Below are positions 1 to 64,000 of a stretch of DNA of 64,000 bases, in pieces. The stretch is from Streptomyces sp. MUM 178J (GTDB lineage: Bacteria > Actinomycetota > Actinomycetes > Streptomycetales > Streptomycetaceae): NCBI RefSeq assembly GCF_022414575.1, contig NZ_JADWYQ010000001.1, positions 186,001 through 250,000 on the forward strand. Direction: 5' to 3'. Numbering within the stretch: position 1 is the stretch's first letter; the number at the start of each line of letters is the position of its first letter. A program made the translations under genes and the position numbers. The notes beneath the pieces are model-generated. The model had not been told where the DNA came from. It searched no databases and saw only the letters and a program-made list of their open reading frames with translations.

Positions 1-206
1 CGCTCACCTCCGCGGACCCGGGTCTGAAGCCGGTCCCGGCCGCCGCCCCGGAGGGCAGCGGACTGGATCTGAAGGCCTTCCAGAACCTGGGCTACACGGG
101 CGAGTGGTTCGTCTTCGCGGGCTTCGTGCTCTTCATGTGGTTCCGGCTGCTCCGCCGGGACGCGGAGGCGGCCAGGGACCGGGAACTGGGTCTGGAACCG
201 GCATGA
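1..206 (+). CDS. SURF1-family protein, C-terminal fragment
   Basis: The window opens inside this gene. Reading from position 3 gives 67 residues and a TGA. The fragment carries one hydrophobic segment (WFVFAGFVLFMWF) followed by basic residues and a charged tail, which is how actinobacterial SURF1-like proteins end. SURF1 proteins assist assembly of haem-copper cytochrome c oxidase in the membrane. The call rests on this short tail and family memory only. The stop overlaps the next start as ATGA at 203-206, so the two genes are probably translationally coupled. Confidence 0.6.
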   Translation, partial: LTSADPGLKPVPAAAPEGSGLDLKAFQNLGYTGEWFVFAGFVLFMWFRLLRRDAEAARDRELGLEPA

Positions 207-913
207 CCGGCGACGCGGGCGGCGTCATCACCCCGCTCGGGCGGACCTCGGCTCTGCCGGAGCGGCCGCCGGACCGCGTCTGGTACGCGGCGTACGGCTC
301 CAACATGGATCTGCGCCGCCTGATGCACTACATCGCCGGCGGCACGCCCTCCGGCGGCGCCCGCGCCTGCCCCGGCTGCCGTGACCCGCGTCCCCCGGAG
401 CGTTCCATGGCGGTGGTGCTGCCCGGCGGCCTGTACTTCGCCACGGAGTCGGCGGTGTGGACCGGCGGCCGGGCGTTCTACGACCCCGGCGAGCCGGGCG
501 GGGCGCCCGCCCGCGCGCATCTGCTGACGGCGGCCCAGTTCTCGGACATCGCCGCGCAGGAGATGTACCGGACGCCCGGCGCGGACCTCGATCTGACGGA
601 GGTCCTGACGCACGGGCGCGCACGGCTCGGTCCCGGCCGGTACGAGACCCTGGTGTGCCCGGGTCTGCTGGAGGGCCTGCCCGTGGTGACCTTCACGGCC
701 CCGTGGGGGCGCGCCGATGTGCCGGGGAAGGCGCCCTCGGCCCCGTATCTGCGGCATCTGGCCGCGGGGCTGATGCAGGCGCACGGCTGGAGCCCCACGC
801 GTGCCGCCGGCTATCTGGCCGGCTGCGCCGGGGCCCGGGGGACGTGGACCCCCGAGGCCGTCCTCGCACTGCTTCGGGCCCCGGGCGGCCCCACGGGCTC
901 CTCCGGCTACTGA
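203..913 (+). CDS. GGCT (gamma-glutamylcyclotransferase)-fold-like protein
   Basis: A 236-residue soluble protein. Near residues 27-34 it has YAAYGSNM, the YGSN signature that binds substrate in gamma-glutamylcyclotransferase-like (BtrG/GGCT) folds. No signal peptide or membrane segment is seen. Homologues in streptomycetes are often labelled histone deacetylase, which the sequence does not support. The ATG is part of an ATGA overlap with the upstream SURF1-like gene. It converges with the minus-strand gene that ends at 907, so the two genes overlap by seven bases at their 3' ends. The acidic catalytic residue of the fold cannot be assigned by eye, so the exact reaction is unknown. Confidence 0.6.
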   Translation: MTGDAGGVITPLGRTSALPERPPDRVWYAAYGSNMDLRRLMHYIAGGTPSGGARACPGCRDPRPPERSMAVVLPGGLYFATESAVWTGGRAFYDPGEPGGAPARAHLLTAAQFSDIAAQEMYRTPGADLDLTEVLTHGRARLGPGRYETLVCPGLLEGLPVVTFTAPWGRADVPGKAPSAPYLRHLAAGLMQAHGWSPTRAAGYLAGCAGARGTWTPEAVLALLRAPGGPTGSSGY

Positions 914-2202
914 GCGGGCAGCACGCCCGTGTGATAGATCGTGCCCGAGCAGGCGTTGGGCACGGTCGCCTGTGCCGTCGGCGCGCCGGCCTCCGGGGTG
1001 TGGGTGACGGTGACGCTCCCCTCCTGGGGAGTGCCGTCCTCCCTGGTGAGCTGCGGCTCGACGCCGTCGGCGGTCTCCACCGTCTGGCCGGACATCTCCG
1101 ACGCCGACGTCGTGGTGGTGGTCGACGTCGTCGTGTCGCCGCCGCTGCCCGCGCCGGAGGTGCTGCCCGCGGTGCCCGAGCCGCTGGTGGAGCCCCCCTC
1201 CGTCGGGGTGGGGTCGGGAGCCGGCTCGCTCTGCTTGGGGCAGGTGTCCGCGGGGACCCAGGCGAACTGCACCTCGTAGGCGTCCTCGGGCTTCAGCCGG
1301 AGCGTGCCGGGCTCCTGTGCGGGGTCCGGCAGGCCGGTCGCCGCATCGCCCGCCGCATGCGCGACGACGTCGACCTTCGCGGGGTCGGCCGCGCCGGCCG
1401 TCTGGAAGGCGATGGCGCCCGGGGTGCTGACGGTGCACTCGGCGTCGGAGACATTGGCGATGCGGAACGTGCCGTACACCGTGCCTTCGGCGTCCGGCGC
1501 GGCCGCCTGGGCCGCGGCGACGCCGAGCTGGTCGGCCTGGCACGCCGGGGAGGGGGAGGACGCCGTGCCGGGAGGGGCGACCGGCGCCCCGGTCGCGCCG
1601 TCCGTGCTGCCCGCGGTCTGCTCCTTGCCGGACGCCTGGGACGGGGCCCTGTGGTCGCGCCCGCTTCCGCCGCTGTCCGCCGCGGACTCCTGGGAGCCGG
1701 TCTCTCCGCCGGTTTCGCCGGAGGTCTCGGCGCCGATGCCGCCCTGCGCCTGCTCTCCGTGCCCTGCGTTGACCGCCCGGGTGTCCTCGCCGCCGGAGGC
1801 GCCCGCCGCGTGGACGAACGCGGGCACCGCGGCGCCCACCAGCAGCGCGGCGGCGGCCACGCCCACCAGCGCCTGCCGCCTGCGGGCGCGCCGCGCGGGC
1901 ACCGCCCGCCTCAGCTGGTCGAGGGCGCCCTCGGCCGGCTGGATGTCCTGCACCGCACCGTGCAGCAGCCGGCGCAGCGCCAGCTCGTCGGCCCCGAGGC
2001 CGTCGCCGTCCAAGTCGCTCACATGCCCCTCGCTCGCATGCTGATCCGACCCCTTGTCCCTGTTTCCGTTGCTCATCGGTCCGTCCGGCTCGAAGAGCCC
2101 GAACCGCTGACCGTCTGATCCCTCACGGCCGTCGTAGGGGTCGTGACCGTCGTGGTCGTCGTATTCGTCGTAGCCGTCCCGGCGGCTGTGGTGCCCGTTC
2201 AC
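907..2202 (-). CDS. Membrane protein coupled to a sigma factor, DUF4232-like outer domain
   Basis: 431 residues from a GTG that overlaps the sigma-factor stop (GTGA, 2199-2202). The N-terminal ~100 residues are cytoplasmic, begin His/Asp-rich and include a short helix-rich part. One membrane segment lies at about residues 111-131 after a run of arginines. A Ser/Gly/Thr-rich linker leads to an outer domain from about residue 225 with CQADQL, an internal cysteine and a late cysteine, resembling DUF4232 beta-sandwich proteins; the domain is interrupted by a low-complexity Thr/Ser/Gly insert. Position behind a sigma gene suggests a role in controlling it, but no zinc anti-sigma motif (HxxxCxxC) is visible, so that role is inference. 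Confidence 0.65.
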   Translation of the reverse strand: MNGHHSRRDGYDEYDDHDGHDPYDGREGSDGQRFGLFEPDGPMSNGNRDKGSDQHASEGHVSDLDGDGLGADELALRRLLHGAVQDIQPAEGALDQLRRAVPARRARRRQALVGVAAAALLVGAAVPAFVHAAGASGGEDTRAVNAGHGEQAQGGIGAETSGETGGETGSQESAADSGGSGRDHRAPSQASGKEQTAGSTDGATGAPVAPPGTASSPSPACQADQLGVAAAQAAAPDAEGTVYGTFRIANVSDAECTVSTPGAIAFQTAGAADPAKVDVVAHAAGDAATGLPDPAQEPGTLRLKPEDAYEVQFAWVPADTCPKQSEPAPDPTPTEGGSTSGSGTAGSTSGAGSGGDTTTSTTTTTSASEMSGQTVETADGVEPQLTREDGTPQEGSVTVTHTPEAGAPTAQATVPNACSGTIYHTGVLPAQ

Positions 2203-2900
2203 GCCGTGGCCTCCATGGCGACGCGCAGCGCCGCGATGCCCCGTGATCCGTACGCCTTCACGGAGCCCAGGGATATACCCAGCGTCTGGGCGACCTGAGC
2301 CTCGGTCATATCGGCGAAATACCGGAGCACCAGCACCTCGCGCTGACGTCGCTGCAGCCCGCGCATCGCCTTGATCAGCGCGTCCCTCTCCAACTGCTCG
2401 TACGCCCCCTCCTCCGCGCTCGCCATGTCGGGCATGGGCTTGGAGAGCAGCTTCAGGCCGAGTATGCGGCGGCGCAGTGCGGACCGGGAGAGGTTCACCA
2501 CGGTCTGGCGCAGATAGGCCAGCGTCTTCTCCGGGTCCCGGACGCGGTTGCGGGCCGAGTGGACGCGGATGAACGCCTCCTGGACGACGTCCTCGCAGGA
2601 GGCGGTGTCGTCGAGCAGCAGGGCCGCAAGGCCGAGCAGTGAACGGTAGTGGGCGCGATAGGTCTCGGTGAGGTGGTCGACGGTGGTGCCCGCAGCCATG
2701 GCGTCGTCAGCGCCCCCGCGCTGCGACGGCAGCTGGGCGGCGGTGCGGGAGGTCCGGGCGATCGGCATCGGGGCGATCACCGGCATGCCGCCGGGCGGCC
2801 GCGGTCTGCGCGGCTGCGGGGCCGCCGGGACGCGCCGCGGCCCGGCCCCGCGCATGCCGCGCGCCGGAAGCACCCTGGTGAACTCGAGAACCTCTGCCAC
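2199..2900 (-). CDS. ECF-type RNA polymerase sigma factor (SigE-like)
   Basis: 233 residues. Region 2 spans about residues 75-150 (YRAHYRSLLGLAALLL, then the DVVQEAFIRV segment that contacts core polymerase and the -10). Region 4 spans about 180-228, ending in a helix-turn-helix with TLGISLGSVKAYGSRG. The first ~65 residues are Pro/Arg-rich and may not be translated: GTG at 2900 has only a distant purine-rich site, and an internal ATG at 2700 (MAAGTTVDHL) is an alternative start. Coupled by GTGA to the membrane protein downstream, a common sigma/regulator arrangement. Promoter specificity cannot be read from the sequence. Confidence 0.8.
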   Translation of the reverse strand: MAEVLEFTRVLPARGMRGAGPRRVPAAPQPRRPRPPGGMPVIAPMPIARTSRTAAQLPSQRGGADDAMAAGTTVDHLTETYRAHYRSLLGLAALLLDDTASCEDVVQEAFIRVHSARNRVRDPEKTLAYLRQTVVNLSRSALRRRILGLKLLSKPMPDMASAEEGAYEQLERDALIKAMRGLQRRQREVLVLRYFADMTEAQVAQTLGISLGSVKAYGSRGIAALRVAMEATA

Positions 2901-3213
2901 GCTGGTTGGACACGCTTCCCCCCGTCAGGGTTGTACGCGTACGCCACCGTTTTCGACGGTGCTGTGCATGTGTTCATGCGTACTCGCTCATCCCCAATGA
3001 CCCGTTCGTTCGCGGCACTGCACAGACGCGACCGCAAAGACGTCCCCAAGCCAACTGCCGGTTGCAGCAAGGGAACGCCAGTTGACCTATGGGACCCGCA
3101 GGACCCGCATGGTCGAACACCCTTGTGCACCCGTTCAATAGGTACAGGCCTGCGACTTGGTCACAGTACTTACACAGATCTTACAAAGCCACGGCGTATG
3201 CCTGCCGGGCTCA
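2901..3213. other. Intergenic, upstream of the sigma gene
   Basis: A 313-base gap between the asd stop and the sigma start, both on the minus strand. It is less GC-rich than its surroundings and holds short direct repeats (gcaggacccg-type at about 3089-3108) but no convincing ORF or strong hairpin. It should carry the sigma-operon promoter. Confidence 0.4.
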
Positions 3214-4275
3214 TCAGCGGCCGGAACCCAGCTCGGCCGCGACGGCCTCCGCGATCTGCGCGGAGTTGAGCGCGGCTCCCTTGCGCAGATTGTCGCCGCA
3301 GACGAACAGCGACAGCGCGGCGGGGTCGTCCGGGGACCGCCGGACCCGCCCCACCCAGGTCGGATCGGTGCCGACGACGTCCGCGGGGGTCGGGAAGTCC
3401 CCGGCCTCCGGGCTGTCGTACAGCACGACGCCCGGCGAGGTGGCCAGGACCTCGTGCGCCCGTTCCACCGTGACCTCGTTCTCGAAACGCGCGTGCACGG
3501 CCAGGGAGTGGGTGGTGACGACCGGCACCCGGACGCAGGTGGCGGTCACCGGCAGCCCCGGCAGGTCGAGGATCTTGCGCGTCTCGGCCCGCAGCCCCAG
3601 CTCCTCGGAGGACCAGCCGTCCTCCTGGAGCGCGCCCGCGAAGGGCACGACATTGAGCGCGAGCGGGGCGGGGAACGGGCCGAGGTCGTCGCCCACGGCC
3701 CGGCGTACGTCCCCCGGGCCCGCGCCCAGTTCCGTGCCGGCGACCAGGGAGAGCTGCGCGCGCAGCGCGGAGACCGCGTCCCGGCCCGCGCCGCTGGCGG
3801 CCTGATAGGTGGAGACGACCAGTTCCCGCAGCCCGAACGCGGCATGCAGCGCGCCGACCGCGGGGAGCAGCGCGAGCGTGGTGTCGTGCGGGCTGGCGAC
3901 GATGCCGCGCGGGCGCACCCGCACGGCGTGCGGATTGACCTCCGGCACCACCAGCGGGACATCCGCCTCCAGCCGGAAGGCGGCGGAGGTGTCCACTGCG
4001 ACCGCGCCCTTGGCGGCGGCGATGGGCGCCCAGCGCTCCGCCACCTCGCGCGGCGCCAGGAAGACGGCCACGTCGACCCCGTCGAGGGCCTCTTCGGCGA
4101 GCACCGACACCTCGCACTCCTCGCCGCGCACGGCCAGCTTGCGGCCGGCCGAACGCGGCGAGGAGAGCAGCCTGATCTCGCCCCAGACGTCCGCGTGCTG
4201 CGACAGGATCTGGAGCATGACCGCGCCGACGGCCCCGGTCGCTCCGACGACCGCGAGCGCCGGCTTGCGGGTCAT
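3214..4275 (-). CDS. asd: Aspartate-semialdehyde dehydrogenase homologue lacking the catalytic cysteine
   Basis: 353 residues, normal length for Asd, which reduces aspartyl phosphate to the semialdehyde on the way to lysine, methionine, threonine and diaminopimelate. The NADP-binding loop GATGAVG (11-17), the TYQAASGAG segment, CVRVPV and the TTHS histidine region are all present. The catalytic motif, PNCTT in other Asd proteins, reads SPHDTT here: Asp131 (codon 3885-3883, GAC) stands where the nucleophilic cysteine should be. The start is fixed by an ATGA overlap with the lysC stop (4272-4275). Either this is a non-catalytic paralogue and a true Asd is encoded elsewhere, or it uses different chemistry. 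Family assignment is certain; activity is doubtful. Confidence 0.85.
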
Positions 4276-4793
4276 CGCCCGGTGCCCCCGTAGACGACCG
4301 CCTCGTCGGAGTCGGAGTCGAGCCCGAAGGCGGTGTGGACGGCGCGCACGGCGTTGTTGACGTCCTCGGCGCGGGTGACCACGGAGATGCGGATCTCGGA
4401 GGTGGAGATCAGCTCGATGTTCACGCCCGCGTCGGACAGGGCCTCGAAGAAGGAGGCGGTGACGCCCGGGTTGGTCTTCATTCCCGCGCCGACGAGGGAG
4501 ATCTTGCCGATCTGGTCGTCGTAGCGCAGCGACTCGAAGCCGACCGCGGCCTTCGCCTTCTCCAGGGCGTCGATGGCCTTGCGGCCGTCGGTCTTGGGAA
4601 GGGTGAAGGAGATGTCGGTGAGGTGAGTGGTGGCGGCGGAGACGTTCTGCACCACCATGTCGATGTTGATCTCCGCGTCGGCGATCGCCCGGAAGATCGC
4701 CGCGGCCTCGCCCGGCTTGTCCGGCACTCCGACGACGGTGACCTTGGCCTCGGAGACGTCGTGGGCGACTCCGGAGATGATGGCGTGCTCCAC
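4272..4793 (-). other. Probable internal translation start giving aspartokinase beta
   Basis: GTG at 4793-4791, in frame with lysC at residue 254, preceded by GGGAG about nine bases upstream. The product would be the ACT-domain half only (173 residues). Position and size agree with known LysC beta subunits; the use of this start is inferred. Confidence 0.5.
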
Positions 4794-5552
4794 CTTCTGG
4801 GCTCCCTGCTCGACATGTGGTTCGTTGCTGACCCAGGTGCCCCGCAGTCCGGAGAAGGACGAGCGGACGTGGATCGGGATGTTGTAACGGCGTGCGTACT
4901 CGACGCAACGGTGCAGCAGCACCTTGGAGCCGGAGGCGGCCAGCTCCAGCATGTCCTCGAAGGAGATCCAGTCGATCTTCTTCGCCTTCTTCACGACCCG
5001 CGGATCGGCGGTGAAGACGCCGTCGACGTCGGTGTAGATCTCGCAGACCTCGGCGTCGAGCGCCGCGGCGAGGGCGACGGCCGTGGTGTCGGAACCGCCG
5101 CGGCCGAGCGTGGTGATGTCCTTCTTGTCCTGCGACACGCCCTGGAAGCCGGCGACGATGGCGATGTTGCCCTCGTCGAGCGCCGTACGGATCCGGCCCG
5201 GCGTCACATCGATGATGCGCGCCTTGTTGTGGACCGAGTCGGTGATGACGCCTGCCTGGCTGCCGGTGAACGACTGGGCCTCGTGGCCCAGGTTTTTGAT
5301 CGCCATGGCCAGCAGGGCCATGGAGATGCGCTCCCCCGCGGTCAGCAGCATGTCGAATTCGCGCCCGGTAGGCATCGGGGATACCTGCCCGGCGAGATCG
5401 ATCAGCTCGTCCGTCGTGTCGCCCATCGCGGATACCACCACAACGACCTGGTGGCCGTTCTTCTTGGCATCGACGATCCGCTTGGCGACGCGCTTGATGC
5501 CTTCGGCATCGGCAACGGAGGAGCCTCCGTACTTCTGCACGACAAGGCCCAC
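4272..5552 (-). CDS. lysC: Aspartate kinase (alpha subunit; internal beta start likely)
   Basis: 426 residues. Phosphorylates aspartate, the first step of the lysine/threonine/methionine family. The N-terminal kinase domain starts with KYGGSSV (7-13); two ACT regulatory domains occupy about 265-400. Actinobacterial aspartokinases are usually alpha2beta2, with beta made from an in-frame internal start. Here a GTG at 4793 (residue 254, just before EHAIISGV) follows a purine-rich stretch (GGGAGCCCAGAAG) and would give a 173-residue beta, matching the C. glutamicum arrangement. Coupled to the asd homologue by ATGA. Feedback control by lysine plus threonine is expected from the family. Confidence 0.95.
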
Positions 5553-5946
5553 GTGCGCTCCTCGCTCGGTTCAGTTTGCGGCAGTCTGCCGCAGTCGGCT
5601 CAGTCTAACGAGCGACCGGACTCCGACCCCGAGATACCACATCGTGAGATGTCCCGCTCACCGTGCGATCACGCGGCGGAGCCGGTCCGCTCCGGGGCTG
5701 CGCCTGCCCTGACCTGCCGGACCCACGCCTCGATGTGTCCCAAGCCACACTCCTGCGCCGCACTCTTCCAGTCTGCACCGGACCCTCAGATCTGCCGCCT
5801 GCCGGGGGCGGGAACCGACACCTGGCCGTCCACGCCCGGCTGAGGCGAGGGCAGCTCCTTGAAGTACTCGCCGGAACCGTCTCCACCATGCGCGCAACGC
5901 GCCCTCCCCCCAGCGCCCGCGGCCCGGCCGCCGCGGGCGCGTCCGC
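5553..5946. other. Intergenic, lysC promoter region
   Basis: 394 bases between the DUF5063 stop and lysC start. Apart from the hairpin at 5913-5940 I see no gene with convincing codon use. The lysC-asd promoter should lie here; no lysine riboswitch-like structure was recognised. Confidence 0.4.
5913..5940 (-). terminator. Hairpin terminator after DUF5063
   Basis: Perfect 11-bp inverted repeat (GCGCCCGCGGC / GCCGCGGGCGC) with a six-base loop, starting seven bases past the DUF5063 stop. No U-tract, as usual in Streptomyces. Confidence 0.65.
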
Positions 5947-6609
5947 TCAGCTCGCGGGTGTGCGCAGGCCCAGGGGGGCCGCGATCTCCTCGGCCATGAC
6001 CCGGCCCGCCTCCTCGGCCAGGGCGTCCTCGCCCAGGTCCTCGTCCGTGTCCAGGCCGTCCAGCGCCTGGAGGGGCTGGTCCAGGCGGACATGGGCGACC
6101 AGGGACTGCAGGGCGCGCAGGGTGGCCGAGGCCGTCGGGCCCCAGTTGGAGAAGTACGAGAACTGCCACCACCACAGCGCCTCGCTGGTGCGGCCCTCGC
6201 GGTAGTGCACCAGGCCGTGGCGCAGGTCGGCGACGATGTCGGCGAGGTTGTCCGAGACCCGGCAGGCGACCGGCGCCTTGCGCGGCTCGTACGGGTCGAA
6301 GACCTCGGAGAAGACGTCGACCGGGTCGAGGAGCCTGGCGAAGCGCTCACGCAGATCGTCCATGTCCAGGTCCGGTCCCACGTCGGGCTCGTAGCGCTCG
6401 TCGGGGACGATGTCCTCGTGCGCGCCCAGCCGGCCGCCGGTCAGCAGCAGCTGGGAGACCTCGAGCAGCAGGAAGGGGACGGCGCTGTCGGGCTCGTCGC
6501 CCTTGGCGACCTCGGTGGTCGCGACGATGAACGACTCGATGGAGTCGGCGATCTGGACAGCGAAGTCGTCGGGGTTCTGGCCTACGGCGTGCAACATGGC
6601 GTCAGACAT
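5947..6609 (-). CDS. DUF5063 protein
   Basis: 220 residues from ATG 6609, preceded by GAGGGGAG. A longer form from ATG 6636 is possible but would overlap recR further. Acidic, soluble, helical, no signal peptide or known catalytic motif; it resembles the DUF5063 family that follows recR in streptomycetes. It overlaps the end of recR by eight bases, so the two are co-translated and it may serve the RecR repair pathway or simply ride with it. Function unknown. Confidence 0.75.
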
Positions 6610-7201
6610 CGAGAAGTCGTCTCCCCTCGAAGGCACGTCCCAGCGTGACCTCGTCGGCGTATTCCAAGTCTCCCCCCACAGGGAGACCGCTGGCCAGCCG
6701 TGTGACCTTGAGTCCCATCGGCTTGACCATGCGTGCCAGATACGTGGCGGTGGCCTCGCCCTCCAGATTGGGGTCGGTGGCGAGGATCAGCTCGGTGACC
6801 GTCCCGTCCGCGAGCCGGGCAAGCAGTTCGCGGATCCGCAGGTCGTCGGGGCCGACGCCCTCGATGGGGCTGATCGCCCCGCCCAGGACGTGATAGCGCC
6901 CCCGGAACTCCCGGGTCCGCTCGATCGCGACGACGTCCTTCGGCTCCTCCACGACGCAGACGACCGCCGGGTCGCGGCGGGCGTCGCGGCAGATGCCGCA
7001 CTGCTCCTGCTGGGCGACGTTGCCGCACACCGTGCAGAAGCGCACCTTGTCCTTGACCTCCAGCAGGGCGTGCGCGAGCCGGCGGACGTCCGCCGGCTCG
7101 GCCTGGAGGATGTGGAAGGCGATCCGCTGCGCGCTCTTGGGACCGACGCCGGGCAGCCTGCCCAGTTCGTCGATGAGGTCCTGAACCACGCCTTCGTACA
7201 C
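6602..7201 (-). CDS. recR: Recombination mediator RecR
   Basis: 199 residues, the normal RecR length. RecR works with RecF/RecO to load RecA at gapped DNA. It shows the helix-hairpin-helix start ([20 protein letters not shown]), a four-cysteine zinc finger (CTVCG...CGIC, about residues 57-72) and a Toprim domain (VVEEPKD... [13 protein letters not shown]). GTG 7201 was chosen because AGGAAAGG lies eight bases upstream and YEGVVQDLI is the usual N-terminus. ybaB lies 61 bases upstream on the same strand, the classic ybaB-recR pair. Confidence 0.97.
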
Positions 7202-7262
7202 GGAACGCCTTTCCTGCCCTGCTCGGATCTCTGGTACGTACGGTAGTTCCTGCGGGCTCCCG

Positions 7263-7598
7263 TTAGAAGGGAAGACCCGGCATGCCGCCCAGGCCCTGCG
7301 CCAGCGGGCCCAGCTTGGCCTGCTGCAGCTGCTGCGCGTTCTCCGTCGCAGCCTGCACCGCGGCAACGACCAGGTCCGCGAGCGTCTCGGTGTCCTCCGG
7401 GTCCACGGCCTTGGGGTCGATCACCAGGCCGCGCAGCTCACCGGAGCCGGTGACCGTGGCCGTCACCAGGCCGCCGCCCGCCTGGCCCGCCACCTCGGTC
7501 TGCGCCAGCTCCTCCTGCGCCTTGGCGAGGTCCTGCTGCATCTTCTGGGCCTGCTGGAGCAGCTGCTGCATGTTCGGCTGGCCACCACCGGGAATCAC
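7263..7598 (-). CDS. ybaB: YbaB/EbfC nucleoid-associated protein
   Basis: 111 residues. Small dimeric DNA-binding protein that coats or bends DNA and is almost always linked to recR. The Gln-rich N-terminal helix ([19 protein letters not shown]) and the strand [12 protein letters not shown] are family hallmarks; the end is Gly/Pro-rich. GTG 7598 has AGGAG seven bases upstream; upstream in-frame codons lack a site. Probably co-transcribed with recR and DUF5063. Confidence 0.95.
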
Positions 7599-7916
7599 GG
7601 TCACTCCTGGCACGTTCGACGACGATGTTCGGTAGGGCGAGCCTACGTGGTCGGCGGTCGTCATGCGCCGCAGACGGCGACTGACACTTTCGAGTGAGTA
7701 ACCTGCTGCTCCCATACCTGATCAACGGCCTCTTGCGGGCGGAATTACCGGGATTCCGAGGTGATGGCCCACCATTCGGCGGTAGGAAGAGCGCGCGCAT
7801 CAGTACGCCCGCGCGCCTTCGCGTCACGCACAGTGGCGGAGCGCACCAGCTTGTCAGCAGATGTAGATGCGCAGACGCAGATGCACAGCAGAGCGCAGAG
7901 CGTAAGGAGTGCACCG
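7599..7916. other. Divergent promoter region (ybaB / SLATT gene)
   Basis: 318 bases between two divergently read starts. A moderately AT-richer stretch at about 7680-7750 is a likely promoter site. No gene or strong repeat seen. Confidence 0.35.
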
Positions 7917-8660
7917 GTGAGCCAGCCGGAGATGCAGCCCGGGGGACCCGCCCGGGATGAGGACGGCAAGGACGGCAAGCCGTCGCCCGGCGATCTGACC
8001 GGAAGGCCGCTTCCGCTCGGCGACTGGGGCGAGCCCGCTGAGCGCCTCGACGAGCTGTACCGCTGGGTGGAGGCGGGTGCGCTGCGCACGGCCGCGTGGT
8101 ACCTGGCCGACCGCGACCGCAAACGCCTCGCCGCCCGGATCCTGCGCGCGGGCACGGCCGCCGGCGCCGTCGTGGGGGCCGCGCTGCCGCTCCTGGAAGT
8201 GACGACGGGGCTCGACGGCGCGGCAGGCTGGGGCTATGTGTCGCTGCTGCTCGCCGCGGCCTGCCTGGGGTGCGACCGTTGGTTCGGCTTCACCTCGGGG
8301 TGGATGCGGGACGTCGCGACGGCTCAGGCGGTGTACCGCAGGCTGCAGACCCTGCAGTTCGACTGGGCCTCGGAGAGCGTGCGCGAGGTGCTGGGCCCCA
8401 CGGAGGGGACGGCGGGCGAGGCGGCGGAGCGCTGCCTGACGGTGCTGCGGCGGTTCACCGAGGACGTGACGGAGCTGGTGCGCGCGGAGACTGCCGACTG
8501 GATGGTGGCGTTCCGGTCGGGCCCGACGCCGCTGGTGATGCAGACGAACGGCACGGCGCCGCCGCGGCCGGAGAACGGGCATCCGTCCGGCCGGATGCCG
8601 CTGCCGCCGGTCGCACGCCCCAACATGCCGCGGCAGCGGCCGCCTGAGCCCCCGCGGTAG
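7917..8660 (+). CDS. SLATT-domain-like two-TM protein
   Basis: 247 residues from GTG 7917, which has AAGGAG nine bases upstream. The order is a charged N-terminus, a helix with ELYRWVEAGALRTAAWYL, two membrane segments (about residues 75-95 and 104-124), then a helical cytoplasmic part and a Pro-rich tail. This is the SLATT architecture (SMODS/SLOG-associating two-TM domain). In nucleotide-signalling defence systems SLATT proteins are thought to act as membrane effectors. No SMODS or SLOG partner is adjacent here, so this is likely a stand-alone housekeeping version. It converges with the next minus-strand gene. Confidence 0.6.
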   Translation: MSQPEMQPGGPARDEDGKDGKPSPGDLTGRPLPLGDWGEPAERLDELYRWVEAGALRTAAWYLADRDRKRLAARILRAGTAAGAVVGAALPLLEVTTGLDGAAGWGYVSLLLAAACLGCDRWFGFTSGWMRDVATAQAVYRRLQTLQFDWASESVREVLGPTEGTAGEAAERCLTVLRRFTEDVTELVRAETADWMVAFRSGPTPLVMQTNGTAPPRPENGHPSGRMPLPPVARPNMPRQRPPEPPR

Positions 8661-8774
8661 GGGCGCTGCGGCCCCGGCCCCGGGGCTCCGCCCGGCGTCA
8701 GACGGCGCACGTCCGAAGAGAAGGCGGAGACTCTGTGTGCGGCAGCACATGCGGAGCGCAACGGAGCGGCCCGG

Positions 8775-9425
8775 TCAGCTGAAGATGATCATGGACCCCT
8801 GGCCGAGGCTCCGGGTCGCCGCGGCGTGCAGCCCCAGCCACACATGGCGTTCCCGCGCGAACGGGCTCTCGTCGTACGGGATCGGCCCCGCGGGCTCCTC
8901 CAGCGTGGTCGGCCGCTCCGGCGGCGACGGCGCGTCCGGCGGATTCACCGGATCGATGCCGATCGACTGGGCGACGTACTCCAGTTCGCGCAGCAACCCC
9001 TGGGTGGAGCCCAGCGGTCCGCCGCCCGCAAGCAGTTCCTCGTTGGACAGCGGGGCCGGGAAGTCGACCGGCACATACGCGCCCGCGTGGTCGTAGTGCC
9101 ACACCAGATGCGACTGCTGGGCCGTTGACTCGAACATCTCCAGCAACTGCTCGTAGTCGCCGCCCAGTTCGTCCACCGGCGTGACCGCGAGCCCGCACAG
9201 CTGGAGCAGATAGGCGCGGCGCAGGAAGTGCAGCGCGTCGTAGTCGAAGCCCGCGACCGGCGCGACGTCCCCGGAAAGGCCCGGCATATAGGCGAAGACC
9301 GGGACGCTGGGCAGGCCTGACTCCGTCAGCGCCTTGTCATAGGACGCGATTTCTTCGGCGAAGGGATTGTCGGGGCTGTGGCACAGCACATCGACAAGGG
9401 GCACCAGCCACAGGTCACAGGCCAA
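8775..9425 (-). CDS. Conserved hypothetical protein
   Basis: 216 residues if translation begins at TTG 9425; GGAGAGCGAG precedes it by about a dozen bases. In-frame GTGs slightly downstream are alternatives. Soluble and acidic, with conserved-looking stretches PFAEEIASYDKAL, FDYDALHFLRRAYLLQLCG and HLVWHYDHAGAYVPVDF. No signal peptide, membrane segment or motif I can place. It reads away from the downstream end of the glycosyltransferase gene with a 105-base gap. I do not recognise a function. Confidence 0.7.
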   Translation of the reverse strand: MACDLWLVPLVDVLCHSPDNPFAEEIASYDKALTESGLPSVPVFAYMPGLSGDVAPVAGFDYDALHFLRRAYLLQLCGLAVTPVDELGGDYEQLLEMFESTAQQSHLVWHYDHAGAYVPVDFPAPLSNEELLAGGGPLGSTQGLLRELEYVAQSIGIDPVNPPDAPSPPERPTTLEEPAGPIPYDESPFARERHVWLGLHAAATRSLGQGSMIIFS

Positions 9426-9530
9426 CGGAAAGCTCGCTCTCCAACGGAGTTGCAGGATCGTCTGAGGGACGGACAGCGTAGTGCCCCCTGTCTGTAGGGC
9501 GAAGGGCGGCCACCGCGGCCGTCCGCCTCC

Positions 9531-11942
9531 TCACAGGTCCCATACCCACACCCCGGCCACCCGCTCCCCGGGACGGCCGAGAAGCTTCTCCACGGTCTCG
9601 TACAGGGCCTGTTCGTTGTAGGTGGGCGGCAGTACGACCACCCCCGCGCGCCACGCCTGAAGATCGTGCCGCGCCTGCGCCTGCCAGGCGGGGCCCAGCT
9701 GCGGGACCCGTCCGGTGGCGCGCACGTCGTCGAGGAGGTTGGAGGTGTGGCGCGGGACGGCCCCGTAGATGCCGATGCGGTCCGGGCCCCACGGGCCGTT
9801 GAAGTAGCCCCCGGCGAGGGAGAAGCCGAGGCCCGACGAGGTCTGCCAGTGCAGGGCGTCCGCACTGCCCGGGTTGGGCAGCGGCACGGTCACCACCGAC
9901 TCTCCTTCAAAGACGTAACCGCGGTACGCGCCGTACGCGAAGAAGGCCGGGACCTCCGGCCGCTCCCGTACGGGATACGGGGTCGGCAGCACCGGCGCCA
10001 GCGCGGCCGCCAGCGCGGCACAGCCGACGGCGCGGTGCAACCGCACCGGCGTGGCGGCCAGCCGGTCGGCGGCCAGCGCCAGCAGCACGCCCAGCGCCGG
10101 GGCGCAGACCATCGCGACCCGGGACTCGATGACCGACTCGAACAGCGGCTGGTGGGCGAGCGCGCGCCAGGGCCCGGTCAGCACGATGTCCGTGTACGGG
10201 ATCCGGAAGCGCACCCCCAGCGAGAGCAGCGCGGCCGCCAGCGCCATGAACGTCACCGCCTTGACGACGGCCAGTTTCCACAGCCGGACGGCGATCGCGG
10301 CGGCGAGCGCGATCAGCGGCCAGCCGTAGAAGGCGTTCTGCTCGGTGCGGTTCATGGCGAGCGGGTCCGCGCCCGCGTCGGAGCCAGCGAGCGAGCGCCC
10401 GGCGAACTGGAGGAAGGCGAGAGGGCTGTTGCCGGTGTTGTCGCCGTGCAGCACGCCCGTATAGCTCTGCGGGCCGAAGAACTGCCAGCCCAGGGGAAAG
10501 GCGACCAGCGGCAGACAGACGGCGAGGGCTACCCCGAGGCCGCGCAGCAGGGGCCGCCACACGGCCCGCGCCACGTCCCTGCGAACGGCGGCGTAGGCGA
10601 GGGCGAACAGCAGCATGCCCATGGCGGCGAGCAGCAGCGGCTCCTCGCCGAGGAAGATCTGGTACGCGGCGAGCAGGCCCAGCAGCGTGCCGTCCCGTGC
10701 GATGCGCGGCCGTGGGTCGGCAAGCCGCAGCGCCCGGTCTGCGATCACCGGGATCAGGAACAGGGCGAGGAAGTTGGGGTGCGCGTTGCCATGGGAGATC
10801 ATCGGCGGCGCGAAGGCGGCGAAGGCCGCGCCGAGGGCGGCGGCGGGCCGGTTGCGGGTGACTCTTCGGACGAAGAGCCAGTACCAGGCGGCGGCGGTGG
10901 CGGCGAGGCCCAGGGTGAGGACGAGCGCCCAGGTGACCCTGGGCCCCAGCAGGAGCGTCACGGGGGTCAGCGGGACGGACAGTCCCAGCATGACGGTGTT
11001 GGCCATCAGGTTCACACCGTCGGGGTTGTTCTGCAGAGTGGTGAACAGCGGGTTTCTGAGGTGGCTGACGTTGTCGGCCGTGACCGCGAAGAACCACTCC
11101 CACTGGTTCTGGTCCTGTCCCGCGTCGGCGAGGTAGCCGCGGTCGAGGTCGGCCCAGAGGCCCTTGTAGAGCAGGACGGAGGCGAGGAGGAACAGCCCGG
11201 TGACGGCGAGGTCGGCGCGGCGGAGGCTCCGGGCCCGCAGGCGGGCGAGTTCGACGAGGACGCGGGCGTAGTCCAGCGGCCGGACCTTGGAACCGGGCTG
11301 GTGCGACCAGCGCACCGGGACCTCCGTGACGGGCCACCCCTGCCGGTGGAAGACCCGCAGTATCTCGACGTCGATGCCCCAGCCGTCGAGCCGCGACTCG
11401 GCGAACGCGGCGCGTGCCCGCTCCCCCTCGAGCAGCTTGAAGCCGCACTGGGTGTCGTGGATGCCGGGTACGGCGACGGCGCGTATCAGCCGGTTGCCCA
11501 GACGGCCGAGCCATTCGCGGCTGCGGCGCTGGTGCACCTCGATCCGGGCCCCGGGGTGGGCGCGCGAGCCGATCGCGGCGGCGCTGTCCTCGGCGGCGAG
11601 CTGCTTGTCGAGGTGGTCGAGCTCCTCGATGGGCGTGGCGAGATCGGCGTCCGTGATCAGCACCCGGCGGCCGTAGCTGGCCAGGACTCCGCGGCGCAGG
11701 GCGTCGCCCTTGCCGCGGTTGCGATGGCCGCTGATCAGCTGGATACGGGGCTCCTCGGCGGCGGCCTCGCGGGCGACCGACGCGGTGGCGTCGGTGGAGC
11801 CGTCGTCGACGACGATCAGCTCCCACTCGCCCCAGCGGCCGGGTTCGGCGCGCAGATGGGCGCAGATGGCGTCGAGGGTGGGGCGGAGCCGGGCTTCCTC
11901 GTTGTAGGCGGGTACGACGACGGACAGGTCGACGACGCTCAC
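9531..11942 (-). CDS. Glycosyltransferase: GT2 (ALG5-like) domain fused to multi-TM GT-C-like domain
   Basis: 803 residues. The N-terminal ~240 residues are a GT2 glycosyltransferase (VVPAYNEE, VVDDGSTDAT, the metal-binding ITDADLATP and DTQCGFKLLEG), most like dolichyl/polyprenyl-phosphate glucosyltransferases that charge a lipid carrier. The rest has about ten membrane segments and an outer domain near the C-terminus, like GT-C enzymes that take the sugar from the lipid carrier outside the membrane. One polypeptide could therefore make and use a polyprenyl-phosphate sugar. GTG 11942 overlaps the GntR-gene stop as GTGA, fixing the start and implying coupling. Acceptor unknown. Confidence 0.85.
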   Translation of the reverse strand: MSVVDLSVVVPAYNEEARLRPTLDAICAHLRAEPGRWGEWELIVVDDGSTDATASVAREAAAEEPRIQLISGHRNRGKGDALRRGVLASYGRRVLITDADLATPIEELDHLDKQLAAEDSAAAIGSRAHPGARIEVHQRRSREWLGRLGNRLIRAVAVPGIHDTQCGFKLLEGERARAAFAESRLDGWGIDVEILRVFHRQGWPVTEVPVRWSHQPGSKVRPLDYARVLVELARLRARSLRRADLAVTGLFLLASVLLYKGLWADLDRGYLADAGQDQNQWEWFFAVTADNVSHLRNPLFTTLQNNPDGVNLMANTVMLGLSVPLTPVTLLLGPRVTWALVLTLGLAATAAAWYWLFVRRVTRNRPAAALGAAFAAFAPPMISHGNAHPNFLALFLIPVIADRALRLADPRPRIARDGTLLGLLAAYQIFLGEEPLLLAAMGMLLFALAYAAVRRDVARAVWRPLLRGLGVALAVCLPLVAFPLGWQFFGPQSYTGVLHGDNTGNSPLAFLQFAGRSLAGSDAGADPLAMNRTEQNAFYGWPLIALAAAIAVRLWKLAVVKAVTFMALAAALLSLGVRFRIPYTDIVLTGPWRALAHQPLFESVIESRVAMVCAPALGVLLALAADRLAATPVRLHRAVGCAALAAALAPVLPTPYPVRERPEVPAFFAYGAYRGYVFEGESVVTVPLPNPGSADALHWQTSSGLGFSLAGGYFNGPWGPDRIGIYGAVPRHTSNLLDDVRATGRVPQLGPAWQAQARHDLQAWRAGVVVLPPTYNEQALYETVEKLLGRPGERVAGVWVWDL

Positions 11943-13057
11943 TGCTCGGTCGCCTCGCATGGATCGGCGACGGCGGGGCACGGCGGCGCGTCCGGCTCCT
12001 GTGTGCCGGTGACGGGCCCCGGCTGCCCGGCCGCCACCTGCGGGCCTCCGACGGCCGGGCCCGGCTCGGCGACCTGGACCGGCTCGGGGACCTGGACCAG
12101 CTCGGCGGCCGGGCCCGGACGGCTCCCCTGGCGCGGCGGCTCGACCGCCCCCGGGGCACCCGCGGCAGACCGACGCGACCCGGGCCCGGACTGCGCACCG
12201 GCAGACTGCCGCGTCCCGGGGCCGGACTGCGCAACCGCGGCAGAGCGACGCCGACCGGCCGCCTCACGGGAACCCCCGGAAACCTGACCCGGCTCGGCGA
12301 GCCCACCCGACTCCGCCGCCCCCGGGGCACCCGCAGCAGACTGACGCGCCCCGGGACCCGGCTGTCGTGCGTGCCGGGCCTCCAGGCAGTCCGCCCAGGC
12401 GAGGGCGTGGTCGTTATACGCCCGCACCACCGCCCCGGCCGTGGCGGCGTCCCCGCCGGCGACGGCGTCGATGAGCTCCTCGTGCCCGCTCCACAGCCAG
12501 TCGCACAGACTGGTGTCGCCCCGCAGATAGGGCACGGCGAAGACCCAGGACTGCACCCGCAGCCGGTGCAGGAAGTCACCGATGTAGCGGTTGGCGACGA
12601 TCGCGCCGAGCTCCCGCCAGAACCGCAGGTCGTAGCCGATGAGGATGTCCAGATCCCCGCCGCGGGCAGCTCGGGCGGCCTCCTCGGCCCGGCGGCGTAC
12701 GGACACCAGGGCCCGGCCCCGCGGGGCGGCGTCGGACCCGCGGCAGGCGAGTTCGCGGAAGAGGCCGTCCGCGATGAGGGCACGGGCCTCGACCATGCCG
12801 CGGTAGTCGTCCACGGAGAACCGGTGGACCTTGAAGCCCCGGTGCTGGTCGGAGTCGAGCAGCCCCTGGGCGCAGAGGTCGACGAGGGCCTCGCGGACGG
12901 GAGTGGACGAGACGCCGTACTGCTCGGCGATCTCCTTGACCGTGAACGCCTGTCCCGGCTGCAGCCGCCCCGCCAGAACCTCGTCGCGCAGCGCCTCGGC
13001 TATCTGCTGCCGCAAGGTGTTGCGGGTGACAGCGCTGGGGCTGCCGGTGCCGCGCAT
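11939..13057 (-). CDS. GntR/FadR-type regulator with long low-complexity tail
   Basis: 372 residues; ATG preceded by GGAGAAGGAG. Winged HTH at about residues 12-75 (IAEALRDEVLAGRLQPGQ, YGVSSTPVREAL) and an FCD effector domain to about 220. The last ~145 residues are Pro/Gly/Ala/Gln-rich with repeated GARQSAAGAPGA-like and EPVQVAEPG-like units, unusual for this family, whose members normally end near residue 230. The tail may be a disordered expansion. The gene is coupled to the glycosyltransferase, so a cell-envelope sugar function could be its target. Ligand unknown. Confidence 0.85.
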   Translation of the reverse strand: MRGTGSPSAVTRNTLRQQIAEALRDEVLAGRLQPGQAFTVKEIAEQYGVSSTPVREALVDLCAQGLLDSDQHRGFKVHRFSVDDYRGMVEARALIADGLFRELACRGSDAAPRGRALVSVRRRAEEAARAARGGDLDILIGYDLRFWRELGAIVANRYIGDFLHRLRVQSWVFAVPYLRGDTSLCDWLWSGHEELIDAVAGGDAATAGAVVRAYNDHALAWADCLEARHARQPGPGARQSAAGAPGAAESGGLAEPGQVSGGSREAAGRRRSAAVAQSGPGTRQSAGAQSGPGSRRSAAGAPGAVEPPRQGSRPGPAAELVQVPEPVQVAEPGPAVGGPQVAAGQPGPVTGTQEPDAPPCPAVADPCEATEQ

Positions 13058-13171
13058 CGTGGCGTTCTCCTTCTCCTTCTCCGCCGGTACCGGCGGCCGA
13101 GGTCTTCAGGTCCCCGACACGATAGGCCAGGGGCCGCGGCTACGGTCTACGACAGGGAGGAGGGTCACATC

Positions 13172-13705
13172 ATGCCGAACGGTTCGCCGGAGACCTTCGA
13201 GCCTGCGACGGGGGACGGGCCGGGGGCGCCTGGCGCGGCGCGGGCGGCCGAGGTGCGCACGGCCTTTGAATCGCTGCTCCAGATCCGCCGGCTGACCGGC
13301 GGGGGCGACACCTCGGCGCCCGCGCCCTGGGAGCGCTTCCGCATGGTCCGGGCCGTCTCCCTCGCGCTGGAGGCCTCCGGCTTCCCGCCCTCCGCCGTCG
13401 ACTCGTCCGGCCGCCGCACGGCCACCGGTTACCGTGTCCGCGCCGGCGACCGCCCCGCGCTCGTCCTCGTCGACTGGCTCGGCCCCCCGGGCAGCGCCGC
13501 CGCCCACGAGGAGACTCCCCGTCTCACCGCCTGCGCCGCGGCGCTCACGGACCTGGGCTGGGAGGCGCTGCTGTACAAGGGCCCGCGGGGCAGGCGGTTC
13601 CTGGAGGTGGGGATTCCCCCACCGTTCCCCCTGCGCCCTGCGGCACCGGGGGAGTCCCCCTTCCCGCAGCCAGGGGCAACCCCCCGGACCCCCGGTACGG
13701 CCTGA
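13172..13705 (+). CDS. Hypothetical protein, probably truncated by an inserted repeat
   Basis: 177 residues from ATG 13172 after a GGGAGGAGGG site. A soluble helical domain (TAFESLLQIRRLTGG, WERFRMVRAVSLALEASGFPPSAV) continues to GRRFLEVG. The last ~30 residues (Pro-rich) come from a short inverted-repeat-rich stretch (about 13606-13700) that looks like an intergenic repeat, not coding sequence. Beyond its stop, good coding signal resumes in other frames to about 13976. The ORF therefore looks like the front of a longer disrupted gene. No function recognised. Confidence 0.55.
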   Translation: MPNGSPETFEPATGDGPGAPGAARAAEVRTAFESLLQIRRLTGGGDTSAPAPWERFRMVRAVSLALEASGFPPSAVDSSGRRTATGYRVRAGDRPALVLVDWLGPPGSAAAHEETPRLTACAAALTDLGWEALLYKGPRGRRFLEVGIPPPFPLRPAAPGESPFPQPGATPRTPGTA

Positions 13706-13976
13706 GGGCCGGGTCCGCGTTCTCCCTCGTCCGCCGCCGCCGGACAGCCGAGTTCCAGCCCCTGGGGTCCGCCTCCGCGGAGTATCCGGGGATCGTCGAG
13801 CTGCCGGACGGCTCGACGTCGTTCACACCGTCGAACTGGACTGCCCGACGGCTCCGACCGTGGCCCGGCTGCGGCGTGACGGCGTTCCGCCGGGAATCGC
13901 GGCGGCCGTCCATGCCGTACGCCACTTCACGGAGTGGGGCGCGGACGGACTCCTCGCAACGGTGTGGAACCCAAGG
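13706..13976 (+). pseudogene. Frameshifted coding remnant after the hypothetical gene
   Basis: Two consecutive frames show Streptomyces-like coding. First, from about 13705, SAFSLVRRRRTAEFQPLG... to DGSTSFT at about 13830. Then, one frame over, VELDCPTAPTVARLRRDG ... VRHFTEWGADGLLATVWNP to about 13971. No start codon with a ribosome site precedes either. They read as the continuation of the gene at 13172 after a repeat insertion plus a frameshift, or as a separate decayed gene. Confidence 0.5.
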
Positions 13977-14019
13977 CGAGGCCGTACGAGGGGCACAGTG
14001 TGCCCTTCGTACGGCCTCG
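13977..14019. terminator. Bidirectional hairpin between convergent genes
   Basis: Near-perfect 20-bp inverted repeat (CGAGGCCGTACGAGGGGCAC against its complement, one mismatch) with a three-base centre. It lies between the plus-strand remnant and the minus-strand aminotransferase. Confidence 0.65.
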
Positions 14020-14079
14020 ACCGCTCGTACGGCCTCGACCGCTCGTACGGCCTCGACCGCTCGTACGGCCTCGACCGCT
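14008..14079. repeat. Four tandem 18-bp repeats (terminator-arm copies)
   Basis: Four exact head-to-tail copies of CGTACGGCCTCGACCGCT (14008-14025, 14026-14043, 14044-14061, 14062-14079). The first copy overlaps the right arm of the hairpin at 13977-14019, so the array seems to have grown from that arm. Every copy could pair with the single left arm. Confidence 0.9.
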
Positions 14080-14103
14080 GACGCGACAGGACGCCCTTCG
14101 GCT

Positions 14104-15477
14104 TCAGGCCGCCGTGGTGTGCTCGTCCGCCGCCGCCAGCGCCGCGTCCAGCGCCGCCAGGCCCTCCTTGGCCTCCGCCTCGGTGATGTTGCAGGCGGGG
14201 ACGGCGTGGGTGCGGTTCATGTTGACGAAGGGCCACAGGCCGTTCTTCTTGCAGGCGGCGGCGAACGCGGCCATCGGCGCGTTCGCCTCGCCCGAGGCGT
14301 TGTACGGGACCAGAGGCTCGCGGGTGGCACGGTCCCGGACCAGGTCCAGCGCCCAGAAGGCGCCCAGGCCGCGCACCTCGCCCACCGACGGGTGGCGCTC
14401 GGCCAGTTCGCGCAGCCCGGGGCCGAGAACCGTCTCGCCGATGCGGGCGGCGTGCTCGACGACGTTCTCCTCCGCCATGGCGTCGATGGTCGCGACGGCG
14501 GCGGCGCAGGCCAGCGGATGGCCGGAGTAGGTCAGCCCGCCGGGGTACGGCCGGTTCTCGAAGGTCTCGGCGATCGCGCCGGAGATCGCCACCCCGCCCA
14601 GCGGGACGTACCCGGAGTTCACGCCCTTGGCGAAGGTCAGCAGGTCGGGCACCACGTCGTAGTGGTCGGCGGCGAACCACGCGCCCGTGCGCCCGAAGCC
14701 CGCCATCACCTCGTCGAGGACGAAGACGATTCCGTACCGGTCGCAGATCTCCCGGACGCCCGCGAGATAGCCGGGCGGCGGGGGCATGATGCCGGCGGTC
14801 CCCGGGATCGTCTCCAGGACGACCGCCGCGATCGTGCCGGGCCCCTCGAAGGCGATCGTGTCCTCCAGGTGCGTCAGCGCCCGCGCGCACTCCTCCTCCT
14901 CGGTCGAGGAGTAGAAGGGCGAGCGGTAGAGGAACGGCCCCCAGAAGTGCACGACGCCCGCCGTGCCGCTGTCGGACGGCCAGCGCCGGGGGTCGCCCGT
15001 CACATTGATCGCCGTCGCGGTGCCGCCGTGGTACGAGCGGTATGCGGAGAGCACCTTGGGGCGGCCCGTGTGCAGCCGGGCCATCCGGATGGCGTTCTCG
15101 ACGGCCTCGGCTCCGCCGTTGGTGAAGAAGATCTTGTCGAGGTCGCCGGGCGTCCGCTCGGCGATCAGCCGGGCCGCCTCGGACCGCGCCTCCACCGCGA
15201 ATGCCGGTGCGAAGGTCGCCAGCTTCCCTGCCTGCTCCTGGATCGCGGCGACGATCTTCGGGTGCTGGTATCCGACGTTGGTGTAGACGAGACCGCTGGT
15301 GAAGTCGAGGTAGCGGTTGCCGTCGTAGTCCCAGAAGTACGAGCCCTCGGCGCCGGCGACGGCGAGCGGGTCGATCAGGCCCTGGGCGGACCAGGAGTGG
15401 AACACGTGCGCGCGGTCGGCGGCCTTCACCGCGGCGCCGGTACGCGGGTCGGCGTGGAGGTCGGCATGAGGGGTCAT
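14104..15477 (-). CDS. Class III PLP aminotransferase
   Basis: 457 residues. Class III (omega-type) aminotransferase: GGAEAVENAIRMARLHTG, the cofactor-contacting DEVMAGFGRTG and the lysine that binds PLP in FAKGVNSGYVPLGG are present. Closest in feel to the beta-alanine/taurine:pyruvate group rather than ornithine or GABA enzymes, but substrate cannot be fixed by eye. ATG 15477 gives the usual MTPHADLHADP-type N-terminus; the ribosome site is weak, and the reading frame stays open upstream without a better start. Divergent from the DJ-1/MarR operon, whose operators lie about 110 bases upstream. Confidence 0.85.
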   Translation of the reverse strand: MTPHADLHADPRTGAAVKAADRAHVFHSWSAQGLIDPLAVAGAEGSYFWDYDGNRYLDFTSGLVYTNVGYQHPKIVAAIQEQAGKLATFAPAFAVEARSEAARLIAERTPGDLDKIFFTNGGAEAVENAIRMARLHTGRPKVLSAYRSYHGGTATAINVTGDPRRWPSDSGTAGVVHFWGPFLYRSPFYSSTEEEECARALTHLEDTIAFEGPGTIAAVVLETIPGTAGIMPPPPGYLAGVREICDRYGIVFVLDEVMAGFGRTGAWFAADHYDVVPDLLTFAKGVNSGYVPLGGVAISGAIAETFENRPYPGGLTYSGHPLACAAAVATIDAMAEENVVEHAARIGETVLGPGLRELAERHPSVGEVRGLGAFWALDLVRDRATREPLVPYNASGEANAPMAAFAAACKKNGLWPFVNMNRTHAVPACNITEAEAKEGLAALDAALAAADEHTTAA

Positions 15478-15584
15478 GCGGCCCAGGGTAAGGACGCGCA
15501 GGCAGGGGCGGACATGGCCACCTTGTATGGCCTGGGCCACTTTCGTCGGCAGGGTGTCGGGCCGTCGCGGCCCGCCCGACAGGA

Positions 15585-15620
15585 TTGACAGCACACTGTC
15601 TAAGTGACAGCATGTTGTCA
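15585..15620 (+). promoter_or_regulatory. Promoter with two palindromic operators for the MarR regulator
   Basis: A consensus-like TTGACA (15585-15590) overlaps GACAG-N4-CTGTC (15587-15600), followed five bases later by TGACA-N6-TGTCA (15605-15620). The two sites sit 40-75 bases before the DJ-1-family start, where a repressor would block polymerase. Since the operon encodes a MarR protein, self-repression is the simplest reading. Confidence 0.6.
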
Positions 15621-15659
15621 TACCGAAGAGCGTCCAGGAGCACCCCCCGGGAGGACCCC

Positions 15660-16295
15660 ATGAGCACCCCTGCGCCGCAGGCCGCGGCATCGAAACCCGC
15701 AGCCGCGAAAACCGTCCATCTCGCCGTGTACGACACCTACGCCGACTGGGAGACCGGACACACCACAGCCCACCTCGCCCAGCACGGCTACACGGTCAAG
15801 ACCGTGGGCCCGGCCGCCGACCGCCCCGTCACCACCATGGGCGGCGTCCGCATCCAGCCCGACATGGCGCTCGCGGACCTCCGCCCCGAGGACAGCGCCC
15901 TACTCATCCTCACCGGCGCGACCCTGTGGGACACCGGCGACGACCTCGCACCCTTCGCCGCCAAAGCGCGGGAGTTCACCGAGGCGGCCGTCCCGGTCGC
16001 CGCCATCTGCGGCGCCACCGCCGGGCTCGCCCGCGAGGGGCTCCTCGACGACCGCGACCACACCAGCGCCGTCTCCTTCTATCTCGCCGCCACCGGCTAC
16101 CAGGGCGGCGACCGCTACCGGGACGCGGACGCCGTCCGCGACCGCGACGTCATCACCGCGGGCCCCACCGAGCCGGTCGCCTTCGCCCGCGAGGTCTTCG
16201 CCCTGCTCGGCGTGTACGAGGGCGAGAAGCTGGACGCCTGGTACCGGCTGTTCCACGACTCCGACCCGACCGCCTACGAGGTTCTCCAGGCATGA
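15660..16295 (+). CDS. DJ-1/PfpI family protein (class I amidotransferase-like)
   Basis: 211 residues. ATG 15660 with GGGAGGAC upstream; an in-frame ATG at 15612 lies inside the operator and lacks a site. The domain follows DJ-1/PfpI order: HLAVYDTYADWETG, the acidic DSALLILTGATLWD segment, and the nucleophile elbow AAICGATAGLA whose cysteine is the usual catalytic or oxidation-sensing residue. Such proteins act as glyoxalases, deglycases, amidases or redox sensors. Coupled by ATGA to the MarR gene, so probably induced with it by its ligand. Confidence 0.85.
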   Translation: MSTPAPQAAASKPAAAKTVHLAVYDTYADWETGHTTAHLAQHGYTVKTVGPAADRPVTTMGGVRIQPDMALADLRPEDSALLILTGATLWDTGDDLAPFAAKAREFTEAAVPVAAICGATAGLAREGLLDDRDHTSAVSFYLAATGYQGGDRYRDADAVRDRDVITAGPTEPVAFAREVFALLGVYEGEKLDAWYRLFHDSDPTAYEVLQA

Positions 16296-16798
16296 GCGAC
16301 CAGACCCCGCGCACACCCGACGTCCCGCACACACCCGACATCGGCACCCGGGCGGCCCAGGACCTGCTCACCCGCACCGCCCTGGGCGTCTTCCGGCTCA
16401 ACGGCCAGTTCCTCACCGTCTCCGAGGACCTGGCCCGCCCCGCCGGGCTCACCGCCGCCCGCTGGCAGGTGCTCGGAGCCGTACTGCGCCGTGCGCAGAC
16501 CGTCGCCGGGATCGCCCGCACCATGGGCATCACCCGCCAGAGCGTGCAGCGCATCGCCGATCTGCTGGTCGATCAGGGCCTGGCGGTGTACGCCCCCAAC
16601 CCCGCCCACCGCCGGGCCAAGCTCCTCCAGGCGACCCCCGAGGGCCGCGCGGCGGTCGAGCAGATCGGCCCCGGCCACGCCGACCTCGCCCACCGCCTCC
16701 GCGACGCCCTCGGCGGCCCGGACGCCTTCGCCGAGACGGCTCAGACGCTGGAACGGCTCTCCAGGGCCCTGGACACCCTCGCGGACGAGGACGGCTGA
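16292..16798 (+). CDS. MarR family regulator
   Basis: 168 residues. Winged HTH with TAARWQVLGAVL, VAGIARTMGITRQSVQRIADLLVDQGLAVY and the basic wing NPAHRRAKLLQATPEG. N-terminal ~25 residues are Pro/Thr-rich. ATG overlaps the DJ-1 stop (ATGA, 16292-16295). The paired palindromes at 15587-15620 are the probable targets. Effector unknown; MarR/DJ-1 pairs often respond to reactive electrophiles or oxidants. Confidence 0.9.
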   Translation: MSDQTPRTPDVPHTPDIGTRAAQDLLTRTALGVFRLNGQFLTVSEDLARPAGLTAARWQVLGAVLRRAQTVAGIARTMGITRQSVQRIADLLVDQGLAVYAPNPAHRRAKLLQATPEGRAAVEQIGPGHADLAHRLRDALGGPDAFAETAQTLERLSRALDTLADEDG

Positions 16799-16817
16799 AC
16801 CGCCCCGTCGCGCGGCG

Positions 16818-17126
16818 TCAGCATCGGACGGTGGCCTTCCAGGTTCCGATGCCCCGCGTCTCGTGGTAGAAGTAGCCGCCCTTCCTGATCGTCTTGCACT
16901 TGCTGTCCTTGCCCCACCGCATGACGACCTTCACACGCACCGACCTCTTGCACTTGTTGTGCACCTGCACGGTGTAGACGCTGGCCTGGTTGTAGGTGTG
17001 CGTCTTGACACAGCTGCTGACGCTCTTGCCCGGCGCGGCGTACGCGGGGCTCGACATGCCGACCACTCCGGCGCCGAGCACGGCGGTCGCCGCAACGGCG
17101 CTGGCAAGGGACTTCAGGTTCCTCAC
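16818..17126 (-). CDS. Small secreted basic protein, tendamistat-like cysteine pattern
   Basis: 102 residues. A clear Sec signal peptide ends in SSPAYA-A (cleavage near residue 30), leaving about 72 residues rich in Lys/Arg with four cysteines. Spacing is C-x19-C-x17-C-x24-C; the central CxxxVxVKVVxRW...C segment and the VRC end resemble the Streptomyces alpha-amylase inhibitor (tendamistat) fold, whose second-to-third spacing is also 17. The amylase-binding Trp-Arg-Tyr triad is absent, so it need not inhibit amylase. It converges with the MarR gene (19-base gap). Target unknown. Confidence 0.65.
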   Translation of the reverse strand: MRNLKSLASAVAATAVLGAGVVGMSSPAYAAPGKSVSSCVKTHTYNQASVYTVQVHNKCKRSVRVKVVMRWGKDSKCKTIRKGGYFYHETRGIGTWKATVRC

Positions 17127-17411
17127 AGGGTTCTCCTTCGACTTCGCTCACATCCGGCTCTGTGGATGCGGTCCCAGTAGGCCACGGGGGGCGGGCGGTT
17201 CCACTCCTCCGACCCCGGAATCTGGGACGTCCCAGCCCCTGACCTGCGGTGGAACATCGGCAGTTGGGACGGGCCGGGACGCCGTGGGCAACGCACACCG
17301 TCCGATCCGGCGTTCAGCGAAGATCGGTTAGGCTCGCTTTCCGGGCGTCGGACCGCGCCCCGGTGGACGGGAAGTGCGAAGGCCCGTGGCGACAGGGGGA
17401 TGTGACTCCGC

Positions 17412-18326
17412 ATGGACGGCGATCAGGGAAGACAGCCGCCCGACGGAATCGACGCCCACGGGCGGCAGTTCGTCTCGGAGCTGCGTCGGCTGAAGGACCG
17501 CAGCGGCCTGAGCCTCACCGCGCTGGCAGCCCGCACCCATGCGAGCAGGTCGTCCTGGGACCGGTATCTCAACGGCCGGGGGCTGCCGCCGGCCGCGGCA
17601 CTGCGGCAGTTCGCCCGTGCCTGCGCAGGAGACGCCGACCGGTTGCTGGCGCTCCGCTCGCTCGCCGAGGAGGAGCGGCGCACGGCCGCAGGCAGAGCGG
17701 AGCCGGCGAGCGCCGAAGCCTCGGCCGAGGAGCCGCCGTACAAGGGCCGGCCGGCCGAGGAGCCACCGTCCGAGGGCCGGCCGTCAAAGGGCGCGTCGCA
17801 GCCCGGGAGCCCTCCGCCGGAGCAGGGGCGGACCTCTCCGGAAGCGCCCGCCGCCTCTTCCCGTCCGGCGCGCCGTTCCGTCCCGGCCGTGGTCCTCGCG
17901 GGCATGGCCGCGGCGGTGGCGACGACGACCGCCCTTCTTCTGTGGGCCGTTGGATCCGACGCGGCGTCCGATGCCGGGTCCGACGCCGGGCGTCGCCCCC
18001 CGCAGGCCGACAAGAGCCGTCGGGTGGAACCCTCCGCCTTCGTCTTCGAGCCGGGCCGGACGTACACCTGCGACATCCACCGTGCGGGCGGGCGGCTGTA
18101 CGCCGGTCGCAGCGACACGGTCCAGGCGCTGCTCCAGCAGGTGTCCACCAGCTGGGAGGTGGTGGAGGCGCAGTGCCTTCTCCGCTACCGCGGCTACCTC
18201 CCCGGAGAGATCGACGGCGCTTACGGCCCGTCGACGGAGAAGGCGGTCAAGCGGCTTCAGGACAACGCAGGGCTGGTTCCCGACGGCATCATGGGCCCGC
18301 ACACCTGGGAAGTCCTGCGCAAATGA
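17412..18326 (+). CDS. HTH (XRE)-TM-peptidoglycan-binding protein
   Basis: 304 residues. An XRE-type helix-turn-helix (about 18-75; LSLTALAARTHASRSSWDRYLNGRG) is followed by a repetitive Glu/Pro/Gly linker, one membrane segment (about 155-180) and an outer PG_binding_1 domain at the C-terminus ([34 protein letters not shown]...). The layout would let a DNA-binding domain inside respond to cell wall outside, as in other actinobacterial membrane-anchored XRE proteins. Coupled by ATGA to a second protein of the same plan. Confidence 0.8.
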   Translation: MDGDQGRQPPDGIDAHGRQFVSELRRLKDRSGLSLTALAARTHASRSSWDRYLNGRGLPPAAALRQFARACAGDADRLLALRSLAEEERRTAAGRAEPASAEASAEEPPYKGRPAEEPPSEGRPSKGASQPGSPPPEQGRTSPEAPAASSRPARRSVPAVVLAGMAAAVATTTALLLWAVGSDAASDAGSDAGRRPPQADKSRRVEPSAFVFEPGRTYTCDIHRAGGRLYAGRSDTVQALLQQVSTSWEVVEAQCLLRYRGYLPGEIDGAYGPSTEKAVKRLQDNAGLVPDGIMGPHTWEVLRK

Positions 18327-19231
18327 CCGGCAAAACGGGCGCGACATGCACAGCACGCCGGCTTCTGGCAAAGGAGCTGACGGAACTCCGCCGCCGTACG
18401 GGGCTGAGCCTGCCCGCACTCGCCGACCGCACCTCGGCGAGCAGGTCCGCCTGGCGCCGCTGTCTGAGCGGCGCCCAGCTGCCTCCTCGCGAGCTGGTCC
18501 ACGAGCTGTGCCGCCTGGCGGACGAGCCTCCGGGACGACTGCTGGCGCTCATCGACCTCGCGAAGGAAGCGGACGACGCCGCCGCGGAGGTCAACAGAGC
18601 CAACGAGGCCGGTGAGGCAGACGCGACAGACGCGGCCGAAACCTCACACCCGCCGCAGACACCGCCGCCGGATCCGTCTCCGCACAAGCCTCCGCACAAG
18701 CCTCTGCGCAAACCCCTGCGCAAGCCTCTGCGCAAGCGATTCAGGCGGCCGCTCACCGCACCCCTGGCCGCCGTCCTGCTCGCCGCCACGGCCGCGGTGA
18801 CGGCCACGGCGGTCGTCGCAGCACGGGGCCTGTTCCACGACGAAGGCGCCGACAGCGCCGCCCCCGCGGAGAAGCTGCGGCCGGGATGCGTCGGCGAGCC
18901 GTGCACCGGCCGCCCCTCCCTCCCCCTGGCCTGCGGCATCACCGGTTCCGGAACGCACACGGTCGTCGAGCACCGTCCCGAACGGGGCCCCTCGATGGAG
19001 ATCCGCTACAGCCCCTTCTGCGACGCGAGCTGGGCACGGATGTGGTTCGGCGAGGTCGGCGACCGCCTTGAGATCAGCCTCCCCGGGCAGAGCACCCAGC
19101 ATGTGGAGATCAAGGACTCCTTCGACGCGGAGGGCTATGTGGTCACGCCCATGATCGGCGGCGGACCCGAGGGGCTGTCGGCCTGCCTGATCCCCGCCGG
19201 GGGCGCGGAACGCCGGTGCCTGAGGCCCTGA
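18323..19231 (+). CDS. HTH (XRE)-TM-DUF2690 protein
   Basis: 302 residues, start fixed by ATGA overlap. N-terminal HTH (LSLPALADRTSASRSAWRRCLSG), Glu/Ala-rich linker, a Pro/Lys repeat (KPLRKPLRKPLRKRF) just before one membrane segment (about 140-165), then an outer domain with CVGEPCTGR, SPFCDASWARMWFGEVGD and later cysteines, matching DUF2690. A paralogue in plan of the preceding gene with a different outer sensor. Together they look like a two-component membrane gene regulator or scaffold; targets unknown. Confidence 0.8.
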   Translation: MTGKTGATCTARRLLAKELTELRRRTGLSLPALADRTSASRSAWRRCLSGAQLPPRELVHELCRLADEPPGRLLALIDLAKEADDAAAEVNRANEAGEADATDAAETSHPPQTPPPDPSPHKPPHKPLRKPLRKPLRKRFRRPLTAPLAAVLLAATAAVTATAVVAARGLFHDEGADSAAPAEKLRPGCVGEPCTGRPSLPLACGITGSGTHTVVEHRPERGPSMEIRYSPFCDASWARMWFGEVGDRLEISLPGQSTQHVEIKDSFDAEGYVVTPMIGGGPEGLSACLIPAGGAERRCLRP

Positions 19232-19564
19232 CCACCCTTCTCGGCCGGCCGTCGAGGCTCCTCGCAGTGTGTGTCGTTGACAGCGCGAGCCTGATATGTC
19301 CCGTAACAGCGGAGAACCTCGTACGTGCGAGGGCATGGACGGCGGGCGAGATGCGGGCCGGTCGATCTGCCCAGCACCCCACGCCGACTGAAGATCCGGC
19401 GACACGACCGCCATGTGCATCCGGAACCACAGGGGCCAGAGCATCCTGATCAAGTAACCGTCGAAGGTGAGTACATACACGCAGCGGTATGCGAGGATCC
19501 GAGCACAGGCCCCGGATCCGCCTGAATCTCCGGGGCTCATCGATCAGTTGGCAGGAGAAGGAGC
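19232..19564. other. Intergenic before DUF397
   Basis: 333 bases. Holds a TTGACA (19277-19282) with an AT-richer stretch after it, a possible promoter for the DUF397/P450 genes. No other coding signal found. Confidence 0.35.
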
Positions 19565-19741
19565 ATGGGCAGCACCCTCCGTTGGTTCGAGTCCGGCTGC
19601 AGCAGCCCCGGCGGCGGCGAGAGCGTGGAGGCCGCCGCCTGCCCCCACACCGTCCACGTCCGCGATTCCAAGACCCCCGACGGCCCCACCTTCGCCGTCA
19701 CTCCGGCCGCCCGGAGCACCTTCCTTCGCTGGGCGGACTGA
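19565..19741 (+). CDS. DUF397 small protein
   Basis: 58 residues from ATG 19565, with AGGAG eight bases upstream. It has the DUF397 signature order: RWFESGCS at the start, GGGESVEAA, CPHTVHVRDSKTPDGPTFAV, and APRS/FLRWAD-like end. These Streptomyces peptides normally pair with an XRE regulator, and control development or antibiotics. Here the nearest HTH genes are the two membrane proteins just upstream, and a P450 follows after 22 bases, so it may be transcribed with the P450. Confidence 0.85.
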   Translation: MGSTLRWFESGCSSPGGGESVEAAACPHTVHVRDSKTPDGPTFAVTPAARSTFLRWAD

Positions 19742-19763
19742 CCTCTCCGACGCAGGAGGCCTC

Positions 19764-21140
19764 ATGACGATCACAGGTACGACCGGCAGGCAGGTGCCGG
19801 GCCCCTCGGGTCTGCCCCTGCTGGGCTCGATGTTCGATCTCAAGAAGGACTCGCTCGGGACCTACCTCAGCGCCTACCGCGAGCACGGGGACGTCGTCCG
19901 CGTCACCGCGGGACCTCCCGGGCTGCGGTTCGAGCTGTACGCGGTGTTCTCCGCCGAGGGGGCGCAGCGCGTACTCGCCACGGATTCGGCAAACTTCCGC
20001 AAGGACAACGCCTTTTACCAGGAAGTGCGGGAGTCCTTCGGCAACGGTCTGCTGACCGCCCAGGACGCGGACTACATGCGTCAGCGCCGACTCGTCCAGC
20101 CGCTGTTCACCCGGCGGCGGGTGGACGGGTACGCCGACGCCATAACCGCCGAGACAGCCGTGATCACGGCGGGCTGGCACGCCGCTCCCGGCGGCACGGT
20201 GGACGTCGTCGACGAGATGACGCGGCTGACTCTCCGCGCCGTCACCCGCATCCTCTTCGGAGGTGCGGACGTCGACGAGGCGGTGGACGTGGTGGAGCGC
20301 TGCTTCCCCGTCATAGGGGACTACACCCTCACCCGCGGCTACTCCCCCGCGAACGTGCCGCGTTCATGGCCGACGCCCTTCAACCGCAGGGCCGCGGCTG
20401 CGATGGACGAGCTGTACGGGGTGTGCGATGCGATCATCGCCCGCCGTCGTGCGATGGGCGAGGAAGCCAAGGGCAACGACCTGCTGACTCTCCTCTCGCA
20501 GGCGGAGAGCGCGGAAGACGGTTCCCTCGGGGCTTCCGAGATCCGCGACCAGGTGCTGGTCTTCCTGCTGGCGGGCCATGAGACGACAGCGACCTCCCTC
20601 GCCTTCTCCCTCCATCTCCTCGCCCGGCACCGCGAAGTCCAGGCACGGGCGCGGGACGAGGCGGCGGACGTCCTCAAGGGCCGCATCCCGACGGCCGCGG
20701 ACCTCGACTCGCTTCCGTACATCACCCGGGTGCTGAAGGAGGCGATGCGGCTCTATCCGGCCGGCCCGGTCATCGGGCGGCGCTCGGTGGAGGCGATGGA
20801 GATCGACGGGCATGTGATCCCGGCCGGGGCAGATGTGATCATCTCGCCGTGGGTGACCCACCGGCACAGCCGCTACTGGAACGATCCCGAGCATTTCGAC
20901 CCCGAACGCTTCACCCCGGAGCAGGAGAAGGAACGTCCCCGGTACGCCTGGTTCCCCTTCGGCGGCGGTCCGCGCGCCTGCATCGGGCAGCACTTCTCAA
21001 TGCTGGAGTCGGTGCTGGCGCTGGCGATGATCCTCCAGGAGTTCGAACTGGACGCGGTGGATCTGTCCGTCCCCGTCGACACAGGTATCACCCTGCGCGC
21101 CACGGGCCCGGCCCGCGTCGTGCTCCGCCCCGCGGCCTGA
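19764..21140 (+). CDS. Cytochrome P450
   Basis: 458 residues. All P450 marks are present: I-helix AGHETTATS, K-helix EAMR (ExxR), PERF segment and haem loop FGGGPRACIG with the thiolate cysteine. The Pro-rich start (RQVPGPSGLPLLGSM) and ~460-residue length resemble the fatty-acid/CYP102- or CYP110-like group rather than the ~400-residue CYP105/107 type. ATG 19764 follows AGGAGG by four bases. No ferredoxin is adjacent. Substrate unknown. Confidence 0.92.
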   Translation: MTITGTTGRQVPGPSGLPLLGSMFDLKKDSLGTYLSAYREHGDVVRVTAGPPGLRFELYAVFSAEGAQRVLATDSANFRKDNAFYQEVRESFGNGLLTAQDADYMRQRRLVQPLFTRRRVDGYADAITAETAVITAGWHAAPGGTVDVVDEMTRLTLRAVTRILFGGADVDEAVDVVERCFPVIGDYTLTRGYSPANVPRSWPTPFNRRAAAAMDELYGVCDAIIARRRAMGEEAKGNDLLTLLSQAESAEDGSLGASEIRDQVLVFLLAGHETTATSLAFSLHLLARHREVQARARDEAADVLKGRIPTAADLDSLPYITRVLKEAMRLYPAGPVIGRRSVEAMEIDGHVIPAGADVIISPWVTHRHSRYWNDPEHFDPERFTPEQEKERPRYAWFPFGGGPRACIGQHFSMLESVLALAMILQEFELDAVDLSVPVDTGITLRATGPARVVLRPAA

Positions 21141-21193
21141 CGCAGGGGACAGCGCGCATCAGCCGTCGGCAGCCTTGCCGCGCGGCTGGCAGG

Positions 21194-21712
21194 TCATGGT
21201 AGACGGCCGGGGCCGAGTGTGCCCCGGGCCCGGACGTGCAGGGTGGATCCGGGGTCGGGGCACAGCTTCCAGCGCCCGCAGACGGTGGCCATGACCATGG
21301 TCATCTCGATCAGAACGAACTGGTCGCCGATGCACTTGCGGCTGCCTCCACCGAACGGGACATGAGCGCCCCGGGGGAGGCTGTCGCCGGGCCGAACGAG
21401 CCGGCGGTCGGGGTCGAAGCGCTCGGGGGTCGGGGACAGCCGGGGCCGGTGCTGGAGCAGGTAGGCGCTGCAGAGCAGGGCGGCGCCCGCGGGGAGCCGG
21501 CACCTGGCCGGAGTGGTTTCGCCAGCCTGTTTCTCGCCGGCAGCCTGTTCGTCACCGGCAGCCGATTTGTCGTCGAGGCCGCCGGTCTGGGCCCGCCGCT
21601 CGGCGGTGGCGCCGTCGTCGATGGCGCGGTGCCGCCGGCCGCAGGCGCGACGGCAGCGGCGGTTGCCGGGTGCGGGCAGCCGGTAGAGCGGGCCGAGGGG
21701 CAGCATCACCCC
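21194..21712 (-). pseudogene. Cytochrome P450 fragment (decayed)
   Basis: One minus-strand frame carries LPLGPLYRLPAPGNRRCRRA at its upstream end, then AERRAQTGG, a gap where the I- and K-helices should be, then LPAGAALLCSAYLL, PERFDPDR and the haem loop FGGGSRKCIG (about 21330-21358), ending normally. The N-terminal half of the enzyme is missing and about 150 middle residues are lost, so it cannot be functional. It points at the intact P450 gene from the other side but differs in sequence from it. Confidence 0.75.
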
Positions 21713-21904
21713 TCCGCACCATGGGGAACCCGACGTACGGCAGCCCGTGAGGGGCGCGTCACCACGCCGCAACCGCCCTCCGCCGCGCCCGCCCCGCCGT
21801 GACTCCGCGGGATCCGCCGTGGCCTCGTGGCGGTGGGACGTAATCCGACGCCTCCGCCGGACACAGACAGGGTGCAGGGCATTCGGACAGGGGAGGGCAG
21901 GCTG

Positions 21905-22531
21905 GTGGACGACTGGGCCGGGTTTGAGGCGGTGTACCGGGACACCAGCGTGTCCGTGCTCCGGTATCTGCGGCGCAGACTGCCGCGCGATCAGGCGGAG
22001 GACGCTCTGTCCGAGGTGTATCTGACGGCGTGGAGACGCCGGGCGGAGGTCCGGGGCGAGCCGCTGCCCTGGTTGTACGGGATCGCCCGGATGACCGTGG
22101 CCAATTCGGTGCGGGCCGCGGGCCGTTCGGTGCGGCTGCACGAACTGATGGTCGCCTCGGCGGATGAGCGCCTTGCCGCCGCGGCGGAGCACAGCGCGCT
22201 GGACCGCATGGCGGCGGCCGAGGCGCTCGACCGACTGCCGGAGCCCGCGCGGGAGGCGCTGCTGCTGGTCGCCTGGGAGGGGCTGGACGTCCGGCAGGCG
22301 GCCCGGGTGATGGGCTGCAGCCGCGCAGCGTTCTCCGTGCGGCTGCACCGTGCGCGGAAGCTGCTGGACCGGGCCTTGGCCGAATCGGCGACGGACGAAG
22401 TCGGAGAAGAAGAAAGAGAAGCAGAGAAAGAGGAAGGAGCGGCGGATGGGACGGGACGCGGAAAAGGTACGGGAGCTGCTGTCGGCTCACGATCCGGCGG
22501 TCGGCGTCAGCAGGGTCGAGCGCGAGCTTGA
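21905..22531 (+). CDS. ECF sigma factor
   Basis: 208 residues from GTG 21905 (GGGGAGGG about nine bases upstream; an ATG at 21827 is less likely). Region 2: FEAVYRDTSVSVLRYLRRRL, AEDALSEVYLTAWRRR. Region 4: ALDRLPEPAREALLLVAWEGLDVRQAARVMGCSRAAFSVRLHRARKLL. The last ~40 residues are Glu/Gly/Arg-rich and run 86 bases into the next gene, an unusually deep overlap. The partner gene downstream encodes a single-pass membrane protein, a likely regulator. Confidence 0.88.
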   Translation: MDDWAGFEAVYRDTSVSVLRYLRRRLPRDQAEDALSEVYLTAWRRRAEVRGEPLPWLYGIARMTVANSVRAAGRSVRLHELMVASADERLAAAAEHSALDRMAAAEALDRLPEPAREALLLVAWEGLDVRQAARVMGCSRAAFSVRLHRARKLLDRALAESATDEVGEEEREAEKEEGAADGTGRGKGTGAAVGSRSGGRRQQGRARA

Positions 22532-23267
22532 GGGGCTGCTGCGCGAGCAGGCGGCAAGACCCCCGGTGACTGACATGACGGGCGCCGCGCGGGGAAGGCG
22601 GACTCCCCTGCTGTGGGCAGGCGCGGCGCTGGCGGCGGGCGCTGTCGCCGCGACCGCCGTAGTGGTCCTGCCCGATGGCGAGGGCGGAGAGACTGGCGGC
22701 GGCAGCGAGGTGACGGTGGGTTCGGAGGCGGACGACGCTCTGCCGTCGGTGACCGGCGCGGACTGGGTCACCCACGCCGACCAGGTCGCCGTCGTCCGCC
22801 CCACCGCCGAGAAGGAGATCCCGGCCAGCGCGGAGGAAAAGGAGGCCGGCGAGGGGTACATCGGACGGTCCGCGACCCTGAGTCTGGAGCGGGTGCTGTG
22901 GTCCCGTGCCGGTGCGCCCGCCGCGCCGGAGTCGGTCACGCTGGATGTGGCGGGCTGGACGTTCAAGGGCGAGGAACGCCACAAGTTCGCCCTGCGGGAT
23001 GCGCCCCGCATAGAGATAGGGCACGCATACATCGTGGCCCTGGCCCGGGAAGACGACGGCTCATGGTCCACGCTCGGCAGCAGCGCAGTGCTGCCCTACG
23101 ACGGCGGAACCATCGGGAGCGGGGAGTCCGAAGGCGTGATCCACAGCGCCCCGAGCGGGGACCATGTGGAGGGCAGCGTCGAGGAGCAGATGACCGGCAA
23201 GACCGAGAAGGAGCTGGCGGAGCTGCTGCGCACGACCCGGCCCGCTCCCGCCGCTGCCACGGGCTGA
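22446..23267 (+). CDS. Single-pass membrane regulator of the ECF sigma factor
   Basis: 273 residues from ATG 22446 (AGGAGCG upstream). About 50 cytoplasmic residues, one membrane segment (about 53-75), then an outer domain with GADWVTHADQVAVV, GEGYIGRSATLSLERVLW and VAGWTFKGEERHKFA. No zinc anti-sigma motif. Its outer domain is shared with the secreted protein at 23496-24227; 86 residues in the middle are identical in protein and, over 258 bases, in DNA. Sigma-operon position suggests it controls the sigma factor in response to something outside the cell (inference). Confidence 0.75.
   Translation: MGRDAEKVRELLSAHDPAVGVSRVERELEGLLREQAARPPVTDMTGAARGRRTPLLWAGAALAAGAVAATAVVVLPDGEGGETGGGSEVTVGSEADDALPSVTGADWVTHADQVAVVRPTAEKEIPASAEEKEAGEGYIGRSATLSLERVLWSRAGAPAAPESVTLDVAGWTFKGEERHKFALRDAPRIEIGHAYIVALAREDDGSWSTLGSSAVLPYDGGTIGSGESEGVIHSAPSGDHVEGSVEEQMTGKTEKELAELLRTTRPAPAAATG
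22734..22991 (+). repeat. 258-bp perfect inverted repeat, left copy
   Basis: Identical base for base to the reverse complement of 23808-24065. It begins and ends inside codons of two homologous genes whose flanking parts have diverged, so it marks a recent gene-conversion tract. Confidence 0.95.
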
Positions 23268-23495
23268 GCGGGCCTGGTGAAAGCCGGCAGTTCGGCAGCG
23301 CTCCGAGGGGGTGCGGGGCTGTATCGATGTGCGGCTCCGCCACGTGGGCGCGACGGGCCACGAGGTGCCCCGTGCACGCTCGACGGCCCCTCGCGGCACC
23401 CCGCGGATGCGCTTGGCGTCGCGCGGTCGGCGAGAGGGCCCGGTCCCGCCCCAGGGGAGCGGAGCCGGGCCCCGGAAGAGGCGTACCGCCAGGGG

Positions 23496-24227
23496 TCAGC
23501 GCGCGCCGGGCTCCGGCTTGGCGCTGTTCAGCAGGGAGACCAGCGCCTCGGCCGAACGCCCCTGAGCCAGTTCCTCCAGGCTCTTGTCGGACTGCGCGCC
23601 CGCCCGGGCGGCGACGGACAGCGGCCGGTTGGCCTTGTCCGCCTTGGCGACGGTGTGAACGGCGCCCTCGGACTCGCCGTTGCCGACGGTCCCTGCGTCA
23701 TACGGCAGCACCCCGCCGCTGCCCAGGAGCGACCATGAGCCGTCGTCCTCATGGGCCAGGGCCACGATGTAGGTGTGGCCCTGCTCCAGCCTCGGTGCGT
23801 CGTGCACGGCGAACTTGTGGCGTTCCTCGCCCTTGAACGTCCAGCCCGCCACATCCAGCGTGACCGACTCCGGCGCGGCGGGCGCACCGGCACGGGACCA
23901 CAGCACCCGCTCCAGACTCAGGGTCGCGGACCGTCCGATGTACCCCTCGCCGGCCTCCTTTTCCTCCGCGCTGGCCGGGATCTCCTTCTCGGCGGTGGGG
24001 CGGACGACGGCGACCTGGTCGGCGTGGGTGACCCAGTCCGCGCCGGTCACCGACGGCAGAGCGTCATCGGCGTGAGCGACGACCACCTCGTCCGCACCTG
24101 ATCCGGCCGCCGCGCGGGCCTGTTCGCCGCCCGGGAGTCCTATCCATGCGCCGGCCAGCGAACCCGCCACCGCCGTGGCGGCCAGGGCGCCGAGCATTTT
24201 GCCGCGTGTGAGCTGCATCTGTGACAC
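23496..24227 (-). CDS. Secreted paralogue of the membrane regulator's outer domain
   Basis: 243 residues. Signal-peptide-like N-terminus (LTRGKMLGALAATAVAGSLAGAWIG) with no further membrane segment, then the same domain as in the 22446 gene. After the identical block the two drift apart (HDAPRLEQGHTYIVALAHEDDGSWSLLG). The gene starts eight bases after the metalloprotease stop, so the two are one operon. A soluble copy of a sensor domain could compete for its ligand or be the protease substrate; this is inference. Confidence 0.8.
   Translation of the reverse strand: MSQMQLTRGKMLGALAATAVAGSLAGAWIGLPGGEQARAAAGSGADEVVVAHADDALPSVTGADWVTHADQVAVVRPTAEKEIPASAEEKEAGEGYIGRSATLSLERVLWSRAGAPAAPESVTLDVAGWTFKGEERHKFAVHDAPRLEQGHTYIVALAHEDDGSWSLLGSGGVLPYDAGTVGNGESEGAVHTVAKADKANRPLSVAARAGAQSDKSLEELAQGRSAEALVSLLNSAKPEPGAR
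23808..24065 (-). repeat. 258-bp perfect inverted repeat, right copy
   Basis: Right arm of the inverted repeat with 22734-22991; the arms are separated by 816 bases. Could also support inversion of the intervening segment. Confidence 0.95.
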
Positions 24228-24235
24228 CCCTCGGA

Positions 24236-24841
24236 TCAGTAGGTCTTGTTGATCATGGACTTGTTGTGCTTGCCCAGCGACGAAGAAGACGACGGCGTCA
24301 CCATGCAGCCCAGCCGGGAGTCGTTCTGCTTCAGCTTGGGCGAGGCGTTCTGGCCATGGGTCAGCCCGACCGCGTGGCCGGTCTCATGACAGGCGGTGCT
24401 GGCCGGCGGGTTGGCCTTGGCGAACCGCACATAGTGCTGGTCGCACTTGTTGTTGCCCACCGAGTCGTTGCACCAGGCGAACCCTCGGTAGCCGGACGGA
24501 ACGGAGCCCTTCTGGTAGATGATGTCCGTTTCCTTGCTGCCGCTGTAGCTGGCCTTCTTGTGATAGGTCACCGTCAGGTCGGTGGGCTTGTACTGCTTGT
24601 TGAGCGCGTTCTTCACCTTCTTCTTGCCCGCGCTCGACAGGCTCCCCTGGAGATAGACGGTCAGCGTCTTGTTGTCGGTCTTGCAGAAGCCGTCACCGAG
24701 GTTCCCGTCCTTGCACGACCACGACGTGTTCTTCGTCGGGTACATGTTGTCGGTGATGGTCGCCGAGAAGGCGGCCGTGCCGATCCCCGTGAAGGCGACA
24801 GCAGCGACGGCCAGGACGGCCCCGCGCTTCCTTCTGTTCAT
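24236..24841 (-). CDS. Secreted zinc metalloprotease-like protein
   Basis: 201 residues. ATG 24841 with AAGGGGG upstream. A Sec signal peptide (RRKRGAVLAVAAVAFTGIGTAAFSA) is followed by a small domain with paired cysteines and, near residue 155, HETGHAVGLTH, the HExxHxxGxxH zinc site of metzincin-type proteases. The C-terminus is Ser/Lys-rich. Not snapalysin by overall sequence. Forms an operon with the secreted regulator paralogue downstream. Confidence 0.82.
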   Translation of the reverse strand: MNRRKRGAVLAVAAVAFTGIGTAAFSATITDNMYPTKNTSWSCKDGNLGDGFCKTDNKTLTVYLQGSLSSAGKKKVKNALNKQYKPTDLTVTYHKKASYSGSKETDIIYQKGSVPSGYRGFAWCNDSVGNNKCDQHYVRFAKANPPASTACHETGHAVGLTHGQNASPKLKQNDSRLGCMVTPSSSSSLGKHNKSMINKTY

Positions 24842-24999
24842 CGAAAATCCCCCTTGCACAGTCGGAGCAACTGCCCACCTTCGCAAGGTCGTTGGCGGCG
24901 AGAGTGGGCATTGATCGCTGTCGAGCGAGGACGCTACCGCACATCCCCCCGAGGGCGAACGTGTTTTCGACGCGTGTCGCGACATCCGCACCGGACGGC

Positions 25000-25541
25000 C
25001 ACAGCGACGCACGAAGCGCTGCTTCACACCGCTGCACCGGTGCAACTGGAAGGACCTCGGCGGCCCGACCTCCCCATCCTGCTGGTGAGCCGCGACGCCA
25101 ACTCCGGCACCCGGGAGGTCTTCCAGCGGCGTGTGCCGGGACGCAACGAGCCCGCGCTCTCTCACGCGACTGCGAGCACAAGGACGACCCCCGCGCGGCG
25201 GTCGTCCGCTGCGAACTCGACAGCACCGAACACGTCCTGGCGACGGTGGCCCGCCCCCCGGATCCCTCGGCTACAGCGAACTGCGCTCCGGGAGCGGACT
25301 CCCGGGCGCACGACGGCTGTCCATCGACGGCGCCGAGCCGTCAATCGACTCCGTCGACGTCGGCCCGTACCCCTACCGGGAGATCGAATACGCCTACACC
25401 TACGGCCTGCCGCCCGCCGGCTCACTCGCCTCCGGCTTCCTGGACCGCCTTGCCCGCGGCAGCGGCCTGACGGCCGTCCGCACCCACGGCCATCTGCCGT
25501 GCGCGACCCCGAAGGGGCTGCGGATCTGCGGCGAGGACTGA
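25000..25541 (+). pseudogene. Relic of a phosphate-binding (PstS)-like gene in three frames
   Basis: Three successive frames together read as the C-terminal half of a PstS-type solute-binding protein: LPILLVSRDANSGTREVFQRR (about 25069-25132), then SRDCEHKDDPRAAVVRCELD (about 25158-25217), then GSLGYSELRSGSGLPG ... EIEYAYTYGLPPAGSLASGFL ... THGHLPCATPKG to the stop at 25541. At least two frameshifts and loss of the N-terminal half make it non-functional. Confidence 0.7.
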
Positions 25542-25642
25542 CAGAGCGACAGGACGGAGCCTGACGACCCGTTACATGCCTGTGACAAAGAGTGTGGTCC
25601 CGGTCACGGCCCGGACGGACGTGACCCTGGTGGGGTGGTCCG

Positions 25643-26563
25643 ATGCGTACCGCCCTTTCCCGCGTCCTTCCCGCCGTGATCGTCGGCGTCGCGCTCCTGA
25701 CGGCGTGCGGATCGCAGAGAGCCGGTGCACCCGGAGGCAGTGCGCCGGGTGATGACGTGGGGCGGCCCCGTATGTCCCCTCCCCAGGAGCTCCCCGGCGA
25801 CCCGGAGGGCCTGGAGAAGGACGGCGTGCGGATCACCGGCATGAGCGAAGCGCCCCGGTCCGGCGACCCGACCCCGGCGACCGTCGGGTTCGAGGTCTCC
25901 AACAGCGAGGGGGAGTCGTTCACGTACACCGTGACCTTCTCGCTCGTCTCGCAGTCCGGCGCGGTGCTGAGCAGCACCGACCACACGGTGCCCTCCGTGG
26001 GGGCAGGCCGCACCGTGGCGGGGACCGTCTCACTGGACGCCATGCGCCCGGACGGGCTCGACAGCGTGCATGCGCGGATCGCGAAGGTCAGACGTGTCCC
26101 CACAGAGGAGGCTCCGGCCGAGACGGGCCCCTGCCCCGCCTCCGGCGTGCGGATCACCGCGGACGGCGGGGACGCGGCGATGGGGCTCCGCGTCGTCGGG
26201 CTGCGTCTGGAGAACTGCGGAACCGGCGGCTTCCGGCTCGACGGCTACCCGCTCCTCGAGGTCCTGGACGAGGATCGCGCTCCGGTCTCCGGCGTCACAG
26301 TCGTGCGGGGCAGCGGCGGCATCGCCACCGTGACCGGCTTCGACGACCCGCCGCAGCCGGTGACCCTGAAGCCGGGCGAAACCGCGTCCACCGGCCTGAT
26401 GTGGCGCAACACCACGGAGGCGGGCACCCCCGTGAACGCCCCCTATGTCAGAGTGCGGACCGAGCCCGGCTCCCGGCCCGTGATGCTGACGCCGGAACTT
26501 GACCTCGGCACCACGGGAAAGCTCGGGGTCAGGCCATGGAAGAAGGACGAGCCCACCCGCTGA
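25643..26563 (+). CDS. Lipoprotein with DUF4232-like domain
   Basis: 306 residues. Signal peptide with lipobox (LLTACGS, Cys22), so anchored to the outer face of the membrane. A first beta-rich domain (about 60-160, VGFEVSNSEGESFTYTVTFSLV) and a second DUF4232-like one (about 165-295, GPCPASGVRI, LENCGTGGFRLDGYP, VTLKPGETASTGLMW). Function unknown. Monocistronic, ended by the strong hairpin at 26574-26620. Confidence 0.82.
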   Translation: MRTALSRVLPAVIVGVALLTACGSQRAGAPGGSAPGDDVGRPRMSPPQELPGDPEGLEKDGVRITGMSEAPRSGDPTPATVGFEVSNSEGESFTYTVTFSLVSQSGAVLSSTDHTVPSVGAGRTVAGTVSLDAMRPDGLDSVHARIAKVRRVPTEEAPAETGPCPASGVRITADGGDAAMGLRVVGLRLENCGTGGFRLDGYPLLEVLDEDRAPVSGVTVVRGSGGIATVTGFDDPPQPVTLKPGETASTGLMWRNTTEAGTPVNAPYVRVRTEPGSRPVMLTPELDLGTTGKLGVRPWKKDEPTR

Positions 26564-26573
26564 CCACGACGGC

Positions 26574-26620
26574 AGACGGCGGTCGGCCCCGGCATGCGCT
26601 GTCGGGGCCGACCGCCGTCT
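26574..26620. terminator. Bidirectional terminator between lipoprotein gene and purA
   Basis: Perfect 17-bp inverted repeat (AGACGGCGGTCGGCCCC and its complement) around a 13-base loop, between convergent genes. Confidence 0.85.
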
Positions 26621-26638
26621 CATGACTGCGACGGGCTG

Positions 26639-27922
26639 CTACAGGAACGAGTTGATCTCGATCGTCTCGGTGCGGCCCGGGCCCACGCCGATCGCGGAGA
26701 TCGGGGCGCCCGACATCTCCTCCAGGGCCTTGACGTACGCCTGCGCGTTCTTCGGCAGGTCGGAGAAGGTCTTGGCCTTGGTGATGTCCTCGGACCAGCC
26801 GGGGAGGTACTCGTACACCGGCTTCGCATGGTGGAAGTCGGTCTGCGAGTACGGCAGCTCCTCGACGCGCTTGCCGTCGATCTCGTACGCGACGCAGACC
26901 GGGATCTGCTCCCAGCCGGTCAGCACGTCCAGCTTGGTGAGGAAGAAGTCGGTCAGGCCGTTGACGCGGGTCGCGTAACGGGCGATGACCGCGTCGAACC
27001 AGCCGCAGCGGCGGTCGCGGCCCGTGGTCACACCACGCTCGCCGCCGATGGTGCGCAGCGCCTCGCCGTCCTTGTCGAAGAGCTCCGTGGGGAACGGGCC
27101 CGCGCCGACGCGGGTGGTGTAGGCCTTGAGGATGCCGATGACCCGGCTGATCTTCGTCGGGCCCACGCCGGCGCCGGTGCAGGCGCCGCCGGAGGTCGGG
27201 TTGGAGGAGGTGACGAAGGGGTACGTGCCGTGGTCGACGTCCAGGAGGGTGCCCTGGCCGCCTTCGAAGAGGACGACCTTGCCCTCGTCGATGGCGTCGT
27301 TCAGGATCAGGGTGGTGTCGGCGACGTACGGCTTGATCTGGTCGGCGTAGCCGAGCATCTCCTCGACGATCTTGTCGGCCTCGATCGCACGGCGGTTGAA
27401 GACCTTGGCGAGGAGCTGGTTCTTCTGCTCCAGCGCGGCCTCGACCTTCTGGGTCAGGATCGACTCGTCGTAGAGGTCCTGGACGCGGATGCCCACGCGG
27501 TTGATCTTGTCGGCGTAGGTGGGGCCGATGCCGCGGCCGGTGGTGCCGATCTTGCGCTTGCCGAGGAACCGTTCCGTCACCTTGTCCAGGGTGACGTTGT
27601 ACGGGGTGATCAGATGCGCGTTACCGCTGATCAGCAGCTTGGAGGTGTCGACGCCGCGGTCGTTCAGCCCGCTCAGCTCGGAGAGCAGGACGGCCGGATC
27701 GACGACGACGCCGTTGCCGATGACCGGGGTACATCCCGGCGAGAGGATTCCGGAGGGGAGGAGATGCAGCGCATACTTCTGGTCGCCGACGACGACCGTG
27801 TGGCCGGCGTTGTTGCCACCCTGGTAACGCACCACGTAATCGACGGACCCACCGAGGAGGTCGGTGGCCTTTCCCTTGCCCTCGTCACCCCACTGAGCAC
27901 CGAGCAGCACAAGTGCGGGCAC
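26639..27922 (-). CDS. purA: Adenylosuccinate synthetase
   Basis: 427 residues, full family length. Joins IMP and aspartate with GTP, committing IMP to [17 protein letters not shown] at residues 8-21 holds the P-loop and catalytic Asp; [17 protein letters not shown], and [15 protein letters not shown] are further signatures. GTG 27922 has GGAAGGGG upstream. Monocistronic, divergent from the kinase-like gene, with a stem-loop in its leader. Confidence 0.98.
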
Positions 27923-28002
27923 AGGCGTACACCCCTTCCGGGCGGGGCAAGACCAAGGTCAGGGGGCCAGAGCCGCGACCCGGTGTGCCCCGGAATAGAC
28001 GA

Positions 28003-28030
28003 AGCCCCTGGCGCAATAGCGCAAGGGGCT
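28003..28030. other. Stem-loop in the purA / kinase divergent leader
   Basis: AGCCCCTGGCGC-AATA-GCGCAAGGGGCT, a 12-bp stem with one mismatch. It lies between divergent starts, so it is not an ordinary end-of-gene terminator; on the purA side it would sit in the 5' leader about 80 bases before the start. Confidence 0.6.
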
Positions 28031-28064
28031 CTTGCACAAAGATGCTACCCGAGGAAGGACCGAG

Positions 28065-28925
28065 GTGTCGGCTCACGACCAGCTCCTGGTGGTCATCGAC
28101 CCGGTCGCCCGCCGTATCGACGGCGAGTCCGTACGGATCGCGAAAGATGTCCTGTGCGCCGGCGCGGCGGCGAAGATCTGCCTGCCGGAGGGGCCCGAGG
28201 AGTTTTCCCGGGCCCTGGCGCGGAAAGGTTCGCGCAGGCCAGTGGTGGTGGGCGACGACCGGGCGCTGCTGCGCACGGTGTCGCTGCTGCACCGGGGGCG
28301 TGAGCTGGCCGACCAGACGCTCGCCGTGGTGCCCGTCGGCGCGCCCGGGGCCTCGTTGGAGCTCGCGCGGTCGCTCGGGGTGCCGACGGGCGCGGTGGCG
28401 GCCGCGCGCGCCGTGCTGGACGGAGTCGCACACCGGCTCGATCTGCTCGTCGACGACAGCGACGGAGTGGTCCTGGGCGATCTGAGCATTCCCGCGACGC
28501 CCGCGTGCGCGGCTGCCGCCCCGGCCGCGGCGAGGACCGCGGCCGCCGCCGGAGGGGGGCCCTCGGTCTGGGACACCTGCCGCTCACTGGTGCGCACCCT
28601 GGTCCGCCCGGCCGCGGTCCCGGCCCCTGCCGACGGCGGCAGGCGGGCGCAGCGGCTCCGGGTGGAGGCGGACGGGGTGGTGCTGAGCGATCTGCACGAC
28701 CCGGTGGAGGACGTACGGGTACGGGCCGGCGCGGGGCACGCCGAGGTGACCGTGTGCCGTGGCGCGGAGGGAGAACCGGTGCTGGCGCAGGCACGGGCGG
28801 TGACGGTCTCGGGCACGGCCTTCCGCTACCGCGCCGACACCCAGGTCACCGGTCCGGTCCGCCGCCGGACCTGGACCCTTCGGCCGCAGGGGTGGTCGCT
28901 GGTGCTGCCGCAGGCGGAGGCATAG
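28065..28925 (+). CDS. Diacylglycerol kinase catalytic-domain-like protein
   Basis: 286 residues from GTG 28065 (AGGAAGGA eight bases upstream; an ATG at 28032 lies in the hairpin region). The first ~115 residues resemble the DAGK/NAD-kinase nucleotide fold (VVIDPVARRIDG, VVVGDDRALLRTV, LAVVPVGAPGASLELARSLGVPTG), where true lipid kinases have GGDGT and GTxND. Those motifs are degenerate (VGDDR; VPVGAPGAS), so kinase activity is doubtful. The second half is a beta-rich domain. Divergent from purA, a constant neighbour in streptomycetes as I recall. Confidence 0.65.
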   Translation: MSAHDQLLVVIDPVARRIDGESVRIAKDVLCAGAAAKICLPEGPEEFSRALARKGSRRPVVVGDDRALLRTVSLLHRGRELADQTLAVVPVGAPGASLELARSLGVPTGAVAAARAVLDGVAHRLDLLVDDSDGVVLGDLSIPATPACAAAAPAAARTAAAAGGGPSVWDTCRSLVRTLVRPAAVPAPADGGRRAQRLRVEADGVVLSDLHDPVEDVRVRAGAGHAEVTVCRGAEGEPVLAQARAVTVSGTAFRYRADTQVTGPVRRRTWTLRPQGWSLVLPQAEA

Positions 28926-29024
28926 CCGGGGCTCCGCCCCGGTCCCCGCTGGGGCCTCCGCTCCGTGTCCGGGACGAGCCGGTCGTCGCGCGGGCTCGGC
29001 GTGTCCGGGACGAGCCGCCGGTTG

Positions 29025-29516
29025 TCACTCGGGCTCGAAGAGGCGCGCGCGGTGTTCCCGCCAGCGGTCGCGGAGGCCCGCCATCTCGCGTTCCATGAAC
29101 TGGAGGAACTCCAGTGTCTCGGCGACCCGGCGGCCCGCGGAGGTGCGGGGGCCGAGGGTGGTGACGCCCTCGCGCATGGTGTCCTCCCAGCGCTTGAGGA
29201 TCTGGTCGCGGTTGGTCATCGCCTCGTACCACTGGTTGCTGTGCACCCGGTAGCGGTCGCGGCGTGAGCCCGGCTCCCGTTCTCGGGAGATCAGGTTGAC
29301 CTGGGAGAGGTAGCGGATGCCTCCGGAGACCGCGGCCGGACTGATGGTGAGCGCCTCGCTGAGTTCGGCGGAGGTCAGCGCGCCCGTCTCGGAGGCGAGC
29401 ACGGCGGCGAAGATCCTGGAGGGCATGCGCGGCATCCCCGCTTCGACGAGTTGGCCCGCGAAGCGCTCGACGAAGGCGGACACCGCCTCTTCGTCCCGTC
29501 CGGTCTGGTCCGTCAC
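29025..29516 (-). CDS. GbsR/MarR-type repressor
   Basis: 163 residues; GTG 29516 with AAGGAGA upstream. Winged HTH in the first 100 residues (MPRMPSRIFAAVLASETGALTSAELSEALTISPAAVSGGIRYL, then the wing REREPGSRRDRYRV), followed by a long helical dimerisation part (ILKRWEDTMREGVTTLG ... FMEREMAGLRDRW). This family commonly sits divergent from ABC exporters and represses them until an antibiotic binds. The palindrome at 29571-29586 is its likely site. Confidence 0.88.
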   Translation of the reverse strand: MTDQTGRDEEAVSAFVERFAGQLVEAGMPRMPSRIFAAVLASETGALTSAELSEALTISPAAVSGGIRYLSQVNLISREREPGSRRDRYRVHSNQWYEAMTNRDQILKRWEDTMREGVTTLGPRTSAGRRVAETLEFLQFMEREMAGLRDRWREHRARLFEPE

Positions 29517-29570
29517 CTGCGCATCATCTCCTTCGGCTCGCCGTCACATGAGTTTATATGGTTCCTTAGC

Positions 29571-29586
29571 TTCACAAGTTTGTGAA
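29571..29586. promoter_or_regulatory. Operator palindrome TTCACAAGTTTGTGAA
   Basis: Perfect 7+7 palindrome with a two-base centre, in an unusually AT-rich patch (29549-29590) between the repressor and transporter genes, 20 bases before the transporter start. Confidence 0.65.
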
Positions 29587-29606
29587 CATAGCGTACGTTC
29601 TGAAGC

Positions 29607-30575
29607 ATGACGAAGGCAATCAGCATCGCCGGTCTGCACAAGTCGTTCGGGCGCACACGCGCACTGGACGGCCTCGACCTCGGCGTCGAGACCGGTGAAG
29701 TGCACGGCTTCCTGGGCCCCAACGGCGCCGGCAAGTCGACGACCATCCGGGTGCTGCTCGGTCTCCTGCGCGCCGACTCAGGCGCCGCCCGGATGCTCGG
29801 CAAGGACCCCTGGCATGACGCGGTCGAGCTGCACCGCCGGCTCGCCTATGTGCCGGGGGACGTCGAGCTGTGGCCCGGCCTCACCGGCGGCGAGGCCATT
29901 GATCTGCTCTCCCGGCTGCGCGGAGGCGGCCGGGCCCTCGACAAGCGCCGCCGCGACGAGCTGATCGAGCGCTTCGACCTCGACCCGACCAAGAAGGGCC
30001 GCGCCTACTCCAAGGGCAACCGGCAGAAGGTCGCCATCGTCGCCGCTCTCGCCTCCGACGCCGAGCTGCTGCTCCTCGACGAGCCTACGGCCGGACTCGA
30101 CCCGCTCATGGAGGTGGTCTTCCAGGACGTCATCTTCGAAGCGAAGGCAGCCGGCAAGACCGTGCTGCTCTCCAGCCACATCCTGGCCCAGGTCGAGAAG
30201 CTCTGCGACCGCGTCAGCATCATCCGGCTGGGCCGGACCGTGCAGTCGGGCACGCTCAGCGAGATGCGCCATCTGACCCGTACGACGATCGAGGCGGAGA
30301 CCGAGCGCCCGGCGACCGGGCTCGACGCGCTGCCCGGCGTACACGACGTGCGGACCGAGGAGGGCGGACGCGTTCGCTTCGCCGTCGACGGCGCGCACCT
30401 CGACGGCGCGGTCCGCGCGCTCACCGGCTTCGGCATCCGCAGCCTCGTAAGCCACCCGCCCACGCTGGAGGAGCTGATGCTGCGTCACTACGGAGACGAG
30501 CTGGCCTCAAACGCCGCCAACGCCGCCAACGCCGCCAACAGCGGCAGCCGCGGAGGCCGGGGAGAGGCACGATGA
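29607..30575 (+). CDS. ABC transporter ATPase (drug-export type)
   Basis: 322 residues. Walker [10 protein letters not shown] (about 37-45), Q-loop region, signature YSKGNRQK, Walker [13 protein letters not shown] and the switch histidine SSHIL. The C-terminal ~90 residues are the extension usual in antibiotic-export ATPases and end in NAANAANAAN, a short codon repeat. Coupled by ATGA to the permease. Powers export of an unknown compound; controlled by the divergent GbsR-type repressor. Confidence 0.93.
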
Positions 30576-32248
30576 CCACCGCGCCCGGCACCGGCACGTC
30601 CCACCACTCCCCCTCCTCCACCCGCACTCCCACCCGCACCCGCGCGCTCGCCGGCGTCGGCGCCCTCGTCCGCTTCGGGCTGCGCCGCGACCGCGTCCGG
30701 CTGCCGGTGTGGATTCTCGCGCTGTTCGCCGGCACCCTCGCCACGGCCGGCAACTACCGGACGCTGTACGCGGACCCCGAGGACCGCGCCTCCATCGCGA
30801 CCACCATGAACAGCCCCGCCGGGCTCGCCATGACCGGCCCGCGCCACTATCTCGACGACTACACCTTTGGCGCGATGCTGGGCCATCAGATGCTCGGCTT
30901 CACCGCCGTGCTCGTCGGGCTGATGAGCGTGCTGACCGTCACCCGGCACACCCGCGCCGAGGAGGAGACCGGCCGCGCCGAACTGGTGCGTTCCACCGCC
31001 GTCGGGCGGCACGCCCATCTGGCGGCCGCGCTGATCGTCGCGGCGCTCGCCAATCTGGCGCTGGCGCTGCTGCTCGCCCTCGGGCTGAGCGGCCTGGGCG
31101 TGGGGTCCGTCGACACTGGCGGCTCGCTGCTGTACGGGTTCGCGCATGCCGCGGTCGGCCTGGTCTTCGCGGGCACGGCCGCCGTCACCGTACAGATCAC
31201 CGCCCATGCGCGCGGCGCGTCGGGCATGGCGCTCGCCGTCATCGGGGCCGCCTATGTGCTGCGCGCGGCGGGCGACGCGGGCGGCGACGGCGGCGACGCG
31301 CTGTCCTGGCTGTCGCCGATCGGCTGGGCGCAGCGGACGTACGCCTATGTCGACGACCGCGTCTGGCCGCTGCTGCTCTGCCTCGCCCTGGCCGTGCTGA
31401 CGGCGGCCGCCGGTTTCGCCCTGAGCACCCGGCGGGACGTCGGCGCCGGCCTGCGCGCCGCCCGGCTGGGCAACGCCGCAGCCTCCGGCGCACTGAGCCG
31501 GCCGCTCGGCTTCGCACTGCGGCTGCACCGCGGGATGCTGCTCGGCTTCGGCGCGGGCCTGCTGCTGATGGGCGCGATGTACGGCTCGATCCTGGGCGAC
31601 GCCGAGGACATGCTCAAGAACATCGAGCAGATCCAGGAGGCCATCGAGGAGATCGGCGGGGCCACGGTCGCTGAGTCCTTCGCCTCGATCGTGATGATCG
31701 TGATCTCCGTCGTGGCGGCGGTCTACGCGGTGATGGCAGCACTGCGGCCGCGCTCCGAGGAGACGGCGGGCCGCGCCGAGCCGCTGCTGGCCACCGGTCT
31801 GTCCCGGGCGCGCTGGGCGGGCAGCCATCTCGCCGTGGCGACCGCCGGCGGCACGGCGCTGCTGCTCGCGGCCGGGATCGGCTTCGGCGCGTCGGGGGCC
31901 GCCTCGACCGGCGACGGCGCACTCTTCGGCAAACTGACCGTCGCGGCGCTGGCGTACGCCCCGGCGCTGTGGGTTACATCCGGGCTCACGCTGGCGCTCT
32001 TCGGATGGTTCCCGAGGGCGGTCGCTGCGGCATGGATCGTGCCCGTGTACGCGTTCGTCGTGGGCTACCTGGGGCAGTTGCTCCAGTTCCCGGACTGGAT
32101 GAACAACCTCTCGCCCTTCGGGCACATCCCGCGGCTTCCGGCCGCGGAGTTCGACTGGACGCCTCCGGTGCTGCTGACGCTGCTGGCGGCCGGGCTGGTG
32201 TGGCTGGGACTGGCCGGCTTCCGCAGACGGGACCTCGAGACGAAATAG
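30572..32248 (+). CDS. ABC exporter permease (12-TM, polyketide/antibiotic type)
   Basis: 558 residues with about twelve membrane segments in two halves, as in TnrB2/DrrB-like exporters fused into one chain. Starts in an ATGA overlap with the ATPase. The N-terminal 25 residues are Thr/Pro/Ser-rich. Conserved-looking stretches include [18 protein letters not shown] in the first half and [22 protein letters not shown] in the second, an internal duplication. Works with the ATPase. Confidence 0.9.
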
Positions 32249-32260
32249 ACGGACCAGATG

Positions 32261-32303
32261 AATCGACTGAATCGACTGGATCGACTGGATCGACTGGATC
32301 GAC
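32261..32303. repeat. 9-bp tandem repeat (aatcgactg / gatcgactg), 4.8 copies
   Basis: Copies at 32261, 32270, 32279, 32288 and a partial one at 32297. Twelve bases past the permease stop and between convergent genes. Confidence 0.9.
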
Positions 32304-32346
32304 GCATGGATCACCGCATGGACCGGCGAAGAACAGCGCAGCGGCT

Positions 32347-33570
32347 CTACAGCTCGACCAGCAGCTCGCGCAGCCCCCGGATGACGAAGCCCGACTGCCA
32401 CTCCGGTTCGGCGGCTGGCTTCATCGTCGGCGCCCTGCGCAGCAGCTCCCCGAAGGACGCGGCGAGTTCGATGCGGGCGAGCGGCGCGCCGAGGCAGTAG
32501 TGGATGCCCGCGCCGAAGCTGATGTGCGGGTTGTCCACGCGGGTCAGATCGAGGGTGTCCGGGTGCTCGAAGCGGGCCGGGTCACGGTTGGCGGAGCCGA
32601 AGAGCAGCGCGAGTTCGCTGCCGCGCGGAATCGTCGTCCCGTCGATCTCGATGTCGTCGAGCACCCAGCGTTCGAAGAGCTGGAGCGGGGTGTCGTAGCG
32701 CATCAGCTCTTCCACAGCTGTGGACAGCAGCGCGTCCGGCGGGCCGTCGGGGCCGGCGGCGCGCAGGGCGGCCAGCTGTTCCGGGTGGCGGAAGAGCGTC
32801 TGCCAGCCGTTGGCGGCGGTGTTGACGGTCGCCTCGTGCCCCGCGTTCAGCAGCAGCACACAGGTGGAGATCATCTCCTGCTCGGAGAGCCGGTCCCCCT
32901 CGTCGTGCGCGGCGATGAGTGCCGAGATCAGGTCCTCGCCGGGGGAGGTGCGCCGCGCGGAGATCAGCTCCCGCAGATACGCGCTGAACTCCACGGACGC
33001 CGCGACCGCGCGGGCCGCGGCCGCCTCGCCGGGATTCAGCTCGTACATCCCGCAGATGGCGGCTGACCAGGGCCGCAGCAGCTCGCGGTCCGCCTCCGGT
33101 ATGCCCAGCATCTCGGCGATCACGGCGACGGGCAGCGGCTCGGCGACCTCGGCGAGCAGATCGCCGCCGCCCGCGTCGACGAGCCGGCCGACCAGCTCAC
33201 CGGCCAGCCGGTGCACGGTCGGCGCGAGGGCCTCCACGGTCCTCGGAGTGAAGGCCTTTGAGACGAGGCGGCGGATGCGGGTGTGGTCGGGCGCCTCGAG
33301 GTCGAGCAGGCCGTTGTCGTTGAGCGTGTGGAACGGCTCGTGCGCGTCGGGCGGCGGCGTGCGCCCGAACTCCTCGTGTGTGAACCGGTGCCGGTACGTC
33401 CGCCCGAGCCGCCGATCGCGCAGCAGCGCGGAGACGTCGGCGTGGTGCGGTACGAGCCACTGCCCGGTGGGCTCGAAGCGATGGACCCGGCCGCGGGCGC
33501 GCAGCGCGACGTACGCGGGGTAGGGGTCAGCGACGAAGGACGGTGACCACGGGTCGAACGTGTCTGCCAT
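32347..33570 (-). CDS. Cytochrome P450, CYP107-like
   Basis: 407 residues, typical of class I Streptomyces P450s. I-helix LLNAGHEATVNTAANG, ExxR in VEELMRYDTPLQ, and haem loop FGAGIHYCLGAPLARIE. The AGHEAT I-helix has alanine where many have threonine next to the conserved Thr. Closest in memory to CYP107P of S. coelicolor, found in the same neighbourhood. No redox partner adjacent; substrate unknown. Confidence 0.93.
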   Translation of the reverse strand: MADTFDPWSPSFVADPYPAYVALRARGRVHRFEPTGQWLVPHHADVSALLRDRRLGRTYRHRFTHEEFGRTPPPDAHEPFHTLNDNGLLDLEAPDHTRIRRLVSKAFTPRTVEALAPTVHRLAGELVGRLVDAGGGDLLAEVAEPLPVAVIAEMLGIPEADRELLRPWSAAICGMYELNPGEAAAARAVAASVEFSAYLRELISARRTSPGEDLISALIAAHDEGDRLSEQEMISTCVLLLNAGHEATVNTAANGWQTLFRHPEQLAALRAAGPDGPPDALLSTAVEELMRYDTPLQLFERWVLDDIEIDGTTIPRGSELALLFGSANRDPARFEHPDTLDLTRVDNPHISFGAGIHYCLGAPLARIELAASFGELLRRAPTMKPAAEPEWQSGFVIRGLRELLVEL

Positions 33571-33634
33571 AGGCCGACGCTAGCGGAGCCGGGGCGCGTC
33601 CGGGAGTCCGCGGTCACACCTTCAGGCAGACCCG

Positions 33635-34126
33635 CTATCGGCCGAAGTCGGGGTCGGCAGAAGTGCGCTTGTAGTCACATGGGTAGGAATAGGGATCCCC
33701 GCCCGTCGCCTCGACACTCCCATCCATCTGCAGCCTTCCATGATCCATAGCAAATTGCAGAGACTTAGTGTCCTTCCGATCCTCGAAACGAAGCACCAGA
33801 TAGGGCGACAGGCCAGGGTCCTTGTTGACCGCATGCCATTTTCCGGCGGCTGAACTGCGCGTCACCTTCGCATCCGGCACGGGGCCATCCCACTCGACCG
33901 GAACACCCTTGGCGGTAAAAGTGTAATCGTCACGCAGTCGAATGACCGGAAGCGGCGGGCCGCATTCCTTCCCCCCGTCCCATCGGCCGACCAACTCGGA
34001 ATGATGTACGGCCTCCGGAACCTGGACGGGTTTGGCAGGTTTGACTGCCCCACAAGCGGTCGAGGCGATCACCGTCAAAGCGGCAGTCGCAAGGCTTGCA
34101 CCGATGCGAAATACGTCGAACGTCAC
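33635..34126 (-). CDS. Small putative lipoprotein
   Basis: 163 residues from GTG 34126 (GGAAG upstream); the longer ORF would read through the hairpin at 34159-34186. N-terminus FRIGASLATAALTVIASTACGA is a signal peptide with a loose lipobox (Cys ~24). The mature part contains two more cysteines, ELVGRWDGGKECGPPLPVIRLRDDYTFTAKG and a YPCDYKR end, a lipocalin-like small beta-barrel feel. Codon use is visibly less GC-rich than its neighbours, suggesting later acquisition. Function unknown. Confidence 0.7.
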   Translation of the reverse strand: MTFDVFRIGASLATAALTVIASTACGAVKPAKPVQVPEAVHHSELVGRWDGGKECGPPLPVIRLRDDYTFTAKGVPVEWDGPVPDAKVTRSSAAGKWHAVNKDPGLSPYLVLRFEDRKDTKSLQFAMDHGRLQMDGSVEATGGDPYSYPCDYKRTSADPDFGR

Positions 34127-34158
34127 GCCATCTACTTCCAGTCGTTCCGGGCGGCGGG

Positions 34159-34186
34159 GCTGCCCCCAGGGATCTCTGGGGGCAGC
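34159..34186 (-). terminator. Terminator after the response-regulator gene
   Basis: Perfect 11-bp stem (GCTGCCCCCAG / CTGGGGGCAGC), six-base loop, about 80 bases past the regulator stop. Confidence 0.75.
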
Positions 34187-34263
34187 ATTCGAGTCCCAGA
34201 TCCACTCCATTGGGATTACCGGGAGTTCCGAAGCATCCAGGGCACTTCTCCCGACATGAACCC

Positions 34264-34923
34264 CTACCCCGGTGTGACCAGCCGGGCCTCGTATGCGAAC
34301 ACCGCCGCCTGGGTGCGGTCCCGCAGCCCGAGCTTCACCAGGACCCGGCTCACATGGGTCTTGATGGTCGACTCCGCGACGACCAGAAGCTCGGCGATCT
34401 CCGCGTTGGACAACCCCTGGGCGATCAGCACCAGCACCTCCGTCTCACGCTCCGTCAGATCGCCGATCTGCGCCATGGCAGGCGGCTTGGGCGTCTGCGG
34501 CAGCTTGGAGAACTCCGTGATCAGACGGCGGGTGACCGTCGGGGCGAGCAGCGCCTCGCCCGCCGCCACCACACGCACCCCGTCGGCGAGCTGGCGCGCG
34601 GAGGCGTCCTTGAGCAGAAAGCCCGACGCCCCGGCGCGCAGCGCCTGGTACACGTACTCGTCGAGGTCGAAGGTGGTCAGCACCAGCACCTTGGAGTCGG
34701 CGTGCAGCGCCGTGATCTCCCGCGTCGCCTCGATGCCGTTGAGCTCCGGCATGCGGATGTCCATCAGCACCACGTCTGGCGTCAGCTCGGCGACCCTGGC
34801 GACCGCCTCACGGCCGTTCACCGCCTCGCCGACGACCTCGATGTCCGGCATCGCGTTCAACAGGACCGAGAAGCCCTCGCGCACCATCATCTGGTCGTCG
34901 ACGACCAGCACCCGGATCGTCAT
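34264..34923 (-). CDS. NarL/LuxR-family response regulator
   Basis: 219 residues. Receiver domain with the acidic pocket (VVDDQ) and phospho-acceptor Asp in VVLMDIRMPE, Thr and Lys in LTTFD and LLKDA. LuxR HTH at the C-terminus (LTERETEVLVLIAQGLSNAEIAELLVVAESTIKTHVSRVL). Coupled by ATGA to the upstream kinase gene, so the two form a two-component system. Confidence 0.95.
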   Translation of the reverse strand: MTIRVLVVDDQMMVREGFSVLLNAMPDIEVVGEAVNGREAVARVAELTPDVVLMDIRMPELNGIEATREITALHADSKVLVLTTFDLDEYVYQALRAGASGFLLKDASARQLADGVRVVAAGEALLAPTVTRRLITEFSKLPQTPKPPAMAQIGDLTERETEVLVLIAQGLSNAEIAELLVVAESTIKTHVSRVLVKLGLRDRTQAAVFAYEARLVTPG

Positions 34924-36257
34924 GACCGCTGCCGCCCCTCACGCTCGTCCGCCGACTCCGCCACCGGGATGAAGGCGGTCACCTCGTAGCCGCCGCCCCG
35001 CGCCGGCTCCGCGGTCATCTCGCCGTTCAGCATGGTCACCCGCTCCCGCATGCCCGTGATGCCGTGCCCGGCGCCCGGCGAGGGTTTGACCAACCCCTGC
35101 GGCGCGGTGTTCACGATCCGCAGCCCGAGCCCTCCGAGGACATAGCTGATCTCCACCTTCGCCGTCGCCCCCGGAGCGTGGCGCAGCGTGTTGCTGAGCG
35201 CCTCCTGGATGATCCGGTAAGCGGACAGCTCCACCCCCTGCGGCAGCTCGCGGACCGCGCCCGTGACCGTCTTCTCCACCTCCAGGCCCGCGTCCCGGAC
35301 GTTCGACAGCAGCCCGTCGACGTCGTCGAGCACGGGCTGCGGCGCGTCCGGGGCCTGGTAGTCCTCCGCCCGTACGACGCCGAGGACCCGCCGCAGCTCG
35401 GTGAGGGCGGCCACGGCGTTCTCCCGGATCGTGGCGAAGGCCTGCTCCAACTCGGGCGGCGGGTTCTCCACCCGGTACGGGGCGGCCTCCGCCTGGATCG
35501 CCACCACCGACATATGGTGGGCGACCACGTCGTGCAGCTCCCGGGCGATCGTGGTGCGCTCCTCCAGCAGCGTGCGCCGGTCGCGCTCGACGGCGGTGAC
35601 GGTCTGCTGGGCGGCGACCTCCTGCCGCGCGTCCCGGCGAACATGCCACACGGTGACCACCAGCAGCGCGAGCGCGGCGGTGAACAGCACCTCGGCAGTG
35701 GCGGCCCCGCCTGCGCCACGGCCCAGGAAATCCTCCACGAACAGCCCGTAAGCGGCGGTCAGCGCCCACATCCAGCCGGCGATGCGCGGCCCGGTCCTGG
35801 CCGCCACCACCGTCATCACCACCAGATGTGCGGCCAGTGAGGCGGGCGTCCACGGCCAGTCCCCCCAGTAGCCGGAGACAAGGCCGACGACGGGCACGCT
35901 GCCCAGCGAGAGCCACCAGGCGCCCACCGGCCTGACCAGCGTCATCACGACCGCGGCCGCGGGGAGGAGCCCGGTCAGGGCGACGGCAAGGGGGTTCCCG
36001 TATCTGCTCTCGCCGAAGGCGATCAGCAGAACGATCACCGCGAGGCCTCCCACGACGGCGTGCGGGATCCAGCGCGCCGTCGTCCGCAGCCGCTCGGGCA
36101 GCCGGCGTATCAGTGGCCCGTCCGTCGGCAGGGGCGGCAGCGGGCGGTACGCGAACGCATCGTGGAACAGGTCGTGGCGCAGCCCGGCGAGCGCACCCTT
36201 GACCAGGTCGTACTCGGGGTTGCGGGCGCCGCGGGCGCCGCGGGTCTTCTCGGTCAC
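34920..36257 (-). CDS. Sensor histidine kinase (NarX-like, HisKA_3)
   Basis: 445 residues from GTG 36257; the start choice rests on the TEKTRGARG N-terminus, as the ribosome site is weak. About 65 cytoplasmic residues, five or six membrane segments (about 70-205), the dimerisation/phospho-acceptor helix IARELHDVVAHHMSVVAIQAE (His) and an ATPase domain with EALSNTLRHA (N-box) and GHGITGMRERV. No extracellular loop large enough for a classic sensor; such kinases often sense membrane state. Partner is the regulator it overlaps. Confidence 0.93.
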   Translation of the reverse strand: MTEKTRGARGARNPEYDLVKGALAGLRHDLFHDAFAYRPLPPLPTDGPLIRRLPERLRTTARWIPHAVVGGLAVIVLLIAFGESRYGNPLAVALTGLLPAAAVVMTLVRPVGAWWLSLGSVPVVGLVSGYWGDWPWTPASLAAHLVVMTVVAARTGPRIAGWMWALTAAYGLFVEDFLGRGAGGAATAEVLFTAALALLVVTVWHVRRDARQEVAAQQTVTAVERDRRTLLEERTTIARELHDVVAHHMSVVAIQAEAAPYRVENPPPELEQAFATIRENAVAALTELRRVLGVVRAEDYQAPDAPQPVLDDVDGLLSNVRDAGLEVEKTVTGAVRELPQGVELSAYRIIQEALSNTLRHAPGATAKVEISYVLGGLGLRIVNTAPQGLVKPSPGAGHGITGMRERVTMLNGEMTAEPARGGGYEVTAFIPVAESADEREGRQRS

Positions 36258-36331
36258 GCCAAGAACGGTACGGGCGCGGGGAGACGCGGGCGTCACCTGT
36301 GATGCGGATCCTGCCGCGTCCCCCTTGAGGA

Positions 36332-36508
36332 CTACATGGCGCACACACTCATACGCGGAACGCGGCCGCTTGCCGCCGGCCCCGGTCGGCGAAGGTGCGG
36401 GCGGGCCGCCCGGTGGCCGCGCTGCACAAGCTCGTCCACGATGCGGCGGCCGACGGCGCCGGTGCCGCCGTCGGCGCCGGTGGCAAGGATGGTCTGTGTG
36501 GTGTCCAT
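36332..36508 (-). pseudogene. Truncated NAD(P)-binding (NmrA/SDR-like) fragment
   Basis: About 58 codons from ATG 36508 read DTTQTILATGADGGTGAVGRRIVDELVQRGHRAA, the first beta-alpha-beta of an NmrA-like Rossmann domain (normally TGxTGxxG), then drift into unrelated sequence and stop. The rest of the ~280-residue enzyme is missing. Confidence 0.6.
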
Positions 36509-36561
36509 GGCGGCCACGCCAGGGAGGCCTGTGGTCGGCTCCCGTCCGCAAGCCCCGCGGT

Positions 36562-37452
36562 TTACCAGGCGAGTTGGGCGATCTCCTCAGCGACGACGGC
36601 ACAGGCGTCGGCCGCGGGGTCCACCAGCGGGAAGTGCCCGACGTCCTCCAGGACCGTCAGCCCCACCGTCTCCCCCGCCCGGGCCGCGGCCTCCACGAAC
36701 GCCTCGACGACGGCGGGCGGCACCACGATGTCCGTACGGCCGTGCACGACGGCGGTCGCGATGCCGGTCGGCAGCAGCACAGCGGGGTCCGTGTGACCGC
36801 GCCGCTCCTTGAACTCGCTCTCCCCGCCCAGCAGCTGCACCGCCGCGCCGGAGCAGACGTCCAGTTCGACGGCGCGCTCGAAGTCCGCGATCGGGGAGAG
36901 CGCCACGACGCCGCGGAGCGGGGGCGGCCCGTCCAGCCGCCAGGGCGACTCGGCGGGCAGCACATGGCGGGCGGCCGCCCACAGCGCGAGATGCCCTCCG
37001 GCCGAGTGCCCGGTGAGGACCGTGCGGCGCGGATCCGCCTGCGGCAGGGCTTCCCGGGCCAGGCCGGGCAGCGCGTCGAGCACGGTTGCGACGTCGTCGA
37101 AGGTCTCCGGCCACCGGCCGGCGACCGGGCCGGACGCGCCGCCCCCGCCCTCCGGCTGCCCCTGCTGGGGGATGTCCCGCCCGCGGCGGTACTCCACGCT
37201 GGCCACGGCCAGGCCCGTGCGCGCCAGATAGTCCGCGAAGGGGGACACATGACGCCGGTCGTACGGGGCCCGCCAGGCCCCGCCGTGGAACACGACGACG
37301 AGCGGCGCGGTCTCGCGGCCGCCCCGAGGCGCATAGAAATCGACCACCTGATCCGGGTGCGCTCCGTACGCGACGGACGCGTCCGGCTCGACGGCCGGAT
37401 GCGAGAAGAGCGACTCGGCTTCCGCGGCATCCCGGGCGACGGGGTCCGGCAT
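36562..37452 (-). CDS. Alpha/beta hydrolase, probable kynurenine formamidase
   Basis: 296 residues from ATG 37452 (GGGAGGG upstream). HGGAW at 56-60 forms the oxyanion region and is the HGGxW signature of eukaryote-type arylformamidases; the nucleophile elbow is GHSAGGH (Ser150), with a late Asp (VHGRTDIVVPP) and His (VGHFPLVDP). It follows kynureninase and tryptophan dioxygenase on the same strand, and N-formylkynurenine hydrolysis is exactly the step the other two leave open. No KynB-type metal enzyme is nearby. Assignment by motif and context, not proven. Confidence 0.75.
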   Translation of the reverse strand: MPDPVARDAAEAESLFSHPAVEPDASVAYGAHPDQVVDFYAPRGGRETAPLVVVFHGGAWRAPYDRRHVSPFADYLARTGLAVASVEYRRGRDIPQQGQPEGGGGASGPVAGRWPETFDDVATVLDALPGLAREALPQADPRRTVLTGHSAGGHLALWAAARHVLPAESPWRLDGPPPLRGVVALSPIADFERAVELDVCSGAAVQLLGGESEFKERRGHTDPAVLLPTGIATAVVHGRTDIVVPPAVVEAFVEAAARAGETVGLTVLEDVGHFPLVDPAADACAVVAEEIAQLAW

Positions 37453-37877
37453 CTCCAACCCTCCCACGCACAACCACACTTCACCTGCGATCCCGCGACG
37501 CTACCAGGACGCCTCCCGCGGGGTTCGCGATCCTTTCCCACCCGCCCGACCTTTCCGGGTGCGGGGCGGCCGCTCCGCACCCTCAGCGCCCCGCACCCCT
37601 CAGCGCTCCGCGCCGTGGGCCTCTCGGGCGTGCCCGTCTGCGCGGAGGGCCGGCAGCAGGCGGCAGCGGCGCCCCGGGCCGACCGCACCCGCCCCTGACG
37701 AGGCACCGGGGGACGGGCAGGCGGGAGAGGGACAGGGCCCGGGCCTCGGCGACCCCCGGGGCCGGGAGGGCCCGGACCCCGGCGACCCGCGCGGGCAGGA
37801 GGGCCCGGACCCCGGCGACCCGCGCGGGCGGGCCCGACCGGGGGAGCACCGAGGCGTGCGGAGCGGCAGCCCGCGGG
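37453..37877. other. GC-rich intergenic with a 33-bp duplication
   Basis: 425 bases with no plausible gene. A 33-bp unit beginning gggcccggaccccggcgacc occurs at 37768-37800 and again from 37801, with a degenerate copy just before. It separates the hydrolase from kynU. Confidence 0.6.
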
Positions 37878-39068
37878 TCAGTGCAGGGTGGCGGACAGCA
37901 CCCGCGCCGCCCGCTCCGCGTCCGCGAAGGACACATACAGCGGTGTGAAGCCAAACCGCAGGACGTCCGGCCGCCGCAGGTCCCCCACCACCCCCTTCTC
38001 GATCAGCGCGGACATCACCCGCGGCGCGTCCTCGCAGCGCAGCGCGATCTGGCTGCCGCGCCGCGCATGCTCACGGGGCGTCAGGCACTCCACCCGCCCC
38101 GGCGGCACATACGACTCCACGCACTGGAGGAAGAAGTCGGTCAGCGCGAGGCTCTTCGCCCGCACGGCCGCCGGTGAGACCCCGTCCCAGACGTCGAGGG
38201 CGGCCTCGAGGGCCAGCATCGACAGAATGTCGGGGGTTCCGACGCGCCCCCGCACCGCGCCGTCGGCGGGCCGGTAGCCGGGGGTCATGGCAAAGGGGTC
38301 GGCGTGGGAGGTCCACCCCGGCAGAGGGGAGTCGAAGGCCCCCTGATGGCGCTCGGCGACGTACAGATACGCGGGTGAACCGGGTCCGCCGTTCAGATAC
38401 TTGTAGGTGCAGCCGACCGCCAGGTCGACCCGGTGTTCGTCGAGGCCCACCGGCAGCGCGCCCGCGCTGTGGCACAGGTCCCAGACGGCGAGCGCCCCCG
38501 CCCGGTGGATCGCCGCAGTCAGGGACGGCAGGTCGTGCAGCCGGCCGGTGCGGTAGTCGACGTGGTTGACCAGCGCGGCGGCCGTGGCGGGACCGACCGC
38601 GCCCGTCAGCTCTTCCGGGTCGACCGGCACGATCCGCTTCCCGGTCATCCGGGCGGCGGACTCTGCGATGTACCCGTCCGTGGGGAACGTCGTCGCATCG
38701 ACGACGATCTCCGTGCGGGAGGGGTCGGCCAGCCGCACCGCGGCCACCACGGCCTTGAAGACGTTGACGCTGGTGGAGTCCCCGACCACCACCTGGCCGG
38801 CCCGCGCCCCGATCAGCGGGGCGATCCGGTCGCCGATCCGCTCGGGCGCGGTCCACCAGCCGCTCTCGTCCCATGAGCGGATGCGCAGCTCGCCCCACTC
38901 ACGCCGCACGACGTCCGCGACCCGGTCGGGCACATGCGCGGGCAGCGCGCCCAGCGAGTTGCCGTCCAGGTACACGGTGGCGTCGTCGAGGGCGAACAGC
39001 TTGCGGCATCCGGCGAGTTCGTCTGCGGCGTCCAGCGCCGCGGCCCTGTCGGCCAGCTGCTCAGACAT
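37878..39068 (-). CDS. kynU: Kynureninase
   Basis: 396 residues. PLP enzyme that cleaves kynurenine to anthranilate and alanine. YLDGNSLGALP near the start, the phosphate-binding GDSTSVNVFKAV, NHVDYRTGRLHD, the Asp in WDLCHSAGALPV and the PLP lysine CTYKYLNGGPG (Lys223) are all canonical. ATG overlaps the dioxygenase stop by eight bases (ATGTCTGA), implying coupling. Anthranilate could return to tryptophan or feed secondary metabolism. Confidence 0.96.
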   Translation of the reverse strand: MSEQLADRAAALDAADELAGCRKLFALDDATVYLDGNSLGALPAHVPDRVADVVRREWGELRIRSWDESGWWTAPERIGDRIAPLIGARAGQVVVGDSTSVNVFKAVVAAVRLADPSRTEIVVDATTFPTDGYIAESAARMTGKRIVPVDPEELTGAVGPATAAALVNHVDYRTGRLHDLPSLTAAIHRAGALAVWDLCHSAGALPVGLDEHRVDLAVGCTYKYLNGGPGSPAYLYVAERHQGAFDSPLPGWTSHADPFAMTPGYRPADGAVRGRVGTPDILSMLALEAALDVWDGVSPAAVRAKSLALTDFFLQCVESYVPPGRVECLTPREHARRGSQIALRCEDAPRVMSALIEKGVVGDLRRPDVLRFGFTPLYVSFADAERAARVLSATLH

Positions 39069-39879
39069 GGCTGCGCGCCGTCCACAGCTCGGGGAAGACG
39101 TTCTTCCGGGCGCGCTTCTCCAGCCAGGCGACGCCGGCGGACCCGCCGGTTCCGGTCTTGGAGCCCATGGCGCGGCGAGTGGCGACGAGATGGTCGTTGC
39201 GCCAGCGCCAGACCAGTTCCCCGACGTCGGTCAGCGCCTCGCCGAGACGGACCAGGTCGCTCTGCTGGTCACCCTCGTACAGTCTCGCCCAGAGGGCCTC
39301 GACCTCCGCCGACGGCTCGTACTTCTGCGACACGTCACGGGTCAGCACGGCCTGCGGCACGGGCAGCCCGCGCCGTGCCAGCAGCCGCAGGGTCTCGTCG
39401 TAGAGGCTCGGCTCGTGCAGGGCCTTCTCCAGCTCGGCGTGGACGCGCGGTGCGCCCCGGTGGGGCGCCAGCATCGACGACGACTTCTCACCGAGCAGGA
39501 ACTCCATGCGCCGGTACATCGCCGACTGGAAGCCGGATCCTTCGCCCAGGGCGGAGCGGTAGGCGTTGAACTGAGAGGGCGTCAGCTGAGCGATCGGCCT
39601 CCAGGAGGCGTTCAGCGCGTCCAGTTCCCGCGCGGACCGCTTGAGCGCGTCCATCGCGACGGGCAGCCGGTCCTCGCGCAGGGCGCGGGTCGCCGTCTCC
39701 CATTCATGGACGATGACCGTGAACCACAGCTCCATCACCTGGGTGGTGACCAGGAAGACCATCTCTCCCGGATCTTCCGAGCGGGGATGCTGGAGGTGGG
39801 TGAGGACGTCCGCCTGGACATAGTCCTCATACGGAGTGGTGCCCGCGAAATCCAGATTCGGGGCGGCGTCATGCGACAT
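39061..39879 (-). CDS. kynA: Tryptophan 2,3-dioxygenase
   Basis: 272 residues, normal for bacterial TDO. Haem enzyme opening tryptophan to N-formylkynurenine. Signatures: YEDYVQADVLTHLQHP, SGFQSAMYRRMEFLLG, EPSLYDETLRLLARRG, and the proximal-haem histidine in WRWRNDHLVATRRAMG before KTGTGGSAG. At the position of the distal His (H55 in X. campestris, IIQHQTSELW) this protein has Thr46 (LVTTQVMELW). First gene of the tryptophan-catabolic set. Confidence 0.93.
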   Translation of the reverse strand: MSHDAAPNLDFAGTTPYEDYVQADVLTHLQHPRSEDPGEMVFLVTTQVMELWFTVIVHEWETATRALREDRLPVAMDALKRSARELDALNASWRPIAQLTPSQFNAYRSALGEGSGFQSAMYRRMEFLLGEKSSSMLAPHRGAPRVHAELEKALHEPSLYDETLRLLARRGLPVPQAVLTRDVSQKYEPSAEVEALWARLYEGDQQSDLVRLGEALTDVGELVWRWRNDHLVATRRAMGSKTGTGGSAGVAWLEKRARKNVFPELWTARSHV

Positions 39880-39970
39880 CGCTGTCTCCTCGACACTCCG
39901 GGTAGCGGTCCGCTCCTTCCTGATCCGGTACGGGAGCCCCGGTCCCCACCGGCATCATAAGCCGGGCGCC

Positions 39971-40882
39971 TCAGACAGTCGGGCCTGTGAGGTACGTCCC
40001 ATTCTCGTCGTACGGCCAGGCATTGGAGACACAGCCGTTGAGGCCCTTGATCTGCTGCATCATCACCGGGGCGGGCTTTCCGGGGCCCGGGCAGCCCATG
40101 TGCTGCCGGATGCCGATCTCATGCCCGACCTCGTGGTTGATGATCAGGTGCCGGTACTCGGCTGGGGTCCCGGCGAACGTCGGCGAGCCGAGCAGCCAGC
40201 GCTTCAGGTTCACCACGACGCCTTCGACGGTCTCGCAGTTCAGCTCGCCGCCCGTGTCCAGGCCCACGGCGAGGCAGAGCCGGTCCGCCGTGTCCGGGGT
40301 GGCGATCTTTATGACGAAGTCGGCGGGCTCGCCCGCGGAGACGAGCTGGAAGGTGCCGCGGCCGTTCGCGCCCCAGCCCCTGGGGTGCGCGAGGATCGCC
40401 TCGACCTCGGTGGCGGCCTGGGAGGCGGAGAGGTCGAGACCGTCCTCGACCAATACCTGGTAGCGGCGCAGCGGGCCCTCGCCGGCGGGGCTGCCCGAGG
40501 ACCGCGCGGTGGTGAAGGTGCCCTTGGCCTTGTCCGGCACGGAGGGCGGCGGCTCTCCGCCGTCGCCTGTGGACGGCGAGGAGTCCGGGCTCTTGGACGG
40601 ATCCGGGCCGCCCGACGACCCGGACGCCGACGGCCCCGCGGACGCGGTCGCCCCAGGCGGGCTCTGCGAGGCCGGGGCGGACGGCGTCCGCGGCTCCGTG
40701 GCCGCCGCGCGGGGGGCGTCGTCGGCGACTGTGCCGGGCGTGCCCTGCCAGTGCGCGAGGGCCGCCCCGCCTCCGAGGGACAGCACGCCGAGGGCGACGC
40801 CGGACAGCACGGTCGGCGCGAACGGACGGCGGCGGACTCCGGCGCGGGAGCGCACTTGGCGAGAGGCAGCACGTTTGCCCAT
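39971..40882 (-). CDS. DUF3152 secreted/membrane-anchored metalloprotease-like protein
   Basis: 303 residues from ATG 40882, with GATGAGG upstream (ATG 40894 also possible). Basic N-terminus and one hydrophobic segment (about 18-40) act as anchor or signal; a long Pro/Ser/Gly linker follows. The C-terminal ~190 residues are DUF3152 with HEVGHEIGIRQH, an HExxHxxGxxH zinc site, and four cysteines (LCLAVG, LNCETV, GCPGPG, NGCVSN). Probably an extracellular zinc protease. Monocistronic. Confidence 0.82.
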   Translation of the reverse strand: MGKRAASRQVRSRAGVRRRPFAPTVLSGVALGVLSLGGGAALAHWQGTPGTVADDAPRAAATEPRTPSAPASQSPPGATASAGPSASGSSGGPDPSKSPDSSPSTGDGGEPPPSVPDKAKGTFTTARSSGSPAGEGPLRRYQVLVEDGLDLSASQAATEVEAILAHPRGWGANGRGTFQLVSAGEPADFVIKIATPDTADRLCLAVGLDTGGELNCETVEGVVVNLKRWLLGSPTFAGTPAEYRHLIINHEVGHEIGIRQHMGCPGPGKPAPVMMQQIKGLNGCVSNAWPYDENGTYLTGPTV

Positions 40883-41058
40883 GACAGACCTCATCCCCCG
40901 TTGCGCGCGTCCGGCGCGCTTCCGCATGGTTCGACAGCGTTGTTCCGACAGCGTTGTTCCGACAGCGCGTTCGATCGTACCGGCCGGGTGCCCGCATTCG
41001 GGTACGGGGCTCGGCGCGCGGGGACCCGAGGGGGCTCCGCGCGCCGGGTCCCGGCGGG

Positions 41059-41472
41059 TCAGCTCAGGGTGTCGGCCGCGGTCTGGGAGGAGTCACGCAG
41101 GAAGGCCGAGCAGCGCTCGTACTCCTCCTGCTCCCCGATCGCCTGCGCGGCGCGGGCCAGCGCGTGCAGGGCCCGCAGGAAGCCGCGGTTGGGTTCGTGC
41201 TCCCACGGCACGGGGCCGTGGCCCTTCCAGCCGTTGCGGCGCAGGGCGTCCAGGCCGCGGTGGTAGCCGGTGCGGGCGTAGGCGTACGACTCGACGACCC
41301 GGCCGTTCTCGAACGCGTCGTCGGCGAGCTGCGCCCAGGCCAGCGAGGAGGTGGGGTACTTCGCCGCGACGTCGGCCGGCGCGGCGCCACCGGCGAGGAG
41401 CTCACGCGGCTCGGGATCGTCGGGCAGATGGGTCGGGGGCGGGCCCCCGAGCAGATTCTCATGAATGGCCAT
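41059..41472 (-). CDS. DUF3151 protein
   Basis: 137 residues; ATG 41472 with GGGAG upstream. Small helical protein beginning HENLLGGPPPTHLPDD and containing WAQLADDAFENGRVVESYAYARTGYHRGLDALRRNGWKGHG..., the DUF3151 family found throughout actinobacteria near fba. TPR-like helices suggest a scaffold. Function unknown. Confidence 0.85.
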   Translation of the reverse strand: MAIHENLLGGPPPTHLPDDPEPRELLAGGAAPADVAAKYPTSSLAWAQLADDAFENGRVVESYAYARTGYHRGLDALRRNGWKGHGPVPWEHEPNRGFLRALHALARAAQAIGEQEEYERCSAFLRDSSQTAADTLS

Positions 41473-41567
41473 GACCCCAGTCTCCCAGTCGGGCGCACCG
41501 GCCACCGCCGGGACCGGGCCGCCCCTCCGGCCGCCCCTCCCGCCCGCGGACCTCCCCTCCCGGCGCC

Positions 41568-41603
41568 GGAATCCTCGGAATCCTCGGAATCCGTGGAATC
41601 CAT
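41568..41603. repeat. 9-bp tandem repeat (ggaatcctc), four copies
   Basis: ggaatcctc twice, then ggaatccgt and ggaatccat, between the DUF3151 and MFS genes. Same unit length as the array at 32261 but different sequence. Confidence 0.85.
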
Positions 41604-41723
41604 CGAGACTGACATACGCAGAACCGTGATGGCTTCCATTCGCGCAGCAGCCTGCGCGGTTCCGTGAGCCGGCTTGCCGCCGCCGCGGCCCGGCCCCTGG
41701 ACCGGCAGGCAGCCCGAGCCGGG

Positions 41724-43421
41724 TCAGGGCGCCTGGCCCGACTCCGGCGGTTCGAGGGGCGGTGCGGAGACGCCGCAGTTGACACGGCACTCCGGATGGC
41801 AGCGCTCCAGCTCCGCCTCCTTCGGGCGCACCGCCCACCACGCGATCGCCGCCCCCGCCGCCAGCACCCCCGCGAGCAGCGGCAGCGCCCGCCGGAACGC
41901 CTCGCCGAACTCCGCCGCCGAGCGGTACGCCTCCGGGCCCATGCCCACCAGCAGCGGCAGCGCGGCCACCGCGACAAGCCCCGCCGCCCGGGCCGCCGCG
42001 TTGTTGACGCCGCTGGCCAGGCCCGCCCGCCCCGGTTCGACCGACGCCAGCACCGTCGCGGTCAGCGGCGCGACCAGGGTCACCATCCCCGCGCCCAGCA
42101 CCGCCATCGCGGGCAGCACATCGGTCGCGTACGAGGCGTCCTCGCCCACCCGCAGCATCAGCAGCATCCCCGCGGCGCACAGCAGCGGTCCGACGGTCAG
42201 CGGGATGCGCGGTCCGATGCGGTCGCCCAGTTCGCCGGACTTCGCGGACAGCAGCAGCATCAGCACCGTGGTGGGCAGCAGCGCGGTGCCCGCCGCAAGC
42301 GCCGAGTACCCCGCCACCACCTGGAGCTGGAGCACCGCCAGGAAGAAGAACCCGCCGAACGCCGCGTACACGCACAGCGTCACCAGATTGACCACGGTGA
42401 ACTGCCGCACCGCGAAGATCGACGGCGGCAGCATCGGCTCCGGCCGCCGCCGCTCCACAAGGACGAACGCCACCCCTGCCGCCGCACCCGCCGCTCCCGC
42501 CCACACCGCGGGCGCGATCAGCGCATACGTCACCAGGCCCAGCGCCAGCGCCCCCAGCGCCGCGCCCAGGACGTCGAAACGGCCGCGCGCCTGAAGGTCG
42601 CGGGACTCGGGCACCTGCTTGAGCGCCACCGGCACGCACAGCGCCGCCAGCGGCACATTGATCAGGAACACCCAGCGCCAGCCGGGCCCGTCCACCAGCC
42701 AGCCGCCCACGAACGGCCCGACCGCCGCGCCCACCCCGCCGAACCCGGACCAGAGCCCCACCGCACGAGCCCGGTCGTCCGGGTGGAAGCTCGCCTGGAT
42801 GATCGCGAGCGAGCCGGGCGTGAGCAGCGCGCCCCCGATCCCCTGGAGGGCACGCGCGGCGATGAGCACCGACTCGTCCGGGGCCAGCCCGCACAGCAGC
42901 GAGCCGGCGGCGAACCAGACCACCCCCAGGACGAAGATCTTCCGCCGCCCGTAGCGGTCCCCGAGCGCCCCGCCGAGCAGAATCAGCGAGGCGAGGGTGA
43001 GCATGTAGGCGTTGACGGTCCACTGGAGGGCGCCCAGGTCGGCGTCGAGGTCCTCGCCGATACGGGGCAGGGCGACGGTGACGACGGTGGAGTCCAGCAG
43101 CGCCATCGCGGAGCCCAGAACGGTCGTGAGCACCACCCAGCGCCCGACGGCCGACGCCAGCCGAAGCCCCCCGGCCCCGCCCTCCGGCACCGGCCCGGCC
43201 TCCGGGTCGGCCTCCGGATCGGCCTCCGGATCGGCCGCCGCCTCGGTGCCGCCCGCCTCCAGCCCGGCTCCGTCCTCCGAACCACCCCCAACCGGCGCGG
43301 GCCGGTCCGGCCGGCGGGCCCCGGCCTCCGACGCCGTATGCCGGGCAGGGGACCCGTCGCCGCCCGGCTCGGGTCGCGGGCCGGGCTCGCCCTCCGTACC
43401 GTCACGCGCACCGCTGCTCAT
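41724..43421 (-). CDS. MFS drug exporter (DHA2, 14-TM)
   Basis: 565 residues. An ~85-residue disordered N-terminus with DPEADPEADPEA repeats precedes 14 membrane segments. Motif A appears as GDRYGRRK after TM2, motif C-like GSLAIIQASF/ GPFVGGWLVDGPGWRWVFLINVP in TM5-6, as in DHA2 proton-driven exporters. ATG 43421 lies 26 bases after the MalY-like gene, so the two are probably one operon. Confidence 0.88.
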   Translation of the reverse strand: MSSGARDGTEGEPGPRPEPGGDGSPARHTASEAGARRPDRPAPVGGGSEDGAGLEAGGTEAAADPEADPEADPEAGPVPEGGAGGLRLASAVGRWVVLTTVLGSAMALLDSTVVTVALPRIGEDLDADLGALQWTVNAYMLTLASLILLGGALGDRYGRRKIFVLGVVWFAAGSLLCGLAPDESVLIAARALQGIGGALLTPGSLAIIQASFHPDDRARAVGLWSGFGGVGAAVGPFVGGWLVDGPGWRWVFLINVPLAALCVPVALKQVPESRDLQARGRFDVLGAALGALALGLVTYALIAPAVWAGAAGAAAGVAFVLVERRRPEPMLPPSIFAVRQFTVVNLVTLCVYAAFGGFFFLAVLQLQVVAGYSALAAGTALLPTTVLMLLLSAKSGELGDRIGPRIPLTVGPLLCAAGMLLMLRVGEDASYATDVLPAMAVLGAGMVTLVAPLTATVLASVEPGRAGLASGVNNAAARAAGLVAVAALPLLVGMGPEAYRSAAEFGEAFRRALPLLAGVLAAGAAIAWWAVRPKEAELERCHPECRVNCGVSAPPLEPPESGQAP

Positions 43422-43446
43422 ACCGAGATCATCCCGCGCGGCCGTC

Positions 43447-44655
43447 TCACCCGGCCAGCCGGCGCACTGCGCGAACCAGCGCATCGACTCCGCGCTCCGC
43501 CTTGGCCCGCGGGCAGCCGAGGTTGAGACGGACGAATCCCTCGCAGCCGTACACCGCCCCCCGCATGATCGCGACACGCTCCCGCTGGATCAGCTCCCGC
43601 TGGAGCGCCTCGTCGTCCACCCCCAGCGGCCGCAGATCGATCCAGGCGAGATATCCGGCCTGCGGCGGCGACCAGTCCAGCGCCGGAAACGCCCCGTTCA
43701 GCCGGTCGGCTGCCATCGCGAGATTGCCGGCGACATAGCCGCGCAGCGCGTTCAGCCAGGGCGCCGACTCCCGGTATGCGGCGATATGGGCGGTGAGCGA
43801 GAGGACGGACGGCGAGGCGAGGCCCTCGCCGGTCTCCATCCGGCGGACGAACGCCGTGCGTTCGTCCGGATCGGCGATGATGCCGTACGAGCCGTTCAGC
43901 GCGGGGAAGTTGAACGCCTTTGACCCGGATGTGATCAGCGCCCACCTTCCGCCCCGGCCACCGAAACCGGCACCGACACCGGCACCGGCACCGGGCCGGT
44001 CCCCGCCGGCGAACCGGGTCCACGGGATGTGCCGCCGCCCCTCGTGCACCAGGTCCGCGTGGATCTCGTCGCTGATGACCGCGACCCCGTACGCCTCGGC
44101 CAGCTTCGCGGTCTCGGCCAGCTCGTGCTCCGTCCACACCCGGCCGGTCGGGTTGTGGGGGGAGCAGAGGATCAGCGCCTTCGCCTGCGGACGGGCGAGC
44201 TGTCGCTCCAGCTGCCGCATGTCCCCGACGGGCGCCCCCAGCAGTTCCCGCCCGAGCCCGTCGACGGCTTTGCGGAAGCCGTCGTACACGGGGGTGTGGA
44301 CGACCACCCCGTCGCCCGGCGCGGTCCACATCTGCAGCAGCTGGGAGAGCTGGCTGAGCACGGAGGGGGCGTACACGATCTGCTCCGGGTCGACCTCGGT
44401 CCCGTAGCGCGTGGCGTGCCAGTGGCGCACGGCGTCCCGGAAGCCGCCGAGCCGCCAGTCCGTGTAACCGAAGACGCCGTGCGCGATCCGCTCATGCAGT
44501 GCCCGAAGCACCGCGGGCGGTGCGGCGAAGTCCATGTCGGAGATCGTGAACGGCAGCAGCCCGGCCGCTCCGAAGCGGTCGGCGACGCCGTCCCACTGGA
44601 CGGACCAGGTGCCGCGCCGGTCCACCGGAGCGTCGAATCCGAAGTCGTGCTCCAT
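43447..44655 (-). CDS. MalY/PatB-type C-S lyase (PLP)
   Basis: 402 residues; ATG 44655 with GGGAGGG upstream. Fold-type I PLP enzyme: ISDMDFAAPPAV near the start, CSPHNPTGRVW, ISDEIHADLV and the PLP lysine ITSGSKAFNFPAL. These match MalY/PatB cystathionine beta-lyase-type enzymes, which release thiols from cysteine conjugates. A Gly/Ala repeat (GAGAGVGAGFGGRGG) interrupts the segment before the lysine. Paired with an exporter, it could process cysteine S-conjugates for efflux (inference). Confidence 0.88.
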   Translation of the reverse strand: MEHDFGFDAPVDRRGTWSVQWDGVADRFGAAGLLPFTISDMDFAAPPAVLRALHERIAHGVFGYTDWRLGGFRDAVRHWHATRYGTEVDPEQIVYAPSVLSQLSQLLQMWTAPGDGVVVHTPVYDGFRKAVDGLGRELLGAPVGDMRQLERQLARPQAKALILCSPHNPTGRVWTEHELAETAKLAEAYGVAVISDEIHADLVHEGRRHIPWTRFAGGDRPGAGAGVGAGFGGRGGRWALITSGSKAFNFPALNGSYGIIADPDERTAFVRRMETGEGLASPSVLSLTAHIAAYRESAPWLNALRGYVAGNLAMAADRLNGAFPALDWSPPQAGYLAWIDLRPLGVDDEALQRELIQRERVAIMRGAVYGCEGFVRLNLGCPRAKAERGVDALVRAVRRLAG

Positions 44656-44677
44656 GCGTTTTCCCTCCCTGGGCAGG

Positions 44678-44719
44678 CCGAGGGCCCGGCACTGATGAGT
44701 CTCAGTGCCGGGCCCTCGG
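44678..44719 (-). terminator. Terminator after fba
   Basis: Perfect 18-bp inverted repeat (CCGAGGGCCCGGCACTGA and complement), six-base loop, 12 bases past the aldolase stop and just before the MalY-like start. Confidence 0.85.
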
Positions 44720-44730
44720 GCGGACAACGC

Positions 44731-45753
44731 TTACTTGATCTTCGTACCGGTGGAGCGCAGGGCGGCGCAGGCCTCGGCCACACGCTTGGCCATGCCGGCC
44801 TCGGCCAGCTTGCCCCAGCTGCGCGGGTCGTAGGTCTTCTTGGAGCCGACCTCGCCGTCGACCTTCAGCACACCGTCGTAGTTCTTGAACATGTGGTCCG
44901 CGACGGGGCGGGTGAAGGCGTACTGGGTGTCGGTGTCGAGGTTCATCTTCACGACGCCGTTCTCCAGCGCGGTGGCGATCTCCTCCGCCGTGGAACCGGA
45001 GCCGCCGTGGAAGACGAAGTCGAACGGGGCGGCCTTGCCGAACTTCGCGGCCACACCCGCCTGGAGGTCCTTGAGGAGCTCGGGGCGGAGGACGACGTTG
45101 CCCGGCTTGTAGACGCCGTGGACATTGCCGAAGGAGGCGGCCAGCAGATACCGGCCCTTCTCGCCCAGGCCGAGGGCCTCGGCGGTGCGGATGGCGTCGT
45201 CGACGGTGGTGTACAGCTCGTCGTTGATCTCGTGGCTGACGCCGTCCTCCTCGCCGCCGGTCGGGGTGATCTCGACCTCAAGGATGATCTTGGCGGCTGC
45301 GGCCTTCGCCAGCAGCTCCTGGCCGATGGACAGGTTGTCGGCCAGGGTCTCGGCGGAGCCGTCCCACATGTGGGACTGGAAGAGCGGGTCCTCACCACGG
45401 GCCACACGCTCGGCGGAGACCTCGAGCAGCGGACGGACATAGCCGTCCAGCTTGTCCTTCGGGCAGTGGTCGGTGTGGAGCGCGACGGTGATGTCGTACT
45501 TCTTGGCGACGATGTGCGCGAACTCGGCGAGAGCCACCGCGCCGGTGACCATGTCCTTGTTGTGCTGGCCGCCCAGGAACTCGGCACCACCGGTGGAGAT
45601 CTGGATGATGCCGTCGCTCTCGGCCTCCGCGAAGCCGCGCAGCGCCGCGTGCAGGGTCTGGGACGAGGTCACGTTGATGGCCGGGTAGGCGAACTTGCCT
45701 GCCTTCGCCCGGTCGAGCATCTCGTTGTAGACCTCGGGGGTTGCGATGGGCAT
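44731..45753 (-). CDS. fba: Fructose-bisphosphate aldolase, class II
   Basis: 340 residues. Zinc-dependent glycolytic/gluconeogenic aldolase. Metal ligands and active site in ALHTDHCPK, EVEITPTGGEEDG, ASFGNVHGVY and FHGGSGS. ATG 45753 with AAGGAGCGG upstream. Monocistronic: terminator downstream and a 198-base gap upstream holding the pyrE terminator. Confidence 0.98.
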   Translation of the reverse strand: MPIATPEVYNEMLDRAKAGKFAYPAINVTSSQTLHAALRGFAEAESDGIIQISTGGAEFLGGQHNKDMVTGAVALAEFAHIVAKKYDITVALHTDHCPKDKLDGYVRPLLEVSAERVARGEDPLFQSHMWDGSAETLADNLSIGQELLAKAAAAKIILEVEITPTGGEEDGVSHEINDELYTTVDDAIRTAEALGLGEKGRYLLAASFGNVHGVYKPGNVVLRPELLKDLQAGVAAKFGKAAPFDFVFHGGSGSTAEEIATALENGVVKMNLDTDTQYAFTRPVADHMFKNYDGVLKVDGEVGSKKTYDPRSWGKLAEAGMAKRVAEACAALRSTGTKIK

Positions 45754-45890
45754 CTGTCCGCTCCTTGTGATGTGCGGGTACGTGCGATATGTGCTGGCCC
45801 TGACCTGGGGGCGACGTCATCGTCGCGGCCTATCTTTCCAGACTCTCGCGCGGGCTCCACCCCGCCTGTCCCGGCCATTGGCGCAGGGGC

Positions 45891-45916
45891 CGGGGCGTTT
45901 CACGGCAGACGCCCCG
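45891..45916 (-). terminator. Terminator after pyrE
   Basis: CGGGGCGT / ACGCCCCG stem with a ten-base loop, 35 bases past the pyrE stop. Confidence 0.6.
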
Positions 45917-45950
45917 ACCCTTTGCGGAAGTCCAGGTCAGACCCGGTTCA

Positions 45951-46499
45951 TCAGGCGAGATCCAGCTCGTCGAGCGAGTACGCGTACAGATACGGCACCC
46001 CGGCGGTGCTGCTGATCTTCTCTCCCGCCCCGGTCGCCCGGTCCACGATCGTGGCCACCGCGACGACCTCGCCGCCGGCGGCGCGCACCGCCTCCACGGC
46101 GGTCAGCGGAGAGCCGCCGGTGGTGGAGGTGTCCTCCACGACCAGGCAGCGACGGCCCTTGATGTCGGGGCCCTCGACCTGGCGCTGCATACCGTGCGCC
46201 TTGGCCGCCTTGCGTACGACGAAGGCGTCGAGTCGGCGTCCGCGCGCCGCGGCGGCGTGCAGCATCGAGGTGGCGACCGGATCGGCGCCAAGCGTGAGAC
46301 CGCCGACGCAGTCAAAGTCCAGCTCGGCGGTGAGGTCCGCCATCACCTGGCCGACGAGCGGCGCGGCCGCGCCGTCCAGCGTGATCCGGCGCAGGTCCAC
46401 GTAGTAGTCGGCCTCAAGACCCGAGGAGAGGGTCACCTTGCCGTGCACCACGGCCTTGTCCTTGATCTGCTGGAGCAGGTCAGCGCGTACATCACTCAT
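45951..46499 (-). CDS. pyrE: Orotate phosphoribosyltransferase
   Basis: 182 residues. Adds phosphoribosyl to orotate in UMP synthesis. Signatures: VTLSSGLEADYYVDLRR near the start and the PRPP loop CLVVEDTSTTGGS. ATG 46499 gives the usual MSDVRADLLQQI start. Follows the epimerase gene with a 38-base gap on the same strand. Confidence 0.96.
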   Translation of the reverse strand: MSDVRADLLQQIKDKAVVHGKVTLSSGLEADYYVDLRRITLDGAAAPLVGQVMADLTAELDFDCVGGLTLGADPVATSMLHAAAARGRRLDAFVVRKAAKAHGMQRQVEGPDIKGRRCLVVEDTSTTGGSPLTAVEAVRAAGGEVVAVATIVDRATGAGEKISSTAGVPYLYAYSLDELDLA

Positions 46500-46537
46500 G
46501 CGGGCCAGCTTAAAGGCGGCCCCTGCGGGGCGGCTCC

Positions 46538-47338
46538 TCAGAGGTGTCGCCAGCTCCAGGTGGCGGTGAGCTCCAGCGGTTCGAGCGGGGTGACCAACCG
46601 GGGGTCGGTGTTGAGGCCGTTCGGCGGACCGGACTGCGGCTCGACGCAGACCGCCTCCTCCTGCTCGTCGTAGATCACGACCCAGCGGGCGGGGCTGGTG
46701 ACCGTCAGCTCCAGCTGTCCCGGCCAGGTGAGGGTGACCGACACGCCGTCGGGCATGCCGAAGCAGTCGTCCCAGGGGCCGGGCAGCGGTGCGATGCGCT
46801 CTCCTGTCGGCAGATGGTCGCTGCCGCGCTTCTCCTGCCACGCGGGGGTGAAGTCGATCCGCGCCTCCTCGCCGTCGGCGTCCAGCCTGCGGCGGAACCA
46901 GGGGTGCCAGCCCGCCTGCGCCGGGAAGGAGGTGTCATATGTCTCGATGCCGAGGGCCAGCGTCAGCGACTGCTCGGTCAGCTCAAACGTCTGGGTGACG
47001 CGGCCGGGGTACGGCCAGGGGTCGGCGAGGTCGTAGGTGAAGGACGCCTCGGACTTTCCGGCGCGGGCGGTGCGCCAGACGGAGTCGCGGCCGGTGCCGT
47101 GGATGGCGTGCGGCGGGGAGTTCAGCGGAAGTCGGTGCAGTACGCCGCCGTTGCGGAACTGGCCGTTCGCGACCCGGCCGCACCAGGGGACCATGGGGAA
47201 GGTCCCGTATCTCTCGCCCTGGCGGAGCAGCTGGGCGCCTCCGATGACAAGCCCGGCGATACGGCAGCCGTTGTCCGGCTGCACGGTCAACTCGACGTCC
47301 CCGGCGGACAGCAGCACGCCGTTCTCTTCGTTGCTCAC
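46538..47338 (-). CDS. Aldose 1-epimerase family protein
   Basis: 266 residues from GTG 47338. Galactose-mutarotase-like fold: NGCRIAGLVIGG, MVPWCGRVANGQFRN, HAIHGTGRD (His), AGWHPWFRR (His) and the late Glu in VCVEPQSGPPNGLN, the catalytic acid/base set. Probably interconverts sugar anomers; may act on hexose-6-phosphates. Thirty bases after the CoxG-like gene, likely co-transcribed. Confidence 0.9.
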   Translation of the reverse strand: MSNEENGVLLSAGDVELTVQPDNGCRIAGLVIGGAQLLRQGERYGTFPMVPWCGRVANGQFRNGGVLHRLPLNSPPHAIHGTGRDSVWRTARAGKSEASFTYDLADPWPYPGRVTQTFELTEQSLTLALGIETYDTSFPAQAGWHPWFRRRLDADGEEARIDFTPAWQEKRGSDHLPTGERIAPLPGPWDDCFGMPDGVSVTLTWPGQLELTVTSPARWVVIYDEQEEAVCVEPQSGPPNGLNTDPRLVTPLEPLELTATWSWRHL

Positions 47339-47368
47339 GCCTCCGACACTACTGACTGACGGCGGGCA

Positions 47369-48343
47369 TCACCGTCGGCGGCGCAGTGCACGTGAGACGA
47401 CGACGGCGGAGGCGAGCGCGAGCGCGGCGGCGGGGGCGACCCAGCGAAGCGTTCCTCCGGAGGAGGTTGCGTCGGCCGCGGGCACGGGTGCGTAGCGGCC
47501 GCGGGGCGGCGCGTGGTCGACCTCTTCGGCGCTTCGGCCGATCATGGTGCGCCGGGCGTGGGCGGCTTCAGCGGCGGGCGGTTCCCCGATGTGGATGTGG
47601 TCGTCGATGTCGTCGCCGTCGTCGCCGTCGAAGGACTCGTCGAAGGACTCGTCTTCGGCGGCGGGGTCGAGGGAGGGGGGCGGGACGGGTGTGTCGAAGA
47701 CGGTCGGCGTGGCCTCCTCAGGCCCGGGTTCGGCCGCCTCAGGCCCGGACTCGTGCTCGGGCCCGGACTGGTGCCCGAACTCGGGCTCGTTCTCGGGCTC
47801 ATTCTCGGGCTCCCTGGGCCCGGACACGGCCCCCTCAGCCCCAGGTTCGGCCCCCTCGGGCGCGGACGCGGCCTCCGGCTCGGGCTGCTCCTGAGCGGCT
47901 GCTGCGCCGGCCTCCTCAGCCGCCTCTGCGGCCAGACGGTCGGCGATGCGATCGAGCAGACGGCGGGCGGCGGACTCCACTGCGTCGTCGGCGAGTTCGG
48001 CGAGCCGGCCTTCGGCTCGGGTGACGCCGGTGACCGCGACGGTGACGCCCTCCTCGACGGGCTCCGGACGGACGGTCAGCGTCACCTTTGCGGAGCCGCT
48101 GCCGCGGACCTCGACGCCTTCGCCCTCGACGGCGAAGGCGTCTCCCTGTTCGACGATGCGGAGGGCTCCGCGGTAGGTGATCGTGTGCCCTCCGGCACGG
48201 ACCTTGAGACGCCCGGAGAGGGGACTTGCGGTCTCGTCGGCGTCCTGTTGCAGCCCGGGGATGCATCGGGCGACGCGCACGGGGTCGCGCAACACCTGCC
48301 GGAGGGTCTCTGCCGGAACCGGAACGAACACCTCATGCTCCAT
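47369..48343 (-). CDS. CoxG/SRPBCC protein with acidic linker and C-terminal membrane tail
   Basis: 324 residues. N-terminal ~140 residues are an SRPBCC domain of the carbon-monoxide-dehydrogenase CoxG type (VFVPVPAETLRQVLRDPVRVARCIPGLQ, ASPLSGRLKVRAGG). A ~140-residue Glu/Pro/Asp-rich stretch follows, then one membrane segment (about 298-316) ending in RALRRRR. No CO-dehydrogenase genes are near, so it is probably a lipid- or ligand-binding protein tethered to the membrane by its tail. Function unknown. Confidence 0.8.
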   Translation of the reverse strand: MEHEVFVPVPAETLRQVLRDPVRVARCIPGLQQDADETASPLSGRLKVRAGGHTITYRGALRIVEQGDAFAVEGEGVEVRGSGSAKVTLTVRPEPVEEGVTVAVTGVTRAEGRLAELADDAVESAARRLLDRIADRLAAEAAEEAGAAAAQEQPEPEAASAPEGAEPGAEGAVSGPREPENEPENEPEFGHQSGPEHESGPEAAEPGPEEATPTVFDTPVPPPSLDPAAEDESFDESFDGDDGDDIDDHIHIGEPPAAEAAHARRTMIGRSAEEVDHAPPRGRYAPVPAADATSSGGTLRWVAPAAALALASAVVVSRALRRRR

Positions 48344-48800
48344 GCCCCGAGCCTACTCAGCGGTCTGCCCCGCGTCAGCGTTTCCGCCGCGCGCCCCTTC
48401 CCGGCGGGCTGCCGTGCCCCGGCTACCCGCCCGGGCAGGCGGGGCCCCGTTCTTTGGCCCAGTGGATGACCCGCCGACCCCGGCCGCCACCCGGGCCCAA
48501 GCGGGGGCTCCCTCGCTTGGGCCCGTCGGCTGGCGCGGGTCGCCCGGGGCCGGGTTGGCGCTTCTGACTCCCGCCCGCCCGCTTCCAGCCCCTGCCACTG
48601 GGCGGAGGCGGGCAGGAAGGAACGGCCCCGCACCTGCGGCGGCCGGGGTGCAGGTGTCCGCCCGGGCCGGCCGGCGCGGAGAGACCGCGAAGCGGGGCCC
48701 CGGCGCACAGGGCCGCCCTGGGCACAGCACCGCCCCGGCGCACAGCACCGCCCCGGGGTGCGGGCAGAGCCCCCGCACCCCAGGAGAGGCGGCGGGTGGG
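48344..48800. other. GC-rich intergenic without gene
   Basis: 457 bases between two minus-strand genes. Low-complexity, with repeated cacagcaccgccccgg units at about 48722-48757. ORFs here have poor third-position bias. Nothing else seen. Confidence 0.5.
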
Positions 48801-50435
48801 TCAGGGGGCGTACCGGGGGTGCATCAGTGTGGAGGGCGGCAGCCCGTCGACGCGGGTGGACTCCGCGACCCGTGCACCCGCCGCCAAGGTCGCCGGCGTC
48901 ACGGACCGCAGCGACGGCGCGTCCGCCGGAAGCGACAACCGCGGGGCCCGTCCCGTCTCCGCCAGTAGCAGCCCCCAGTCGTGCGGCGCGTCCGGCCCGT
49001 CCGTCGACCGGTCCGGCCCCGCCGCGAACCCAGCGAACTCCGCGAGCCGCCCCGTGGCCCGGTACGGCCGTGTCCCGTACCCCGCCGCCCGCAGCGACGC
49101 CTCCACCGTCCAGTAGGTCCGCGGCTGCCCGGCCATCGGCCCCGCGTGCACCACCAGCCGCCCGCCCTCCCCCAGCACCCGCGCCGCAAGCCCGTAGAAC
49201 TCCTGCGAGTACAGCTTGGCGCTCGCCGTGATGCCCGGGTTCGGCAGGTCCGCGACGATGACGTCGTACGGCTGCCGCCCGGCTCCCGCCGCCGCCCCGG
49301 CGGACCCCGCCGCCCGCAGCCAGGAGAAGGCGTCCGCGATCTCCACCCGCACCCGCGGGTCCCGGTACGCGTGCCCGTTGAGCTCCACGAGCCCGGGGTC
49401 GGTGCGGGCCAGCCGTACGACGCCGGGGTCGGCCTCGACGACGGTCACCGCCCGTACGTCCGGATAGCGCAGCACCTCGCGGACGGCGAGCCCGTCGCCC
49501 CCGCCGAGGATCAGCACCTGTCCGCGCGGACCCCGCATGGCGGGGTGCACCAGCGACTCGTGGTAGCGGTGCTCGTCACGGCCGCTGACCCGCAGCCGCC
49601 CGTCGAGGAAGAGGTCGGGCGGCCGGTCCGGCGACCCGGTCAGCACGACTTCCTGCATCTCGGTGAGCACGGCGACGCGCACGTCGTCGCCGTACACGGC
49701 CTGCCGCGCGGCCCGCTCGAAGTCGTCGACGAGGACGGCCGCGGTCGCCAGCACGGCGAGCACGACGACGTTGGCGACGAGCAGCACCCCGCGCGCCCGC
49801 GCGGTCAGATCCCGGCGGAACAGCCAGAGCACCAGCCCCCCGCCCGCCACCGCGTTCACCGCGCCGGTGAGCAGCGCCCCGGTGAGCTGACCGAGCCACG
49901 GCAGCAGCAGGAACGGAAAGGCCAGCCCGCCGACGAGTGCCCCCACATAGTCCGCGGCGAACAGGTCGGCGACGGTTCCTTCCGCGTCGCGCCGCGAGAT
50001 CCGCTGGATCAGGGACATCAGCAGCGGGATTTCCGCGCCGATCAGAACGCCGATGGCGAGGGAGAAGCCGACGAGGGCGACGCGCGACTCGCCCATCCAG
50101 GCGAAGCAGGCGTACAGCACCATCGCCGAGGACCCGCCGAGCAGTGCGAGCGCCGCCTCCAGCAGCCCGAAACCGACGGCCGCGCGGCACCGCAGCCGCT
50201 TGGCGAGCAGGGAGCCGACGCCCATCGCGAAGACCATCACGGACAGCACGACGGACGCCTGGGTGACGGAGTCGCCGATGAGATACGAGGCGAGCGCGAC
50301 CAGCTCCAGCTCGTACACCAGCCCGCAGGCGGCGCAGACGAAGACCGCGGCGAGCACCAGTCCGCGCCCCGCTCTGGGGCGTACGGGGAGCCGCACCGCA
50401 CCCTGGGGCGCTGAGGTCGGCTGCTGGTCGATCAC
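48801..50435 (-). CDS. Membrane-bound spermidine synthase-like protein
   Basis: 544 residues. About seven membrane segments fill the first 230 residues; the rest is a polyamine aminopropyltransferase domain with [31 protein letters not shown] (SAM-binding), [13 protein letters not shown] and [10 protein letters not shown]. The last motif has Asn where SpeE usually has the catalytic-loop Asp (DLPDP). Fused membrane SpeE proteins are common in actinobacteria; product unproven. GTG 50435 has no clear ribosome site. Follows the DUF2617 gene. Confidence 0.85.
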
Positions 50436-50621
50436 GGGCGAAACGCTACGTCACCGAACGCGCACGACTGGTCACCCACACGGGTGCATCTCAGCCACCA
50501 GAGGTGTAACCCGGCGAAAACGGGGACGGGAGCCGCTCGCTGCCGCACGCAGAGCTTCCGAAGGACCCCTGAAGGCGCGCCCGAAGGCGTGCGGGCCGGA
50601 CGGCGAGGCGGCCGACCACGG

Positions 50622-51143
50622 CTAGAGGGCGGCGGCGGGCGTGCGGACCCCGACACGCGTGCGGGTGACGACGAGGCTCCCTTCTTGCGGATAGGCATGC
50701 CAGGTACGCCACCGCACCTGGCCCTCGCTGCGCTGTGCCAGCATCGCCGTGAACGCGTGCGGCGAGCCGGGGAAGGTTCCGGCGAGCCCCTGCGGATGGT
50801 CGGCGACCAGCGCCAGCAGCTCCTGCGCCCGGCCGGCGAACGACCCGCGCCCCAGCGTCTCGACGCGCGCGGCGAACTCGTACTCCCAGTCGCCGAGCCG
50901 CTTCGCCACTCCGAGCGGCAGCGGTGTGCTGCTGCCGGGCATGCACGCGACCGTCTCGGAGCAGCTGCCCCGCTCCTCCTCCAGCAGCACCTGATGCGAT
51001 GCCCCCAACAGTCTCAACTGCAGTTTTGCGCCAGACAGTTCGAGGTCGAGCAGAGCGAGGGCGGGCAGCGGGTCGCGACCGAGCGCCCAGGCGAGGTCGT
51101 CGGCGCGGGTGTCGGTATAGGCGGTCTTGAGGGTCGTGAGCAT
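50622..51143 (-). CDS. DUF2617 protein
   Basis: 173 residues; ATG 51143. Soluble beta/alpha protein with TDTRADDLAWALGR, LDLELSGAKLQLRLLGASHQVLL, YEFAARVETLGRGSFAGRAQEL, and LAGTFPGSPHAFTAM. DUF2617 proteins accompany membrane spermidine synthases in actinobacteria, as here (186-base gap on the same strand). Function unknown. Confidence 0.85.
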   Translation of the reverse strand: MLTTLKTAYTDTRADDLAWALGRDPLPALALLDLELSGAKLQLRLLGASHQVLLEEERGSCSETVACMPGSSTPLPLGVAKRLGDWEYEFAARVETLGRGSFAGRAQELLALVADHPQGLAGTFPGSPHAFTAMLAQRSEGQVRWRTWHAYPQEGSLVVTRTRVGVRTPAAAL

Positions 51144-51611
51144 GGGTCGGCTCCGCAAACACGCTTTGGCGGGTGGACTCGTGGCCCGGGGGCGTCCCGG
51201 AAGAAGGAATCAAGAAGAGGAAGAGATGGAACGCCTCCCTCTGCGCCGCCGGGGCACAGGGGGATCCCCGCAGGCCCCTTCATCAGGTCCGAGGGCTGGA
51301 TGGTTCCAATCAGGTTCCGACAGTGACTGAATCATGAACTGCTCGATGCCCACAGCGGTTTTACCCAAGTTGATTGACTTTCCATCCTCTTGGGGGCTCA
51401 ACGGTTCATCTGTTCAACTGAAAATGGTCGAGAAGGTCATGGGAACGACCCTCGGAATGACCGTCGTTGGACCGTCGCACGGTCTGCACATCATCAACAC
51501 ACTGTCGTATGGGGGCCGTTGACTCGTCATATGCCGGCCGCCCGCGCCATGGCCGCGGAGGCGGCTGCCCCGTGTCAGCCGCCTCCGCGCAGGGGTGTTG
51601 CGGGGTGTTCG
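51144..51611. other. Intergenic with an AT-richer island
   Basis: 468 bases. From about 51290 to 51530 the sequence is clearly less GC-rich. A 62-codon plus-strand ORF (51334-51522) and a minus-strand one (51210-51401) lie here but neither has a ribosome site or Streptomyces codon use. Likely a regulatory leader for the DUF2617-spermidine synthase genes, or foreign DNA. Confidence 0.4.
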
Positions 51612-51911
51612 TCAGCTCCCCCCGCCGCAGCCGCCTCCGCCGCCGCCCCCGCCTCCGCCTCCGCCTCCGCCTCCGCACGAGGAGCTTCCGCCCCCGCATG
51701 ACGAGCTCCCACCGCTGTCCGAGGTGCCCCCGCCGCAGTGGTGGCCGCCTCCCCCGCTACTCGCGTACCAGCTGCTCCTCGCGCCCCGGCCGTTACGTCG
51801 CGATGCGCTCCGCCTGCGGTCAGCTCTCGGCAGGATGACGAACAAATATGTGAACACGACGACAACGAAAACGGCTGCCACGATCGCAATGATGCCTTCC
51901 ACGGCCCTCAC
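51612..51911 (-). CDS. Small membrane protein with Gly/Cys-rich tail
   Basis: 99 residues from GTG 51911 (GTG 51902 also possible). One membrane segment (EGIIAIVAAVFVVVVFTYLFVIL), a short basic stretch, then a tail of Gly/Ser with five cysteines at intervals and a 15-glycine run, ending GGGCGGGS. Similar Gly/Cys-tailed membrane proteins sit by DUF2617/spermidine synthase loci in streptomycetes as I recall. Role unknown; cysteines could bind metal or cross-link. Confidence 0.7.
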   Translation of the reverse strand: MRAVEGIIAIVAAVFVVVVFTYLFVILPRADRRRSASRRNGRGARSSWYASSGGGGHHCGGGTSDSGGSSSCGGGSSSCGGGGGGGGGGGGGGGCGGGS

Positions 51912-52069
51912 ATCCTCATTTCCCCCGAAGCGAGCCCCCCCGCACCATTGCGTGACCGCTTCATCTCCTTGGCTCTGCCTGCACGGCGCTCACCGCCGTG
52001 TGACAACGGAATGCCCCCGGCCACGCGGACCCAAAGCAGACTTGAGCATCTCCAGAGGTTCGGCTCAGG

Positions 52070-53263
52070 ATGGCGGTCATGACAGGACGAACAGGACGGC
52101 CGCCCCTCAACCGACGTCTCGCGGAGTTCGGGACGACGGTCTTCGCGGAGATGTCCGCGCTCGCGGCGCGTACCGGCTCCATCAATCTCGGCCAGGGCTT
52201 CCCCGACGCGGACGGTCCCGAGGAGGTGCGGGAGGCCGCGGTGCGCGCGCTGCGCGACGGCCGGGGCAACCAGTACCCGCCGGGCCCCGGCATCCCCGAG
52301 CTGCGCGCCGCGATCGCCGACCACCAGCGGCTGCGGTACGGCCTGGAGTGGGACGCCGACACCGAGGTCCTGGTGACGGCGGGCGCGACCGAGGCGATCG
52401 CGGCGTCCCTGCTGGCGCTGGTGGAACCGGGCGACGAGGTGATCGCGCTTGAGCCGTACTACGACTCGTACGCCGCCGGCATCGCCATGGCGGGCGGCGC
52501 CCGGGTCCCGGTGACGCTCCGGCCGCGGGACGGCGCCTACCGGCTGGACCTGGACGAACTGCGGGACGCGGTCACCGACCGCACCCGGCTGATCCTCCTC
52601 AACACCCCGCACAACCCGACCGGCACGGTCCTCTCCCGCGAGGAACTGGCGGCGGTCGCGGAGCTGGCCGTGGAGCGGGATCTGCTGGTGGTGACGGACG
52701 AGGTGTACGAGCATCTCGTCTTCGACGGAGAGCATGTGCCGATCGCGACGCTCCCCGGCATGCGGGAGCGCACGGTGACGATCTCCTCGGCGGGCAAGAC
52801 GTTCTCGTTCACCGGGTGGAAGGTCGGCTGGGCCACCGGTTCCAGGGAACTGGTGGCCGCGGTCCGCTCGGCGAAGCAGTATCTGACGTTCGTCTCGGCG
52901 GGCCCGTTCCAGTACGCGGTCGCGGAGGCGCTCGCGCTGCCGGACACGTACTTCGAGGAGTTCCGCGCCGATATGCGGGTCAAGAGGGAACTGCTCGCGG
53001 ACGGGCTGGAGCAGGCGGGCTTCAAGGTCTTCCGGCCAGCAGGCACGTACTTCATCACCACGGACATCCGCCCCCTCGGCGAGACCGACGGCTTCGCCTT
53101 CTGCCGCGCCCTCCCCGAACGGGCGGGTGTCGTCGCCATCCCGAACGCGGTCTTCTACGACCACAAAAGGACGGGGGCACCCTACGTCCGGTTCGCGTTC
53201 TGCAAGCGCATCGAGGTACTGGCGGACGCGACGGAACGGCTCCGAAAGGCATTCGAGCACTGA
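52070..53263 (+). CDS. Class I aminotransferase (DapC / kynurenine aminotransferase type)
   Basis: 397 residues. LGQGFPDADGP, GRGNQYPPGPGIPELR, LLNTPHNPTGTV, VTDEVYEHLVFDG and the PLP lysine SSAGKTFSFTGWKVGW are signatures of the group containing N-succinyldiaminopimelate aminotransferase and kynurenine aminotransferase. Start may be ATG 52070 or 52079. Either lysine/diaminopimelate synthesis or amino-acid turnover fits; the kynurenine genes lie 12 kb away, so no operon link. Confidence 0.9.
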   Translation: MAVMTGRTGRPPLNRRLAEFGTTVFAEMSALAARTGSINLGQGFPDADGPEEVREAAVRALRDGRGNQYPPGPGIPELRAAIADHQRLRYGLEWDADTEVLVTAGATEAIAASLLALVEPGDEVIALEPYYDSYAAGIAMAGGARVPVTLRPRDGAYRLDLDELRDAVTDRTRLILLNTPHNPTGTVLSREELAAVAELAVERDLLVVTDEVYEHLVFDGEHVPIATLPGMRERTVTISSAGKTFSFTGWKVGWATGSRELVAAVRSAKQYLTFVSAGPFQYAVAEALALPDTYFEEFRADMRVKRELLADGLEQAGFKVFRPAGTYFITTDIRPLGETDGFAFCRALPERAGVVAIPNAVFYDHKRTGAPYVRFAFCKRIEVLADATERLRKAFEH

Positions 53264-53336
53264 CCACCGTCATGCGGGGCCTGTGGTGTTCGGCCTTCTC
53301 TTCGAATCCAGTCGGCCAGCACCTGCACCGTCTGCC

Positions 53337-53369
53337 GAGCCGGTGCGCACGTAACCCTCGCACCGGCTC
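53337..53369. terminator. Hairpin between aminotransferase and toxin genes
   Basis: Perfect 11-bp repeat GAGCCGGTGCG / CGCACCGGCTC, 11-base loop, between convergent genes. Confidence 0.7.
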
Positions 53370-53398
53370 CACCTTCGGCAAGGCCGAAGCACCGGAGG

Positions 53399-53749
53399 CT
53401 ATTCAGTGTCCTTCGGGTGTCGCGGGGAGGCGTACACCAGGATGACAGTCGAGGTGTCCCGGCTGACCAGGTAGCGGACCCGACCGCCGCTGGTGATCTC
53501 GTACTCCCACTGCTCCAGCTCGGAGCCCTTCCATTCCCTGGTGGCGTGCCTGCCGCGGAGCTGATGCTGGCGGTTCCAGTTGGCCCGCGACAGCGGGTCG
53601 GTGCGAAGGGCCTCCAGGCAGCGATGCGCGTTCGGCAACGCCACCCGGCACAGCTCTTCCCAACCGGTTGCGGCCTCCGTCGTGCCGTGGATGACGTTCC
53701 AGCCGCTCAGCGGAGGGACACTGACCCGATCGCCCTTCTTCGGGCTCAC
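53399..53749 (-). CDS. Toxin of a type II toxin-antitoxin pair (RelE/ParE-like)
   Basis: 116 residues, basic. C-terminal half QHQLRGRHATREWKGSELEQWEYEITSGGRVRYLV...TVILVYASPRHPK follows the RelE/ParE order: Arg/Lys-rich strand, YEIxxGGRxRY, VxLVYAS, HPK. Such toxins cut mRNA on ribosomes or poison gyrase. GTG 53749 overlaps the antitoxin stop as GTGA. Antitoxin first, toxin second, is the normal order. Confidence 0.75.
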   Translation of the reverse strand: MSPKKGDRVSVPPLSGWNVIHGTTEAATGWEELCRVALPNAHRCLEALRTDPLSRANWNRQHQLRGRHATREWKGSELEQWEYEITSGGRVRYLVSRDTSTVILVYASPRHPKDTE

Positions 53750-54231
53750 TCGTGCACCTCGACCGGGCCGAGGTCGATGTCACCCAGCGGACGGAGTGCC
53801 TCTCTGAGCTGGTCAGGGTCAGCGTTGATGCGGGCGGTCGCCCGCCACGAGACGATCGCTCGGTGCACAGCCTCCTTGGCACCCAGCTCAGCGGCGTCGG
53901 ACAGCGCATCGAGGAGCTCGACAGTGAATTCCCGGACTTCCTCGTCATTCAGGTGGCGCACCCACGGGAACACCTCGGGCAACGCGAGCAGAAGCGACCT
54001 GATGCCGTCGTCCTGCTTCATCAGAGCAAGGAACAGTCGGGAGGCTGTGGTCAGGTTTTCCTCGGTTCGCTCCGCGTGTGTGGCCGTGGTCAGCACCATG
54101 TCGGGCGCGTCTCGGTGCGTGACCCGCAGGCAGCCCAGGGCGGCGGCCCTCGCGGCGACTGCCTTCGGGTTCCGAGACAGATCGGTGAACGAGACGGATT
54201 CCGATTCGGCTGCCGGGTGCACGACGCTCAT
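53746..54231 (-). CDS. Antitoxin (Phd/YefM-like N-terminus)
   Basis: 161 residues. The N-terminal ~50 residues (SVSFTDLSRNPKAVAARAAALGCLRVTHRDAPDMVLTT) match the Phd/YefM DNA-binding fold; the long acidic helical C-terminus (VREFTVELLDALSDAAELGAKEAVHRAIVSW) would wrap the toxin. Longer than most Phd antitoxins (80-90). Operator repeats at 54234-54262 lie just before the start, so autoregulation is expected. Confidence 0.75.
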   Translation of the reverse strand: MSVVHPAAESESVSFTDLSRNPKAVAARAAALGCLRVTHRDAPDMVLTTATHAERTEENLTTASRLFLALMKQDDGIRSLLLALPEVFPWVRHLNDEEVREFTVELLDALSDAAELGAKEAVHRAIVSWRATARINADPDQLREALRPLGDIDLGPVEVHE

Positions 54232-54233
54232 AC

Positions 54234-54262
54234 TCAGACTGTACTCTGATTACACTCTGATT
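54234..54262. promoter_or_regulatory. Antitoxin operator repeats
   Basis: TCAGA-N6-TCTGA (54234-54249) plus a direct repeat actctgatt at 54243-54251 and 54254-54262 (11-bp step, one helical turn). Immediately upstream of the antitoxin ATG. Confidence 0.6.
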
Positions 54263-54338
54263 TCTATGGCGAGGCGGCAACCAGCCAGGAAGAATGGGTG
54301 CGTGAATCTGCTCGACGACGGGCTGTCGGCCGCGAACG

Positions 54339-54372
54339 CGCGAGAGCCCGGCCTGACGGCCGGGCTCTCGCG
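54339..54372. terminator. Terminator after the YbjN gene
   Basis: Perfect 15-bp stem (CGCGAGAGCCCGGCC and complement) with loop TGAC, about 20 bases past the YbjN stop. Confidence 0.85.
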
Positions 54373-54392
54373 TGTCTGTGCGGCGTGAGGCC

Positions 54393-54932
54393 TCAGGCCT
54401 CGTCGGACGGCGAGCCGTCCGACTCCGGCTTCTCCAGGCCGAACTGCTCGACGAGCCACTTGTCGAACTCGATCGAGGCGCGCACCCAGCTCACCGTCGA
54501 GGACACGAAGTGCTCAAGGCTCACACCCGTGCCGATCAGCATCTGCGCCTCGCCGATCAGACGGAGGGTGGCCGCGCCGCCCTCGTCCTCGTGGAGGTGG
54601 GTGTAGATCTTGGGCCACAGGGTGCGGCGGTTCCAGTCGTCGATCGCGTCGAGGATCTTGACCCGGTCCTCGGGCGAGTGCGGACGGTCGTAGAACGTCC
54701 GCACCGAGAAGACCTGCTGGTCCCCTTCCCCGCGGAACATGAAGTACGTGCGGAAGTCCTCCCACGGCGCGGCGAGGTCGCCCTCGTCGTCGACGACGTA
54801 CTTCAGCTCCATCTGGTCGAGGAGCTGCTTGACCAGGTCCTGGTCGGGCACGACGGGTCCCGCCGGTCCCGAGGCCTGCTGAGGCTGTGGCTTGCCCCCG
54901 AAATTCGGAATCGAGGACGGATCGATGGTCAC
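54393..54932 (-). CDS. YbjN-domain protein
   Basis: 179 residues from GTG 54932 (AAGGGA upstream). After a short Gln/Pro-rich start it has the type III secretion chaperone-like YbjN fold: LVKQLLDQMELKYVVDDEGDL, YFMFRGEGDQQVFSVRTFY, ILDAIDDWNRRTLWPKIYTH, and SLEHFVSSTVSWVRASIEF. YbjN proteins are thought to act in stress or as chaperone-like factors. Upstream of clpB in the opposite sense of reading order; separate unit with its own terminator. Confidence 0.85.
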   Translation of the reverse strand: MTIDPSSIPNFGGKPQPQQASGPAGPVVPDQDLVKQLLDQMELKYVVDDEGDLAAPWEDFRTYFMFRGEGDQQVFSVRTFYDRPHSPEDRVKILDAIDDWNRRTLWPKIYTHLHEDEGGAATLRLIGEAQMLIGTGVSLEHFVSSTVSWVRASIEFDKWLVEQFGLEKPESDGSPSDEA

Positions 54933-55060
54933 CGTGGATGTCCCTTCGTACGGTTCCCGCCATCCTCTCTCATCCCGGGGAGGGGGTCGCAACCCTCCCC
55001 GGGAGGGGAGTCCTGATCTCTGCGCCCGCCTCCGCGGGGAGCGGGCCGGCCCCGGAGGGA

Positions 55061-57655
<2,595 letters not shown>

Positions 57656-57708
57656 CTGCGGTTTCTCCTCCTCGACTGCGGACCATAACCTCCATGACTC
57701 ATCCAGCA

Positions 57709-57737
57709 TACATAAAGTTGAGTCTATTCAGCTCAAG
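57709..57737 (-). promoter_or_regulatory. clpB promoter with HspR-binding HAIR element
   Basis: On the minus strand: CTTGAGC-N7-ACTCAAC at 57717-57737, 12 of 14 bases matching the HspR inverted repeat CTTGAGT-N7-ACTCAAG. The -35 TTGAGC overlaps its first half, with TATGTA (57709-57714) 16 bases on as -10. Repression by HspR (encoded at 60659-61114) is expected from Streptomyces work on clpB. Confidence 0.85.
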
Positions 57738-57764
57738 GATCGCGAAGAAGGTAGGTTCCGGGAC

Positions 57765-58178
57765 ATGGCGATCGACCTGCACAACCCCGACGCGTCGTAC
57801 CTCGGCTTCTGGCGCGAGAACCATGTCTGCACACTGACCACCCCGCGCCCCGACGGCACTCCCCATGTGGTGCCGGTGGGGGCGACGTACGACCCCGAGG
57901 GCGGCGAGCGGGGCATCGCACGGGTGATCGCCGACAAGCACAGCCGCAAGGTCTCCCATGTGCTGGCCGCGGGCCCGGAGGGGGCGCGGGTGGCGCTCTG
58001 CCAGGTCAGCAGGGCCCGCTGGGCGACGCTGGAGGGACGGGCGACGGTCCGCACGGATCCGGAGTCGGTCGCCGACGCGGTGGCGCGCTACACGGAGCGC
58101 TACGGGCGCGTCCCGAGACCCAACCCGGACCGGGTGGTCATCGAGATCGCCCTCACCAGGGCCATGGGCCGCGTCTGA
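57765..58178 (+). CDS. PPOX-class F420/FMN-dependent protein
   Basis: 137 residues. Split-barrel flavin/F420-binding fold: [73 protein letters not shown]. Members reduce small molecules or bind cofactor. Divergent from clpB and sharing its promoter region, so HspR might influence it too. Confidence 0.85.
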
Positions 58179-58338
58179 TCAGCCACTCCTTCACCCCATG
58201 GGCGAGTGAGCCGAAGGGGTTCGCGGGTGTCGAAAGGGAGAACGCGCGGAGCTTGCGAGGAACGAGCAAGCGAGCACGATCGACCGTCGACACACGCTAA
58301 AGCACCCCGGAGGCGAACCGAGTTACAAAAACAAACAG

Positions 58339-58383
58339 CACAGCGGCGCCATCGCGTTTCAGGTCCGCGATGGCGCCGCTGTG
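58339..58383. terminator. Bidirectional terminator
   Basis: Perfect 18-bp stem (CACAGCGGCGCCATCGCG and complement), nine-base loop, between the convergent flavin gene and the Rieske-like gene. Confidence 0.85.
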
Positions 58384-58425
58384 TGGGGGAAGCACCCAAG
58401 CGATCTACAACGACGGGGGAATCGC

Positions 58426-58743
58426 TCAGGCACTGCGGGGGGTGGCGGTGGTGTCGGCCTCGACGAGCTGGTGGTCGCGCGCGTCGAGATTGACGAAAAT
58501 CATGCCGTACCGGATGGCACAGCGGACGGGCTGTGGAGCGCCCCGGGGCCGGCGCAGGCAACGGTATGCACGGACGTCCTCGTCCTCTTCGCGTGCCACG
58601 ACGATCGGCTCTCCGAAGAGGGTGACCATCAACGAGTCGCCACGGTGGGGAATGGCCGTGACGAGATCGATGAAATGCCACCCCGAGCGGTAGGCCGTTG
58701 CCATCTCACGCCGGAAGACCCGGTCGTCCGGGGGCACGGTCAT
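58426..58743 (-). CDS. Rieske-like miniprotein lacking histidine ligands
   Basis: 105 residues. The order WHFIDLVTAIPHRGDS-LMVTLFGEPIVVAREEDEDVRAY follows the N-terminal part of Rieske oxygenase domains. Where those have C-x-H then C-x-x-H, this has CLRRPRG and CAIR: both cysteines kept, both histidines replaced by arginine, with only 12 residues between the cysteines. A normal 2Fe-2S cluster is therefore unlikely. ATG overlaps the stop of the repeat-peptide gene (ATGA, 58740-58743), so it is translated with it. Could be a binding/chaperone partner, or hold a different metal. Fold assignment by eye. Confidence 0.6.
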   Translation of the reverse strand: MTVPPDDRVFRREMATAYRSGWHFIDLVTAIPHRGDSLMVTLFGEPIVVAREEDEDVRAYRCLRRPRGAPQPVRCAIRYGMIFVNLDARDHQLVEADTTATPRSA

Positions 58744-59063
58744 GCTTCGAGGGTGCCCGCGGCAAAGCCCCAAGAGGGCTCACCCTGGGCGGTCGCAGGA
58801 GCAACACCCCACGAAGGCTCGCCGGTGGCGGCCGCGGGAACGACGCCCCAGGAGGGCTCGCCTTCGGTCGCCGCGGGCGCCGCGCCCCACGAGGGCTCGC
58901 CCGGCAGGGCCGCGGGAGCGGTGCCCCAGGAGGGCTCGCCCTGAACGGCTGCCGTCACGTCGCCGACGGGGGAGCCGCCCCAGGAGGGCTCGCCGGAGGC
59001 CACCGCGCCGAACGCGGCCGCCGCCACGGCTAGAGCACATAGCGCACGAAGCTTCCAAGACAT
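58740..59063 (-). CDS. Repeat peptide precursor with six GEPSWG units
   Basis: 107 residues; ATG 59063 with AGGTGGAG ten bases upstream. The first ~23 residues look like a signal peptide (SWKLRALCALAVAAAAFGAVAS). The rest is six copies of GEPSWG: a first 18-residue unit, four of 13 residues (GEPSWG-xxPAxxx) and a last of 14. There is no cysteine after the leader and one Trp per unit. Regular short repeats with a single aromatic in each suggest a multi-core ribosomal peptide or a structural surface peptide. Coupled to the Rieske-like gene, divergent from a LuxR-type regulator. I do not recognise a described family. Confidence 0.8.
   Translation of the reverse strand: MSWKLRALCALAVAAAAFGAVASGEPSWGGSPVGDVTAAVQGEPSWGTAPAALPGEPSWGAAPAATEGEPSWGVVPAAATGEPSWGVAPATAQGEPSWGFAAGTLEA
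58767..58994 (-). repeat. Coding repeat array (GEPSWG codons, mostly 39-bp period)
   Basis: Six copies of an 18-bp segment coding GEPSWG, last at 58767-58784 and first at 58977-58994, spaced 39 bp except the first interval (54 bp). Codons vary between copies at third positions while the residues do not. Confidence 0.9.
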
Positions 59064-59189
59064 GGGAGATCTCCACCTCTTCAGATCATTCCTCCTCCCC
59101 CGCGCATTAGACGATGTCTCACTCCGAACGCTTGCACCAGCGACGGCAGGCATCATGTTCCTGTAATGCAGGAGCCTGAGGGGGTGCAT

Positions 59190-60215
59190 ATGACGTCGAT
59201 CGAGGGCGAATCCGGACACTCTCACCCGAGTGGCGAGCTGTGCGAGGCAGCCAAAGGCCTGTACACAACGGCCCTCCGGACGGGGAGAATCACCCGCTCA
59301 GAGGCAGAGGCGACCCCATGCCTGTTCGATCTCGCCCTGCTTCACCCGGACCCCGACGATGCACAGTGGCTCCGCCCGGTCCCTCCGACCACCGCGTTGA
59401 CACAGCTGATACACCCCATCGAGAGGGAGATCCAAGAGCGCAGACGCCGAACTGTGGCTCTCACCGACGCACTTGAGCCATTCATGGCCTTCAGCGCCCA
59501 GAACTCCACCGTCCCGCAAGGGATCACCGTGCTCGAGGGGCTCAACCGCATCAACACCACCCTCGATCAGGTCACCGCCGACTGTACGGAGGAGCTTCTC
59601 ACGGTCCAGCCCGGCAGCGGGCGTCAGCCGCATATTCTGGAGAAGGCGCTGCGCCGGGTCGAGCCGCTCATCGACCGGGGTGTCCGAATGCGAACGCTCT
59701 ATCAGCACACCGCGCGCCACCACCCGGCCACGCTGTCGTACATGGAGCAGGTCGGGCCTTCGGGCGTGGAGGTGCGGACGCTGGAGGAGATCATCGACCG
59801 GTTGATCATCGTCGACCGGAAAGTGGCCTTCATTCCGGCGAGCAGCGACCGGCTCTCCGCGCTGGAGCTTCGGCACAAGGGGATCGTCGAGTATCTCGTC
59901 GGGGTCTTCGAACAGTTCTGGCTGCACGGCATCCCGTGGGAGGAACAGATCTCGTACGGGCCGACGCTGGACGGCATCACCGGCGTCCAGCGCTCCATAG
60001 CGAAGCTGCTCGTCGAAGGGCACGTCGACGAGGCGATCGCCCGCCGCCTGGGGATGAACGTACGCACCTGCCGCGCCCATATCGCCAAGCTGGGCTCGGC
60101 GCTGGGCAGCGGCAGCAGAACGCAACTCGGCTATCTGATCGCGCAGTCGGGCATCCTCGAGCATGAGCAGGAGCGCTGCCCCCGGCTTCCCCGGATGGCG
60201 GCGCAGAACCAGTGA
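59190..60215 (+). CDS. LuxR-type HTH regulator with large N-terminal domain
   Basis: 341 residues from ATG 59190 (GAGGGGG upstream; ATG 59166 possible). N-terminal ~260 residues: helical segment (LCEAAKGLYTTALRTGRITRSEAEATPCLFDLALL, EREIQERRRRTVAL) then a PLD/TrmB-like part with GVRMRTLYQHTARHHPATLSYMEQV and KVAFIPASSDRLSALELRHKGIVEYLVGVFEQFW. C-terminal LuxR HTH (SIAKLLVEGHVDEAIARRLGMNVRTCRAHIAKLGSALGSGSRTQLGYLIAQSG). This type commonly regulates neighbouring peptide or small-molecule clusters in Streptomyces. Divergent (126 bases) from the GEPSWG operon, its likely target. Confidence 0.85.
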   Translation: MTSIEGESGHSHPSGELCEAAKGLYTTALRTGRITRSEAEATPCLFDLALLHPDPDDAQWLRPVPPTTALTQLIHPIEREIQERRRRTVALTDALEPFMAFSAQNSTVPQGITVLEGLNRINTTLDQVTADCTEELLTVQPGSGRQPHILEKALRRVEPLIDRGVRMRTLYQHTARHHPATLSYMEQVGPSGVEVRTLEEIIDRLIIVDRKVAFIPASSDRLSALELRHKGIVEYLVGVFEQFWLHGIPWEEQISYGPTLDGITGVQRSIAKLLVEGHVDEAIARRLGMNVRTCRAHIAKLGSALGSGSRTQLGYLIAQSGILEHEQERCPRLPRMAAQNQ

Positions 60216-60261
60216 GTCCCTGCCCGCGTACGGGCGGGGCCGCCACCGCCGCCGCCCGTGT

Positions 60262-60293
60262 GCCCCACAGGGCGTGTGAAGGCGCTGTGGGGC
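60262..60293 (+). terminator. Possible terminator after the LuxR-type gene
   Basis: GCCCCACAG / CTGTGGGGC stem, 14-base loop, 47 bases past the stop. Confidence 0.5.
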
Positions 60294-60390
60294 GCTGAAC
60301 GGCTCCGGCAGCCCTTGGACCACCCGGGCTCCCAGACCGGCGCACACACGCCCGCACGGGGCGGCCTCGGCCCACGGCCTCGGCGGGCAC

Positions 60391-60446
60391 GGGCTGACGG
60401 GCTGACGGGCTGACGGGCTGACGGGCTGACGGGCTGACGGGCTGAC
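60391..60446. repeat. 8-bp tandem repeat (gggctgac), seven copies
   Basis: Seven exact copies in the convergent intergenic space. No spacer structure, so not CRISPR. Confidence 0.92.
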
Positions 60447-60500
60447 GGCAGGGTGCACGGGCGCACAGGCGCACAGGCGCACGGCCTTTCTGGAAGCAAA

Positions 60501-60539
60501 CGGAGATCCCCGCCGGACGGCGTCCGACGGGGATCTCCG
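60501..60539 (-). terminator. Terminator of the dnaK operon
   Basis: 19-bp stem CGGAGATCCCCGCCGGACG with one mismatch to its partner and almost no loop, 120 bases past hspR. Confidence 0.8.
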
Positions 60540-60658
60540 GTCATCAGCGCCCCGAAAGGCGCGGCGTCTGCATCCATACGCGGCTCCGCCGCGGGCCGGC
60601 CGGCCACGACGTGCCGGCACATGGTCGACGGCCCGTCGCGGCGCCGCCTGTGGAGCAC

Positions 60659-61114
60659 TCAGTCCCCGGACCGCTTGGGCCGCCAGACCACCAGCGCCCC
60701 GGTCTGCTGCACGTCCTGATACGGCACCAGATCCCGCCGGTACGACGCGTGCACCTGTGCCTCGCGCTGCCGCATCGCCGCCGCCGCGCCCTCCACGGCC
60801 GCGGACAGCTCGGCAATCTTCTGCTGCAGTGCGGCGACCTGGTTCTGCAGTTCGATGATGCGCTTGATGCCGGCCAGGTTGACGCCCTCGTCCTGGGACA
60901 ACTGCTGGACGGCACGCAGCAGTTCGATGTCACGGGCCGAGTAGCGCCGACCGCGACCGGCGGTGCGGTCGGGAGAGACCAGGCCGAGCCGGTCGTACTG
61001 GCGCAGCGTCTGCGGGTGCAGGCCCGAAAGCTGGGCCGCCACCGAGATCACGTACACCGGCGTCTCGTCGTTGAGCTCGTACGGGTTGCGACTGCGTCCC
61101 GACCGGCCTTCCAT
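60659..61114 (-). CDS. hspR: HspR, MerR-type heat-shock repressor
   Basis: 151 residues. MerR winged helix (VYVISVAAQLSGLHPQTLRQYDRLGLVSPDRTAGRGRRYSARDIELL) followed by a coiled coil (GIKRIIELQNQVAALQQKIAELSAAVE) and a hydrophobic end (TGALVVWRPKRSGD) needed for DnaK-dependent repression in Streptomyces. Last gene of dnaK-grpE-dnaJ-hspR; starts one base after dnaJ. Binds HAIR sites; one lies before clpB in this window. Confidence 0.97.
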   Translation of the reverse strand: MEGRSGRSRNPYELNDETPVYVISVAAQLSGLHPQTLRQYDRLGLVSPDRTAGRGRRYSARDIELLRAVQQLSQDEGVNLAGIKRIIELQNQVAALQQKIAELSAAVEGAAAAMRQREAQVHASYRRDLVPYQDVQQTGALVVWRPKRSGD

Positions 61115-61115
61115 G

Positions 61116-62315
61116 TCAAGCTCCCTTCGCGGCCTGGAACAGCTCGGCCCGCGGGTCCTCGTCCGCGGCGGCGTCGCGGTAGGCCTCCAGCGCTTCCTTC
61201 GCCTTGTCGCCGAGCTGGGTGGGCACGGCGACCTCCACGGTGACCAGCAGGTCCCCTCGGGTGCCGTCCTTGCGGACCGCGCCCTTGCCGCGGGCGCGCA
61301 TCGTACGGCCGTTGGGGGTGCCGGCCGGCAGCTTCAGCGTCACCGGCGGACCGCCCAGGGTGGGCACCTTCACCTCGCCGCCGAGTGCCGCCTCCGCGAA
61401 GGTGACGGGCACGGTGACGGTGAGGTTGTCGTCCTTGCGGCCGAAGACCGGGTGGGCGTCGACATGCACCACCACATACAGATCGCCCGCCGGGCCGCCG
61501 CGCTCGCCGGGCGCGCCCTTGCCGCGCAGCCGGATGCGCTGCCCGTCGGCGACGCCTGCCGGGATGCGGACCTGCATGGTGCGCGAGGAGCGGGCGCGCC
61601 CGCTGCCCTTGCATGTCTCGCAGGGGTCCTGCGCGATCAGTCCGCGCCCCTTGCAGTCCACGCACGGGTCGGTGAGCGAGAACGACCCGCTGCCGCCGCG
61701 CGAGATCTGTCCGGTGCCGACGCAGGTCGGGCACACCCGCGGCGTGCCGTTCTTGTCGCCGGTGCCGGAGCAGGCCGTGCAGGGGGCCTGGCTGGACATC
61801 CGCAGTGGGACGGTGGCCCCGTCCACGGCCTCGGTGAAGCTGAGCGTCACCTCGGACTCGATGTCCTGGCCGCGGCGCGGCTGGGTCCTGGCGCCCGGGC
61901 CGCCCGCGCCTCTGTTGAACAGCCCGCCGAAGACGTCGCCCAGGCCGCCGCCGAAGCCGCCCGCGCCGCCCGCGCCGCCTGCCCCGCCCTGGGGACCTCC
62001 GCCTCCGAAGAGGTCGCCCAGGTCGAAGTTGAAGGTGCCGCCGGGCCCCCCGGCCCCCGGCGGACGGAAGCCGCCGTTGCCGAAGAGGGCGCGCGCCTCG
62101 TCGTACTCCTTGCGCCGCTTGGGGTCGCCGAGCACGTCATTGGCCTCGGAGATCTCCTTGAAGCGCTCCTCGGCCTTGGCGTCGCCCTTGTTGGCGTCCG
62201 GGTGGTTTTCGCGGGCGAGCTTGCGGTACGCCTTCTTGATCTCGGCGTCGGTGGCGTCCTTGGGGACGCCGAGGACCTTGTAGTAGTCCTTCTCGACAAA
62301 GTCCTTCGTGCTCAT
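61116..62315 (-). CDS. dnaJ: Chaperone DnaJ (Hsp40)
   Basis: 399 residues. J domain with ARENHPDANKGD (HPD), a Gly/Phe-rich stretch (about 75-135), four CxxCxGxG zinc repeats (CTACSGTG, CPTCVGTG, CVDCKGRG, CETCKGSG) and the two C-terminal peptide-binding domains. Stimulates DnaK ATPase and delivers substrates. Third gene of the operon, 30 bases after grpE. Confidence 0.98.
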   Translation of the reverse strand: MSTKDFVEKDYYKVLGVPKDATDAEIKKAYRKLARENHPDANKGDAKAEERFKEISEANDVLGDPKRRKEYDEARALFGNGGFRPPGAGGPGGTFNFDLGDLFGGGGPQGGAGGAGGAGGFGGGLGDVFGGLFNRGAGGPGARTQPRRGQDIESEVTLSFTEAVDGATVPLRMSSQAPCTACSGTGDKNGTPRVCPTCVGTGQISRGGSGSFSLTDPCVDCKGRGLIAQDPCETCKGSGRARSSRTMQVRIPAGVADGQRIRLRGKGAPGERGGPAGDLYVVVHVDAHPVFGRKDDNLTVTVPVTFAEAALGGEVKVPTLGGPPVTLKLPAGTPNGRTMRARGKGAVRKDGTRGDLLVTVEVAVPTQLGDKAKEALEAYRDAAADEDPRAELFQAAKGA

Positions 62316-62345
62316 CGACGTCCCTCCTCCCGGACCGCCTCTGCG

Positions 62346-64000
<1,655 letters not shown>

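Follow-up and report, generated by a model that had tools for sequence, protein, structure and literature searches.

Organization of the locus and its secreted precursor

Positions 58426..60215 of the window (the whole 64-kb stretch of DNA that was analysed) contain a conserved three-gene unit, comprising genes for an exported 107-aa peptide, a 105-aa Rieske-like protein, and a divergently oriented 341-aa regulator. The unit is flanked on one side by clpB and a PPOX oxidoreductase (55061-58178), the latter identified via Pfam, and on the other side by hspR-dnaJ-grpE-dnaK; the names clpB and hspR-dnaJ-grpE-dnaK are presumptive, having been assigned from sequence and recall. A perfect 8-bp tandem repeat (ACGGGCTG, 7.5 copies) occupies positions 60389-60448, between the regulator and hspR. 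Conservation was assessed in a main set consisting of the best 80 of at least 488 relatives (79 Streptomyces and one Actinobacteria bacterium OV320). The divergent regulator adjoins the Rieske-like gene in 80/80 of these loci, and a peptide ORF with one or more cores lies directly upstream of the Rieske-like gene in 80/80 as well, in keeping with an earlier view, based on the window itself, that the three genes belong together. The peptide was also found in 47/47 loci of a second orthologue set in which both strands were read; as this set shares genomes with the main set (at least 15 loci come from main-set genomes, and L122 and L139 are one place), it is not independent of it.

The precursor is encoded on the minus strand (58740..59063, ATG start) and, as the preliminary description stated, carries six GEPSWG units, beginning at residues 24, 42, 55, 68, 81, and 94 (spacings of 18, 13, 13, 13, and 13 residues). 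Tandem Repeats Finder (TRF) reports a 39-nt period at 58767-58940 with 4.5 copies and 74% matches. Residues 1-23 (MSWKLRALCALAVAAAAFGAVAS; 58995..59063, minus strand) are predicted to form the N-terminal export signal that had been proposed, with a boundary placed by eye and by a hydropathy script. Comparison of arrays places the six EPSW core tetrapeptides, all on the minus strand, at 58980..58991, 58926..58937, 58887..58898, 58848..58859, 58809..58820, and 58770..58781. Neither Pfam nor NCBIfam contains a family for the peptide. When the criteria used for peptide searches were applied to the whole 64-kb window, the ORF at 59063..58740 was the only one returned; since it is the sole ORF meeting these criteria and relatives in the genus conserve the locus, the GEPSWG-repeat ORF is not a product of chance.

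Comparison of 81 arrays (window included), each with 1 to 7 core copies, was carried out using a search pattern that fixes Trp and D/E/N and leaves positions 2 and 3 free. Inside a given array the copies hardly differ over a stretch of exactly four residues, [D/E/N]-x-x-W, whereas their flanks drift. Within-array identities at positions -2 to +6 are 0.35, 0.41, 0.99, 1.00, 0.98, 1.00, 0.72, 0.33, and 0.28 (342 pairs), compared with 0.23, 0.26, 0.45, 0.29, 0.29, 1.00, 0.16, 0.18, and 0.17 between arrays; in other words, core positions 1-4 are 98-100% identical within arrays, whereas neighbouring positions reach 28-41% and the one that follows Trp 72%. Of the repeat unit as first described, the mostly 13-residue spacing stands, but what is conserved is the four-residue [DEN]xxW and not the 13-residue period. 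Such a core encloses 272 of the 277 Trp residues in the mature parts (summed from the core listing). The repeated word differs between Streptomyces species groups, the majority cores including EPSW, EPTW, DSGW, DTGW, DISW, DIGW, DIAW, EISW, DPSW, DPIW, DVGW, DLAW, DLGW, DSSW, DSTW, DSHW, DSYW, DSKW, DTVW, NSSW, and NTSW. EPSW is the majority core in 20 of 77 compared sequences, and so is a word common to members of a group. Two words are mixed in 8 of the 81 arrays (L010, L018, L022, L023, L027, L030, L045, and L059). The highest copy number met was ten, in the DSTW precursor of L124.

Codons vary from unit to unit as had been reported, with 26 third-position and no first- or second-position differences over all pairs of the six window units. 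Across 79 loci (L025 and the window left out), core codon differences inside arrays comprise 358 synonymous and 11 nonsynonymous changes, so selection, rather than fresh duplication, maintains the core word; the earlier suggestion of selection on the repeat as a motif thus gains support from the mostly synonymous nature of these differences. Signal-like N-termini, judged by eye, are kept while the rest of the precursor diverges.

The 105-aa protein (58426..58743, minus strand) begins within the stop codon region of the peptide gene, the TGA of which lies in an ATGA shared with the ATG of ORF 58743..58426, as originally observed. This geometry is retained in 65/80 main-set loci (64/79 counted, plus L025 by eye). 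Its resemblance to Rieske proteins, also noted earlier, is real although weak by sequence: the best match to solved Rieske oxygenases has E 2e-4 over residues 6-69, the Pfam Rieske match (E 0.02) is below cut-off, and the NCBIfam glycine betaine monooxygenase match (E 8e-8) is far below its cut-off. A structural model is of low confidence (pLDDT 69) and gives weak Foldseek matches, the best (E 0.17) to a Rieske oxygenase. With the Rieske domains of ring-hydroxylating oxygenases the protein shares the order of secondary elements and the sequence over residues 6-69, but it differs from these enzymes in lacking both the His ligands and a catalytic domain. In place of CxH and CxxH, C62-x-R64 and C75-x-x-R78 are invariant in 20 sequences. 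The first Cys is lost in L152 and L154, the only two divergent copies compared.

A Rieske-like query matched 210/246 Streptomyces genomes. When the ten weakest of these were re-searched, four held a divergent stand-alone copy (102-110 aa) and six only 414-551-aa frames; the latter are ordinary oxygenases, which leaves the stand-alone protein in 204/246 genomes of the genus. Matches outside the genus are all to longer frames (258-726 aa), and any match at all occurs in 14/61 genomes of the family and 34/246 of the class, genus members counted in. The window genome has one stand-alone copy, at the window locus only. Among the genomes searched, the Rieske-like protein was found in this genus only; it is strongly conserved and translationally coupled to the peptide.

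Between the divergent genes lies an inverted repeat, TCCTG-N5-CAGGA (59159..59173), which from its sequence pattern is a probable operator. In 76/80 loci the form TCNTG-N4..8-CAGGA occurs in the 900 nt that precede the Rieske-like gene, with a spacing of 5 in 31 and of 6 in 45; the exact form found here is expected by chance 0.07 times per window. We infer that the regulator binds this dyad.

Regulator architecture and co-variation with the core

The regulator (59190..60215, plus strand, ATG start, 341 aa) reads away from the peptide and Rieske-like genes, and its original designation as LuxR-type holds; an alternative 349-aa reading from ATG 59166 starts inside the conserved dyad 59159-59173. 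An AlphaFold2 model built with 91 sequences (pLDDT 90, pTM 0.67) comprises a winged helix, a long helix, a PLD-like domain (residues 107-250; 59508..59939, plus strand), and a LuxR-type helix-turn-helix (HTH; residues 265-320; 59982..60149, plus strand). Among solved structures, archaeal TrmBL2 and TrmB come closest to the winged helix, long helix, and PLD-like domain, and PLD-type nucleases to the sensor. The C-terminal GerE HTH was recognized by structural match, the Pfam GerE score (17.2 bits) being below the cut-off of 23.5. The catalytic motif of phospholipase D is HxKx4D. In the regulator, the His position (202) is occupied by I, P, V, F, T, or L in 87/91 sequences, the Lys position (204) has Arg in 73 of the 91 and retains Lys in 9, and the Asp (D209) is kept in 90/91. 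R168, R196, and W244 are invariant (91/91). Replacement of the His, together with these invariant residues, suggests that the modelled domain is a dead enzyme fold serving as a ligand sensor.

Distances between cores and between genes were compared over the 77 sequences that possess all compared genes, window included. Distances between cores are correlated with those between regulators (r 0.70; partial r 0.64, p 0.001, with the Rieske-like protein and PPOX taken into account), while correlations with the Rieske-like protein and PPOX are -0.07 and -0.03 once the regulator is accounted for. Partitioning the regulator, the partial Mantel r between core and PLD domain, given four other distances, is 0.67 (p 0.002, 499 permutations), compared with -0.13 for the winged helix plus coil, -0.07 for the LuxR HTH, -0.05 for PPOX, and -0.02 for the Rieske-like protein. 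Permutation of this kind removes phylogeny incompletely; over 49 representatives below 93% identity, the partial r for the PLD domain is 0.62. In a site-wise analysis of related pairs, 17 of the top 20 core-associated sites fall in the PLD-like domain, which accounts for 108/248 scored sites (p 1e-4). The word therefore co-varies with the PLD-like sensor only, and not with the DNA-binding domains, the Rieske-like protein, or PPOX. The Rieske-like protein was considered as a reader of the word and rejected, given a mean pairwise identity of 87% and no co-variation with the core.

Codon 136 (59595..59597, plus strand; Leu in the window) tracks core position 2: residue 136 is Leu with Pro2 in 34/34 sequences, Met with Ser2 in 20/20, and Val or Ile with Ile, Leu, Thr, or Val2 in 26/26, such that its class matches core position 2 in 80/80. 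When the PLD domain is left out of the tree, each of the two characters takes 7 steps, compared with at least 30 for shuffled labels. Site 136 was picked after inspection of the data and the rule derived from the main set, and it was therefore tested on 46 unused loci. Held-out orthologous loci obeyed it in 18/19 cases (L306 fails), although 4 of the 19 share >90% identity with sequences of the training set, and some lie close to one another. Of 27 paralogous loci, 9 obeyed the rule, 9 broke it, and the other 9 could not be scored; with 9/18 scorable loci right, the code is unsupported for distant paralogues and the rule is not a general one. Residue 153 shows apparent size compensation with core residue 3, being Ala with Gly3 in 14/14 and Gly with Thr3 in 15/15, and mixed with Ser3 (26 Ala, 11 Gly). 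In held-out orthologues Gly3 occurs with Ala in 5/5, and Thr3 with Gly in 3/5 (Ala in L164 and L165).

Related pairs and the Streptomyces coelicolor locus

Related regulators were scanned in 151 loci (170 non-duplicate homologues) outside the 80 main-set loci, a peptide being accepted if a secreted small ORF ended in [DEN]xxW plus 0-3 residues or repeated the same core. These criteria, which were fixed after the first examples had been inspected, returned 31 ORFs within 400 nt of a regulator and none in the 384 kb beyond (expected share near regulators approximately 0.25; p 1e-19). The 31 include four orthologues of the window locus (L213-L216) and one doubtful case (L258), and under such strict criteria most of the 170 homologues are without a detectable peptide. 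The same criteria returned none in 17 control loci (54 kb). Within the window genome, a second peptide-regulator pair (L089:3149-3331) has a single C-terminal copy (...EGDMGWQ, core DMGW) and lacks a Rieske-like gene. In other genera of the family, peptides end exactly at Trp (...DSIW in L223, ...DLIW in L198, ...DIVW in L295). Among loci from other families, 14 were inspected and 4, which belong to a single genus (f26, g55), have a clear peptide; the cores recorded are DTSW x2 in L317 and in L318, DSSW plus KSSW in L322, and DTTW x2 in L326.

These pairs bear on the preliminary description, which had likened the peptide, the Rieske-like protein, and a dedicated regulator to a compact natural-product or surface-peptide cassette and had named homologues lacking the partner gene as evidence against it. 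Such pairs without a Rieske-like gene exist (L089 and the SCO2686-type L349), so the cassette reading is not supported and an obligatory natural-product pair is rejected. Its statement that neither a transporter nor a peptide protease adjoins the genes holds. What is constant is peptide plus regulator, related regulators in other genera and one other family being found next to similar secreted peptides, in many cases with no Rieske-like gene. The co-translated Rieske-like protein would be a locus-specific accessory, with no place in the pheromone model set out below. The regulator looks like a receptor for the peptide rather than solely a pathway regulator.

Regulator paralogues also occur in runs. 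L255 and L264, from other Streptomycetaceae genera, have such runs with one secreted peptide nearby (DYAW and DFVW), and L180, L183, L348, and L351 have two to four tandem paralogues at the locus described here with only one peptide gene seen, an arrangement common in Streptomyces. The idea that each second tandem regulator has its own local peptide was discarded, none having been seen by eye in 32 loci with 3-kb flanks. The extra regulators could act as eavesdroppers or antagonists, or could serve to receive foreign words.

Published data permit a link to Streptomyces coelicolor. In this species, clpB and hspR are SCO3661 and SCO3668 (PMC2631018), and two LuxR proteins, SCO3665 (327 aa) and SCO3666 (394 aa), are recorded (PMC3282765). 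Genome G527 contains exact matches to both published SCO2686 primers, and from its Rieske-like gene onward the regulators are readable as 345, 327, and 394 aa, with a peptide ending ...SDTIWS. From the published tags and lengths, the primer matches, and the regulator order in G527, we infer that SCO3664 is the orthologue of the window regulator (58% identical). A Tn5 insertion in SCO3664 is reported among the mutants in which actinorhodin was raised >50-fold, and SCO2686 is among the listed down-modulators; in that study 12 of 16 complemented mutants were restored, a study-wide figure not specific to SCO3664 or SCO2686 (PMC6585502). The SCO2686-type locus L349 encodes a divergent secreted peptide (...DSTDDSQWG) and has no Rieske-like gene. 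Binding of ArgR in vitro upstream of SCO2686 has been reported (PMC3293853; for ArgR boxes see PMC5839063).

A probable peptide pheromone system

We propose, with a probability of roughly three in four, that the locus is a peptide pheromone system in which Trp-terminated tetrapeptides are released, re-imported, and bound by a TrmB-like/LuxR receptor. The precursor would be exported through its predicted signal peptide, and extracellular proteases would then cut out the [D/E/N]-x-x-W core, here EPSW, several per precursor, at the boundaries delimited by comparison of arrays. The tetrapeptide would be re-imported, probably via an oligopeptide ABC permease; eight SBP_bac_5 open frames were counted in the window genome from a reading of 10 rows. 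In the cytoplasm it would bind the catalytically dead PLD-like domain, to which the co-variation assigns specificity, and binding would alter regulator action at the conserved dyad and at other targets, among which the published phenotype of the presumed S. coelicolor orthologue would place antibiotic production. Group-specific words would be maintained by co-evolution of core and receptor pocket.

The export signal, the repeats, and the nearby regulator would equally suit a ribosomal natural product, antimicrobial or surface-bound, with repeats that raise yield and a regulator that controls or senses production, and the Rieske-like protein does resemble part of an oxygenase. No dedicated modification enzyme of the kind expected in a RiPP cluster, and no transporter or immunity gene, was seen, however, in the conserved unit between PPOX/clpB and hspR, and the Rieske-like protein lacks the ligands and the catalytic domain. 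The cores moreover co-vary with the sensor domain of the regulator only, and single-copy versions exist with the core at the extreme C-terminus. We consider this explanation improbable. A cis-acting role for the peptide is likewise unlikely, in which it would be a ligand for the regulator within the producing cell before or instead of export and its signal peptide would sense secretion or envelope state. Divergent pairing and sensor co-variation do not by themselves prove passage outside the cell, but the signal-like N-termini persist (by eye) as the remainder diverges, and homogenised multi-copy cores are best explained if they are cut apart.

Linkage and ancestry could also generate co-variation, the genes being adjacent, tandem repeats being prone to homogenisation, and Mantel permutations leaving some phylogeny; the peptide would then be structural or cell-wall associated, its repeats homogenised by recombination, and the regulator a bystander. 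The Rieske-like gene, however, overlaps or abuts the peptide gene and yet shows no co-variation given the regulator, synonymous sites of the cores are not homogenised, and unlinked paralogous pairs repeat the design in other genera and one other family, such that we regard this account as highly improbable.

The pheromone reading extends, in a broader form that we hold only slightly more probable than its negation, to a large family of private Trp-terminated tetrapeptide channels in Actinomycetes, often tandem in one secreted precursor and read by TrmB-like/LuxR receptors through a pocket code legible among orthologues of the window locus (Leu136 with Pro2; Met136 with Ser2; Val136 with Ile, Leu, Thr, or Val2; Ala or Gly153 with the size of residue 3). 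In S. coelicolor, two or more of these channels (regulators SCO3664 and SCO2686) would restrain actinorhodin, and synthetic tetrapeptides could then be a means of switching antibiotic production in selected species groups. If true, Streptomyces would possess a gene-encoded peptide hormone system with group-specific words, its specificity code would be open to probing with four-residue synthetic peptides, and, as with SCO3664 disruption and actinorhodin, a way to influence antibiotic production would be at hand. The system would also provide a function for one group of those LuxR-type regulators in these genomes that have no known signal. Among the papers listed in the literature searched, no description of the peptide-regulator family was found, which does not establish absence from print.

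To our knowledge, the PLD-like/TrmB-like receptor fold is not known as a peptide receptor. The regulator has the winged helix, coiled coil, and PLD-like effector domain of the TrmB family; it differs from the archaeal regulators TrmB and TrmBL2 in its extra C-terminal LuxR HTH and in its proposed ligand, a peptide and not a sugar. An acyl-homoserine-lactone domain is typical of LuxR, and in place of this domain of LuxR-type quorum-sensing receptors the regulator has a PLD-like sensor. Shared with the RRNPP systems of Firmicutes (Rap-Phr, NprR-NprX, PlcR-PapR, Rgg-SHP; features in part from PMC10075063) are a small secreted propeptide (export here being predicted from sequence) beside a cytosolic regulator, a short core that is often C-terminal, and words that co-vary with the receptor. 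In contrast to RRNPP, the receptor as modelled by AlphaFold2 has a TrmB-like/PLD-like sensor and LuxR HTH and no TPR domain, the precursor often carries 2-10 identical cores, the core is a Trp-terminated tetrapeptide, and the hosts are Actinomycetes. Yeast alpha-factor is released from one secreted precursor in which tandem identical signal units are separated by spacers, an arrangement shared by the multicopy precursor described here; the present system differs in being bacterial, in its four-residue core, and in its proposed cytosolic transcription-factor receptor. In its proposed function the system thus resembles RRNPP pheromones and the multicopy alpha-factor precursor, while by its putative receptor it would belong to neither.
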